Made by a program: the position numbers and the translations under genes. A stretch of DNA of 46,392 nt from an uncultured Spirochaetia bacterium (lineage in GTDB: Bacteria > Spirochaetota > Brachyspiria > Brachyspirales > Brachyspiraceae). Where the stretch lies: contig CAMRBQ010000011.1 of assembly GCA_947040495.1 (NCBI GenBank), positions 1-46,392 on the forward strand. Direction: 5' to 3'. Every line of letters begins with the position of its first letter. Within the stretch, counting starts at the first letter, position 1. Under the pieces are notes generated by a model, which searched no databases, had not been told where the DNA came from, and saw only the letters and a list, made by a program, of their open reading frames with translations. This document shows, piece after piece, positions 1-46,392 of the stretch.

Positions 1-8
1 TCTCCTAA
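1..8 (-). promoter_or_regulatory. Possible ribosome binding site of a minus-strand gene outside the left edge
   Basis: Read on the minus strand, the first bases give TTAGGAGA immediately before the window edge. This looks like a Shine-Dalgarno site for a gene whose start codon lies just outside. No coding sequence of it is visible here. Confidence 0.35.
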
Positions 9-60
9 TATTTTATTATATACTTCTTATTAAATTATGGTCGAATATTTTTTGTTCTAA

Positions 61-150
61 TTAGTATAGCCTATCCAATATGCATTTATAACTTGCAAAT
101 AAAGCCTATATGCCTTGGAGTATCCCTTTAGGGACGCAGTAGTTGGCACG
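61..150. repeat. Dispersed palindromic repeat, copy 1 (with inserted hairpin module)
   Basis: The segment contains TGCATTTATAACTTGCAAAT, then AAGCCTA, then a module reading TATGCCTTGGAGTATCCCTT, then ACGCAGTAGT. The outer parts match the end of the copy at 10320-10366, where AAGCCTACGCAGTAGT is continuous, so the module interrupts the repeat here. The same module recurs at 10250-10271. It can fold as a short hairpin (GTATCCCT / AGGGA). No transposase is linked to it. Confidence 0.6.
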
Positions 151-162
151 GTTATTGCTCTT

Positions 163-236
163 GAGTATCAAAAAAGTGAGGTTCATAGAACCCCAAAAAA
201 ATAATGTTCAATAGAGTATCAAAAAAGCGAGACTCA
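163..236. repeat. Short direct repeat pair
   Basis: GAGTATCAAAAAAGTGAG at 163-180 recurs at 214 with one change (AAGCGAG), and both are followed by a related TCA-ending tail. The spacing is 51 bp. The rest of 237-660 holds no gene I can support. A weak open frame at 426-713 lacks a ribosome site and runs into the tRNA gene. Confidence 0.55.
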
Positions 237-660
237 GTAATAAGATATAAGAATATAGACTTAAGAAGTTTCTTAAGAAGTGCAGAAAAACACAACCACT
301 ACTCTTTTTATTTTTTCATTACAAACTTATAAAAAATATGTTTACACTTTACATTTTTAAAAAAAGTTGCTATTCTGATATTGTATTAAAAACACACTGA
401 ATATTTTTTATAATCAGAAATTAAAATGAAAATCATGTCATTAGGCATGGAGTCTTGTGCTCTAGCAAAAAGAATTGACTTTTTAGGCAATTTATTATTT
501 TCTAAACATTTAGTAAAATATTTAGCTCTTCATAGAGTTTTATTTAGCGAAAGCGCGGTGCATAGAATTGATGTTTTTATCATCCTGCTTCTTGTTTTTG
601 TTGCAACCCTAACAAGTGTTATATGTGCCGCTTTCGATATATTTAGTCTTGTTAAAAAAT

Positions 661-688
661 TTGCTTTTTTTTATTATTATAATATAAT
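661..688 (+). promoter_or_regulatory. Likely sigma-70 promoter of tRNA-Leu
   Basis: A -35-like TTGCTT (661-666) and a consensus TATAAT (683-688) are separated by 16 bp and end 15 bases before the mature tRNA 5' end. The placement fits a short-leader tRNA promoter. Confidence 0.5.
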
Positions 689-703
689 TGTATCCATGCC
701 AAC

Positions 704-789
704 GCCCGGGTGATGGAATTTGGTAGACATAGCAGATTTAAAATCTGCTGGCAGTAATTGCCGTACCGGTTCAAGTCCGGTCCCGGGTA
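704..789 (+). tRNA. tRNA-Leu (anticodon UAA)
   Basis: A complete class II tRNA is visible. The 7-bp acceptor stem GCCCGGG/CCCGGGT (704-710 with 782-788) contains one G-U pair. The anticodon stem GCAGA/TCTGC (732-736, 744-748) encloses loop TTTAAAA with anticodon TAA at 739-741. A long variable arm (GGCAGTAATTGCC) is diagnostic of leucine, and the T arm ACCGG-TTCAAGT-CCGGT is at 765-781. The discriminator is A789 and CCA is not encoded. It reads UUA, likely the major leucine codon in this AT-rich genome. Confidence 0.96.
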
Positions 790-826
790 ATAATCATCAC
801 TTAGCTATAGTTGAGACTATTTTATA

Positions 827-1018
827 ATGATAAACAGCCATGATAAAATGAAAAAGAAAAATTGGATTTTGTTTTCCATTGGTATGTTTTTATTTATATT
901 GGGTTTTATATTTTTATATTTTGTTGGTAGTAAGCCTGAAGGTTTGCTTGGCTTCATGTCTCCTCTAACTGTTTTCTTTGGAATTGTTACTATCACATTC
1001 AGCTTTGTTCTAAATTAA
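827..1018 (+). CDS. Small two-helix membrane protein of unknown function
   Basis: The 63-residue product begins with a basic patch (KMKKK) followed by two hydrophobic helices, roughly residues 14-34 and 44-62, joined by a short loop with GSKPEGLLGF. The arrangement resembles small DUF3098-type two-TM proteins, but I cannot confirm the family. There is no convincing ribosome site before the first ATG. The ATG at 848 (residue 8) is an equally likely start and gives 56 residues with a tidier N-in topology. It lies between tRNA-Leu and the GNAT pair, and nothing there suggests a role. Confidence 0.6.
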   Translation: MINSHDKMKKKNWILFSIGMFLFILGFIFLYFVGSKPEGLLGFMSPLTVFFGIVTITFSFVLN

Positions 1019-1042
1019 ATATATATTATTTTTGGAGGGTCT

Positions 1043-1483
1043 ATGGAAATAAAAATATTTAATAGTTCTAATCCGTACTGGCAGCGTCTTATAGAATTTT
1101 CTAAGATTTCTTCTTGGGATGCAGGTATAAAATTATCAGATAGACTTCTAGAGAATAATTTTTTAGATTGGGAGCGAGCCTGCATTGCTATAGAAGATAA
1201 TAATATCATTGGATACTGCGTGTTTGTAGAAGTTGATTCATGCCCAAAAAGCAAATATTATCCATGGGTTGGCTATGTATTTGTAGACGGCAATCATCGT
1301 GGCAAGCGTGTTAGTGAAAAAATGATTAATCATCTTGGGGCATATGCGAAAGGGCTAGGCTTCGATAATATATATATTCAAACTGGGTTTGAAGATTTAT
1401 ATGAAAGATTCGGCTTTACTCATATTGACAACTTGCAAAATGAGGCTGGCAGCTTAGAAAAAGTATTTGTACGCAAGCAATAA
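1043..1483 (+). CDS. GNAT-family N-acetyltransferase (first of a tandem pair)
   Basis: A 146-residue single-domain GNAT protein, expected to move an acetyl group from acetyl-CoA to an unknown amine. The acetyl-CoA binding motif A is visible as HRGKRVSEKMI (about residues 85-95) on a strand ending YVFVDG, and a C-terminal strand carries YERFGFTHID, typical of motif B. The start is set by a strong GGAGG nine bases upstream. The next gene begins 3 bases after the stop and encodes a clear paralog, so the pair looks like a local duplication translated together. The substrate cannot be read from sequence. Confidence 0.85.
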   Translation: MEIKIFNSSNPYWQRLIEFSKISSWDAGIKLSDRLLENNFLDWERACIAIEDNNIIGYCVFVEVDSCPKSKYYPWVGYVFVDGNHRGKRVSEKMINHLGAYAKGLGFDNIYIQTGFEDLYERFGFTHIDNLQNEAGSLEKVFVRKQ

Positions 1484-1486
1484 AAT

Positions 1487-1942
1487 ATGGAAATAAAAAC
1501 TTTAGAAAAATCTGATAATATATATTGGCAAAAGACAATTAATTTTGCTTATGCAAATATATCGAATGCACAATCTAATATTATTTATAATGCTATGAAA
1601 AATGATACATTTGATGATTGGCAGAGAATATTTATTGCTACCATAGATGATAATATCGCAGGCTTTGCATCATTTACAAAAAAAGACTATTGCCAAACAG
1701 ATAAATATGCCCATTGGATAAGTAATGTTTTTGTCTCTGAAATATATAGAGGTAATAGAATTAGTGAAAAAATAATCTCAAATATAATTTTATATGCAAA
1801 AGGATTAAACTTTGCGAATCTATATCTTCAAACCTCGCATGAAAATTTATATGAAAAATATGGCTTTACTCATATCGATACATTAGAAAACTTTGATGGC
1901 AATATGGATAAAATATATAACTTATGCTTAGTTTCAAATTAA
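1487..1942 (+). CDS. GNAT-family N-acetyltransferase (second of a tandem pair)
   Basis: This 151-residue product is a paralog of the preceding protein and shares MEIK at the start, DWxRxxIA, a VFV...YRGNRISEKII acetyl-CoA motif (residues about 82-98), YAKGL, and YEKYGFTHIDTLE near the end. There is no clear ribosome site of its own in the 3-base gap, so translation is probably coupled to the upstream gene. Divergence between the copies is substantial, which argues for an old duplication with possible change in substrate. The following 90 bases hold no gene before the convergent arsR remnant. Confidence 0.84.
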   Translation: MEIKTLEKSDNIYWQKTINFAYANISNAQSNIIYNAMKNDTFDDWQRIFIATIDDNIAGFASFTKKDYCQTDKYAHWISNVFVSEIYRGNRISEKIISNIILYAKGLNFANLYLQTSHENLYEKYGFTHIDTLENFDGNMDKIYNLCLVSN

Positions 1943-1981
1943 TAATTCAAACTAAAATATCTAATATAAATTAAACTAGCA

Positions 1982-2251
1982 TTATAAATTATCCAGCAAA
2001 TCTATCATAGAAGAAACTGCTTTATTTTTTAATTTCTAAAATACCCAAGCAGCATCCTTTCTAGTATCTAATATATCTGCTTCTTTTAATATATTTAAAT
2101 GTTGTGAAAGGTTCGACTGCTTTACATCAAATTTATCTCGCAATACACATATCTCTTCCTCACAATTAAGTATCTTAACTATTCCTATTCTTAGAGGATC
2201 TGCTAATGCTTTTAATACTTTGACTTTTTTATCTATTTTTATATATTCCAT
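1982..2251 (-). pseudogene. ArsR-family repressor interrupted by an in-frame TAG
   Basis: A small winged-helix ArsR/SmtB-type regulator. The first 71 codons give LKALADPLRIGIVKIL, a recognition-helix region VKQSNLSQHLNIL, and a wing ending DAAWVF. A TAG at 2036-2038 then stops translation. Reading on in the same frame gives KLKNKAVSSMIDLLDNL and a TAA at 1982-1984, the normal C-terminal helix of this family. Relatives usually carry Tyr at the stop position (WVYY/WVFY), so TAT or TAC to TAG is the likely change. It lies 17 bases downstream of the permease gene, which it presumably once regulated. TAG also ends pyrH here, so general TAG recoding is unlikely. A shortened but active repressor is possible. 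Confidence 0.8.
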
Positions 2252-2268
2252 AAATTATTTATTTTTAA

Positions 2269-3297
2269 TTAAAATATAAAATGTAGCAAATTAAGTGCAT
2301 AGCCTATTATTATAACCCCTACAACAACTATAGATACAAATATTGAAAGCAGTTTAATACTCATTATAGATTTAAGCATTGTTATAGAAGGTAGAGATAA
2401 AGCTGCCGCACTAATCATAAATGAAACAACAGTACCTATTGGCACATTTTTATCATAGAAAGCCTTTGCTATAATCATAGATGACATTTCATCTGTATAA
2501 ATTGGAACGCCTATAATTGTGGCGATTATTACAGAAAAATAATTGCTACGACCTAAGATACTTTCTATTATATTTTGTGGAATATAATTATATATAATGC
2601 TTCCAACAGCTATACTTATAATGATATATATCCATATCTTTTTAATCACAGCTAATGTTTGCTGCTTAGAATATGAAAAGCGATTCTTTGAAGCATCATC
2701 AATTTGTTTTGTATCATTATTTAAATTTTTTCTATCGTCAGAAGAGCAACAACATGATTGAGAGCATGAGGGTTTCTCTAATAAAATTTCTTTTTCTAAT
2801 TTTAATTTATCTATAATAATACCACCCACAACAGCAAGAATTATCCCAAGTGACGTATATATTATACCAACTTTTAATCCAAATATATTTATAAGAAAAA
2901 TAAGTGATGCCATATCTATAAGTGGTGAGGCAATTAGAAATGAAAATGATGAGCCTAACGGGGCACCTGCTTTATTTATACCTATGAATATTGGTATTGA
3001 TGAGCATGCACAAAATGGAGAAATGATTCCCATAATAGCTGCGATTATATTTGATTTTATACCCTTATATTTTGAAATCATCTCTTTTGTTTTTTGTGGA
3101 GGAAAATAGCTTTGTATAAAAGATATTACAAAAATAATAACGGTCAAAAGTAAAAATATTTTTATCATCTCATAAAAGAAAAAATTAACACTCTTAACTA
3201 TTTTTAATTCCATATCAAGATTCAAAAGAGAGAATAAGCCATCTACAATATAGTTTATCCATGTCATTTTTATAAATATGTCGAATAATCTTTCCAT
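2269..3297 (-). CDS. ArsP-type permease (DUF318/UPF0718 family)
   Basis: A 342-residue polytopic membrane protein with about eight hydrophobic segments. The family signature FCACSSIPIFIGINKAGAPL is at about residues 95-114, with a second half containing GVPIYTDEMSS. Between the halves a cytoplasmic loop holds a cysteine cluster (CSQSCCCSS, near residues 178-190), likely a metal or metalloid contact. Characterised relatives export organoarsenicals, but many members have unknown substrates. The start is supported by TAGGAG upstream. The broken arsR gene follows 17 bases downstream in the same operon, supporting a metalloid-response role. With the repressor damaged, expression may be constitutive. 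Confidence 0.8.
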   Translation of the reverse strand: MERLFDIFIKMTWINYIVDGLFSLLNLDMELKIVKSVNFFFYEMIKIFLLLTVIIFVISFIQSYFPPQKTKEMISKYKGIKSNIIAAIMGIISPFCACSSIPIFIGINKAGAPLGSSFSFLIASPLIDMASLIFLINIFGLKVGIIYTSLGIILAVVGGIIIDKLKLEKEILLEKPSCSQSCCCSSDDRKNLNNDTKQIDDASKNRFSYSKQQTLAVIKKIWIYIIISIAVGSIIYNYIPQNIIESILGRSNYFSVIIATIIGVPIYTDEMSSMIIAKAFYDKNVPIGTVVSFMISAAALSLPSITMLKSIMSIKLLSIFVSIVVVGVIIIGYALNLLHFIF

Positions 3298-3399
3298 GTT
3301 GCACTCCTAATATTAGAATATTATAATATCAAGGAGACTCTAAATATATTTCTATATAAATATTATAATGTACGACTTAGTGTAACCAGTCTGCAGTAC

Positions 3400-4821
3400 T
3401 TATTTTTTAAAATCTGGTATATATTTTTTCAAAGCAACAATTATTGTTGCTTTGTTCTTATCATTTTTAATATTTTCAAATTTTTCTATCATCTCATCAA
3501 CTTCTTGTTCACTTAATATATCACTATCATTTTTTGCGATAAATAATTTTTTATATGGAGAAGATATTAAAGCATCATCATCCATAAGCACTTCTTCATA
3601 TAATTTTTCGCCTTCTCGAATTCCAATATATTCTATTTTTATATCATCTTCGCTGAGCCCATTTAATGCTATCATATTTTTTGCGAGGTCTAATATACGA
3701 ACAGGTTTGCCCATATCAAGTACAAATATATTGCCATCATTTAATGAAACACTTTTTATAACAAGCCTTGCCGCCTCACGTATAGACATAAAGTATCTTA
3801 TCATATTTGGATCTGTTATAGTAATAGGTCCACCATTTTTTATCTGCTTAGAAAATATAGGGATAACACTACCATTGCTACCAAGAACATTACCAAAACG
3901 AGCTATCTTAAATAAACAATTATTTTTATATCTATTTGAAAAACTTAGAATGATACGTTCGCATATCCTTTTACTCGCACCCATAATAGATGTTGGTCGA
4001 ACTGCTTTATCTGTAGATATAAAAAGAAAATGTTTAATATTATTTTTTATAATTGTATCGAGTAATTTTTTTGTTGCGATGATATTATTTTTTATGGCTT
4101 CTGTCGGGCAATTTTCCATTATAGGCAAATGCTTATGTGCTGCCGCATGAAAAACTATCGATATATCATTGTCTTTTATAATATTAGATATTCTCTCATT
4201 ATCATTAATATTTGATATAACATATGAAAAGCGATTATCTTTTTGATGTTCAAGCATTAAATCGTAAATAGAGTTTTCATTATAGTCTAATACGACAACT
4301 TTTTTTATATTTAAATTCAGCAATTGCCGAACTATTTCACTACCAATAGAGCCCGCCCCACCTGTAACTAATATAGATTTATTATTATAAAACTCATCTA
4401 TCTCTTTCTCATCAAAGCCTATCTCTTCACGTCCAAGCAAGTCAGATGGCTCTATATCTCTAACATTATTGAGTGTCGCCTCCCCTTTTATAATTTCAAA
4501 TAATGGGGGAATTATTCTAACCTTTATATTCGACTTATTTATAATACTAATAATATTTGTTAAATTTTTTGGCTCTATCGATGGTATCGCTATAATAGCC
4601 TCATTAATAGGCTTGCCTTTTTTTGCCATTTTAGATGCATACTTTGGTATATCATCTACTATTCCAATAACATTAAATGATAAAACTTTTTTTGCATTTT
4701 TATCGTCATCAAAGAATCCTTCTATAAAATAATTATCGTGGAAGTTTTCTGTATCCTCAAATTCTTTGGCTATCATTTTTCCTGCAATGCCTGCACCTAT
4801 AATGATAATATGTTTTTTCAT
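3400..4821 (-). CDS. Membrane-anchor-less CapD/FlaA1-type nucleotide-sugar 4,6-dehydratase
   Basis: A 473-residue protein with two Rossmann domains. The N-terminal CoA-binding-like domain begins IIIIGAGIAGK (residues 5-15). The catalytic short-chain dehydrogenase domain begins TGGAGSIGSE (153-162). The active region reads STDKAVRPTSIMGASKR (269-285), with Met280 replacing the usual Tyr and Lys284 retained, as in PglF/WbpM/CapD 4,6-dehydratases acting on UDP-N-acetylhexosamine. Larger relatives carry four N-terminal membrane helices. These are absent, so this form should be cytosolic. It probably feeds a modified sugar into surface glycan or flagellin glycosylation. It follows leuB by 21 bases on the same strand, with no clear ribosome site. 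Confidence 0.85.
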   Translation of the reverse strand: MKKHIIIIGAGIAGKMIAKEFEDTENFHDNYFIEGFFDDDKNAKKVLSFNVIGIVDDIPKYASKMAKKGKPINEAIIAIPSIEPKNLTNIISIINKSNIKVRIIPPLFEIIKGEATLNNVRDIEPSDLLGREEIGFDEKEIDEFYNNKSILVTGGAGSIGSEIVRQLLNLNIKKVVVLDYNENSIYDLMLEHQKDNRFSYVISNINDNERISNIIKDNDISIVFHAAAHKHLPIMENCPTEAIKNNIIATKKLLDTIIKNNIKHFLFISTDKAVRPTSIMGASKRICERIILSFSNRYKNNCLFKIARFGNVLGSNGSVIPIFSKQIKNGGPITITDPNMIRYFMSIREAARLVIKSVSLNDGNIFVLDMGKPVRILDLAKNMIALNGLSEDDIKIEYIGIREGEKLYEEVLMDDDALISSPYKKLFIAKNDSDILSEQEVDEMIEKFENIKNDKNKATIIVALKKYIPDFKK

Positions 4822-4842
4822 AATTAGTATTTTATTTCTTTT

Positions 4843-5937
4843 TTATTTTTTTATATAATTAATTATAGCATTAGCCATTTCAGTTGTACTAACAAGATGG
4901 TCAGTACTATCTTTTGCTATATCTTTGGTTCTAAGCCCATCTTTTATAACATTCTTTACAGCTATTTCTATAGATTTGGCGGCGTCATATTCTTTTAATG
5001 AATACTCTAACATCATCGCAACAGATAATATAGAGCCTATCGGATTTGCAATATTTTTGCCTGCGATATCAGGAGCACTTCCATGTATTGGTTCATATAA
5101 TCCAAGGCTCGTTTCGCCAAGGCTTGCTGAAGGGGCAAGCCCTATTGAACCACATAATACACTCGCCTCATCAGAAATTATATCACCAAATATATTCGAT
5201 GTAACTATAACATCAAAACTATTTGGATTTAATATAATTTGCATTGTAGCATTATCAACATATAAAAAATCTAGTTCTATATCTTTATAATCTTCATGCA
5301 CTTTATTAGCAACTTCTCTCCATAATTTTGAAGTTTCAAGCACATTTGCTTTATCAACAAGAGTAACATGTTTATTTCTTAGACGAGCGGTTGCAAATCC
5401 CAATTCCATAGCACGGGCAATTTCAATCTCATTATATTCTTCTATATCATAGGCATAAGCAATACCATCTTTTTGTAGTCGCTCTTTTTTTCCAAAATAT
5501 ATACCACCAGTAAGCTCTCTAATAATTACAAAATCTATAGCCCCATTTGTAATTCTAGTTTTTATAGGGCAAGCAGATTCTAATTCATTAAATAATTTTA
5601 TTGGGCGAATATTTGAAAATAATCCAAGTTCTTTTCTAAGCCCAAGTATTGCTCTTTCTGGTCTTTTAGCACTAGGAACATTATCCCATGCAGGACCGCC
5701 AACAGAACCAAGTAATACAGCATCGCTATTTTTACAACCTATAATGGTATCATCAGGCAATGGGACCCCTACTTTATCAATAGCCTCTCCACCTGCTATA
5801 AAATAATTAAAATTAAATTTAATATCAAAAGTAACACTCACTTTTTCGAGAACATTAACAGCCTCTTTTATTATTTCACTACCAATACCATCACCATATA
5901 TAACAGCAATATTGTACACTTTTTTATTATCCTTCAT
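4843..5937 (-). CDS. leuB: 3-isopropylmalate dehydrogenase
   Basis: A 364-residue enzyme that oxidises and decarboxylates 3-isopropylmalate to 2-oxoisocaproate with NAD in leucine synthesis. Family landmarks include GDGIGSEI near the N-terminus, the substrate region RPERAILGLRKELGLFSNIRP, RELTGGIYFG, DKANVLETSKLWRE, and the nucleotide-binding stretch EPIHGSAPDIAGKNIANPIG. Length is normal. Other leu genes are not in the window, so the pathway is scattered or partial. It lies in a minus-strand run with the downstream dehydratase (21-base gap) and the upstream reductase (24-base gap). These are probably co-transcribed but not obviously related in function. Confidence 0.95.
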   Translation of the reverse strand: MKDNKKVYNIAVIYGDGIGSEIIKEAVNVLEKVSVTFDIKFNFNYFIAGGEAIDKVGVPLPDDTIIGCKNSDAVLLGSVGGPAWDNVPSAKRPERAILGLRKELGLFSNIRPIKLFNELESACPIKTRITNGAIDFVIIRELTGGIYFGKKERLQKDGIAYAYDIEEYNEIEIARAMELGFATARLRNKHVTLVDKANVLETSKLWREVANKVHEDYKDIELDFLYVDNATMQIILNPNSFDVIVTSNIFGDIISDEASVLCGSIGLAPSASLGETSLGLYEPIHGSAPDIAGKNIANPIGSILSVAMMLEYSLKEYDAAKSIEIAVKNVIKDGLRTKDIAKDSTDHLVSTTEMANAIINYIKK

Positions 5938-5961
5938 ATTTAATTTATTTTTAATTTTTAT

Positions 5962-7107
5962 CTATTTCGATGTTAAATATGTATGAGCAGCTTTAAGAGA
6001 CTCTATTATTTTTAAATTTTGAGGGCATTCATTTTCACATTTGCCACATTCAATACACTTTAAACTATCCTGACCATTTGTAATCATAAATCTTTTATAG
6101 TCATCGCTATGTCTATCTTTTTCATCAAATATTATAGCATTATTATAGGCTCTAAATATAGAAGGGATAGCAACATTAGAAGGGCATGGTAAACAATATG
6201 AACATCCTGTACATCCAACTTTAATTTTTTCAGAAAGTTTTTCTTTTGCCTTTTTATACATAGCAACTTCTTTTTCTGTCAATGGGCTATAATCTATATT
6301 ACTAAATATATCTATATTCTGATTAATCTGTTCCATTGTACTCATACCAGAAAGCACAGTGAGAATCTTTTCATTTGAAACAATATATCTAAATGAACCT
6401 TCTACACTATCATATTCAATACCAAATTCTTTATATACATCTTGCACTAGAGGCATATTTTTTGCAAGAATGCCACCCTTTAATGGCTCCATTATAACAG
6501 TATATATATTCTTAGATTGTGCAAGTTGTAATCCTTTTATACCCGCCTGATATTCATCATCTGTATAGTTCAGCTGAATTTGACACATCTGCCAATCATA
6601 GTCATTTATTATATCTTCAAATACACTATACACATCATGAAAAGAAAAACTCGGATATTTTATTTTTCCAGATTTTAGTGCATAATCAAAGAATTTTTTA
6701 TAATTAAATTTTTTAAATTTTTCAAAAGATTTTTTTTCAAGTGAATGAAGTAAATAAAAATCAATACAATCTACTTGCATCCTTTTAAGCTGCTCATCAA
6801 GGACTCTATACATATCCTCTTCTTTTTCTAATACCCACATAGGTATCTTTGTTGCAATTACAGCCTTATCTCTATAACCATCTTTTAAAGCCATACCAAC
6901 AATATCTTCACTTCTACCCTCATGATATATATATGCGGTATCAATATATGTAATACCATTATCTATAGCATGTCGAATCATATTTATACTTTCTTCTATA
7001 TCCATATCTTTAGAATATGCATATTTTGAATCGTCTGTTACAGGCATACGCATTATACCAAAACCAAGCTTAGAAACATCAAAGCCATCAAAGTTTGTAT
7101 ATTTCAT
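5962..7107 (-). CDS. Aldo/keto reductase with C-terminal 4Fe-4S ferredoxin domain
   Basis: A 381-residue protein with an N-terminal AKR barrel and a C-terminal iron-sulfur segment. The barrel has GFGIMRMP, YIDTAYIYHEGRSEDIVG, the catalytic-tyrosine neighbourhood, and DFYLLHSLEKKSFEKF. Cysteine motifs follow as CTGCSYCLPCPSNVAIP (about 299-315) and CIECGKCENECPQNL (about 350-364), enough for two clusters. Such fusions are common in anaerobes and presumably couple carbonyl reduction to ferredoxin electrons, but the physiological substrate is unknown. The start is supported by AGGGGGA. It is the first gene of a run toward leuB. Confidence 0.88.
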   Translation of the reverse strand: MKYTNFDGFDVSKLGFGIMRMPVTDDSKYAYSKDMDIEESINMIRHAIDNGITYIDTAYIYHEGRSEDIVGMALKDGYRDKAVIATKIPMWVLEKEEDMYRVLDEQLKRMQVDCIDFYLLHSLEKKSFEKFKKFNYKKFFDYALKSGKIKYPSFSFHDVYSVFEDIINDYDWQMCQIQLNYTDDEYQAGIKGLQLAQSKNIYTVIMEPLKGGILAKNMPLVQDVYKEFGIEYDSVEGSFRYIVSNEKILTVLSGMSTMEQINQNIDIFSNIDYSPLTEKEVAMYKKAKEKLSEKIKVGCTGCSYCLPCPSNVAIPSIFRAYNNAIIFDEKDRHSDDYKRFMITNGQDSLKCIECGKCENECPQNLKIIESLKAAHTYLTSK

Positions 7108-7168
7108 TTATCCCCCTAACTATACTATAAACTTGAAAATTATACTAAATAAAAATAGTAATAATTAT

Positions 7169-8641
7169 TTATTCAGAAAGTTTATATTCTATTCTAGCAT
7201 CTAGAAAAGCAGTGTCGCTCCAATATCTTGCAATACGAGTTGTCTTAGATGAATAAACATCCCTCATTACTGAAATACTTTCTTGTGGATTTAACAAAGC
7301 AATATCTTCCATACTTTTTTTATCTTCAGAGATAACTTTAACAATAGCTATTGCTTCAGGCAAGTCTATTATACTACTAGAACTACCAATGCCTGTTTTA
7401 AATACAGCATCAGCAAATGATTTCTCATAGCTATATGGTATAGTAACAGATGTTACTTCATCTTTTGCTGTTGCTCCATAATAGAAATTATTATCTGTAT
7501 AATATTTATAACCTTCGGCTTCTAGTTGTGTTCTATCTTTTGTAGAACTATAGTCAGCCATCATTTTACTTTTCAAATCAACCTTTGTCTTTGCAATTAA
7601 TCTATCATGATTTTTAGAAAGATATTCACTTGATATCATCTCTTTTGATAAATCTGATATTGAACTAGGAAGCCTTACATTATTGACGAGGATAATATAA
7701 TAATTTCCATCATAATACATAGGTTCAAGCAATGTCTTATCTTTTTTCACAGCAAATACAGCCTCAGATATAATAGCTGAAGGCATCTCTTTTGATGTGA
7801 GATATCCTACATTACCACCATTTAAAGCACTTCCTTTATCCTCACTTTTTTCTTTTGCCTTTTGAGCAAACTCATCTATATTCTTTTTCAATGAGTTATA
7901 TAGTACAGAAGAATCACTTGCACTTTTAAGCACTATCCAAGATAAATCTGCCTGAACAAAGTTTGTTACATTTTCTGTAAAGTATACATTTAATTCATCA
8001 TCTGTTGGCACATAATCTCTAACAGTTGGTAGAGCATCATAATAGATAATTTCTATAGAGCGTTTATTATTTCTTTTTAGATATTCAGAAGTAACACTTA
8101 GATCACTAGTTTTTATTGTCTGAAATAATTCATGTGTGAGTGTTTGTACGGAGATATTTTCTCTTATATCATTTTCTATTGCTTTTTTATCGGCATCACT
8201 TGTGTTCTTTACAAATGCATTATAATCTGCCTCTCTAAATGAGCCATCATCATTTAAGAAAAAACTACCCTTAATATTATCTATAATATATTGATCACTT
8301 ACAACTATATTTTTTTTTGCACCATCGTATAGAAGTAATTGGTTCACTGTCATTATAAAAGCCTGATATTCAAAAAAGCCTGAAAGCATATCAGATACAC
8401 CGCCACCCATGGATGCCATGTTTTGTACAATCTGTTCATAATTTCTAGCATATTGACTTTCTTGACTATAGTAAACAGGCCTGCTATTGACTTTACCAAC
8501 AAGTATAGATTGATCAGGACCAGACATATCTGAAAATATAAAATATGCTACCAAAAGTAAAGATACAGTAGCAACAGCAAGCCATTGTAGTGTTTTTACA
8601 AGCGTGCTTTTTTTCTTTATTGGTATAGTTGTATTGGACAT
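7169..8641 (-). CDS. PpiD/SurA-like periplasmic folding protein, N-terminally anchored
   Basis: A 490-residue product with a short basic N-terminus and one membrane helix at about residues 16-36, followed by a large periplasmic part. A SurA/PpiD N-terminal chaperone region begins VGKVNSRPVYYSQE. A central segment near residues 230-320 (LSWIVLKS, GGNVGYLTSKEM, VFAVKKDKT) resembles a parvulin-type prolyl isomerase domain but is divergent. The anchor and order match PpiD, which helps exported proteins fold at the inner membrane. An AGAGG ribosome site precedes the ATG. It is transcribed away from the divergent small gene at 8806. Isomerase activity is uncertain. Confidence 0.72.
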   Translation of the reverse strand: MSNTTIPIKKKSTLVKTLQWLAVATVSLLLVAYFIFSDMSGPDQSILVGKVNSRPVYYSQESQYARNYEQIVQNMASMGGGVSDMLSGFFEYQAFIMTVNQLLLYDGAKKNIVVSDQYIIDNIKGSFFLNDDGSFREADYNAFVKNTSDADKKAIENDIRENISVQTLTHELFQTIKTSDLSVTSEYLKRNNKRSIEIIYYDALPTVRDYVPTDDELNVYFTENVTNFVQADLSWIVLKSASDSSVLYNSLKKNIDEFAQKAKEKSEDKGSALNGGNVGYLTSKEMPSAIISEAVFAVKKDKTLLEPMYYDGNYYIILVNNVRLPSSISDLSKEMISSEYLSKNHDRLIAKTKVDLKSKMMADYSSTKDRTQLEAEGYKYYTDNNFYYGATAKDEVTSVTIPYSYEKSFADAVFKTGIGSSSSIIDLPEAIAIVKVISEDKKSMEDIALLNPQESISVMRDVYSSKTTRIARYWSDTAFLDARIEYKLSE

Positions 8642-8805
8642 TTAAACCTCTTTTAAAATATAAATAATATATCAATATTAAAACATAATATACATTGATT
8701 ATATTATGTTGAAAACAAAAAGTCAATTAATTCAATGCTTATTTGCATTAAAATAGAAATCTTATAGACTATATATTATATAAAAATATACGCATAAGAG
8801 GTATA

Positions 8806-9123
8806 ATGAAAATAAAATATTTAACAGTAAGATATAATAAACATGATATACCATACATTAAACTTGCTAAAAGAGCACATTTAACTTTTAATATAAATAA
8901 TAACGAGCAAATTGAGATTATAGGTAATGATATTGGATTAAAATTATTATCAAGGGCTCTTTTGGGCATGTCAGGAATATGCAAAACTAATGGGTATCAT
9001 GAACATATTGATGATTTGTACGAGATAAATAATGAAAATAAAAGTTTTATAATAAAAAAATATAATGACCCAAAACAAATGTCATGCCATACAACTATAG
9101 ATATTAAAAAACTATCATGTTAG
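8806..9123 (+). CDS. Small Imm32-like protein (putative orphan immunity protein)
   Basis: A 105-residue soluble protein preceded by AGAGG. Its centre reads IEIIGNDIGLKLLSRALLGM, followed by NGYHEHIDD and a hydrophobic strand KSFIIKK. This resembles the Imm32 immunity family, in which a GNxEGLxxLAxxL helix precedes a HxHLDD segment. I infer the family from pattern memory only. No toxin gene, Rhs repeat or secretion locus is visible nearby, so if the assignment holds it is an orphan. The gene is convergent with accA, and the stop codons overlap by 4 bases. Confidence 0.6.
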   Translation: MKIKYLTVRYNKHDIPYIKLAKRAHLTFNINNNEQIEIIGNDIGLKLLSRALLGMSGICKTNGYHEHIDDLYEINNENKSFIIKKYNDPKQMSCHTTIDIKKLSC

Positions 9124-10085
9124 GAAGTTAGAGTTCCAGTCCAATCCCTAGTAAATTTAGATATTCTACTTGCAACTAAAGCATCGCCATCAACATCAAG
9201 TAAATCGTCAAGATTTCTATTTAATGCTTCTTTTAAGTTTGCAAACATTTTTTTATAATCACGATGTGCGCCACATAAAGGCTCATCAACTATCTCATCA
9301 ATTACACCAAGTTTTAATGCATCCTCTGCTGTGTTTTTCAATGCCTCGGCTGCATCCTCTTTCTTATCACTTGTACGCCATAAAATAGAAGCACATGATT
9401 CTGGAGATATTACAGAATAGATAGAATATTGCAGCATGAGTATTCTATTTGCAATTGATAATGCCAATGCACCTCCACTACCACCCTCGCCAGTAACGCA
9501 TGATATTATAGGTACTTTTAATCTAACCATTTCATAAAGGTTTTTAGCAATAGCCTCGCCTTGTCCCCTTTCTTCAGCACCAAGACCGGGATATGCCCCT
9601 GGTGTATCTATCAATGTTATAATAGGCTTATTAAATTTTTCAGCGATTTTCATAACACGTAAAGCCTTACGATAACCTTCAGGGTTTGGCATCCCAAAAT
9701 TATACTTTATATTTTCTTCGGTATTACGTCCTTTTTGCTGCCCGATAACAGCAACACTATGCCCATCAAGTTTTGCAAAACCTGCTATTGTAGCTCCATC
9801 ATCACCAAAAAGCCTATCGCCATGTATTTCTACAAAATCGTCAAAGACATTTTCGATATAATCTAATGCATAAGGTCTCTCTGGATGTCTTGACAACATT
9901 GTTATTTGCCATCGATTAAGATTAGCAAATAAACTAGAGCCAAGTCTTTCTATTTTCGCCTCTAGTCCTTCTATATCTTCAGCTGTAGATATTTTTGGGT
10001 CTAACTTATGCTCAGCTTTAAGTGTGTCAAGCCTTCTATAGTGCTCTCTAAGTGGTTGTTCAAAATCTAAAAATGTTCTTGTCAT
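9120..10085 (-). CDS. accA: Acetyl-CoA carboxylase carboxyltransferase subunit alpha
   Basis: A 321-residue alpha subunit that, with AccD, transfers the carboxyl group from carboxybiotin to acetyl-CoA to make malonyl-CoA for fatty acid synthesis. Visible features are RHPERPYALDYIENVFDDFVE, HGDRLFGDD, GRNTEENIKYNFGMPNPEGYRKALR, and the crotonase-fold core PGAYPGLGAEERGQGEAIAKN and GEGGSGGALA. Length is normal. accD is not in the window. Codon composition is less AT-skewed than neighbours, consistent with a highly expressed core gene. It ends 4 bases inside the convergent small gene. Confidence 0.96.
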   Translation of the reverse strand: MTRTFLDFEQPLREHYRRLDTLKAEHKLDPKISTAEDIEGLEAKIERLGSSLFANLNRWQITMLSRHPERPYALDYIENVFDDFVEIHGDRLFGDDGATIAGFAKLDGHSVAVIGQQKGRNTEENIKYNFGMPNPEGYRKALRVMKIAEKFNKPIITLIDTPGAYPGLGAEERGQGEAIAKNLYEMVRLKVPIISCVTGEGGSGGALALSIANRILMLQYSIYSVISPESCASILWRTSDKKEDAAEALKNTAEDALKLGVIDEIVDEPLCGAHRDYKKMFANLKEALNRNLDDLLDVDGDALVASRISKFTRDWTGTLTS

Positions 10086-10137
10086 ACTATTATCCTCATA
10101 ATTATCTATAATACTATATAGAACACTTTTTTACAAA

Positions 10138-10366
10138 CCACTAGTTAGATTTTAGTTGCATGATTTAATAAAATAGTATCATACAATTATATTTAGATAT
10201 TATTATTGTATTTAAATGTACAACTAAAGCGTACATAGTACCTTAAGCATATATGCCTTGGAGTATCCCTTGAGAGATACAGCATCTAAAACTATAGCAA
10301 GTAAAATGTATTAAAATATTAAATTGCATTAAATAGTGCAACTTAAGCCTACGCAGTAGTACTATT
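10138..10366. repeat. Dispersed palindromic repeat, copies 2a and 2b in tandem
   Basis: Almost the whole 276-base gap between accA and the next gene is repeat sequence. Copy 2a (10138-10232) starts ACTAGTTAGATTTTAGTTGC and ends CAACTAAAGCGTACATAGTA. Copy 2b (10233-10366) contains the module TATATGCCTTGGAGTATCCC, also present at about position 109, and ends GTGCAACTTAAGCCTACGCA plus GTAGTACT. The end of 2b is the reverse complement of the start of copy 3 near 29746. No open frame or transposase is present. Confidence 0.7.
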
Positions 10367-11579
10367 TTTTTATATTATTACTTAGGAATTCTTTCAAACC
10401 TAAATCTTTGTCGACTATATGCTTAGCACTATAATGAAGCATGCCCTTTATATTTTTATTTCCATTAATTTTATTAAAATTAGAAATATAATTTGTGATT
10501 GTAAAATTTGAGTATGTGGCTTTAAATGCAGGCATACCTATATATAGAGGAGTCTTAGAACTCTTTGACTCTTTTTCCCACCACTTCAAAACATTATCAA
10601 AACTGGCATTGGTATTTGCATTATCAAAATATATTTGAGGTGCCATATAATCTAATATACCATCTCTAAACCATTTTCTTGTATCAGCATATAGCGTATC
10701 ATAAGATGTTTGCATAGCGAATGTTTTAGAGCCTTTTTTATCATCCTTATAGTTTCTCCATATAGCAAATGGACTTACCCCAAAAACAACATCATTTTTT
10801 GAACTCTTTATATCACTTGCAAGCTTATATACAAATTTATTTATAGCATCACGCCTAAAATTACCCTTTGACTGCAAGAAACGCCTATATTTTTTGTAAG
10901 ATGCCTCATCATTAAAATCTGAACCTTTTATACTATATGGATAAAAGTAATCATCTATATGTATACCATCTATATTATAATTGTCTACAATTTCCATTAT
11001 GCTAGAGATAACAAATTCTCTAACCTCTTTTATAGCAGGGTCAAGCCAATAATATTTGCCATGTTTAACTATCCACTCTTCTTTTGCAACATCAACATAT
11101 TCTAAAAATATTTCTTTATCTAATATACGAAAAGGATTACACCAAGCATGTACTTTCATATCTCTTTTATGGGCTTCTTTAATTATATATTTAAGTGGGT
11201 CATATTCATAATCATTTGTATACTTGCCACTTAGAAATCTAGAATATGGCAGTATATCTGATTTATAGAACACCTCTTGGGCTGGCTTTACCTGAAATAT
11301 TATGTCTGTTATACCAACATCTTCAAATCCATCGAGCAGAACATCAATTTCACTTTTTTGGCTATGCTCTGTAAGATTTGCTTTACTAGGCCAATCAATA
11401 TTATATACAGTTGCAATCCATACACCATGCATTTGCTCATCACTTTCTACATTGCGAGCATCACCATGGCATGATAATTGAAAAAATAAAATTGAAATAA
11501 TAAATATAAGACCCAACGAAAGTTTTATATTAAATATAATTTTTCCATAGAGCCATGATTGTGTCTTTGTATTTTTCAT
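10362..11579 (-). CDS. GHL10/DUF187-family lipoprotein, putative glycoside hydrolase
   Basis: A 405-residue protein of the family-10-like hydrolase group (YngK/DUF187). It has MHGVWIATVYNIDWPS, a TIM-barrel strand DIIFQVKP, KVHAWCNPFRI, and NIDGIHIDDYFYP near the centre, where conserved acidic residues lie. A hydrophobic stretch ends LFFQLSC (Cys37), a plausible lipobox, so the mature protein is probably lipid-anchored outside the cytoplasm. The first ATG overlaps the end of the upstream GTPase gene by 50 bases and gives a long n-region. A TTG about 21 codons later would remove the overlap. Relatives are thought to act on glycans; the substrate is not known here. Confidence 0.78.
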   Translation of the reverse strand: MKNTKTQSWLYGKIIFNIKLSLGLIFIISILFFQLSCHGDARNVESDEQMHGVWIATVYNIDWPSKANLTEHSQKSEIDVLLDGFEDVGITDIIFQVKPAQEVFYKSDILPYSRFLSGKYTNDYEYDPLKYIIKEAHKRDMKVHAWCNPFRILDKEIFLEYVDVAKEEWIVKHGKYYWLDPAIKEVREFVISSIMEIVDNYNIDGIHIDDYFYPYSIKGSDFNDEASYKKYRRFLQSKGNFRRDAINKFVYKLASDIKSSKNDVVFGVSPFAIWRNYKDDKKGSKTFAMQTSYDTLYADTRKWFRDGILDYMAPQIYFDNANTNASFDNVLKWWEKESKSSKTPLYIGMPAFKATYSNFTITNYISNFNKINGNKNIKGMLHYSAKHIVDKDLGLKEFLSNNIKK

Positions 11580-12435
11580 TATAAAGTACTGTTATACCCT
11601 TTGTTATATGCCTATTATCATATACCTTCTCTAATATTATTCTATCGGCATTATCGGATACAAAGTATAACTGCTCTTCTAATTCATAATAGCCTTTTAT
11701 TCTTAGAGCATATTTTAGAGTATCTTCCATTATACTAATAAAATCATTTTTTAATATTACTACTTGTTCAAATGGAATTGATTTTGGAGTGCTTTGAGTG
11801 CATGATGTAAATTCTCCAAGCACTTCTTTAGCTGTTCTTTTTTTTATCGAAACAAAATCTATATCACAAAATGAAGTTTCAATAATATCATTGCCATTTG
11901 TATATTTATTTAGTTCATTATATATCAAAGTTTTTTGGCTATCAGCTATGAGGTCAATCTTATTTACAATTATTGTATCACTCTTTTCAATTTGCCTTTT
12001 AATCGCATCGAGATTTGCAACAAGCTTTATAAACTTATATGCATCCACAAGGCAAAGTATATTTTCTACTTCATAGAATGAATCAAATTCTTTCGATAAA
12101 GTTATGTTAGAAAATGAACTAGGATCTGCAAGACCTGAAGCCTCTATAAATAGCTTATCTACTCTATTCTCTTCTTTCTTATAAAACCTAAGCCCTTCTA
12201 CAAATACATCGATTCTACATGAACAAAATATTGAGCCGCCTGAAATTTCATAAACTTCAATATCATCATGCTTAGATTTTACAGTAGCAGAATCTACATT
12301 GTTGCCAAAATCATTAGTTATAACACCAACACTCATATTAAGAGATTTATAATTATCAATAATTTTGTTTAGTAATGTTGTTTTGCCCGCACCCAAAAAA
12401 CCTGTTAATAATATAAGAGAAGTTTTATTTTCCAT
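11530..12435 (-). CDS. G3E-family GTPase (CobW/YjiA-like)
   Basis: A 301-residue P-loop GTPase. Walker A is GFLGAGKTT (12-20), a switch region ends FIEASGLADPS, and the guanine motif NKIDL follows near residue 157. A C-terminal CobW_C-like domain completes it. Family members deliver metals such as Zn or Co to client enzymes through a CxCC motif. Here the equivalent segment reads GGSIFCSCR (67-74-ish), so one cysteine is replaced and another shifted, which may define a subfamily with altered metal binding. It overlaps the downstream lipoprotein gene by 50 bases. No clear metal client gene adjoins it. Confidence 0.85.
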   Translation of the reverse strand: MENKTSLILLTGFLGAGKTTLLNKIIDNYKSLNMSVGVITNDFGNNVDSATVKSKHDDIEVYEISGGSIFCSCRIDVFVEGLRFYKKEENRVDKLFIEASGLADPSSFSNITLSKEFDSFYEVENILCLVDAYKFIKLVANLDAIKRQIEKSDTIIVNKIDLIADSQKTLIYNELNKYTNGNDIIETSFCDIDFVSIKKRTAKEVLGEFTSCTQSTPKSIPFEQVVILKNDFISIMEDTLKYALRIKGYYELEEQLYFVSDNADRIILEKVYDNRHITKGITVLYNEKYKDTIMALWKNYI

Positions 12436-12554
12436 ATAAATTTTATTCCCATGATAGTTTAATTATAATTTAATAATAATAAATATTGTCATCTAATTAT
12501 ATAACAATATGACTATTTTGTATAATTTTATACTGTAAGTAAAAAAATACTTGT

Positions 12555-12583
12555 TTGACAAAATGTATTTAATTTGCTATAAT
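12555..12583 (+). promoter_or_regulatory. Consensus sigma-70 promoter of rpsB-tsf-pyrH
   Basis: A perfect TTGACA (12555-12560) and a perfect TATAAT (12578-12583) are separated by 17 bp. Transcription should begin near 12590 and leave a leader of about 180 bases before rpsB. The rest of the 335-base gap upstream (12436-12554) shows no gene. Confidence 0.88.
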
Positions 12584-12722
12584 CGTCGTAGACCGATTTA
12601 CGGTATAATTTTTTCCTTAGCATGAAATATTTTTAATTTATAAAAAATATTGTCCAACTGTTATAGTTAGATAAAAGTGCTATTGTAGTAATAATATTAT
12701 TGAATATTAAGCAAGGAATAAA

Positions 12723-12763
12723 AGGGTACCCGTATCGGTACTCTATTTTTTTACCCTAAGGAG
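12723..12763 (+). promoter_or_regulatory. rpsB leader terminator hairpin and ribosome site (putative attenuator)
   Basis: AGGGTACC (12723-12730) pairs with GGTACTCT (12737-12744), including one G-U pair, around a six-base loop. Seven T residues follow at 12746-12752, which is the form of an intrinsic terminator. The rpsB Shine-Dalgarno AAGGAG follows at 12758-12763, seven bases before the ATG. GGGTA (12724-12728) can alternatively pair with TACCC (12752-12756), which would undo the terminator. An attenuator or protein-sensing leader is inferred, not shown. Confidence 0.6.
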
Positions 12764-12770
12764 CACTATA

Positions 12771-13589
12771 ATGGGACTACCTATCATGAAAGACTTGCTT
12801 GAAGCTGGTGTGCATTTTGGACATCAAACAAAAAAGTGGGATCCACGTATGAAGCCTTATATTTTTCAAGAACGTAATGGCATACATATTATCGATCTTA
12901 TCAAAACATTAAATTATATCAAAACAGCATGTGAGGCTGTAAGAAACCTTTCTCGCAATGGTGGCAATATTTTATTTGTTGGTACAAAAAAACAAGCCTC
13001 TCAAAGCATAAGGGCTGCTGCTGAAAAATGTGGTATGTTTTATGTTAGTAGCCGTTGGCTTGGTGGTACACTTACAAATTTTTCAACAATTAAAAAAAGT
13101 ATTGCTAGACTAAAGAAAATTGAAAGAATGGAAGTTGATGATTCTTTTAAATCTTTGCCAAAAAAAGAAGTTATACTTCTATTGAAAGAAAAAGAAAAAC
13201 TAGAAAAAAACTTTTCTGGTATAAAAGATATGGAAGGCATCCCTGATATGATGTTTATTATCGACCCAGAACAAGAGAATATTGCTCTCACTGAAGCTAA
13301 AAAATTAAACATACCATTAGTTGCTGTTGTAGATACAAATTGTAATCCTAATGTTATAGATTATATTATCCCTGGCAATGACGATGCTATTAGAGCTATC
13401 AATCTATTTACAGATATGATTGCTAATGCTGTCATTGAAGGTCAAAATGATGCAGGCAGAGAAGCACTTCTACCAAAAGATGATGAAAATACTGGCGAAG
13501 AAATTTATGATGATAGCAAGCAAGAAGAGGCTATAGCTATTGCAGAACAGTATGGTGTAGCGGATACTACTAGCGAAGTGAAAAAATAA
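12771..13589 (+). CDS. rpsB: 30S ribosomal protein S2
   Basis: A 272-residue uS2 protein of the small ribosomal subunit. Diagnostic segments are LLEAGVHFGHQTKKWDPRMKPYIF near the N-terminus, NILFVGTKKQA, SSRWLGGTLTNF, and the end of the core NPNVIDYIIPGNDDAIRAI. A 30-40 residue acidic tail rich in Asp and Glu follows, a little longer than in many bacteria. It heads the rpsB-tsf-pyrH operon, with tsf 47 bases downstream. The start is fixed by AAGGAG. Expression is probably set by the strong promoter and the hairpin leader just upstream. Confidence 0.97.
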   Translation: MGLPIMKDLLEAGVHFGHQTKKWDPRMKPYIFQERNGIHIIDLIKTLNYIKTACEAVRNLSRNGGNILFVGTKKQASQSIRAAAEKCGMFYVSSRWLGGTLTNFSTIKKSIARLKKIERMEVDDSFKSLPKKEVILLLKEKEKLEKNFSGIKDMEGIPDMMFIIDPEQENIALTEAKKLNIPLVAVVDTNCNPNVIDYIIPGNDDAIRAINLFTDMIANAVIEGQNDAGREALLPKDDENTGEEIYDDSKQEEAIAIAEQYGVADTTSEVKK

Positions 13590-13636
13590 TATATAAAAAT
13601 ACTATAACAGTATACAAATTTTAGGAGAATAAAATT

Positions 13637-14500
13637 ATGGCAGAAGTCACTATAGATTCGATAAAAGAACTTAGAGAACGCACTGGTGTTGGTATGATGG
13701 AATGTAAAAATTCACTCATTGAGGCAGATGGCGATATAGATAAAGCTATCCGTATTTTGAAAGAAAAAGGTGCTATTACAGCAGCCAAAAAAGGTGAGCG
13801 TACTATAAAAGAAGGTCTTATTGGTATGTACCTTAGCGATGATAAAAAATTGGTTTCTATCGTTGAAGTACAATGCGAAACAGATTTTGTTGCAAAAAAT
13901 GAAGTCTTTCAAAACCTAACTCAGGCTATTGCTAATCATGTTAGTATAACTAATGCCAAAGATGCTGAAGAGCTAATGACTGAAAAAATTGATGGCGGCA
14001 CTGATACTATCAAAGACATGATAAATGCTGCTATACAAAAACTTGGCGAAAATATGGATATCGGTAGATTTATGAAATTTAGCACAGATGGCTTTTTTGC
14101 TACATATATGCATTTTAATAAAAAAACTGCCGTTATACTTGAGATTGTAAATGGTGTATGTAATGACGAAACTCTTGAGATAGCAGGTCAAATCGCAATG
14201 CATGCTGCAAGTGATAAACCTGTTGCTGCTACAAGGGATGCACTTGAAGAAGCTACTGTTGTTGAACAATATGAGATATTCAAAAAACTTACTGTCGATG
14301 CTGGAAAGCCTGAAAATATGGTTGAAAAAATTACAGAAGGCAAAATGAATTCTTGGTATGGTGAATCTATATTAATAGACCAAAAATTATTCACAGATAA
14401 TAAAATAACTATTAAAAGTTTAGTCGACCAAATAAGCAAAATATCTACAAAAGATTGCACATTTGGTACATACTTACTTTTTAATATTGGAAAAAAATAA
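13637..14500 (+). CDS. tsf: Translation elongation factor Ts
   Basis: A 287-residue EF-Ts, the guanine nucleotide exchange factor that regenerates EF-Tu-GTP. The N-terminal UBA-like domain reads IKELRERTGVGMMECKNSLIEADGDIDKAI. The core begins with the highly conserved VEVQCETDFVAKNEVF, and a second repeat-like domain contains IAMHAASDKP. Length is typical. TTAGGAG lies 9 bases upstream of the ATG. It is flanked by rpsB and pyrH in the standard bacterial order. Confidence 0.97.
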   Translation: MAEVTIDSIKELRERTGVGMMECKNSLIEADGDIDKAIRILKEKGAITAAKKGERTIKEGLIGMYLSDDKKLVSIVEVQCETDFVAKNEVFQNLTQAIANHVSITNAKDAEELMTEKIDGGTDTIKDMINAAIQKLGENMDIGRFMKFSTDGFFATYMHFNKKTAVILEIVNGVCNDETLEIAGQIAMHAASDKPVAATRDALEEATVVEQYEIFKKLTVDAGKPENMVEKITEGKMNSWYGESILIDQKLFTDNKITIKSLVDQISKISTKDCTFGTYLLFNIGKK

Positions 14501-14505
14501 TATTT

Positions 14506-15210
14506 ATGCTCAAAAGAGTATTATTAAAAATTTCAGGCGAAGCACTATCAGGCAAATATGACGCTGGTCTTGATAGTGCTATGCTTGACTATTTATGCGA
14601 AGAAATAAAAACTATATATGACAAAGTAGAACTATCTATTGTTATGGGCGGCGGCAATATTTATCGTGGTGCTAGTGGTAGCCTTAAAAAAAATATCAAA
14701 AGAAGCACAGGCGATTCTATGGGTATGCTTGCAACTACGATGAATGCACTTGCTATTAGAGATTGTTTTATTTCTAATGGTATGCATGCAACTATACTCG
14801 GTGCTTTTTCTATTGATGGCATGTTTGAAAAGTTTTCGCCTATCAAAGCAAATAATTTACTCAATCAAAAAAATATAGTTTTAATCCCCGGTGGTACTTC
14901 AAATCCGTACTTTACGACAGATACAGCGAGCGTTCTAAGGGCATTAGAAATAGAAGCAGATGTTATATTAAAAGCTACAAATGTAGATGGCGTTTATGAC
15001 AGTGACCCAAAAAAAAATAGCGATGCCAAAAAATATGATGAACTTTCATTCGCTCTTGCAATAGAAAAACGATTAATGATTATGGATATTACAGCTTTTT
15101 CTATGGCTATGCATAATGATTTGAATATTCGTATTTTTGATATGAACAAAAAAGGTAATATCTATAAGGCTGTAATAGATGAAAGTATAGGAACATTGAT
15201 ATCTAACTAG
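14506..15210 (+). CDS. pyrH: Uridylate kinase (UMP kinase)
   Basis: A 234-residue bacterial UMP kinase of the amino-acid kinase fold, which phosphorylates UMP to UDP with ATP. Visible are RVLLKISGEALSG at the N-terminus, VMGGGNIYRG, DSMGMLATTMNALA, and GGTSNPYFTTDTASVLRALE, followed by KATNVDGVYDSDPKK. It starts 5 bases after the tsf stop and is probably translationally coupled. The common next gene frr is absent. The operon ends instead at a strong terminator 25 bases downstream. The stop codon is TAG. Confidence 0.97.
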   Translation: MLKRVLLKISGEALSGKYDAGLDSAMLDYLCEEIKTIYDKVELSIVMGGGNIYRGASGSLKKNIKRSTGDSMGMLATTMNALAIRDCFISNGMHATILGAFSIDGMFEKFSPIKANNLLNQKNIVLIPGGTSNPYFTTDTASVLRALEIEADVILKATNVDGVYDSDPKKNSDAKKYDELSFALAIEKRLMIMDITAFSMAMHNDLNIRIFDMNKKGNIYKAVIDESIGTLISN

Positions 15211-15235
15211 TTAATATAATATTTTTATAGAATAA

Positions 15236-15275
15236 AATTAAAGGCTGCCCTATATTTATAGAGTAGCCTTTAATT
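15236..15275. terminator. Bidirectional intrinsic terminator after pyrH
   Basis: AATTAAAGGCT (15236-15246) and AGCCTTTAATT (15265-15275) form a perfect 11-bp stem, with a further inner CTATA/TATAG pairing. T- and A-rich flanks allow termination on both strands. On the plus strand it ends rpsB-tsf-pyrH. On the minus strand it would end the short unit at 15305-15370. Confidence 0.88.
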
Positions 15276-15304
15276 TATCATAGAAATTAATATTTTTTAC
15301 AAAT

Positions 15305-15370
15305 CTAATCCCTAATTTTTTTGATTAACGTTTTTATTTTGTTTTTGTTAAACTTATGTGTTTTTGACAT
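15305..15370 (-). CDS. Candidate 21-residue basic peptide gene
   Basis: A 22-codon frame encodes a lysine-rich peptide starting MSKTHKFNKNKIKTL and ending IKKIRD. It is too short for ordinary gene callers but has its own signals. AGGAG lies 7 bases before the ATG. A perfect -35 TTGACA is upstream on the minus strand (15452-15457), with a weaker AT-rich -10, and a strong terminator lies 30 bases beyond the stop. The composition suggests RNA or ribosome binding, similar in style to tiny basic ribosome-associated proteins, but I recognise no family. The same signals could also produce a small RNA. Confidence 0.45.
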   Translation of the reverse strand: MSKTHKFNKNKIKTLIKKIRD

Positions 15371-15474
15371 ATAAATACTCCTATCATAAAAATACTTCCT
15401 ATACTTTATATATCGAAATCAATAGAAAAAGTATTAGCACTTTTTTTATATTGTCAAAGGTTTTTTATATATAA

Positions 15475-16320
15475 CTAAAAAGAATTAAGTTTTTGACATA
15501 CTGCTTTATGTATAATTGCATTTGAGACAACAAGTGTATCACGTGAAAAAACATCATAGTATGCCCCATCTTTTTTCGTAATATTAGCACCCGCCTGATT
15601 TGCGATAATAATACCCGCAGCAACATCCCAAGCATGTAAAGAGGTTTCATAGAATGCATCACATACACCCTCAGCAACATAACATATATTTAAAGCAGCA
15701 CTACCATCGCGCCTAACACTTTGTACACTTAATATAATATTTTCAAACTCTCTAATTCTTCTTTCTGTATCAGTATCAAAATTATAATAAAAACCAAAAA
15801 CAATTAATGACTGTTCTAATTTTTTAATTTTTGATACTTTTATTACTTTATTATTTTTATATGCTTTCGATTTTATATGTGCTTTATAGATACATTTATT
15901 TATAGGATTATATATCACGCCAAGTATTGGTATACTTTTGTAAGCAAGGGCAATAGAAACACAATAAGCAGGAAAGCCATGGGCAAAATTTGTTGTCCCA
16001 TCTATTGGGTCTACTATCCATACAAAATCTTTATTGCTTTCGTATTTTTCTTCTTTTGACTCTTCACCACAAAAGCCATAATCTTTAAAATGTTTATCTA
16101 AATAATCTTTTATCATTTTCTGACATTTTATATCTACATCAGTAACAATATCCCTTGGTCCCTTACTTGTTATAGTTCTAGGCCTTGAAAAGAATTTAAG
16201 TGAATAATTACCGGTCTTTTTTATAATTATTTCTACTTTTTTCATTATTTTATCAAGGTCAGTCTTAGATATTTTTTTCATTTCTTTTTCTAATAATTTT
16301 TCATTTTTGGGTATATACAT
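15475..16320 (-). CDS. Inositol monophosphatase family protein
   Basis: A Mg-dependent sugar/inositol phosphatase of about 281 residues. The metal motif WIVDPIDGTTNFAHGFP and the second site WDVAAGIIIANQAGA are intact, with GEESKEE supplying the early glutamate. The frame stays open upstream to 16383, but the start at 16320 is preferred. GAGGG lies about ten bases before that ATG, whereas the longer form would add an AT-rich leader without a ribosome site. Family members hydrolyse myo-inositol-1-phosphate, fructose-1,6-bisphosphate or PAP, so the exact substrate is open. It is convergent with pyrH. Confidence 0.9.
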   Translation of the reverse strand: MYIPKNEKLLEKEMKKISKTDLDKIMKKVEIIIKKTGNYSLKFFSRPRTITSKGPRDIVTDVDIKCQKMIKDYLDKHFKDYGFCGEESKEEKYESNKDFVWIVDPIDGTTNFAHGFPAYCVSIALAYKSIPILGVIYNPINKCIYKAHIKSKAYKNNKVIKVSKIKKLEQSLIVFGFYYNFDTDTERRIREFENIILSVQSVRRDGSAALNICYVAEGVCDAFYETSLHAWDVAAGIIIANQAGANITKKDGAYYDVFSRDTLVVSNAIIHKAVCQKLNSF

Positions 16321-16479
16321 TTTTTGAAATCCCTCATTATTATTGATTTTATTATATAATATTTTTATTTGAAATAATATCAACTATTTTTACTGGTAAA
16401 TATATTATTATTTTTGTAGTTTGCAGTATTTAGAATATTAAAACATTTTTATAATTAAATTTTATATTCAAATAATATT

Positions 16480-17616
16480 TTAAGATTTACCGTCTTTTTT
16501 ATTTTGCCTAGTACCTAAGTATACTCTAGGCGATCTTCTTTTATTTTGATTATTTGAATTTTCTTTTTCGTTTTGATTGTTATGGTATTCTATTTGTTCG
16601 TTGTTATTTTGTTGTGTTTTATTTTGATTATACTGTTGTTGATTATATAGTGAAGCAAATATGACACGTCCTGCCTCTTTAGGTAAAATATTTTCTATCT
16701 TTATTTCAACATCCTTCCCTATCAAATGCCTAGCATTGTCGACTACAATCATAGTTCCATCTTCAAGATATGAAAGGGCTTGATTTTCTTTACCCTCTCT
16801 TATAAGGCTCACTTTCAGTATATCACCTGGTATTACCACAACATGCATCATATTGGCAAGGTCATTTAAATTTAATATTTCCACACCATGTATCGATGCA
16901 ACTTTCATGAGATTAAAATCATTTGTAATAACTTTAGCATTCATTTTTTTTGCTAGTTCAATAAGTTTTAAATCTACCTCTTTTACGCTTGGAAAATCTA
17001 TTTCTGTTATAGATACAATTGCATTTTTTGAGGTTTTCATTCTATTTAGAACATCCAAAGCACGCCTTCCACGTATACGCTTTTGGCTATCATATGAATC
17101 GCTTATAAGTTGTATTTCTTTTATTACAAATTCAGGCACAATTAAATCGCCATCAAAAAAACCTTTCTCAGCAATATCAGCAATACGCCCATCAACAATA
17201 ACAGAAGTATCTAATATTTTAGAATATTGTATCTCTTCTCGGCTTCTATTTAACATTTTAGATACCTCCGGCAAAAAGGCGAATGTTATAGAAAACATTA
17301 AATACATTGTAGAAAAAACAAATGCAACAAACACATATAGATAATATTTATTTTGAGATAATAAATTTTCACCTGACATAGAAAATATTAAATAGTATAA
17401 AAATACGACAATAAGAACTATTATAAGTGTGGAAAGTGTCCCTATCACTAATGCTAAAAGAGTACGTGTGGTGATTTTTTTTACAACAACCAAATCTAGC
17501 AATAAAATAAAAATCATTATAAACAAACCTATAGATATTATGGGAATAGGGACATTTATAAAATACGAACAAATACTAAACAAAATTACTAACGAGATAT
17601 ACAATATTTTAGACAT
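16480..17616 (-). CDS. Membrane-anchored PIN/TRAM-domain protein (YacL-like)
   Basis: A 378-residue protein with four hydrophobic helices in residues 1-115, then a PIN nuclease domain and a TRAM domain. The PIN domain carries ILDTSVIVDGRIADI (about 134-148, Asp136 the first acidic residue), EFVIKEIQ, and KVITNDFNLMKVA. The TRAM segment is GDILKVSLIREGKENQALSYLEDGT. The family is common in Firmicutes and spirochaetes beside carD. An RNA-linked role is inferred from the domains. The last 50 residues are rich in Asn and Gln, ending in a basic tail, which is unusual. It follows carD by 39 bases. Confidence 0.87.
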   Translation of the reverse strand: MSKILYISLVILFSICSYFINVPIPIISIGLFIMIFILLLDLVVVKKITTRTLLALVIGTLSTLIIVLIVVFLYYLIFSMSGENLLSQNKYYLYVFVAFVFSTMYLMFSITFAFLPEVSKMLNRSREEIQYSKILDTSVIVDGRIADIAEKGFFDGDLIVPEFVIKEIQLISDSYDSQKRIRGRRALDVLNRMKTSKNAIVSITEIDFPSVKEVDLKLIELAKKMNAKVITNDFNLMKVASIHGVEILNLNDLANMMHVVVIPGDILKVSLIREGKENQALSYLEDGTMIVVDNARHLIGKDVEIKIENILPKEAGRVIFASLYNQQQYNQNKTQQNNNEQIEYHNNQNEKENSNNQNKRRSPRVYLGTRQNKKDGKS

Positions 17617-17655
17617 ATTTTTTTAACTTCTTGATTTTAGATTAGAACATGCTTT

Positions 17656-18204
17656 CTATTTTTTTGTCTTTTTAGACGAGGCTTCTGTCTTTTTTTCAGC
17701 TTCTTCAGGCTTATATTTTTTTGCCGATTTTTCTAAAGCTGTAGAAATCATATCTTCTATTTCTTCTTTATCTTTTTTTAAAGCGATGGAAAGCTCATCT
17801 ACAATAAATGTGTATGCTTTTTCATATAAACGTTTTTCACTTGCTGATAATTCTTTAACTCTATTTCTTATAAATAAATTCTTTGCAACCTCTAAAGTAT
17901 CTGAAATATCACCTGTTTTTAACCTATCTGTATTTTCCTGGCACCTTATTTTCCAATTGTTTTCCATATCCTGAGGCTTCTTTTGAATAGACTTTATTAA
18001 ATCTAAAGCACTATTCTTGGATATTATTTTCCTTACGCCTCTTGATTTTGCTGTACTTACAGGTTCTTTTACAATTATATTCTCTACAGTACATTCCAAC
18101 TCATAACATTCTACATCATCGTTTAATATCTTATAGCTTTTTATAGATAAAACCTTACATACTCCGTAAATTGGATGCACCAAAAATGAATTAATTTTAT
18201 GCAT
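17656..18204 (-). CDS. CarD-family transcriptional regulator
   Basis: A 182-residue protein with an N-terminal RNA polymerase interaction domain beginning INSFLVHPIYGVCKVLSI and including a strand EPVSTAKSRGVRKIIS. A helical DNA-binding part follows (NWKIRCQENTDRLKTGDI, AKNLFIRNRVKELSASEKRLYEKA). CarD proteins stabilise the open promoter complex and tune rRNA and housekeeping transcription. A charged tail rich in Lys, Glu and Ala (from about residue 160) is additional. It is transcribed from a promoter at 18257-18285 and is followed by the PIN/TRAM gene, a conserved pairing. Confidence 0.9.
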   Translation of the reverse strand: MHKINSFLVHPIYGVCKVLSIKSYKILNDDVECYELECTVENIIVKEPVSTAKSRGVRKIISKNSALDLIKSIQKKPQDMENNWKIRCQENTDRLKTGDISDTLEVAKNLFIRNRVKELSASEKRLYEKAYTFIVDELSIALKKDKEEIEDMISTALEKSAKKYKPEEAEKKTEASSKKTKK

Positions 18205-18256
18205 TTTAGTTAGTTATACCCCGATTATTAGACGAATAAACTACATACTGTTTCAG

Positions 18257-18285
18257 ATGATATATTGTTTTTATATAAATTGCAA
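18257..18285 (-). promoter_or_regulatory. Likely sigma-70 promoter of carD
   Basis: On the minus strand TTGCAA (18280-18285) is followed after 17 bp by TATCAT (18257-18262). Transcription would start near 18250, about 45 bases upstream of the carD start. I see no gene in 18286-18428. Confidence 0.5.
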
Positions 18286-18428
18286 TATGCCATTAGTATA
18301 GATATAGAATATATGCCTATTTTTATGAATTATAAAGTACATTATAGAATATTATTCATTGAAATTTATTTATTTATAATATTTAATCAAACATGTTCAT
18401 TTTATGCTAAAATATTAAGGAAAAATGA

Positions 18429-18901
18429 TTGAACGCTAATACTAAAAATCTAGAAAATCCAATAAATAACATTGGTAGTAGAATTAAATTATTTAGAAAA
18501 AAAAGAATATAACACTTAAAGAATTGTCAGAAAAAACTTCATTATCTATTGGCTACCTAAGCAATCTAGAAAGAAATGCTTGCAGCCTGACTCTTATAAA
18601 TATACAAAAAATATGCCAATTTTTGGATATATCCATAACAGATTTACTCGAAGACAATATTTATCCTCAAGTTATGATAAAAAAAAGTAATAGAAAAACA
18701 ATATTGCATGAAGAAAAAGTTAAATATGAATCAATCCATTATCAAGATTCTAAAATGGAAGCTTTATGTATCACAATGCAACCAAATTTTGAAAGTGATA
18801 AAAAATGGGCCCATAACTACGATGAAATGGGCATCGTTTCAAAAGGAACTATGGAAATAATAATAGATAATTTTAATATGGAGGTGAATAATGTTTTATA
18901 A
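18429..18901 (+). pseudogene. XRE-cupin regulator, frameshifted in a poly(A) run and truncated
   Basis: A TTG start at 18429 with AAGGA upstream opens a frame giving NIGSRIKLFRKK, the first helix of an XRE DNA-binding domain. It hits TAA after the run of eight A at 18496-18503. One more A would join it to the next frame, reading NITLKELSEKTSLSIGYLSNLERN, the rest of the helix-turn-helix. A partial cupin follows (WAHNYDEMGIVSKGTMEIII) but stops at 18901, about 60 residues short of a full XRE-cupin protein and inside the start of the next gene. Two lesions, an indel and a missing C-terminus, mark it as a remnant. Transcriptional slippage on the A8 run could restore the first part only. Confidence 0.82.
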
Positions 18902-19697
18902 TTCAAAAAATTGTAGTATTGAAATTGATAATACCACAATGGACTATGTTACATTTGGATATGGTGAAAAAAACTTAATTATTATTCCAGGCTTAGGAGA
19001 TGCTCTAAAATCTGTAAAAGGAATGGCATTCACACTTTCTTTCTTGTATAGAATTTTTGCAAAAGATTATAAAGTATATGTCTTTAGCAGAAAAAATAAA
19101 ATCCCCGAAACTTATCAAACTAAAAACATGGCAAAAGATATGGCGACTGTTTTATACAAACTCGGCATTACTAAAACTTATGTATTAGGAGTTTCACAAG
19201 GTGGCATGGTTTCCCAATATCTTGCAATAGATTATCCAGAAATAGTCGAAAAACTTGTGCTTGCTGTCACTTTATGCAGACCTAACAATACCTCTAAATC
19301 AGTTTTGACCAAGTGGATAAATTTAGCGAAAGCTGGTGACTTTAAGAACATTTTTATTGATACAGCCGAAAAAACATATACTGAGAAAAAGTTAAAATCA
19401 CTTAGATTTTTTTATCCTTTACTTAGTAAAATTTCCAAACCGAAAAGCCTTGATAGGTTTATCATACAAGCAAACTCTTGCTTAACTCACAATTGCTATG
19501 AAGAAATTTCTAACATAAAATGTCCAACATTTGTTGTAGGTGCTGATGATGATAAAATTGTTGGTAACTTTGCACCAACAGAGATTGCAAATAAAATAAC
19601 TGACAGCAGGCTTAAAATATATAACAGACTAGGACATGGTGCATTCGAAGAGGCAAAAGACTTTAATAATGAAGTTTTAAATTTTTTTAATTCTTAA
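18891..19697 (+). CDS. Alpha/beta hydrolase
   Basis: A 268-residue single-domain hydrolase with a complete triad by position. The nucleophile elbow is GVSQGG (Ser102), an acid sits in VVGADDDKIV (near Asp219-221), and His249 lies in LGHGAFEE. The oxyanion region is IIPGLGD. Specificity (ester, lactone or carbon-carbon bond) cannot be read. GGAGGTG lies 6 bases before the ATG, which itself overlaps the broken regulator by 11 bases. It is the only open gene in a run of damaged ones, so it may be active or simply not yet decayed. Confidence 0.85.
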   Translation: MFYNSKNCSIEIDNTTMDYVTFGYGEKNLIIIPGLGDALKSVKGMAFTLSFLYRIFAKDYKVYVFSRKNKIPETYQTKNMAKDMATVLYKLGITKTYVLGVSQGGMVSQYLAIDYPEIVEKLVLAVTLCRPNNTSKSVLTKWINLAKAGDFKNIFIDTAEKTYTEKKLKSLRFFYPLLSKISKPKSLDRFIIQANSCLTHNCYEEISNIKCPTFVVGADDDKIVGNFAPTEIANKITDSRLKIYNRLGHGAFEEAKDFNNEVLNFFNS

Positions 19698-19773
19698 CTA
19701 ATTATTAGAAACATTGCACGCAAGTACCCTATTCCCTACAACCAAGTAAAATAAAACTGAATACGCACAACGT

Positions 19774-19824
19774 AAGCACTTATCGACTTGAGATATTATC
19801 TCAAAAATCGCTAAGTGCTTTTTT
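19774..19824 (+). terminator. Terminator-like hairpin in the tnpW leader
   Basis: AAGCACTTA (19774-19782) pairs with TAAGTGCTT (19812-19820), and an inner stem TTGAGAT/ATCTCAA (19788-19794, 19798-19804) closes on three bases. A run of T follows. The hairpin sits just before the tnpW ribosome site AAGGAGG, as in Firmicutes mobile elements, so it may attenuate tnpW. Confidence 0.65.
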
Positions 19825-19846
19825 GCATTCTAAGGAGGATTATATA

Positions 19847-20026
19847 TTGGGAAATAAACAACTAGCACTTACTACCCCACCAACATTCACACAGAAAATC
19901 GGTAAGACCACCTATCAAGTATCTGTTCATTTCAGTGAAACCAGCAAAGAAACATTTGACGATAAAATCAAAAGGTTAATGCTCAACGATTTAGCCAATT
20001 TAGAAAAAAAGTCAACTTTTGATTAA
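19847..20026 (+). CDS. tnpW: TnpW-family transposon protein (mobile-element remnant)
   Basis: A 59-residue protein read from TTG at 19847, with AAGGAGG eight to fourteen bases upstream. It contains LALTTPPTFTQKIGKTTYQV and VHFSETSKETFDDKIKRLM, which I recognise as the TnpW protein carried by Firmicutes conjugative and mobilizable elements next to a large serine recombinase. No recombinase, relaxase or other element gene follows. The sequence passes directly into a truncated methyltransferase gene. An upstream ATG at 19823 is in frame but lies before the ribosome site. The function of TnpW is not established. It points to past transfer from Firmicutes and deletion of the rest. Confidence 0.8.
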   Translation: MGNKQLALTTPPTFTQKIGKTTYQVSVHFSETSKETFDDKIKRLMLNDLANLEKKSTFD

Positions 20027-20040
20027 AAAACTATTGACAA

Positions 20041-21198
20041 GTGGCAATAGGAGGAGATAAACCTATATTTTGTCCTGCATATGGTCCTGTATTTGTTTCA
20101 AAAAATGATAAAATGTCTGAATCAAACAAGAATGATCTTATAAATTTTACAAAACTTACCCAAACAAGTCAAGTTATAGATATGTTAAATCCATATGTTG
20201 TAACACCATTTGATATTGATGTTGGTAAATTACAACAATATCAACAGGCTGTATGTTTAAAATATGGCTCAAAACCTATGATGTGTATTACAAATGGCTA
20301 TGAAAAGAGTGATGAATCTATTAAAATGATAAAAAAAGTTTATGGAAGTGCAAATTATGAATGTGTTACCATAGGTTTAATAAGTGCATTATCACCTCTC
20401 TCTTATGATAAAACTATGATAGAAGCTATATTCGCCTTTGCCAAACATAATCAGGCTATAGTATTTGGATGCGGTGCTTTACCCGGTGCGACCTCGCCTG
20501 TATCAATAATTGGTACTATGGTTGTGGCAACATCTGAATTACTTGCTGGTATTGTATTATCACAATTAATAAAACCAGGTGTTCCTGTTGTATTTGGCAA
20601 TGTCGCTGCATCCACAGATTTACGATTTATAACCCCTGCTATAGGTACAGCTGGGGCCTGTAAAATAGCTGCTTTGTCTAAGTCTATGTGCGAGTTTTAT
20701 AATATACCATGTCGTGGTGGTGGCTCTTTAAGTGATGCCAAACAAACAGATTATCAGGCAGGTAGTGAGTCTAACATGGTTATGTTTTCTACCATTACCT
20801 CTAAGTTAGACTATATAATACATAGTTGTGGTATCCTTGATTCTTTTAATATAATAGGATATGAAAAATTTATGCTTGATGAACAAAACATAACTAATAT
20901 ACAATTTCTATTGAAAGAAACCAACATTGAAGATGATATTATAGGTTATGAAACTATAAAAAGTATAGCACATGGAGAACAGTACTTACAGGAAGAACAT
21001 ACATTAGAATATATGAGAGATGAGATTCATTGTACAAAAATATCTCTGAGGGGATATTATGACAGTTGGAAAAAAAGTGGGTCCCCAACGTTACTTGATC
21101 ATGTAAATGAGGCTATAGATACTAGATTGTCTGAATATAGTATCCCGAATAAAGATAAACAATCTGAAAATTATTTAGATAATTTTTTGGGTATTTAA
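20041..21198 (+). pseudogene. MttB-family corrinoid methyltransferase, 5' truncated
   Basis: A 385-residue open frame from GTG with an in-frame TGA directly upstream. It covers the last three quarters of a trimethylamine methyltransferase (MttB) superfamily protein: CPAYGPVFVS, GCGALPGATSPVSIIGT, NVAASTDLRFITPAIGTAGA, and CRGGGSLSDAKQTDYQAG. Full-length members have about 470-500 residues, so roughly 90-110 N-terminal residues are missing, replaced by the TnpW remnant. There is no internal TAG, so it belongs to the non-pyrrolysine branch, whose known members demethylate betaines such as glycine or proline betaine. Activity after loss of the N-terminus is doubtful. Confidence 0.78.
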
Positions 21199-21231
21199 TT
21201 TAAAATATTTTATTAAAAAAAGGATGTTGAA

Positions 21232-22416
21232 ATGAAAATTACAAATGTCACAGCTAAGGCTGTAAATATACCATTCAAAACACCATATGTTTGGTCTGTT
21301 GGTGGTTATTTAGGTGTTACAAGGGTCATAGTTCGTGTCGAAACAGATGATGGTATTATAGGTTATGGAGAGGCACCATAATGGGAATGCCAAGACGACA
21401 TTATGAAACATATGGCACAAAATCTTGTAGGCATTGACCCATTTGATATGGAGGCATGCGAAAGAGCATGTGTACCAGAAATGAAAGTGCTCGCAAATAC
21501 TGATGGAATATTACCTAGAATGTCATTTGGTGGTATCGAGCTTGCCTTATGGGATATACGTGGAAAGGCTTGGAATATGCCTCTATATAAATTACTTGGT
21601 GGAGCTTGTAGAAAGAGTGTTCCATTTTGTGAATATTTTGCAGACCTACTTCCAAAAGATAATTTTAAAGGTTTATCTGGCGTGGAAGACATTGTTAATT
21701 ATTGTCTTATGAGAAAAGAAAAACATGGCTCTACATATTTTGAAGGAAAAATTTCCTCTTCCGATGTAAAAAGAGATATAAAGCTTATCAAATTATTGAG
21801 GGAAAAACTTGGTGAAGAGGCTATCTTAAGAATAGATGGCAATATGGCTTGGTCACTACATTCTACTAGAGAGCTTTGTAGAGGGATAGAAAAATATAAT
21901 ATTAGACAATTTGAAGATCCTGTAGCAACATTTTGGGATATGAAAAAACTTAGAGAGCATACATCTATACCATTCTCAACACATAATCCAGATATTGCTT
22001 TGGCATTTAACCTTGGAGTTCCTGATACATTTGTTATAAATACTACAGCATTAGGTGGTATAAGAAAAACTGTTGGATTTATTAATGCATGTGAAAGACT
22101 TGGTATTGATATATCATTCTATAGTGGTGATACTGGTCTAGCAACTGCTGTCTATATACATTTAACTGCTTCTCTTCAGCATGTGCATGAGCCAAGTCAA
22201 TCACTATTTAGATTTATGGAATTTGACGTAATAGAAGAAGGCCCATTTGACCCTGTTAATAATATGGTTAACGTTCCAGAAAAGCCGGGCATTGGTGTAA
22301 CTATCGATGAAAAAAATGTAGAATATGCTCATAAACTTTTCAAAGAAAATGGCCCTATAAATCAATATTACAACCCTAAAGAGCCGGGCAAGTATATAAG
22401 GCTTCCATTAAATTAA
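21232..22416 (+). pseudogene. Enolase-superfamily protein (mandelate racemase-like) with in-frame TAA
   Basis: ATG at 21232 opens a frame reading MKITNVTAKAVNIPFKTPY to VETDDGIIGYGEAP, the capping domain of the mandelate racemase/muconate lactonizing group. Codon 50 is TAA (21379-21381). The same frame continues WECQDDIMKHMAQNLVGIDP and runs 345 codons through the barrel. It includes DGNMAW and FEDPV with acidic metal ligands, and FSTHNPD, YSGDTGLA. A single substitution (for example TCA to TAA) explains the break. Translation could restart at 21403 but without the capping domain start. Its place after an MttB gene recalls hydroxyproline-betaine epimerases, which is inference. Confidence 0.82.
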
Positions 22417-22442
22417 ACTAAATTAATTAAGGATAATAAATT

Positions 22443-22822
22443 ATGAGAGAAGTAATAAAGAGTTCTAATACACCAGAATCTGTTGGTAGCTATTCTCAGG
22501 CTGTCAAATGTGATAATTTACTATTTTTATCAGGGCAATTATGTGTAAACCCTAAAACTTCAAAAATTGAAAATGAAAGTGTTGCTTCTGAAACAAAGCA
22601 AATTATGGAAAATATAAAAGCTATTGTAATTGAAGCGGGTTCAACTATGGATGATGTTATTAAATGCAATGCCTTCCTTTCGGACATGAAACATTTGCAG
22701 AATTTGAAGCAGTATATAAATCGTATTTTAGCAGCCCATATCCTGCCCGTATTACAGTGGCAAGTGCTGGCATATACTCTAACTTAAATGTAGAGATGGA
22801 TGCTATTGTTAAAATAAAATAA
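22443..22822 (+). pseudogene. RidA-family protein, frameshifted
   Basis: The first 78 or so codons give a normal RidA (enamine/imine deaminase) sequence: SVGSYSQAVKCDNLLFLSGQ, ENIKAIVIEAGSTMDDVIKC and AFLSDMKH. At about 22691-22697 CATTTGCAG appears where CATTTTGCAG is expected. With one extra T the frame continues FAEFEAVYKSYFSSPYPARI and TVASAGIYSNLNVEMDAIVK and ends at TAA 22820-22822, a full family C-terminus including the conserved PARxxV arginine. As it stands, translation runs in the wrong frame to 22787 and loses that arginine. RidA clears reactive enamines and often accompanies amino-acid catabolic genes. Confidence 0.87.
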
Positions 22823-22840
22823 TCATACTATAACAAATAG

Positions 22841-22880
22841 TAAAGAGGTAGATATTTTTATATATCATACCTCTTTATTA
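22841..22880. terminator. Bidirectional intrinsic terminator
   Basis: TAAAGAGGTA (22841-22850) and TACCTCTTTA (22868-22877) form a perfect 10-bp stem, extended by GATAT/ATATC, with AT-rich flanks on both sides. It separates the plus-strand ridA remnant from the convergent tpx gene. Confidence 0.87.
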
Positions 22881-22907
22881 TTATATACTAACTTTTATAA
22901 CTAATTA

Positions 22908-23405
22908 CTAATTCACGCTTTTTATATATTCTAAAACTTTTTCGTAATTTGGCTCGCCTGTAATTTCTTCAATATATTCTGTATATTTTACAATATTACC
23001 CGCATCCAAAACCAAAATAGCCCTAGTAAGCAGCCCGAGCTCTTCTATAAGAAGACCATACTTATTAGCAAAATCATGTTCTTTATAATCTGATATTACT
23101 GTCATCTCTTTGATACCTTCAGTAGAACAAAATTTTTGTTGTGCAAAAGGCAAATCCATAGACACTGTAATAATAACAACATCTTTTAACCCTGCAATAT
23201 ACTCATTAAACTTTCTTGTCTGTATTTGACAAACTGGTGTATCAAGTGATGGAACAACTGAAATCACTTTTAACTTTGCCTCTACATCATTAAGCGAAAA
23301 TGGAGAAAGATTTATTGTAGTTGCTCTAAAATTTGGTGCTTGCTCCCCTACTTGCAGTTGCTTTCCAACAAGATTCATTTTAGTACCATCAAATGTAATT
23401 TGCAT
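22908..23405 (-). CDS. tpx: Thiol peroxidase, atypical 2-Cys peroxiredoxin
   Basis: A 165-residue Tpx that reduces hydrogen peroxide and alkyl hydroperoxides using thioredoxin. The peroxidatic cysteine is Cys59 in SVVPSLDTPVCQIQTRKFNE, and the resolving cysteine is Cys93 in LPFAQQKFCSTEGI, the usual Tpx spacing. Residues such as TRKFNE and the C-terminal AILVLDAGNIVKYTEYI match the family. AGGAATG precedes the start. It stands alone between a terminator and the methyltransferase upstream region. Such enzymes protect anaerobic spirochaetes from transient oxygen. Confidence 0.94.
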   Translation of the reverse strand: MQITFDGTKMNLVGKQLQVGEQAPNFRATTINLSPFSLNDVEAKLKVISVVPSLDTPVCQIQTRKFNEYIAGLKDVVIITVSMDLPFAQQKFCSTEGIKEMTVISDYKEHDFANKYGLLIEELGLLTRAILVLDAGNIVKYTEYIEEITGEPNYEKVLEYIKSVN

Positions 23406-23571
23406 GTGACATTCCTTTGTAGTAGATACCTATATGATATATACCATAATTAAATTTTAACCAACTCTAGTATAGATAATATTTAATTAAAATCAAATAT
23501 TTTTATCCTAAAAGACAATTTTTCTTTATTAGTAATAAATACTCTTTTATAATTTGTAAACTATATATTTA

Positions 23572-23637
23572 TTGCAATAACTATAATATTATGTTAATAT
23601 CAATTTACTTAACATAACTATAATATTATGTTAATAT
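23572..23637. promoter_or_regulatory. Tandem palindromic operator-like repeats upstream of the adenine methyltransferase
   Basis: A 22-bp sequence starting AACTATAATATTATGTTAAT occurs twice without change, at 23579-23600 and 23616-23637, 37 bp apart. The second copy sits in a perfect inverted repeat TTAACATAA-N8-TTATGTTAA (23609-23634) with TATAAT at its centre. The first has an imperfect left arm (TTGCAATAA). Two similar dyads covering -10-like elements suggest a repressor site. No dedicated controller gene is next to it. Confidence 0.65.
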
Positions 23638-23657
23638 ATGTTCTTGGGAGAATCTAA

Positions 23658-25334
23658 TTGAATATATATTGCCAAAATAATAGCGATTATCTTAAAAAAA
23701 CATTAATAGCCTATATAGGAAACAAAAGGCGACTAATACCTTTCATACATAATCAAATATCTAAAATTATTGAAAACGATGATAATGTAAAAACATCTTT
23801 AGATTTGTTCGCAGGCAGTGGCAGTGTTTCTCGCCTTTTTAGGACCTTTAATCTTAAAGTATATTCAAATGATATAGAGTATTATTCATATATATTAAAC
23901 TATGCACATAATTATATCTTGCCAAAAGATGAAAGAAATATGTTTAAACATTTTGGTGGGCTCGAACAAGTTCTTAATATATTAAATAATCTAGCCACAG
24001 TTGCTATAGAGGATAGATATATATCTCTTTATTATGCACCAAAAAATGATAGCAATCCCGACATCATAAATGAAAGGATGTTTTACACTCAAGAGAATGC
24101 TAGAATTATTGACACTGTACGCCATAGTATTGAAAATATGTATATAAACAATGCTATAAATAAAAAAGAATATTATTATTTATTGGCTCGCCTTATATAT
24201 GAGAGTGCGACATATGCAAATACTTCGGGTGTGTTTAAGGCTTTTCATCTTGGTTTTGGCGGAAGGAATAAGGATGCACTCAGTCGTATTATGAAGCCTA
24301 TTAGCATGAGCAAACTGCCTCTTTATGGAGAGATAAGGGGAAAAAGTTTTAACATGGAAGCTAGTCAATTTTTGAAAAAAAATAAAAATAGTTTTGATAT
24401 TGTTTATCTCGACCCGCCATATAATCAGCATCAATATGGAAGTAATTATCATTTGCTTAATACAATTGCATTATGGGATAAGCCATTTGTAAATAAAGAG
24501 ATATATATAGATGGCAAAAAAACAGATAAAAGTGCCATAAGAAAAGATTGGGTAAATACAAAATCTGATTATTGCTATAAAAGTACAGCAGAAAATGCAT
24601 TCAAAAATATGATTGATATGATAGATGCAAAATATATTATCACAAGCTATTCTACAGATGGCATTATAGAATATGAACATTTTATAGATATACTTAAAAA
24701 CCGTGGAGACTTAAATATTGTTACAAAGGAATATACAAAATATCCCGGTGGCAAAAGGTCTACTATAAACAAAACAAAAAATATTGAATATCTATTTATT
24801 ATTGATACAAATAAAAAATCAAAGATAAAAAATAATATAAATTATAAGCGTATAAATATTATTGAAAATATTCGCCTACTTTTAAATATGTCATTTAAAT
24901 CAACGTCTAATAATATAGTCTTTGATTATAATAATGAAAAAATAGAAATAAAACTAAAGCATAAAGTGCATGTTATAAATAAAAAATATATATGTAATAA
25001 TCTCGATAATAAGAGTATTGAATTTATAAGCCAATTTATAAACTATATTAAAAATTATATTATAGATGAGCCTAGTTATGATATAGAATATTTTATATTT
25101 TTATTAGATGAGGCTAGTAGAAATTTTGATAGTAAATCTATTAATTATTATCTTAGCAATATAAATAAACTATATGTAAGATTTATGTCAAAAAAATCTA
25201 GTGATATTTTGACCGCTATCAATGAAAGATTAATGCCTATTATAAATTATATTAAAAGCACAGGCACAAATACTTCTAATTTAAAAAAACTAGAATATAA
25301 AATTAATTCAAATAGTTTAAAGCAAATAATATAG
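23658..25334 (+). CDS. D12-class DNA adenine N6-methyltransferase with C-terminal extension
   Basis: A 558-residue protein started by TTG with GGGAG eight bases upstream. The N-terminal 380 residues are a D12-class methyltransferase. IAYIGNKRRLIPFI (18-31) and DLFAGSGSVSRLF (49-61) form the AdoMet site, and DPPYNQHQYGSNYHLL (Asp252-Pro-Pro-Tyr255 onward) is the catalytic motif. It should methylate adenine in a specific DNA site. About 175 further residues, rich in Asn, Ile and Lys, match nothing I know and may supply target recognition or be a degenerate partner domain. No restriction endonuclease gene is adjacent, so it is probably a solitary methyltransferase used for regulation or host protection. 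Confidence 0.85.
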   Translation: MNIYCQNNSDYLKKTLIAYIGNKRRLIPFIHNQISKIIENDDNVKTSLDLFAGSGSVSRLFRTFNLKVYSNDIEYYSYILNYAHNYILPKDERNMFKHFGGLEQVLNILNNLATVAIEDRYISLYYAPKNDSNPDIINERMFYTQENARIIDTVRHSIENMYINNAINKKEYYYLLARLIYESATYANTSGVFKAFHLGFGGRNKDALSRIMKPISMSKLPLYGEIRGKSFNMEASQFLKKNKNSFDIVYLDPPYNQHQYGSNYHLLNTIALWDKPFVNKEIYIDGKKTDKSAIRKDWVNTKSDYCYKSTAENAFKNMIDMIDAKYIITSYSTDGIIEYEHFIDILKNRGDLNIVTKEYTKYPGGKRSTINKTKNIEYLFIIDTNKKSKIKNNINYKRINIIENIRLLLNMSFKSTSNNIVFDYNNEKIEIKLKHKVHVINKKYICNNLDNKSIEFISQFINYIKNYIIDEPSYDIEYFIFLLDEASRNFDSKSINYYLSNINKLYVRFMSKKSSDILTAINERLMPIINYIKSTGTNTSNLKKLEYKINSNSLKQII

Positions 25335-25398
25335 TAATATTTTTTCTCAAAGTTATATATAAATATTTTAAATGGTATTTATATTTTATATTAAAAAC

Positions 25399-25438
25399 TT
25401 GATTTTTGGATAAAAATTTATTATACTTAGGTTAAGTA
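25399..25438 (+). promoter_or_regulatory. Promoter and palindromic operator candidate of the TetR gene
   Basis: TTGATT (25399-25404), a 17-bp spacer and TATACT (25422-25427) form a good promoter. A perfect 15-bp palindrome TACTTA-GGT-TAAGTA (25424-25438) overlaps the -10 and the predicted start. This position fits autorepression by the TetR protein encoded about 95 bases downstream. The leader in between contains two copies of AATATCATAA. Confidence 0.6.
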
Positions 25439-25532
25439 CAGAGAAAGATATTTAATAAATATATAAATATCATAAAAAATATCATAAGAAAAATGCTTTC
25501 TAAAATAAAAAAACCATACAAATGAGGGCTAT

Positions 25533-26132
25533 ATGATAAAAGATACTCCATCTATAATACATAGCGGCGCAATTGAGCTGATAAGAGAATATGGATACAC
25601 CAATGTTTCTGTTAATCAAATATGTAAAAAAGCAAATATAACTAAGGGAACTTTCTATTATCATTTTTTCTCAAAAGATCAGTTATTGATAAATTTATTC
25701 CACAAAGAAATGGCTAGCACATTAGAATATAACAATCAGAATATATCTACACTTGAAATGATTAATCATAATATAGAAGTAGTATTTAATAAAATTGAAA
25801 ATATAGGATATGAAATAACAAGTGAAGTCTTATCGATAGAATTAAAACATGGTGGTTTAGTTAATAATATATTTGATAAAGATAATTTTTTAGTTGATAG
25901 ACATATTTTAATAATCTCTCTAATTAAAGAATCCCAAGGCAATGGTGATATATCTCCATACCTTAATGCCGAAGAATTTTACCATTCATATTGTATGGGC
26001 TCTTTAGGTATATTATTCGACTGGTGTTTAAAGAAAGGTTCTTATAAACTATCATCAAAAGTAACAAAGCTATTTCAAAATATATTCCTTAGCGGTTCAA
26101 TGCATGATAATACTAGAAAAGATTTAATATAA
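25533..26132 (+). CDS. TetR/AcrR-family transcriptional regulator
   Basis: A 199-residue TetR-type repressor. The DNA-binding domain is at residues 8-55 (AIELIREYGYTNVSVNQICKKANITKGTFYYHFFSKDQLL), with the turn and recognition helix in ITKGTFYYHF. The remaining all-helical part should bind an unknown ligand and dimerise. GAGGG precedes the ATG. The usual neighbouring efflux or enzyme gene is absent. Downstream lgt is convergent with only 7 bases between stops. It may act only on itself through the palindrome at its promoter, or on distant genes. Confidence 0.85.
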   Translation: MIKDTPSIIHSGAIELIREYGYTNVSVNQICKKANITKGTFYYHFFSKDQLLINLFHKEMASTLEYNNQNISTLEMINHNIEVVFNKIENIGYEITSEVLSIELKHGGLVNNIFDKDNFLVDRHILIISLIKESQGNGDISPYLNAEEFYHSYCMGSLGILFDWCLKKGSYKLSSKVTKLFQNIFLSGSMHDNTRKDLI

Positions 26133-26139
26133 TAGTTAA

Positions 26140-27027
26140 TTAATTATGAGCATTTTTATGTATATAAATAAGCATAATAGTAGATACAATTATCATAGGT
26201 ATAGAATATAACATCCCAGCTGTAAATATACCAACCTGCCATTCACTTATTTCACGAACAAATTCAACAAGCGTCCTAAATATACCATAAAGTAATAGCC
26301 AAACCCATGTCCTTGTGCCTTGCAAAACTTTTTTATTTTTAGAAAGAAAATACATTACAGCAGCAAGTACAAGACCTTCCAAAAAAGCCTCGTATAATTG
26401 TGATGGATGGCGTGGTTCTGTATATGGCCTAATAGCAGGCATCATACTAAGCCATGATTCATAGCCCCCCGCTATATCATATGATGGAAATCGCATCCCA
26501 AAAAAAGCATCTGTTATTCTTCCATAAAGTTCTGCATTCAAAAAATTACCTATTCTACCAAAAAACAAACAAACACTCATCGATAAAGCAATATTATCTG
26601 TTATCATATAGACTTTATATTTATATTTTCTAGCAAATAACACACAGGCGACAAGTAGTCCGAGCATTCCACCATGAAAACTCATCCCCGCAAAACCACT
26701 AAATTGCACACCACCCGCATTAAAGGAAAAGCCAAGTATTTCCCATGGGCTTAAAAATGTCTGTGGAGAATATAAAACAAAGTAGCCTATACGTGCCCCT
26801 ATTATTGTACCCAATGCAACATAAAACAACATATCAAATATGCCGCCATCTTCTGTTGCATTTCCATTTTTATCTTTTCTAGTTAATAAAACTAAATCAC
26901 CCCTATTTAAACTCCATTTGAATAGGAGATAAGAGCAAGCAATGCCAACAATATACATAGCACCATACCATCTAAGCGGTATTGATGGTGATATTATAAA
27001 TGGGGATAAAAATTCAGGATATTTCAT
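26140..27027 (-). CDS. lgt: Prolipoprotein diacylglyceryl transferase
   Basis: A 295-residue inner-membrane enzyme that transfers diacylglycerol from phosphatidylglycerol to the lipobox cysteine of prolipoproteins. About seven membrane helices are visible. The Lgt signature GRIGNFLNAELYGRITD is near residues 157-173, with FSGFAGMSFHGGMLG and RHPSQLYEAFLEG, all carrying conserved catalytic or lipid-binding residues. Length is normal. AGGAGG is positioned correctly for the ATG. Spirochaetes depend heavily on surface lipoproteins, one of which is predicted at 10362-11579. It is transcribed after acpS with an 85-base gap. Confidence 0.96.
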   Translation of the reverse strand: MKYPEFLSPFIISPSIPLRWYGAMYIVGIACSYLLFKWSLNRGDLVLLTRKDKNGNATEDGGIFDMLFYVALGTIIGARIGYFVLYSPQTFLSPWEILGFSFNAGGVQFSGFAGMSFHGGMLGLLVACVLFARKYKYKVYMITDNIALSMSVCLFFGRIGNFLNAELYGRITDAFFGMRFPSYDIAGGYESWLSMMPAIRPYTEPRHPSQLYEAFLEGLVLAAVMYFLSKNKKVLQGTRTWVWLLLYGIFRTLVEFVREISEWQVGIFTAGMLYSIPMIIVSTIMLIYIHKNAHN

Positions 27028-27112
27028 AAAAACCTCCTAATCTTAATAATCATAAGATTTATTTATTCTAATCTAAAATATACTCTATTGCAAGTAGATA
27101 TAAAATATATAT

Positions 27113-27502
27113 TTATAAAACTTCTATAATAGCAAAAGCACAGGCATATTCTCCATCATGGGATATTGAGAGATTTAGATTTATATTTTCTTTTTCGATA
27201 TTTTTATTAAGTATATTATTTATATAGGTTATTATTTTTTGACTTATATTATAATATGGGGCATTTTTATTATTATGTAAAATCTCTATATCAAGCAAGC
27301 CAATGTTTTCTGCAATACCACTACCGATTGCTTTTAAGAATGCCTCTTTTGCGGCAAATCCCCCCGCTACGCTTTGAGCATTATATAACTTTTTTTCAAA
27401 ATAGATTTTTTCATTTTCAGTAAATATAGAATCATAGAAATATTGTTTTTTATTTTCAAACCTTTTTATTCTTATAATATCTGTACCAATACCAATTATC
27501 AT
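27113..27502 (-). CDS. acpS: Holo-[acyl-carrier-protein] synthase
   Basis: A 129-residue phosphopantetheinyl transferase that activates acyl carrier protein using CoA. The metal-binding Asp8 lies in GIGTDIIRIKRFE, and Glu53 in GGFAAKEAFLKAIGSGI, the two family signatures. The C-terminal LSISHDGEYACAFAIIE is typical. It begins 6 bases after the stop of a 53-residue gene, so it is the last gene of the flgL-fliW-csrA run. Coupling lipid synthesis to a flagellar operon may be only positional. Confidence 0.95.
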   Translation of the reverse strand: MIIGIGTDIIRIKRFENKKQYFYDSIFTENEKIYFEKKLYNAQSVAGGFAAKEAFLKAIGSGIAENIGLLDIEILHNNKNAPYYNISQKIITYINNILNKNIEKENINLNLSISHDGEYACAFAIIEVL

Positions 27503-27508
27503 ATATAT

Positions 27509-27670
27509 CTATTTAATAAAATCATCGATAGCTTTTATAAATTTATCAACATCTATAGTATTCATATAGATGAATGTCTCACTTATATCACCACTATTAA
27601 TTATTTGATTTAAAAGTGAATTATTATAGTCAGTAATAGATACTATATCTTTTTCTAAAAATAGAGACAT
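27509..27670 (-). CDS. Conserved-looking 53-residue protein between csrA and acpS
   Basis: A 54-codon frame starting MSLFLEKDIVSITDYNNSLL and ending VDKFIKAIDDFIK, acidic and probably helical. AAAGGA lies upstream, and the gaps are 6 bases to csrA on one side and 6 bases to acpS on the other. This tight spacing and the clean ribosome site make it very likely real despite its length. I recognise no family. Position beside csrA and fliW makes a CsrA/FliW-related or flagellar accessory role worth testing, but this is inference. Confidence 0.75.
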   Translation of the reverse strand: MSLFLEKDIVSITDYNNSLLNQIINSGDISETFIYMNTIDVDKFIKAIDDFIK

Positions 27671-27676
27671 AATATT

Positions 27677-27913
27677 TTATCCTTTATCTTTCTTCGCAAA
27701 TAAATTGTCAAGTTTATTTAAATTGATATCATTAGATGTTGCTGCAATATTTTGTTTTTCTATTTCATCATAGACCTCTTTTCTATATATCTTTATAGAA
27801 CGAGGGGCATTAATACCAATCTTAATTTGATCGCCTTTTACATCTAAAATAACAATTTCTATAGAATCATTTATAATAATACTTTCATTTGTCTTTCTTG
27901 CTAATACTAACAT
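27677..27913 (-). CDS. csrA: Carbon storage regulator CsrA
   Basis: A 78-residue RNA-binding protein that binds GGA motifs in mRNA leaders and represses translation, notably of flagellin. The family sequence is complete: [41 protein letters not shown], with the RNA-contacting Arg6 and Arg in the second strand. An acidic and Asn-rich tail of about 20 residues follows. It lies 27 bases after fliW in the same operon, matching the FliW-CsrA-flagellin regulatory switch known in Bacillus and other flagellates. Confidence 0.96.
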
Positions 27914-27940
27914 AATTTTATTCCTGCTATAAAGCAGCCA

Positions 27941-28387
27941 CTATTGAGCAACATGCTCTAAAAGTTTGTGCTTTGTGGTATATTTGTTAGATTTTATAAT
28001 GCATTGTTTGCCCAAATTATTTTTTAAATTTATAATTATAGGCCCAAGTAAATTAACTGTCATATTTTCATAATCATTATTTACTATTGTAACCATAACT
28101 AATGCAATAACATCCTTCTCACTTTCAATATTCAAAGATTTTACATCTTCATCATGTACATCAAGTTCATAATCTGGAAATGCCGCGAAAGGACTTAATA
28201 CTATCCAAGATAAATCTTCATTTTCAGATGATTGCAATATTTTAAATATAGAATCTTTATCACTATTATTATCTAAAATGTAAAAATCATTATATTCTTC
28301 AAATCCCAAAATAGAGCCATTGAAATTTAATTGAGTAGCCTCATCGACCTCTATTTCTCCCAAAACACGTGATTTAATTTTCTTCAT
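27941..28387 (-). CDS. fliW: Flagellar assembly factor FliW
   Basis: A 148-residue FliW, which binds either flagellin or CsrA. When flagellin is exported, freed FliW sequesters CsrA and flagellin translation resumes. Recognisable segments are LGEIEVDEATQLNFNGSILGFEEYNDFYIL, the WIVLSPFAAFPDYELDV strand, and NLLGPIIINLKNNLGKQ. It sits directly between flgL (29-base gap) and csrA, the classic order, so the regulatory partners are co-expressed. Confidence 0.95.
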   Translation of the reverse strand: MKKIKSRVLGEIEVDEATQLNFNGSILGFEEYNDFYILDNNSDKDSIFKILQSSENEDLSWIVLSPFAAFPDYELDVHDEDVKSLNIESEKDVIALVMVTIVNNDYENMTVNLLGPIIINLKNNLGKQCIIKSNKYTTKHKLLEHVAQ

Positions 28388-28416
28388 ACTAAATTATTCC
28401 CCATAACTAAAATAAA

Positions 28417-29670
28417 TTATCTAAGATAGTCCATTAATGTTGGTCCTAAAAGCTTTGATGCTGTAAGTAAAGATGCCTTATGAACATATTCCCAAGTGCT
28501 AAAATTTATAGATTCCTCTGAATAACTTATATCTTCATTTTTACTTAACGCCTCTGCTGTAGCAACCCTTTGTACTGAAAAATGTTCATTTGCCATATTA
28601 ATTCTATTAACCATAGCAGATATTTTTGATTGATTATGTGTCACATTATTTATAGCCTCATCAATATAACCTAAACCACTACTCCCAATAGTTGCAGTAT
28701 CATCAGTAAGCATAGCGTCACGCAAATCTATTAAAACTTCAAATATAGATTTACTATTAATTGTAGCATCCATAGCATAGTTATTTTCAGGGCTATTTGC
28801 TAAGCCTTCCCTTATAATTCCTATATCTTGCAAAACTGTCGAGCCTTCTAAATCTTGAACTAATATTTTATGCGGTTGTCTTGTTTGCAGCTCTATAACT
28901 TTGCCATCTCCCCTAAGCTCACCTATCGAAGCTTTAACATTTATACCACTATCATTTATACGTTCAACAATAGTTTCTATATTATCACCTTGTTTAATAT
29001 CAATAATATTATTATCTATCATTATTTTTTGATTTCTATCGGCTATATATGTTGATGAATCCCTAGATGAAACTATTTCCATATTCCCAGCCCAAAAAGC
29101 ATAACTACCCGGTGTCCCTACATCCATAAATTGACTTTCTTCAATTTCACGATTTTGCGAATAATCATCACCCTCATAGTTTATACCAACCATCACTTCA
29201 CGACCCATATTATCATCTTGTCTATATAACGCCCTAAAAGGTTTATTTTCTACACTTGTACCAGAGAAAATATATTCACCTTTACTTTTTGTTAAAGACA
29301 CATCATGCAAACGACCTATCATTTCTTCTATTTCACCCGCCATGACAATTCTGTCCGATTTTGTATATGTCCCATTTGCACCCTGTAAAGCAAGGTCACG
29401 AGTTCTCATCAAAACATTGTTTATCTCGCCCATAGAGCTATAAGCAACATCTAATCTTTCTTTGGCATCGACTATATTATTTTCAAATTGATTTATTGCA
29501 CTTAATCTTGTTCTGTAATATATTGAATTTACAGTACCATACACATCCTGATGTGGAAGTTGTATACGTTTTCCAGTAGAAAGTCTTATTTGCGACTTCT
29601 CTAGCTCTTCGCTATTTCTACGTATAGAATCTACAGTACTAATATATCTTGATTGTTCTGTAACTCTCAT
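28417..29670 (-). CDS. flgL: Flagellar hook-filament junction protein FlgL
   Basis: A 417-residue hook-associated protein 3. The N-terminal D0/D1 helices read MRVTEQSRYISTVDSIRRNS and LSTGKRIQLPHQDVYG, with RTRDLALQGANGTY and YIFSGT, and the matching C-terminal helix is SEESINFSTWEYVHKASLLTASK. The start at 29670 is chosen because AGGGAG lies 8 bases upstream. An ATG 21 bases earlier has no such site. Its usual partner flgK is not upstream. There the sequence is a repeat and a pseudogene, suggesting a rearrangement. It heads the flgL-fliW-csrA-acpS operon. Confidence 0.94.
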   Translation of the reverse strand: MRVTEQSRYISTVDSIRRNSEELEKSQIRLSTGKRIQLPHQDVYGTVNSIYYRTRLSAINQFENNIVDAKERLDVAYSSMGEINNVLMRTRDLALQGANGTYTKSDRIVMAGEIEEMIGRLHDVSLTKSKGEYIFSGTSVENKPFRALYRQDDNMGREVMVGINYEGDDYSQNREIEESQFMDVGTPGSYAFWAGNMEIVSSRDSSTYIADRNQKIMIDNNIIDIKQGDNIETIVERINDSGINVKASIGELRGDGKVIELQTRQPHKILVQDLEGSTVLQDIGIIREGLANSPENNYAMDATINSKSIFEVLIDLRDAMLTDDTATIGSSGLGYIDEAINNVTHNQSKISAMVNRINMANEHFSVQRVATAEALSKNEDISYSEESINFSTWEYVHKASLLTASKLLGPTLMDYLR

Positions 29671-29745
29671 AATTTTATACTCCCTTGGCATAACTTATTA
29701 CTAAACAATATCGACTGTATAAAAAACTACATTAGCTATTTTTTC

Positions 29746-29840
29746 AACTACTGTGTAGGCTTACGTTGCACATTATAATGCATTAAATATATGCAACTAA
29801 AACGTATATAATACCGTGGTAGTAGCACAGTTACTGTGTA
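29746..29840. repeat. Dispersed palindromic repeat, copy 3
   Basis: Starts CTACTGTGTAGGCTTACGTT, continues GCACATTATAATGCATTAAA, and ends with GCAACTAAAACGTATATAAT, then a short dyad CACAGTTACTGTG (29826-29838). The left end is the reverse complement of the right end of copy 2b with two changes. It fills the flgL upstream gap and supplies the last codons of the methyltransferase-like pseudogene. Confidence 0.65.
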
Positions 29841-30816
29841 TTCTAAAATTTTCTATACTTGTATCTGGTGGTATCTCGCATCCTGCACTAGTTATAGTAC
29901 GACCATTTGTTATTTTATCGCAATAGGCAACACTGTTTTCTATTTGCTCTTTAGTTCCATCGCATATTATACCAACAGGGTCGCTATTACCAGAAAATAC
30001 CTGATTGCTTTTCAAGGTTTGGCTTGCCTCTTTCATATTTGTAACCATATGGTCTATATCTATTATATCCGCACTGCTTTCAATTAAAAATCCTAATATA
30101 TCACTTGTATTTCCACATATATGTGTTTTTACTAATGCGCCAAGAGAATGTGTATATGCAACCATTTCTTTATGATAGTCGAAACAAAAATCTTTGAAAA
30201 ACTCTGACCCTATCTGAGATGTTGCTGCATCGCCAATACCTATACAGTCTGCCCCAGCCTCAACTTGATATTTTATAATCCTTTTAGCATTTGCTAATAA
30301 TATATCAAATGCAAGACGTACTTTGTCTAGATTATCATATAAATCAAGACAGCTGTCTGAAAGCCCGTGTAAATCAGCATATTCTGCAAACATCCCTTCA
30401 ACCCAACCAACTATAAAATATTTATCACCAACAAGTTTTCTAAATAACTTTATTTCTTCTACTCTATTTTTCATTCTGGTACAATTAGATCAATCAGGCA
30501 CTTTAAGTTTATTAATATCTTCTATATCATTTATAAAATGCCCTATATTAATAGGCAAATCATTTTCAGTAAATTTTACTTTTAACCCAAAATCATGAGC
30601 CTCGACAAATGGGTCAGATAATACAGTTGTCCAATCACAGCCAAAAGCGTCAGCCATTTTAACCATAGCTTCTACTTTATATTGAGCCTGAGTACAAAAA
30701 ATTTTATAATTTATCTTAGCATAGTTTGAAGCAAATCTCATAAGTATTGGATGATATGGTGCTCTATCTATCTTAGAATTAGAGATAAAATCTATCGTCC
30801 TTTTATAACCGTTCAT
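29797..30816 (-). pseudogene. MtaA/UroD-family corrinoid methyltransferase with in-frame TGA
   Basis: Two open segments in one frame, 30816-30493 and 30474-29797, are split by TGA at 30490-30492 (context KVPD-stop-SNCTRMKNRVEE). Joined they give a uroporphyrinogen-decarboxylase-like protein of the methylcobamide methyltransferase type. HICGNTSDIL and SAGCEIPPDT carry the His-x-Cys and distal Cys of the zinc site that distinguishes MtaA/MtbA from true UroD. The C-terminus after ENFRIH is replaced by codons from a dispersed repeat (CATTTVLYTF). The ATG at 30816 has AGGG upstream and is preferred over an earlier TTG. Selenocysteine is unlikely, since no known Sec site fits. Confidence 0.8.
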
Positions 30817-31034
30817 TTTAAAATCCCTAATTAACCCCAATGCTACATATAGCTATATGAATATAATATCAATTGTCAAATATATTACAGAAATTATATT
30901 TAATTTATTATATAATTTACAAAAAAATAATAAAAAGATTTGATTTAGTACAATATTTGTTATATACTTTCAATAATTTTATTGTATCTAATATTAATTA
31001 TAATGTGTTTTTATATAACAAAACAGGAGACATC

Positions 31035-32426
31035 ATGGAACAAAAAGCAAAATTAGGCAGTATCCCAAGGCAAGCAATGCCTGAACAGGATGCCAAACGA
31101 AGAGCAACAAATTTTGAAGAAGTTTTTATTGGTTATACAGAAGAAACCGCAAAATTAGAGGCACAAAGATGTCTACAATGTAAAAAACCATTTTGTATGG
31201 ATGGTTGTCCTGCCTGTGTAAAAATACCAGATTTTATAGCATTGGTAGCAGAAGGGAAATATATAGAAGCAGCACAAAAAATAAAAGAAACCAATTCTTT
31301 GCCGGGTGTATGTGGACGTGTATGTCCTCAAGAAACACAATGTGAAGAGCTTTGTATAGTCGGTAAAAAATTTGAACCCGTAGCTATTGGTAAACTAGAA
31401 ATGTTTGTAGCCGATTATGAAAGAAAGAATTCAAAAAAAGAGGCACAAAAAATAGAACAAAACGGCAAAAGTGTTGCTGTAATTGGGGCAGGTCCTGCTG
31501 GTATCGCCTGTGCTAATGACCTTATACTACTTGGTTATGATGTAACAGTATTTGAAGCATTGCATACACTTGGTGGTGTTTTAGTTTATGGAATACCAGA
31601 ATTTCGTCTTCCAAACGCTGTTGTAGCCTTTGAAGTTGAAGGCTTAAAAAAACTTGGTGTTAAATTTGAGACCAATATAGCTGCTGGTATATCTGTAGAG
31701 ATGGACGAATTACTTGAAAAATATGATGCAGTATTTTTAGGAACAGGAGCTGGTCTTCCTGTGTTTTTAGGAATACCAGGTGAACATTATGGTACTGTAT
31801 ATTCTGCTAATGAATATCTAACAAGATCTAATCTAATGAGTGCATATGACTTTCCAAATGTAGACACACCTATTATTAGACATAAATCTATTGCGATATT
31901 GGGTGGTGGTAATGTTGCTATGGATGCTTGCCGTACTGCTATTCGACTTGGTGCCGAACATGTTTACTGTGTTTATAGACGTACAGAAAAAGAGATGCCA
32001 GCCCGTTTAGAAGAAGTACATCATGCCAAAGAAGAAGGTGTTGAAATGCGTATACTTCGTTCCCCTATGGAAGTCTTAGGCAATGATAAAGGTGAAGTTA
32101 CTGGCTTGCGTACTCAAGTTATGGAACTCGGAGAGCCAGATAAAGATGGTAGATGTAGCCCTATTGCTGTAGAAGGAAAAGAAGAAATTATTGATGTTGA
32201 TGCCATTGTTGTTGCAATTGGTACTACACCAAATCCTATGATAACAAGAAAGCTTCCTGAAATTGAAAGATCAAAATGGGGTGCTATCATTGTAGATGAA
32301 AATGGTATGACAAGTAAGAAAGGACTTTTTGCTGGTGGTGATGCTGCCCGTGGAAGTGCTACTGTTATACTTGCTATTGGTGATGGGAAACAAGCCGCTG
32401 CTGGTATACATAAATACCTTTCATAA
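31035..32426 (+). CDS. gltA: NADPH-dependent glutamate synthase small subunit-type oxidoreductase
   Basis: A 463-residue FAD/NAD(P)H and iron-sulfur protein. The cysteine-rich N-terminus (RCLQCKKPFCMDGCPACVKIPDFI, GVCGRVCPQETQCEELC) holds the clusters. FAD binding is VAVIGAGPAGIACA and NADPH binding is SIAILGGGNVAMDACRTAIR, ending with a GLFAGGDAARGSATVILAIG FAD motif. The start at 31035 is preferred over the longer frame from 30873 because CAGGAG lies 5 bases before it and the family begins there. Stand-alone proteins of this type in anaerobes serve either glutamate synthesis or NADP-ferredoxin transhydrogenation. A large subunit is not in the window. Confidence 0.92.
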   Translation: MEQKAKLGSIPRQAMPEQDAKRRATNFEEVFIGYTEETAKLEAQRCLQCKKPFCMDGCPACVKIPDFIALVAEGKYIEAAQKIKETNSLPGVCGRVCPQETQCEELCIVGKKFEPVAIGKLEMFVADYERKNSKKEAQKIEQNGKSVAVIGAGPAGIACANDLILLGYDVTVFEALHTLGGVLVYGIPEFRLPNAVVAFEVEGLKKLGVKFETNIAAGISVEMDELLEKYDAVFLGTGAGLPVFLGIPGEHYGTVYSANEYLTRSNLMSAYDFPNVDTPIIRHKSIAILGGGNVAMDACRTAIRLGAEHVYCVYRRTEKEMPARLEEVHHAKEEGVEMRILRSPMEVLGNDKGEVTGLRTQVMELGEPDKDGRCSPIAVEGKEEIIDVDAIVVAIGTTPNPMITRKLPEIERSKWGAIIVDENGMTSKKGLFAGGDAARGSATVILAIGDGKQAAAGIHKYLS

Positions 32427-32553
32427 CTACTGCGTAGTCAATAGTTGCACGATTAAATGCATTAATTATAATGAACAACTTAAGGTTATTTTAAATATAT
32501 TTGTATTTTGAATAACCTTTAATTGTCCAACTAAAATGTACGCAGTACTACTA
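32427..32553. repeat. Dispersed palindromic repeat, copy 4, containing a terminator-like hairpin
   Basis: Starts one base after the oxidoreductase stop as CTACTGCGTAG...AGTTGCACG and ends CAACTAAAATGTACGCAGTA, then CTACT, 8 bases before the next gene. Inside, AAGGTTATT (32482-32490) and AATAACCTT (32511-32519) form a 9-bp stem that may terminate the upstream transcript. Outer ends pair as TACTGCGTA/TACGCAGTA. The copy fills the whole intergenic space. Confidence 0.7.
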
Positions 32554-32561
32554 ATAAGCAC

Positions 32562-33521
32562 ATGAAAACAAAAGTAACAATTATTATACCTAGTAGGCAA
32601 ACTGATAATATTAAATCCAATATAAAAAATATTATAGAATCAAAATATCCAATCGAAAATATTGAAATATATCATGTAACAGGTACACATCCTACCAAGC
32701 AAAGAAATCAATGCATTAAAGAAGCAAGTGGCGATATAATATATTTTTTAGACAATGATTCTATTATAGAAAATAATAATATTCAATATGCTATAGATAT
32801 ATTTAATAGCGATAGTAACATAGCCATAGTTGGTGGGCCTGCCGTTCATACAATAACAACAAAAAAAGAAGAAGATATCAATATATGCCTATCCTCTTTT
32901 TTCTGTGTTGGCCCTATAAAATCTAGGTATACAAAAAAAAATATAGCACCATTTGATTGCAGTGATAAAGATTTAATATTATGTAATATTTTTATTCGTA
33001 AAGATATACTAGAAAAAATGAATTATTTTAATGAAAATTTATATCCTAATGAAGAGAATGAACTCATAGATAAAGTCATTCTAAGTGGCTATAGAATAAT
33101 ACATCATCCAAATATAGTCGTATATAGACCCCCTAGGTCAAACCTAAAAGAGTACATAAAAATGCTTACTAATTATGGTCGTGGAAGGCTTGAACAAATG
33201 AAAGAAAATTTTTCATTAAAAAATATAATATTTAGCCTACCAATGTTTTTTATGTTTTATATACTGTCAATACCAATATTATTTTTTGTATTTTTAAAAT
33301 ATCCAATTAATATATTAATTGCTTTTGTTTTTTCATTAGAAAAATCTATAAAAAGAAAAAGCGGAAAACTTCGCTCACTTTTTATTATGCCAATAATGTT
33401 TTTTTTAACACACTTTTTTTATGGATTTGGTTTCTTCTATGGTATCATTAAAAATCTATTCAAGAAAAAAAAAGAGATTATTCATAATATAAATATAAAA
33501 AAAATAAAAGAATTTAATTAA
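32562..33521 (+). CDS. Family 2 glycosyltransferase with C-terminal membrane helices
   Basis: A 319-residue GT-A fold enzyme. TIIIPSRQTDNIKSNIKNII opens the nucleotide-sugar domain, and GDIIYFLDNDSII contains the metal-binding acidic pair in the DxD position. A later acidic patch (LYPNEENELIDKV) fits the acceptor-side motif. Residues about 222-300 hold three hydrophobic segments, so it is probably bound to the inner membrane facing the cytoplasm and makes a surface glycan. No ribosome site is visible before the ATG, because a dispersed repeat ends 8 bases upstream. Expression may therefore depend on the repeat or on upstream readthrough. Confidence 0.8.
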   Translation: MKTKVTIIIPSRQTDNIKSNIKNIIESKYPIENIEIYHVTGTHPTKQRNQCIKEASGDIIYFLDNDSIIENNNIQYAIDIFNSDSNIAIVGGPAVHTITTKKEEDINICLSSFFCVGPIKSRYTKKNIAPFDCSDKDLILCNIFIRKDILEKMNYFNENLYPNEENELIDKVILSGYRIIHHPNIVVYRPPRSNLKEYIKMLTNYGRGRLEQMKENFSLKNIIFSLPMFFMFYILSIPILFFVFLKYPINILIAFVFSLEKSIKRKSGKLRSLFIMPIMFFLTHFFYGFGFFYGIIKNLFKKKKEIIHNINIKKIKEFN

Positions 33522-33534
33522 AAAATAATTATAA

Positions 33535-35916
33535 CTATGAAACAACAATAGGTATTGTAATTATAAAATCTGTATACTTTGGGCTTGCGGATGTATCAAC
33601 ATGTATAGAGCCATAATGTGCCTCAATTATTCTAAGTGATGATGGCAAACCAAGACCTGAGCCATGCGATTTCGTCGTAAAGAATGGATCAAAAATTTCT
33701 TTTATTATTTTTTTATTTATATAAGAATGAGAATTTTTTATATGTATATCAAGTAATTTATCATCATATGAGTTTATTTCTATGATACATGTTATATATG
33801 ATTTTTTATCTGCAGGCACAGCATCGACAGCATTTAATAATAAATTCAAAAAAACTTCATGCATTTTCATATAATCCCAACGCACTAAAATATTTTTTTT
33901 ATTACATACCATAGTAAATTCTATATTTTTTTTCGACTGTATTATACATTCTATACTCATGGTTTTCATTGTATTTTCTATACTTGTCATTGGAACATCT
34001 TCAACATTTAATTTCACAGTTTTAGCAAATGACAAATTACTTTTTACATATTGCTCTAGGCGTATCATCTCCTCATATATTATATTAACATATTTTTCTA
34101 CTTCTTTATCTACATTTTTGACCCTCTTTAGTCTATTAGCAAAGCCTGTTATTGGGACAATAAAATTTCTAAGATTATGTGATATAGATGTACTCATTTC
34201 TCCAATAAGTGCCAAATGTGATGCCTCTGTTAATTTGTCCTGAGTATTACGCAATTCAAGACTACTTTGTTCAATAGAATCGTAAAGCCTACTATATTCA
34301 ATCGCAATGGATATTTGTTGGGCAAACATTTTTATATAATTAAGGTCATCATCATCAATAGGCTCATTTGTAAAATGATTATCTATCACAATAAGGCCAA
34401 TACATGAACTAGATCCTATCATAGGGACCACAGCAAAAGGTGTATTACCAAATATATCTGTGTAGTTTCTAATTTGTTTAACTAGTTCATTATCATTAAT
34501 ATCTTGTATTACTATAGATTTTTTGTTGGTATATATATCATTAAAAATAGTACAGCTATTATCAGCAGGGATACTAAGTTTTTGTATTTTCCTTGTTAAA
34601 GAATTTATATTTTTCAAATCTCTTTCAGTAAAAAGTAGCAGCAGCTTTTCTCTAACAGAGGTATTAGTATTTGTTTCTAATGCATGCCATACATTAGCAG
34701 CATCATTCCCATCTACTGGTGCGATACACATACTACCTGTAAATGTATTAGTTTTTTCATCGTATAAGAAAGCAAAACTTCTATTATAACCAAATGATTC
34801 GCCTAATGTTGTTGCTGTGAGTAGGATAAAAAGGATATCATTTATTTTTAATTTCCCAAGCAGAGAATTACTTAGTTCATACAAAATATTGAGTCTATTT
34901 GTATTTATTTCATTACGTTGTGTTGCACTATTCAAAAGCCTTAAAGTATTATATTGATTTATATTTGCTGCAATATGAGAAGCTGTATTTCTAAATAAAT
35001 GTTCATCCCCACTCAAAAAATCACCCAAAGGATTTGTGGCACTTGGAATTTTATCTATTATAGCAACAACACCTAATGTAATTCCATCTGCTTTAAGTGG
35101 CAAAATCATAATAGAATGTTCTACACATATTCTATAATCTCTATACTCTTCAATATATTCGATTCCATTAATAAATGATGGTATTTCATCTTCTTTATAA
35201 TTTTGTATAAAAGGCATATTGATAATCACGTCATCATTTAAGCCCCATACAGATCGTAAATAGACATGATTATTATCATCAAACAAGGCTACAATAGCTT
35301 TTTTTACACTAAATACTTGTGTTAAATCTTGTGCTAAATTATCTAAAGGTTCTTTCAAATCTTTACTTATAGCAAAGTTTACAGCAATTTCATTTAGAAG
35401 CATTATATGCTGTTCTTTATCTCCATATTCTACTTTTTGTAAAATATTATTGGCATAAATTGCAAAATGTCTCACTAAAATATCAATTTCATCTAATATT
35501 TCTCTAAAATATTCTGTTTTATCTATACGAGAACGTGTAATAAATATACCAATAACAGTTGAACATACATGTATGGGCACAGCAAACATAGTTTCAAATT
35601 GATTAAATACATCCCAATGGCTTATATTAATATTTCTACCAACATATTTTTCTTTATTTACTAATAATATATTTGCTATATTACTATCCATTTTGTAGGC
35701 GACTTTACAAACAAAATATCTATCAAGACCAAAAACACCCCTAAGTATGAGCAAATCTCCAGCGGGAAAAAAAATACCACCAGTTTCAAAATTATAGTAC
35801 ATAGATACTTCACGTAAAAATACATCCACGACATTATCTATCTCTTTTGTATCAGAAGCCCAAAGCAAAGCATCAAATAGCTTACTTTGAAATTCTTTAA
35901 AATTAGCTCTTTCCAT
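33535..35916 (-). CDS. GAF-domain sensor histidine kinase
   Basis: A 793-residue cytosolic kinase without membrane helices. Three GAF-type sensor regions are apparent at about residues 1-165, 175-325 and 345-545. The kinase core has the H box IGEMSTSISHNLRNFI (phosphorylated His580), N box HEVFLNLLLNAVDAV, and G box GSGLGLPSSLRIIEAHYGS. GAF domains bind small ligands or sense redox state; the signal is unknown. There is no response regulator gene beside it. The start codon lies 14 bases inside the end of the glycosidase gene, so translation is coupled and the two may share a physiological cue such as carbohydrate supply. Confidence 0.9.
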   Translation of the reverse strand: MERANFKEFQSKLFDALLWASDTKEIDNVVDVFLREVSMYYNFETGGIFFPAGDLLILRGVFGLDRYFVCKVAYKMDSNIANILLVNKEKYVGRNINISHWDVFNQFETMFAVPIHVCSTVIGIFITRSRIDKTEYFREILDEIDILVRHFAIYANNILQKVEYGDKEQHIMLLNEIAVNFAISKDLKEPLDNLAQDLTQVFSVKKAIVALFDDNNHVYLRSVWGLNDDVIINMPFIQNYKEDEIPSFINGIEYIEEYRDYRICVEHSIMILPLKADGITLGVVAIIDKIPSATNPLGDFLSGDEHLFRNTASHIAANINQYNTLRLLNSATQRNEINTNRLNILYELSNSLLGKLKINDILFILLTATTLGESFGYNRSFAFLYDEKTNTFTGSMCIAPVDGNDAANVWHALETNTNTSVREKLLLLFTERDLKNINSLTRKIQKLSIPADNSCTIFNDIYTNKKSIVIQDINDNELVKQIRNYTDIFGNTPFAVVPMIGSSSCIGLIVIDNHFTNEPIDDDDLNYIKMFAQQISIAIEYSRLYDSIEQSSLELRNTQDKLTEASHLALIGEMSTSISHNLRNFIVPITGFANRLKRVKNVDKEVEKYVNIIYEEMIRLEQYVKSNLSFAKTVKLNVEDVPMTSIENTMKTMSIECIIQSKKNIEFTMVCNKKNILVRWDYMKMHEVFLNLLLNAVDAVPADKKSYITCIIEINSYDDKLLDIHIKNSHSYINKKIIKEIFDPFFTTKSHGSGLGLPSSLRIIEAHYGSIHVDTSASPKYTDFIITIPIVVS

Positions 35917-37306
35917 CTATCAACTCAAAAATATGTATTTCATATGGTTTAAATGTAAAAACATTTTCATTATGTTCAAATAATTCTGTTATGTTAAAAG
36001 CATTTCCAAATGAAATATCATTTTTTATATCAAAGTCGGATATATCGATAGAATCGTCTTGGTCTGAAATATTCATAATAATAAGCAGTCTATCAGATTT
36101 ATCTAGATTATACTTATAAAATGCCCTAATAGAAGAATCATTATCAATTAAAATATCATCTTCATTTATATTTTCTATACCAGTTTCTTCAGTTTCTAAA
36201 TCATCATAGCTATTCTCATAAGAAGAATCATACTCTTCATCATTTTCATACTCTTCTTCTTCAGAATATAATTTTATAAATTCAATCTCACCACTGCAAG
36301 CAAGTATTTCATTGCTTTTCATATATGAAATAAATCTTTTTATATGGTCGCTTATATCATAATGAATAGGTTCACAATTATCCATAGTATCATTAACAAC
36401 ATCACATCTTTTACTAGCACCATATTCAAAACCATATGTCATAACCCAAGCCTCACCAACTATGGCTGTAAATATCATGCACATTTTTACTCTATTAATA
36501 TTACCAGCATACTCAGTAATAACTCTCTCGGTATCATGGTTTTCAATAAATGTAATATATTTTGCATGTGGAATAATTTCAGCATATTGGTCTAAAAACC
36601 ATTTTGAAGAAAAATCCCACCACTTAGCACTGCTTGCAACATAATCAAAACCACTTCTAGATAGAGAAAGGATATCTTCACTCGGACAACCCAAAGACTC
36701 TGCAAAAAATATAACATTATTATCTACAGATTTGGCATAATCAATTATGTATTTCCAAAGGTTAGAAGATATTTTATATGCAGCATCACACCTGAATCCT
36801 TTAAATCCTAAATACATATTATTATTTATAAGCTCTTTCCAATATTCCCATAAATCTATATGAGAGCCGTCATCTTTTCTATCATTATCAAATTCTGCTA
36901 AATCGCCCCATGATACCCACTCTCCATTATCCCAAGCCCCCGGTGATAATAGCTGCCCATGCTCATCTCTTTTGTACCAAGTTGGCTTCTCTATAGATAA
37001 TGGACTATCTTTTGAGCTATGATTTATAACTAAATCAAGCATAACATTTATATTGAAAGAATTGCAATATTCTATAAATTTTTTAATTTCACTTTCAGCA
37101 TATAACCTTGCAGTGTTTTTAAAAAACATAGGATTATAATCATAATAGCTTTTAGTAGCATATAAACTACCACTAAATCCAGCCTCTGTAATGGGGTTTA
37201 TGTATATCCAAGAAAATCCCATACTACTAATTCTATGTACATGATAATACCAATTCTCTATATTACCAAGAAGCCTTGGATACAAATTATATATTGCAAA
37301 TCTCAT
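35903..37306 (-). CDS. GH13-family alpha-amylase-type enzyme
   Basis: A 467-residue cytosolic GH13 glycosidase (no signal peptide). Conserved regions are DLVINHSS (91-98), GFRCDAAYK with nucleophile Asp174, FFAESLG with acid/base Glu203, and FIENHDTERV with transition-state Asp258. It should cleave or transfer alpha-glucosidic bonds, for example on stored glycogen. Between residues 343 and 390 an insert very rich in Glu, Asp, Tyr and Ser interrupts the C-terminal beta domain, which is unusual. It overlaps the kinase gene by 14 bases and follows the GreA-like gene by 30 bases in a four-gene operon. Confidence 0.88.
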   Translation of the reverse strand: MRFAIYNLYPRLLGNIENWYYHVHRISSMGFSWIYINPITEAGFSGSLYATKSYYDYNPMFFKNTARLYAESEIKKFIEYCNSFNINVMLDLVINHSSKDSPLSIEKPTWYKRDEHGQLLSPGAWDNGEWVSWGDLAEFDNDRKDDGSHIDLWEYWKELINNNMYLGFKGFRCDAAYKISSNLWKYIIDYAKSVDNNVIFFAESLGCPSEDILSLSRSGFDYVASSAKWWDFSSKWFLDQYAEIIPHAKYITFIENHDTERVITEYAGNINRVKMCMIFTAIVGEAWVMTYGFEYGASKRCDVVNDTMDNCEPIHYDISDHIKRFISYMKSNEILACSGEIEFIKLYSEEEEYENDEEYDSSYENSYDDLETEETGIENINEDDILIDNDSSIRAFYKYNLDKSDRLLIIMNISDQDDSIDISDFDIKNDISFGNAFNITELFEHNENVFTFKPYEIHIFELIDGKS

Positions 37307-37336
37307 ACTTACACACTCCCTTTCGCTAATATACTA

Positions 37337-39538
37337 CTATATCATATTAGGAAATTTCCTAGCTATTGCTGTATTTATTTCTGTTTTATAATGATTTTCT
37401 AAGTCAATTAGCTTTTGAAATTCATCAAAAACAATACGCACATGCTCTTCATCATTTTCATCAATAAATGTTAGAAGACTATTTTTTTCAAATAATAAAT
37501 GGTCTATTACTTTCAACATTTTTCTTGCAGAAACACTAGTCTCTTTTTTATCGGCTTGCTTTGACAGATGGCCTATCAAGCTAAGAAGCCCTGCTATAAC
37601 AAATGTTTTATTATAATGTATTTCTTTACCACCCAATTTATTACCATTTTTATCTAAAAAACTTTGTGCAAAAAATATAAATGATTCCGTAAACTCTCTA
37701 TTTTTTAATATTATATCATCTATAGTTTTTTCCAAAAGATTGACTTTATTATCTTCTATAAGCCTATCTATAATTAGATTATGATATTTCACCTGTGATG
37801 TATATAAAAATTTCTTAACAATATCTGAAGGATTTTCTATATTTTTATATATGGCATTTATATAATTTTCTTTGTATTGAGATATTGGCAAAGCCTCATA
37901 AACCTTTGTATAATCGCTCACAGTATTTATGATACTATTAACAGTTGGTATAGTAGAATCTTTTATATCCATAGCATTTATAAGCATGATACTTATTATC
38001 GCTTCATCAACTTTGGAATTATTACCCTTAGCTATATCAATAAAATATTTATACATCTGCTTAGCTTCATCACAGCTAATATCTTTTGTATAATCTCTAT
38101 ATTCAATATATGTTTCATAACGTTTAACAAATGCAGTTTCAGCATTAAATTTAATGAGCATCTCTTCATCATAGCTCAAAGAAGAGATATTATAGACAAA
38201 TGTATTTTTTTCAAACTTTACAGCATTATTAGTTCTTACAGATTTCTTTGCTGCTTCAAGCCATTTATTATAACCAGTCTCAGCTATTATATCTGGTACT
38301 AAATCATGTTTTAAATCTTTTGATGAAATAGTTCCACCATCACGATACTTTAATACCATAGTTATAAGCTCATTAGGTGTCTTTTCAGCAATACTTTTAA
38401 GCTCCGACAATTTATATGCTTTATAAACTAATATATCATCATCTACCAAGACAATAAGAGATTTAACTGCCATTTCAAATGTCATTTTGCGTGTTTCTTC
38501 AGAATTTTTTGCAAATCTAATAAAAACATTCTCTGTATTTATATCAGTTATTATCCCAACACCAAATTCTCTATGATATACATATTTATCTTTGTCATAT
38601 TTTATATATCTTTCAAATAATTCAATAACAGCTTTAGGCTCTTTAAATACATTTGTAAGAGCAGCAATTTCTTCTATCTCTTTAAATAGAGTATGATTTG
38701 GGTGTAAACAATTATAAACCTCTACAAGCCTATGTCTGAAATATTTTGCCTTTTTATTATTCTGCTTGACAATTGCCTGCTCATATTGGAATAGATACTT
38801 TATAGTTTTAAGTGCTTTTTCATAGTTTTTACTCTCAAAATAATGGAAAAATATTATCTTCCATAAATCTATCATCGCATCGGCCTCGAGAACATCTGCA
38901 ATTTGACTTTCATACCTTACAAAATATGAAACACAGTCGGCATTCAATTCTAAAATCTTTTTAAAATTTGCCTCGATAACTTTATCACGCCTTTTTTCAA
39001 GGTTATGTTCAAATACAATTTTGTAGTATTTAAGTGCCTCTTCAAGATTGCCTTCTTTCTCTTTCACATGGGCAATACGTTCAGATAACTCATAATTATC
39101 TTTATCTAATGCAACAAGCTTTTCCCATACTTCAACTGCTTCATTATCTTTATTCATTGCCTGATAATAATTTGCAAGATATTTAAGTGCATATTCACTA
39201 TCATAATAAGTTAATACAAGCTTAGATAAATATTCAACTATAGGCCATTTTTTAATATTCTTAAATGTATTAATCAAACGCTCAAAATTATTGTCATGAA
39301 AATCTTTTTTCTCTAAACTTACAAAACCCATCACATAAAGTGATACTATATGCTGGGCATTTCTTGACAAATGTAGCTCTGCTATCTCAACCATCTCATT
39401 AATACTATTCTCTTCTTTTATATTTATAAAAATTTCATACAATTCTGTAAAATAGTTTACAGTATAATTAATAAGTGGTTTTCTAGTAAATGTTTCTTCT
39501 GTAAATATATTTTCCAGTTGTTGTAATGCTGTATCCAT
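37337..39538 (-). CDS. TPR protein with spirochaetal GreA N-terminal-type domain, lacking the cleavage-factor domain
   Basis: A 733-residue protein. Residues 1-300 are helical repeats of TPR type (ALKYLANYYQAMNKDNEAVEVW, ERIAHVKEKEGNLEEALKYY). Around 315-385 comes a conserved beta-rich module, HREFGVGIITDI, FIRFAKNSEETRKMTFEMAV and KSLIVLVDDDI, which I recognise from the long N-terminal extension of spirochaetal GreA. A further helical region follows to the end. The GreA coiled coil and FKBP-like domain are missing, so it should not rescue stalled polymerase itself, although it may bind the same partners. It is the second gene of its operon. Confidence 0.65.
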   Translation of the reverse strand: MDTALQQLENIFTEETFTRKPLINYTVNYFTELYEIFINIKEENSINEMVEIAELHLSRNAQHIVSLYVMGFVSLEKKDFHDNNFERLINTFKNIKKWPIVEYLSKLVLTYYDSEYALKYLANYYQAMNKDNEAVEVWEKLVALDKDNYELSERIAHVKEKEGNLEEALKYYKIVFEHNLEKRRDKVIEANFKKILELNADCVSYFVRYESQIADVLEADAMIDLWKIIFFHYFESKNYEKALKTIKYLFQYEQAIVKQNNKKAKYFRHRLVEVYNCLHPNHTLFKEIEEIAALTNVFKEPKAVIELFERYIKYDKDKYVYHREFGVGIITDINTENVFIRFAKNSEETRKMTFEMAVKSLIVLVDDDILVYKAYKLSELKSIAEKTPNELITMVLKYRDGGTISSKDLKHDLVPDIIAETGYNKWLEAAKKSVRTNNAVKFEKNTFVYNISSLSYDEEMLIKFNAETAFVKRYETYIEYRDYTKDISCDEAKQMYKYFIDIAKGNNSKVDEAIISIMLINAMDIKDSTIPTVNSIINTVSDYTKVYEALPISQYKENYINAIYKNIENPSDIVKKFLYTSQVKYHNLIIDRLIEDNKVNLLEKTIDDIILKNREFTESFIFFAQSFLDKNGNKLGGKEIHYNKTFVIAGLLSLIGHLSKQADKKETSVSARKMLKVIDHLLFEKNSLLTFIDENDEEHVRIVFDEFQKLIDLENHYKTEINTAIARKFPNMI

Positions 39539-39583
39539 AGTTTCTTCCTTCTCTGTTAGTTTTAGTTCAATTTTTATAATTTT

Positions 39584-40558
39584 TTATATGTTTATATTTT
39601 CTACAAATATCTTAGTTAGATTAGTATTAAGCCTATCCATCTTTCTAATTATAAATTCTATTTCATTGACATTCTTCACACCATTTATAAGCAAATTAGA
39701 CACAAGCCTAAGATAAGCCAACAATAATCTAGGTATTGCATTTTCTCTTAGGTTTTTCCTCTTGCAATCCGCTTCAAATTTTGATATCATTTTTCTTAAT
39801 ACCAATAGTTCTTTTTGTGTAAGTGCATGTCTAATATTTAATATATTATATACTTCTCCATATACACCAAGCCAAAGTAATAATTGTTCTTTACTGGCTA
39901 ATTGTATAGCACTTTCTTTTATAATTTTTTCTATATCCCTTATATAAATATTATCTCTAAGCAAAGGGATATCTATATTTAGAGGGTCGTAAAACAAAGC
40001 CTCTCTAATATAAAATTTAGTCATTCTATCATCTGCTATTTTACTATAAGCCAGAGCCAAATTTGCTAATACATTACCATCAATACATTGACATTCTCTT
40101 AAATATTCTAGACCCTTTATAGCCTTTTTATAGTCGCCAATTTCAACCAAAGCATAACATAATTGTTTCAACACATCCGCATTACCATTTGTTTGGTATT
40201 CTTTTTGCAGTATGTTTACTGTAGTATTAAATACATATGCCTTTATATCTACTATTATATCAATATCTGCAGGCATATCATATTTTTTAGAAAACTCTAA
40301 AAACAACTTATAATAGCCATCTAATAATCTAGTCAGCTCTAATTCTTTATTTTTATAGGATACAATAGTATGCTCTCTATTTATCCAAAATTTAATACAT
40401 GCAAGTCTTTCATATAAAAAAGGATAATTATTATCTATTTCTATAATGACATCAAAATATTTAAGTGCATCAGAAAATAAACCATCTCTAATTTTATCTC
40501 CTATAGCAAATAAAACATCTATTACACTTTCATTTTGAGAAAATAAATCATCGCCCAT
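39584..40558 (-). CDS. TPR-repeat protein of unknown function
   Basis: A 324-residue helical protein. Tetratricopeptide-like pairs are visible at FSDALKYFDVIIEIDNNYPF (about 38-57), VLKQLCYALVEIGDYKKAIK and VLANLALAYSKIADDRMTKF, ending near residue 200. The remainder is helical without a family I recognise. There is no signal peptide or membrane segment. It opens a minus-strand operon from a strong promoter at 40654-40681 and is followed 45 bases later by the larger TPR/GreA-like gene. The two probably work together, for example as a scaffold. Confidence 0.72.
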   Translation of the reverse strand: MGDDLFSQNESVIDVLFAIGDKIRDGLFSDALKYFDVIIEIDNNYPFLYERLACIKFWINREHTIVSYKNKELELTRLLDGYYKLFLEFSKKYDMPADIDIIVDIKAYVFNTTVNILQKEYQTNGNADVLKQLCYALVEIGDYKKAIKGLEYLRECQCIDGNVLANLALAYSKIADDRMTKFYIREALFYDPLNIDIPLLRDNIYIRDIEKIIKESAIQLASKEQLLLWLGVYGEVYNILNIRHALTQKELLVLRKMISKFEADCKRKNLRENAIPRLLLAYLRLVSNLLINGVKNVNEIEFIIRKMDRLNTNLTKIFVENINI

Positions 40559-40653
40559 AATGCGGCATCTTTTATTAGTAAAATTTTATTTTTATAGCGA
40601 ATACTCTACAACATAGCAAAATACTTTATTTAAACCCCGCATACACATTACAG

Positions 40654-40681
40654 AGTATAGATAAAATTATAACTTTGTCAA
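40654..40681 (-). promoter_or_regulatory. Sigma-70 promoter of the TPR-GreA-like-GH13-kinase operon
   Basis: On the minus strand TTGACA (40676-40681), 16 bp, TATACT (40654-40659). Transcription would begin near 40647 with a leader of about 90 bases. It is divergent from the promoter of the outer-membrane protein about 70 bp away. The 252-base gap holds no other feature I can support. Confidence 0.75.
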
Positions 40682-40749
40682 TAGCTACTATATGTTAGTA
40701 TATACAAATAAATCTATTAATACAAGTGATATAAGTATTATAAATAGAA

Positions 40750-40777
40750 TTGACTTTTATTAAACCTATATTATACT
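40750..40777 (+). promoter_or_regulatory. Sigma-70 promoter of the outer-membrane protein gene
   Basis: TTGACT (40750-40755), 16 bp, TATACT (40772-40777). The leader is about 27 bases and includes TTAGGA before the ATG at 40811. Confidence 0.72.
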
Positions 40778-40810
40778 AAGGATATAATTACTCACTTAGG
40801 AACTTATATT

Positions 40811-41488
40811 ATGAAAAAATTGTCTTTAATTCTCTCATTACTAGTAATACTATCATACTCATCTTTTGCAGATGAAAAACTAATAAATCCAAGCAGAGGG
40901 AGAAATGGCTTTGTATTTAGCTTTATTGGTGGTGGTTCTATGCCACATCAATCTTTTACTAGTGATAACTTTGCAGGAAATGCTTTTAGTTACCTACAGC
41001 CGGGATTTCTTATGTCTTTTGGAAATGGATTTGGAATTAGTGCTTTATTTAATATTGGATACAATATATCAGTAGACCCACAAATCAATGATAATATAAG
41101 CAACATAGATGGAGAAAGCAGTATAAATATACATAGTGCTGACTTAGGAATTACAGTAGCTTTTAATATAAAAGATTTTATGTTAGGTTTATCCGGTGGG
41201 ATAAAAATTCCTATAGATGGGTCAGCATATGTGACGACTCTTGGTGGGGACAATGATAGTTTTGATTCTAGTACAACTCAAAGTAAAATAAGAGACAAAA
41301 TTGAAATGACTCAATATCTTAAACTTTCAGCAGATTATCTGTTTTTTGTAGACACCAAAACAGCTATAACATTAGGTCTAAATATTGGGTATGACTTCGA
41401 AATGAAAGAAGATAGAATGTTTTATGCCAGCAAAAAAGGATTTTCCTTTGGTGGACAGGTCGGACTAAGATTTGGTCCTAGATTATAA
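40811..41488 (+). CDS. Exported beta-barrel-type outer-membrane protein
   Basis: A 225-residue protein with a clear signal peptide (MKKLSLILSLLVILSYSSFA, cleavage near residue 20). Alternating Gly- and aromatic-rich strands follow, such as GFVFSFIGGGSMPH, GFGISALFNIGYNISV, DFMLGLSGGIKIPID, AITLGLNIGYDFEM. It ends FSFGGQVGLRFGPRL, a typical barrel C-terminal strand with aromatic/hydrophobic ends. It is likely a small outer-membrane protein. I cannot assign a family. It has its own promoter and stands alone, convergent with argH. Confidence 0.75.
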   Translation: MKKLSLILSLLVILSYSSFADEKLINPSRGRNGFVFSFIGGGSMPHQSFTSDNFAGNAFSYLQPGFLMSFGNGFGISALFNIGYNISVDPQINDNISNIDGESSINIHSADLGITVAFNIKDFMLGLSGGIKIPIDGSAYVTTLGGDNDSFDSSTTQSKIRDKIEMTQYLKLSADYLFFVDTKTAITLGLNIGYDFEMKEDRMFYASKKGFSFGGQVGLRFGPRL

Positions 41489-41533
41489 TACTTATTATTA
41501 AACTCAATAAATAAAATATTTGATTTTAGAAGT

Positions 41534-41580
41534 AAAGGCTGAGAGATATTTAGATTATAAATATTTCTTTGCCTTTTCTA
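41534..41580 (+). terminator. Terminator-like hairpin overlapping the 3' end of argH
   Basis: AAAGGC (41534-41539) pairs with GCCTTT (41571-41576), and an inner arm GATATTT/AAATATTTC extends it. A short T-rich tail follows. It probably ends the outer-membrane protein transcript and lies partly in the last codons of convergent argH. Confidence 0.5.
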
Positions 41581-42925
41581 TTTGCTCAATTATCATTTTA
41601 TAAGACGTCCCACCCTCTGAAACTTTTTTCTCGACAGATAGGTTTATGTCTAATATATTAAAAATATCATCATCAAATTTGCTTGAATATTGTTTCCATT
41701 CATCTATGCTTAAGTCTGTAAATAACATTTTTTCTTTCGATAGGTTACCAACAATCTTTGCAACTATATTATGCGACTCTCGAAAAGCAAGACCTTTTGA
41801 TACAAGGTAATCTGCTATTTCTACTGCATTTATATAGCCATTCTCACAGGCTAAGAGCATTGTTTCTTTATTAAAATGCATAGTTGAGATGCATTCACTT
41901 ATCATTTCTAATGATGCTAATACTGTATCGATGGAGTCAAATAATGCTTCTTTATCCTCTTGTAAATCCTTGTTATAGGCAGATGGAAGCGATTTCATAA
42001 TTGTAAGCATTGATATTAAATTTCCATACACCCTGCCTGTTTTACCCCTAATAAGCTCAAATATATCAGGATTTTTTTTATTTGGCATTATAGAAGAGCC
42101 TGTCGTATATAAATCATCAATATTGACAAAGCCATATTCATTAGAATTAAATATTATCATATCTTCTGATATTTTTGAAAGATGTGTAAATATAATAGAA
42201 ACACATGATAAAAACTCAATTATAAAATCTCTATCCGAAACACTATCAAGCGCGTTTTCACTAATCTTATCAAAACCTAAAAGGCTTCTTGTAAGCTCTC
42301 TATCTATATTATAGCCTAGTCCCGAGAAAGCCCCAGAACCAAGAGTCAGCATATTAACTCTTTTATTACAATCTGAAAGCCTCTCCCTATCACGTTCTAA
42401 CATAAAAAAATATGCCATAAATAAATGAGCCATACGCATAGGTTGTGCGGGCTGTAAATGTGTATAGCCAGGCATTATAATATCAATTGTATTTTCAGAA
42501 ACATTTATAAGTACGGACAAAAATTTTGTTATAGATTCTTCAATCTCAACAATACGTTTACGCAAGTATAATCTTACATCAACATTGACTTGGTCATTTC
42601 TACTTCTAGCCGTATGTATCTTTCCAGCAATCGAGCCTATACGTTCTTTTAATGCGAGCTCTATATGAGTATGTATATCTTCAAGTGATTCATCAAAAAT
42701 AAACTCGCCTTTTTCTATATCCTCTTTTATAGACTTCATCGCTTCTACTATTTTTGTAAATTCATCATCTGTGAGGATATTTATTTTTTTGAGCATTGTA
42801 GCATGGGCTATAGAGGCTTCGATATCTTCTCTATATAATCTTTTATCAAAATTTATAGATGCATTAAATTTTTCTATAGCAAGAGATTTTTCTCCACTAA
42901 TCATGCCTTCCCAAAGTTTTGCCAT
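41555..42925 (-). CDS. argH: Argininosuccinate lyase
   Basis: A 456-residue enzyme of the fumarase/aspartase superfamily that splits argininosuccinate into arginine and fumarate, the last step of arginine synthesis. Landmarks are LWEGMISGEKSLAIEKFNAS, EDIHTHIELALKERIG, KIHTARSRNDQVNVDVRLYLR, GYTHLQPAQPMRMAHLF, and the signature GSSIMPNKKNPD with the catalytic serine. Length is normal. It is last in a minus-strand run with argJ and an exported protein. argG is not in the window. Confidence 0.96.
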   Translation of the reverse strand: MAKLWEGMISGEKSLAIEKFNASINFDKRLYREDIEASIAHATMLKKINILTDDEFTKIVEAMKSIKEDIEKGEFIFDESLEDIHTHIELALKERIGSIAGKIHTARSRNDQVNVDVRLYLRKRIVEIEESITKFLSVLINVSENTIDIIMPGYTHLQPAQPMRMAHLFMAYFFMLERDRERLSDCNKRVNMLTLGSGAFSGLGYNIDRELTRSLLGFDKISENALDSVSDRDFIIEFLSCVSIIFTHLSKISEDMIIFNSNEYGFVNIDDLYTTGSSIMPNKKNPDIFELIRGKTGRVYGNLISMLTIMKSLPSAYNKDLQEDKEALFDSIDTVLASLEMISECISTMHFNKETMLLACENGYINAVEIADYLVSKGLAFRESHNIVAKIVGNLSKEKMLFTDLSIDEWKQYSSKFDDDIFNILDINLSVEKKVSEGGTSYKMIIEQIEKAKKYL

Positions 42926-42955
42926 ATTTTTTTCTCTTAATTTCCAATTTATTTT

Positions 42956-44611
42956 TTAAAGCATATCAAGTAAATCTGCTAGCCAGTTTATAGAATTACC
43001 TTTGTTGCCTTCTAACTCTAATTTTAATGTAGTCTTTGAATGGTTTTCGCCTATAATATTTGTTATAATATAAAGTCCTGATAAACTACCAAGAATCTCT
43101 CTTTCACTCTCATTGACTCCCTCATTTAATCCTAGCATATTTAGTACAGTCTTTATATTGATATAAAGAGAAAACATATTTTTATCTGCAAATTGTTTTA
43201 TAGTCTTAGATTGTTTGACTTTATAAGTACCATCGATAATATTTTTTATACTCATGTATGGAGCGATATAGACAATATCACCTTCTTGATAAAGGACAAT
43301 ACTACTCATAGCCGATAATTCATCCCCTGTTGCTTCATGAATCATAGGCTCTGAGTTTTCATCTAAGATAGGCTCTGTATATGTTCTATAAATATTTACA
43401 CCCGAGATAGTATCTTCTACTAATGTCTCATTTTCAATTAAAATATCAATCAGTTGTTCATATTTTTTCTGATCACTTATAGAGACAGCACCCATACCAT
43501 TTAATTTTGCAAGTGGGTTATACTTAAGCATTGCCATATATTGTTCTATATCTTCTTCTGACATACCTTCAAAGGCTTCTTTTGGAATTTCTGTTTCCCA
43601 TAATGATACAAAAAAATCGCCCCCTAATATTTCAGATAAAGCCTTACTTGTTAAATTAAATTCTTCTAAAACTTCATCAAATGTTAAAAATGCTTCATCC
43701 CTAGATTTTACCATTTTCAAGGCATTATAATAGTTTTTAACATTTAGACTTAATGATGCAAAACCTAAATTTTTATCGCCTTCAATATATTTGTATACAC
43801 TTTTATTCAATGCTTTTTTTAATTTTAATTGATTATAACCTATACTATTATCATATAAATCAATGCCTAATGAAATATCATTTTTGTTAAAGTTTAATGC
43901 AAAAATAGCATAATCTTTATCTGTATATAATGAACCATCAATATCTAACATGTCGCCTAAATCGAGCATATCATAAATAATATTTAGGTTACCTAATAGA
44001 TAAAAGTCATTTTTATTTTTTTTAAAAATATCAAATTTTTTATTTGTATTATTACTATTAAAAATATCTTCTACTATATTTTTATAATTTGTTATTTCTA
44101 AATTAGAATCACCCTTTGCAAATACAATAGAACATATTTCATCATTAAAAGATATAATAACATCATCAGAACCAACATTGATAGATTTATAATTTTGATA
44201 CTCATCTATAGAAACATCACCATCAAAACCTAGCATAAATCTTTCAAATTTAGAGCTATCAGCAAGAGGAATTAATAAGCCAATAATATAATTATCATCA
44301 TCTTGATATTCATAATTATCATTATATTCATCTGCATTTTCTAGCCCCATGACAAATAATTTTATATTCTCATTACGTGATATTCCAGAATCATTTTCAA
44401 GGAAATAATTGAGCGATCCCCCAACATCAGAATCTAGACTATTTACAAGTAGTTCGAAATTTTCAGCACTAATTTTCTTTAAAATATTTCCTATATTTAT
44501 AGAAAATAAAATCTCACTATTACTTGGTACATATTTTAAATTAACAGCGTATAAACTGTTAAACGAAAAAGCTACAAAAATTATACATAAAAGTAATTTT
44601 ATTTTTTTCAT
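42956..44611 (-). CDS. Exported protein of unknown function (DUF3352-like)
   Basis: A 551-residue protein with signal peptide MKKIKLLLCIIFVAFSFNSL and likely cleavage after YA (residue 22). The mature start, LKYVPSNSEILFSINIGNI, and repeated strands such as NLGFASLSLNVKNYYNALKM and KLNGMGAVSISDQKKYEQLI, resemble the DUF3352 group of exported proteins. An acidic segment DEYNDNYEYQDDDNYI is near residue 95. It lies between argJ and argH, but nothing in it suggests arginine metabolism. It is probably periplasmic. Confidence 0.65.
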   Translation of the reverse strand: MKKIKLLLCIIFVAFSFNSLYAVNLKYVPSNSEILFSINIGNILKKISAENFELLVNSLDSDVGGSLNYFLENDSGISRNENIKLFVMGLENADEYNDNYEYQDDDNYIIGLLIPLADSSKFERFMLGFDGDVSIDEYQNYKSINVGSDDVIISFNDEICSIVFAKGDSNLEITNYKNIVEDIFNSNNTNKKFDIFKKNKNDFYLLGNLNIIYDMLDLGDMLDIDGSLYTDKDYAIFALNFNKNDISLGIDLYDNSIGYNQLKLKKALNKSVYKYIEGDKNLGFASLSLNVKNYYNALKMVKSRDEAFLTFDEVLEEFNLTSKALSEILGGDFFVSLWETEIPKEAFEGMSEEDIEQYMAMLKYNPLAKLNGMGAVSISDQKKYEQLIDILIENETLVEDTISGVNIYRTYTEPILDENSEPMIHEATGDELSAMSSIVLYQEGDIVYIAPYMSIKNIIDGTYKVKQSKTIKQFADKNMFSLYINIKTVLNMLGLNEGVNESEREILGSLSGLYIITNIIGENHSKTTLKLELEGNKGNSINWLADLLDML

Positions 44612-44670
44612 ATAATGACTCCTGACATAGGTTATATATTTAATACATAATTTTTACAACAGTAAATAAA

Positions 44671-45849
44671 TCATGTGCGATAAGCCGAGTTTACAGATAT
44701 ATATTCATGTGATAGGTCTGAAAAATAATATACATCTTCAATTTTTGTATTATATCCACAGTCTAATATAATAGATTGTTTATGTTCTTGCATAGATTTT
44801 TCAAGGGATTTAATATCTACTTTTGGCAATGTTCCTTTCTTATATATTACGAATCCATTTAATATTAAAGTTGCAAGTTCTGGGTCAAATATAGCATTGG
44901 CATATCCCGCAGCCACAATTATCCTACCCCAATTAGCATCACAACCAAAAAAAGCAGTTTTCACAAGATTTGATATTGCTATACTTTTTGCTATTTCAAA
45001 TGCTGATGTTTTATCCTTGGCATTTTTAATATGTAGGGAAATAAATTTTGTAGCGCCTTCGCCATCGCTTACTATAAGTTTAGCTACTTCCAAACAAATA
45101 TCTTCTAATATAGCACATAATTTTGTAAATGATTCGTCTGATTTTTTTATAGCATTATTACCTAATGCACCATTAGAAAATAACATAGCTGTATCATTTG
45201 TAGATGTGTCGCCGTCAACGCTTATACGATTTAATGTTTTATCAATAGCATATTTAAAAGCTATTTTCATAGTTTTCTTTTCAATTGCAATATCTGTAAA
45301 TATATAAACTAGCATGGTTGCCATATTTGGATGTATCATCCCCGCACCCTTGGCCATAGCAAAAAATGTCCCTGTTTTGCCATCAATTTCTAGGTTTTTA
45401 TATACTGTTTTTTTATATTTATCTGTTGTACGTATAGCATCGGGGACATTATTTTCTGTTTTAGCATCGAGGTTGTCGACAAGGTTATCTAGCGAATCTA
45501 GTATTTTATCTTTTGGTAAAGGCTCCCCTATAACACCAGTAGAGCTCATTAAAATATTTTCTGGGGCACATTTTAATTTTTTTGCTAGAGATTTCACAAC
45601 TGTTTCGATAGCCTTATATCCAGACTTACCCGTTGCTGCATTGGCATTTTTACTATTTATAATAATAGCTTCTATTGGATTCATATCATATTTTTTACAA
45701 TATAATACAGGGGCGGCTACCAATTTATTTTTCGTGTAGACTGCGACAACAGATGCTTGAGGCTCGCTTCTAACAAGCGCTAAATCATAATCATTTTTTT
45801 TTAAGCCACACTTTGCAGCAGAAAAACTATAGCCAATAGGTAAATTCAT
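44671..45849 (-). CDS. argJ: Bifunctional ornithine acetyltransferase/N-acetylglutamate synthase
   Basis: A 392-residue precursor that self-cleaves into two chains. The cleavage and nucleophile site is GAGMIHPNMATML, with Thr178 expected to become the new N-terminus. Other marks are IIINSKNANAATGKSG, MSSTGVIGEPLP, SVDGDTSTNDTAM and CDANWGRIIVAAGYA. It transfers acetyl from N-acetylornithine to glutamate and, if bifunctional, also makes N-acetylglutamate from acetyl-CoA. This gives the cyclic arginine route. GGAG lies upstream. It begins 26 bases after the stop of a partial gene and precedes an exported-protein gene and argH. Confidence 0.95.
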   Translation of the reverse strand: MNLPIGYSFSAAKCGLKKNDYDLALVRSEPQASVVAVYTKNKLVAAPVLYCKKYDMNPIEAIIINSKNANAATGKSGYKAIETVVKSLAKKLKCAPENILMSSTGVIGEPLPKDKILDSLDNLVDNLDAKTENNVPDAIRTTDKYKKTVYKNLEIDGKTGTFFAMAKGAGMIHPNMATMLVYIFTDIAIEKKTMKIAFKYAIDKTLNRISVDGDTSTNDTAMLFSNGALGNNAIKKSDESFTKLCAILEDICLEVAKLIVSDGEGATKFISLHIKNAKDKTSAFEIAKSIAISNLVKTAFFGCDANWGRIIVAAGYANAIFDPELATLILNGFVIYKKGTLPKVDIKSLEKSMQEHKQSIILDCGYNTKIEDVYYFSDLSHEYISVNSAYRT

Positions 45850-45875
45850 AAGAAATATAACTCCATAATATTATA

Positions 45876-46392
45876 CTAGTCTTCTAATTTATAGTCGTAA
45901 ATATCTTTTTTCTCATATACAATTCTTTTGCGAATAAAAAACCTTGTAGACCCTCTAGTATTTCTTTCTTTTATAATACCAAATGTCCCACCGCCAAGAT
46001 ACACTATAATCTCAAACTTCTCGAGTTCATTCCTCTCATTTAACTCTTTTAATACACAATCGAAATGAGATAGTTCATCAGTATTTTGATGCTTTATAGC
46101 TTGCTCTACTATATGTATTTCTTCTTTACATATAAAGCATAAAGGCTTTTCTATTTTATTGTTTTTCTTTTTTAAAAAATAATCATTTTCAAGTTCTTCT
46201 ATACTTTTTACTGGGCCCCTATTATATCTAGAATTTCTATTTTTATATTTACTATTATAATTATTGCCTTTATAGCCAGAGTTTCTATTATTGTTATTTC
46301 TATTATCGGTATTGCTGTTTCTATTATTGTTATTTCGATTATCGGTATTGCTGTTTCTATTATTGTTATTTCGATTATCGGTATTGCTGTTT
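45876..46392 (-). CDS. Asn-rich zinc-knuckle protein, partial (5' end beyond the right edge)
   Basis: At least 171 residues, open to the edge, ending at TAG 45876-45878. The N-terminal part in view is a 12-residue repeat NSNTDNRNNNNR, three times, followed by an Asn-, Arg- and Tyr-rich linker. The C-terminal domain carries CFICKEEIH and, about 27 residues later, HFDC, a likely zinc site. It then reads LEKFEIIVYLGGGTFGIIKE and RGSTRFFIRKRIVYE. The basic, disordered start and compact zinc end suggest nucleic-acid or ribonucleoprotein binding, by inference. It precedes argJ by 26 bases. I recognise no named family. Confidence 0.7.
   Translation of the reverse strand, partial: NSNTDNRNNNNRNSNTDNRNNNNRNSNTDNRNNNNRNSGYKGNNYNSKYKNRNSRYNRGPVKSIEELENDYFLKKKNNKIEKPLCFICKEEIHIVEQAIKHQNTDELSHFDCVLKELNERNELEKFEIIVYLGGGTFGIIKERNTRGSTRFFIRKRIVYEKKDIYDYKLED
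46285..46392. repeat. 36-bp tandem repeat inside a coding region
   Basis: Three units beginning CTATTATTGTTATTTC at 46285, 46321 and 46357, the first with one base change, continue to the edge. Because 36 is a multiple of three, copy-number change would alter protein length by 12 residues without a frameshift. Confidence 0.9.

Follow-up and report, generated by a model that had tools for sequence, protein, structure and literature searches.

Four broken genes beside a TnpW-type element end in a spirochaete genome: probable loss of a quaternary-amine demethylation operon

The window, a 46,392-nucleotide stretch of DNA, comes from a draft genome, probably that of a gut spirochaete. Two NCBIfam hits, to NF005187 above its cut-off and to NF011309 below it, are in keeping with a spirochaete, probably one of the Brachyspiraceae. 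In the interval 18429..22822, regulator, mttB, enolase-superfamily and ridA genes are broken side by side. The features discussed here are the following.

18429..18880, + strand: XRE-cupin regulator pseudogene, frameshifted at an A8 run (18496-18503) and with about 47 C-terminal residues gone
18860..18893, no strand: left junction, where regulator homology ends and the hydrolase segment starts; placed to about 30 bp by alignment with the L022 regulator
18891..19697, + strand: intact, Clostridia-like alpha/beta hydrolase gene (PF00561, E 5.8e-21)
19774..19820, no strand: inverted repeat with 23-nt arms, 78% complementary, leading into a T run and resembling a terminator by eye
19850..20026, + strand: tnpW (full match to PF14202, E 7.8e-18), with a TTG start after AAGGAGG
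20025..20045, + strand: mobile-element right end of 21 bp, AAAAAACTATTGACAAGTGGC, identical at a second TnpW remnant (C40:16440-16460)
20046..21198, + strand: mttB pseudogene (PF06253), 5' part gone and the rest open
21232..22416, + strand: enolase-superfamily pseudogene with TAA at 21379-21381 (codon 50)
22443..22822, + strand: ridA pseudogene, frameshifted within 22688-22697
29797..30822, - strand: MtaA/CmuA (URO-D) family methyltransferase pseudogene with an in-frame TGA at 30490-30492

Without the hydrolase gene and tnpW, five lesions fall in four consecutive genes, and past the stop codon and both frameshifts the translation still resembles homologous proteins. The lesion count and the homology running across the lesions suggest that the damage is clustered beyond chance. 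The initial annotation had listed five damaged genes; the clustered damage is real, but the tally comes to four broken genes and one element remnant, as tnpW has an intact frame and marks the remnant of an element rather than a damaged gene.

The first frame of the regulator begins at a TTG codon at 18429 (LNANTKNLENPINNIGSRIKLFRKK) and is interrupted at the A8 run. Its alignment with the 200-residue regulator of Dethiosulfatibacter is confined to the final 11 residues (7/11 identical), and the second frame corresponds to residues 40-153 of the same protein, with 48 of 112 aligned residues identical. The loss of the C-terminal residues follows from the fact that this second match stops at residue 153 of 200. 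Both the frameshift and the missing C-terminus, recognised earlier from the DNA, are borne out by this alignment.

The mttB product scores 277.7 bits against PF06253 (cut-off 25) and hence belongs to the family. The match extends from profile positions 106-108 to 491 of 500; positions 1-105 are absent, and the product is shorter than a complete protein of approximately 465 residues, lacking about 80 N-terminal residues present in 25/25 aligned relatives. An MttB N-terminal query went unmatched throughout the draft genome, which is 96.6% complete, and the same query, as a positive control, detected loci L022 (E 3e-19) and L023 (E 1e-26). The profile coverage and the unmatched query agree with the 5' truncation noted at the outset. 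The best match of the protein is 61% identical, and matches include proteins of Anaeromicrobium (58%), Dethiosulfatibacter (56%) and Clostridium sp. D5 (53%). Among 392 genomes of the same phylum, the own genome included, 22 match at E 1e-20, and the best other is 31% identical. In the tree, the window MttB is placed in a clade of 22 rows (100/100), and the five spirochaete rows used lie outside it. The 385-residue MttB ORF was not listed in its own relative search, unlike the hydrolase and the enolase in theirs; a scan of the genome collection with the MttB alignment returned three loci, of which L024 matches only query residues 220-383. Twenty-nine plasmid records also match; the 12 listed are 29-30% identical and were not used. 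Sequence kinship thus suggests that the locus was probably acquired from Clostridia-like bacteria, and the earlier notion of an old native operon gives way to acquisition.

In the enolase-superfamily gene, the first 49 codons match a relative (P0191) at 42/49 positions, and 337 open codons follow the stop from 21403; homology upstream and the open frame downstream substantiate the TAA at codon 50. The relatives P0191-P0199 are 70-80% identical. Both domains of the superfamily (MR_MLE) are present (PF02746 and PF13378), in agreement with the fold of the intact relative. The nearest solved structures are 4dye, 2oqh and 2pgw (25-28% identity); compared with 4dye, the window protein has His in place of the Asn of 'CTN' and Tyr in place of the His of 'LHSG'. 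Glucarate dehydratase, the name that one source gives to several relatives, was rejected, as the truncated form scores 40 bits against TIGR03247 (cut-off 828.7). Among 28 relatives of the same family, seven have a match, none above 31% identity except for a 32-residue stretch at 41%, and a scan of the genome collection with the enolase found no relative. HpbD, a hydroxyproline-betaine 2-epimerase, is an enolase-superfamily enzyme of betaine catabolism; 4-hydroxyproline betaine as the substrate of the window enzyme is only a guess. The ridA frameshift is confirmed, and placed, by alignment with the 126-residue RidA of L023, in which residues 1-84 correspond to frame 1 and residues 73-125 to frame 2. 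The first frame scores 98.7 bits against TIGR00004, below the 106.25 expected of an intact protein; the two pieces also match PF01042, with the second marginally short of the cut-off (27.2 versus 27.3).

The 21-bp element end occurs twice in the 2.55-Mb draft when up to three mismatches are allowed, and not at all in the backwards control. Both copies stand after tnpW, and the sequences part directly after GTGGC. The TnpW stop lies 19 bp upstream of the shared end, and the mttB truncation falls exactly at the 21-bp end, which makes it likely that the element began the loss of the pathway. In two viral contigs (L042 and L043), TTGACA begins 7 bases past the TnpW stop, and the next bases are common before the sequences diverge; L043 continues directly with a prophage tail gene (PF06605). 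An 8.5-kb circle record (L091) opens with a large serine recombinase gene (PF00239, PF07508) and closes with tnpW. Other observations count against the element-mediated loss favoured below. In L044 and L045, TnpW is not last but is followed by more mobile-element genes; TTGAC lies 93, 29 and 29 bases past the TnpW stop in L044, L045 and L091, respectively, versus 7-8 bases elsewhere; and the second copy, on C40, has remnants of a tyrosine recombinase rather than a serine recombinase upstream. A match to the right-end motif in L041, the sole one in the viral contigs, was taken as chance, as this contig is phage-like and has no TnpW among its ORFs.

Within 18429-20045 there is no ORF for a TnpX large serine recombinase, and the segment is treated as a TnpW-type remnant and not assigned to the Tn4451/TnpX family. 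One published table gives Tn4453 as 'Tnpx-tnpw' (PMC6822371). The window resembles the Tn4451/Tn4453 (TnpX) integrative mobilisable elements, as portrayed in excerpts of three sources, in having tnpW just before the end and TTGACA by the end (PMC5704250, PMC3158075, PMC6822371). The last position of tnpW, near the right end, is shared with L091 and L043, and L044 and L045 differ. Set against the same excerpted accounts, the window keeps the right end only, neither a TnpX recombinase nor a relaxase was seen in the segment, and the C40 copy carries the tyrosine-recombinase remnants instead. Searches of plasmids and phages with the segment DNA gave no match; the TnpW protein had none in phages and matched 10 plasmid records.

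Our preferred explanation, to which we assign a probability of roughly 0.68, is that insertion or rearrangement of a TnpW-type element deleted the central part of what was probably a quaternary-amine (betaine-type) demethylation operon, itself probably taken up from Clostridia-like bacteria; four of its genes are now broken, and mttB is cut at the element end. One element-mediated replacement may have made both truncations, at the 3' end of the regulator gene and the 5' end of mttB; as the left end of the element was not identified, we infer this single event. It would perhaps also have removed a transporter gene, which in Dethiosulfatibacter is placed between regulator and mttB, and the hydrolase gene would have arrived with the element. 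The enolase and RidA lesions may have come later, after the loss of the methyltransferase. In the intact operon, the substrate would be detected by the regulator. MttB would shift a methyl group from the quaternary amine to a corrinoid protein, and another methyltransferase would transfer it further; the carbon skeleton of the amine would be epimerised or isomerised by the enolase-family enzyme, and RidA would hydrolyse an imine intermediate.

The hydrolase, whose frame is open as first described and matches PF00561, is probably a passenger of the element. That it is instead a native operon gene, with the element striking only the start of mttB and the regulator losing its C-terminus separately, is unlikely. 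Such an origin would suit the overlap of the hydrolase start with the regulator end, as in coupled operon genes, and a Paracoccus sp. TOH operon (L099), where an alpha/beta hydrolase gene stands between those of MttB and the enolase, is an example of such an operon with a hydrolase of its own. However, the Paracoccus hydrolase, the sole comparable operon hydrolase seen, is only 20% identical and lies on the other side of MttB; the regulator is truncated right at the hydrolase; L022 and L023 have no match to the window hydrolase; and its relatives reach 86% identity, the six with an organism name among the 120 listed (56-64%) all being Clostridia. The element-bounded position and the 20% identity therefore do not support the operon membership originally proposed. 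No counterpart was found in the viral contigs searched, and the inverted repeat ahead of tnpW was not recognised by a terminator scan. Even less probable is an operon ancestral to the spirochaete family, lost in the relatives and caught here in its last stage of loss. Composition agrees with it: third-position G+C of the locus genes (18.5-22.7%) is within the range of eight measured neighbour genes (16.0-22.6%), so that the locus is no compositional outsider, although overall GC of mttB, enolase and ridA (32-35%) slightly exceeds that of the window (29.2%). Against it stand the absence of any hydrolase match in the 28 same-family relatives searched, the few and distant enolase matches in the same set and the grouping of MttB with Clostridia-type rather than spirochaete rows.

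We consider it highly improbable that some or all lesions, or the junction, are draft-assembly errors (homopolymer indels or a chimeric join), even though the draft consists of 165 contigs, one frameshift lies within the A8 run and the other is beside short runs. The 337-residue post-stop enolase (P0190, 100% identical to the window) and the hydrolase (P0070), which flank the element end on both sides, are each listed in four contigs, the longest in both cases 145,632 bases and apparently shared. Homopolymer errors would produce neither the in-frame stop, which comes without a frameshift, nor the 5' loss, and the element end is found again at another genome site. The concern about assembly errors, raised at the start, is thus reduced for the enolase and hydrolase side; the recurrence evidence covers these two genes, and nothing alike was seen for the regulator, mttB and ridA lesions. 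The broken forms are probably real. Continued function, through slippage at the A run, readthrough of the stop or an active shortened enzyme, is scarcely credible: long open frames past the lesions in MttB and the enolase, and the recurrence of the shortened enolase, would fit it, but MttB lacks N-terminal residues kept in every aligned relative, regulator and ridA are both split and several lesions share one neighbourhood.

Under the preferred element-mediated loss, the nature of the pathway is suggested by other genomes. In Dethiosulfatibacter (L022), a regulator, a BCCT transporter and MttB are found together, and ridA lies 1.9 kb ahead of the regulator, on the opposite strand; L023 carries amine oxidase, RidA, BCCT and MttB. 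Neither has an enolase match. Relatives of the window enolase adjoin MttB in 2/6 plasmid neighbourhoods, and a third neighbourhood encodes an MtgC-like corrinoid protein. The MttB superfamily, ridA at or near MttB and these enolase-MttB pairs together support a locus of the quaternary-amine type; from the betaine or methylated amino-acid operon first envisaged, this part stands, and hydrolase membership and strictly local decay drop out. An intact operon of the same order, or one with the full gene set of the window, was not seen in the loci examined. Tpx is encoded in 29/29 family genomes, own included, but in eight stretches from six relatives none of 10 other window genes tried adjoins tpx, so that no empty site can be read. 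Searches with these wordings found no paper joining enolase superfamily, MttB and betaine, or MttB, quaternary amine and RidA.

Here a spirochaete has probably gained a betaine-type demethylation operon and lost it again, and one end of the element likely responsible has stayed at the site. The locus also points to a link of MttB with an enolase-superfamily subgroup that bears automatic names only. More tentatively, and with some doubt on our part, MttB, this subgroup and RidA might work together in a quaternary-amine pathway not described so far, with an enolase-fold epimerase acting before or after cobalamin-dependent demethylation of a proline-type betaine; the locus would then be the fossil of a transfer from Clostridia, knocked out by the TnpW element. 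The Eubacterium limosum systems MtpB, MtcB and MtyB with MtqC, MtqA and RamQ (non-pyrrolysine MttB superfamily), as described in the excerpted source, are similar in their MttB-superfamily protein; the 385 remaining window codons contain no amber codon, the named kin are Clostridia and a corrinoid protein is encoded elsewhere in the genome (PMC8604678). In contrast to these systems, as far as that excerpt describes them, the window mttB is a 5'-less pseudogene beside an enolase-superfamily gene and ridA (PMC8604678).

The corrinoid protein of the own genome is MtgC-like; MtgC-like proteins score 198 and 210 bits, below the NCBIfam cut-off of 370. A C-terminal fragment of the activase (RACo) at a contig edge suggests that part of the pathway may survive; nothing was found in support of joining the contigs of the corrinoid protein and the RACo fragment. 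Decay is not strictly local, as had been supposed from intact flanking genes, since the MtaA/CmuA-type gene 7 kb away carries its in-frame TGA. This gene is one of seven family members in the genome, and its alignment with the longest ORFs of the six other loci is heavily gapped around the stop.

The damaged catabolic locus, part of a draft genome of 2.55 Mb in 165 contigs of which the window is contig C11, is a genuine pseudogene cluster. Between carD and tpx, the plus-strand order is regulator, alpha/beta hydrolase, tnpW, mttB, enolase-superfamily gene and ridA. The features surrounding the locus and those related to it elsewhere in the genome are as follows.

17656-18204, minus strand: gene named carD, open, left flank of the locus; no NCBIfam profile match
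22908-23405, minus strand: tpx, right flank of the locus
29797-30822, minus strand: MtaA/CmuA (URO-D) family methyltransferase pseudogene, in-frame TGA at 30490-30492
C57, 336-965: MtgC-like corrinoid protein, open
C83 (L093), 3-374: C-terminal fragment of RACo (corrinoid activase), at the contig start

The regulator carries a frameshift within an A8 run and its cupin C-terminus is absent, mttB has no 5' part, codon 50 of the enolase gene is TAA, and ridA is frameshifted; the hydrolase is intact. Relatives are still matched at the protein level past the enolase stop and past both frameshifts. For instance, 42 of the 49 residues ahead of the stop match P0191, an intact enolase relative, and the 337-residue part after the stop (P0190) is 80% identical to it. 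The concern that some lesions are assembly errors, voiced in the initial annotation, was addressed through recurrence, a check covering the enolase and the hydrolase alone among the locus genes. P0190, identical to the window's sequence, is recorded in four contigs, as is the hydrolase (P0070), and the longest contig measures 145,632 bases for each. Therefore, the two probably share that contig, with the element end between them, and the enolase in its broken form is found again outside the 46-kb window contig. The concern is thus lowered for the enolase stop, but not in this way for the remaining lesions. The MttB ORF (20041-21198, 385 residues), unlike the hydrolase and the enolase, is absent from its protein-search listing.

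The cut in mttB is the end of a mobile element. The final 21 bases ahead of the resumed mttB homology, AAAAAACTATTGACAAGTGGC (20025-20045), occur at one further site in the genome, C40:16440-16460, where they also lie directly behind a tnpW. Identity between the two tnpW regions is 88% over 228 bases; directly behind the shared 21-mer, the sequences part. The C40 tnpW has lost its frame, with tyrosine-recombinase remnants upstream; this second TnpW remnant and its two recombinase pieces (16440-17192) end 12 bases behind another gene. In two viral contigs (L042 and L043), TTGACA occurs 7 bases past the TnpW stop and the following bases are also common before the sequences diverge; in L043, a prophage tail gene directly follows the element sequence. 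A further TnpW record, an 8.5-kb circle (L091), begins with a large serine recombinase gene and ends with tnpW. A position near the element end is not universal, as tnpW is followed by other mobile-element genes in L044 and L045. The gene is known from Tn4451/Tn4453-type elements and is common to these and the window remnant, but no recombinase or relaxase was seen in the latter, which we therefore class as TnpW-type rather than as a member of that family.

In a Dethiosulfatibacter locus (L022), the regulator is followed by a BCCT transporter and MttB. The window lacks the stretch from about residue 153 of the 200-residue regulator to about residue 81 of MttB, and has in its place 1.16 kb comprising the hydrolase and the tnpW end. 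An MttB N-terminal query found no match in the draft genome; the same query detects L022 and L023, an MttB locus from a MAG labelled Desulfovibrio. One replacement event probably accounts for both truncations, and the first injury to the operon would most likely have been the mobile element. The hydrolase, initially annotated as an operon member, is instead read as a passenger of the element because it is Clostridia-like and has no match in any of 28 same-family relatives. The six organism-named rows among the 120 matches listed are all Clostridia (56-64% identity), and the best identity among the other matches listed is 86%. A native operon gene is an unlikely alternative reading of the hydrolase: in Paracoccus sp. 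TOH a hydrolase does sit between MttB and an enolase-subgroup gene, but it is only 20% identical to that of the window.

Judged from sequence comparisons, the operon itself is probably of foreign origin. MttB relatives at 53-61% identity include Anaeromicrobium, Dethiosulfatibacter and Clostridium sp. D5, and the L023 MttB is another close relative (52%). Within the phylum, 22 of 392 genomes, the window's own included, have matches at E 1e-20 or better, and the best outside that genome reaches 31% identity. In a tree of 47 rows, in which some long branches are possibly misplaced, the window groups with the MttB relative P0022 (support 98/89) inside a 22-row clade (100/100) containing Clostridium sp. 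D5, while five spirochaete rows and two further rows stand apart (100/99). G+C content shows no contrast at third positions and a slight contrast overall; therefore, either the acquisition was not very recent or the donor had a similar composition.

In characterised MttB-superfamily systems, a corrinoid protein receives the methyl group of a quaternary amine, and in bacteria tetrahydrofolate is the next acceptor (PMC8604678). Although every component is of a known kind, the association of MttB with the enolase subgroup is the most useful lead. Among six plasmid neighbourhoods of enolase-subgroup relatives, the enolase gene is next to MttB in two (Paracoccus TOH, with the intervening hydrolase, and Mesorhizobium 113-3-3), both with a sarcosine oxidase/GcvT-related FAD oxidoreductase behind the enolase. 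In a third, from Terrarubrum (L100, 5009-11407), an MtgC-like corrinoid protein is encoded nearby together with members of the Ldh reductase and ornithine-cyclodeaminase families, a set that hints at cyclic imino-acid chemistry. Ldh-family genes also occur in L098 and L103. The remaining three have neither MttB nor an MtgC-like protein annotated within about 6 kb of the enolase, and no gene in the six neighbourhoods is named ridA. A RidA gene lies 1.9 kb from the regulator on the opposite strand in L022, and between an amine oxidase and a BCCT transporter, ahead of MttB, in L023. These gene contexts fit stepwise N-demethylation of some amino-acid betaine. P0191 has a confident predicted fold (pLDDT 93) resembling 4dye, 2oqh and 2pgw at 25-28% identity. 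In one alignment, the Asn and His positions of 4dye are His and Tyr in the window's enolase type, so the 4dye chemistry is not simply transferable.

Decay had been considered local, a view contradicted by the TGA in the MtaA/CmuA-type gene; of the genome's seven URO-D-family genes, only this one is interrupted internally. Loss therefore extends beyond the 4.4 kb, the role of this gene in the same pathway being only putative; the stop falls in a stretch that is poorly conserved in a single alignment with 4ay7. The genome has two BCCT-family matches, one of which, on C157 (L072, 138-3012), lies beside a gene for a GrdH-type betaine reductase selenoprotein B. This gene is interrupted by a TGA located from profile position 346 to 357. 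The pair hints at the use of selenocysteine and at a distinct, reductive betaine route.
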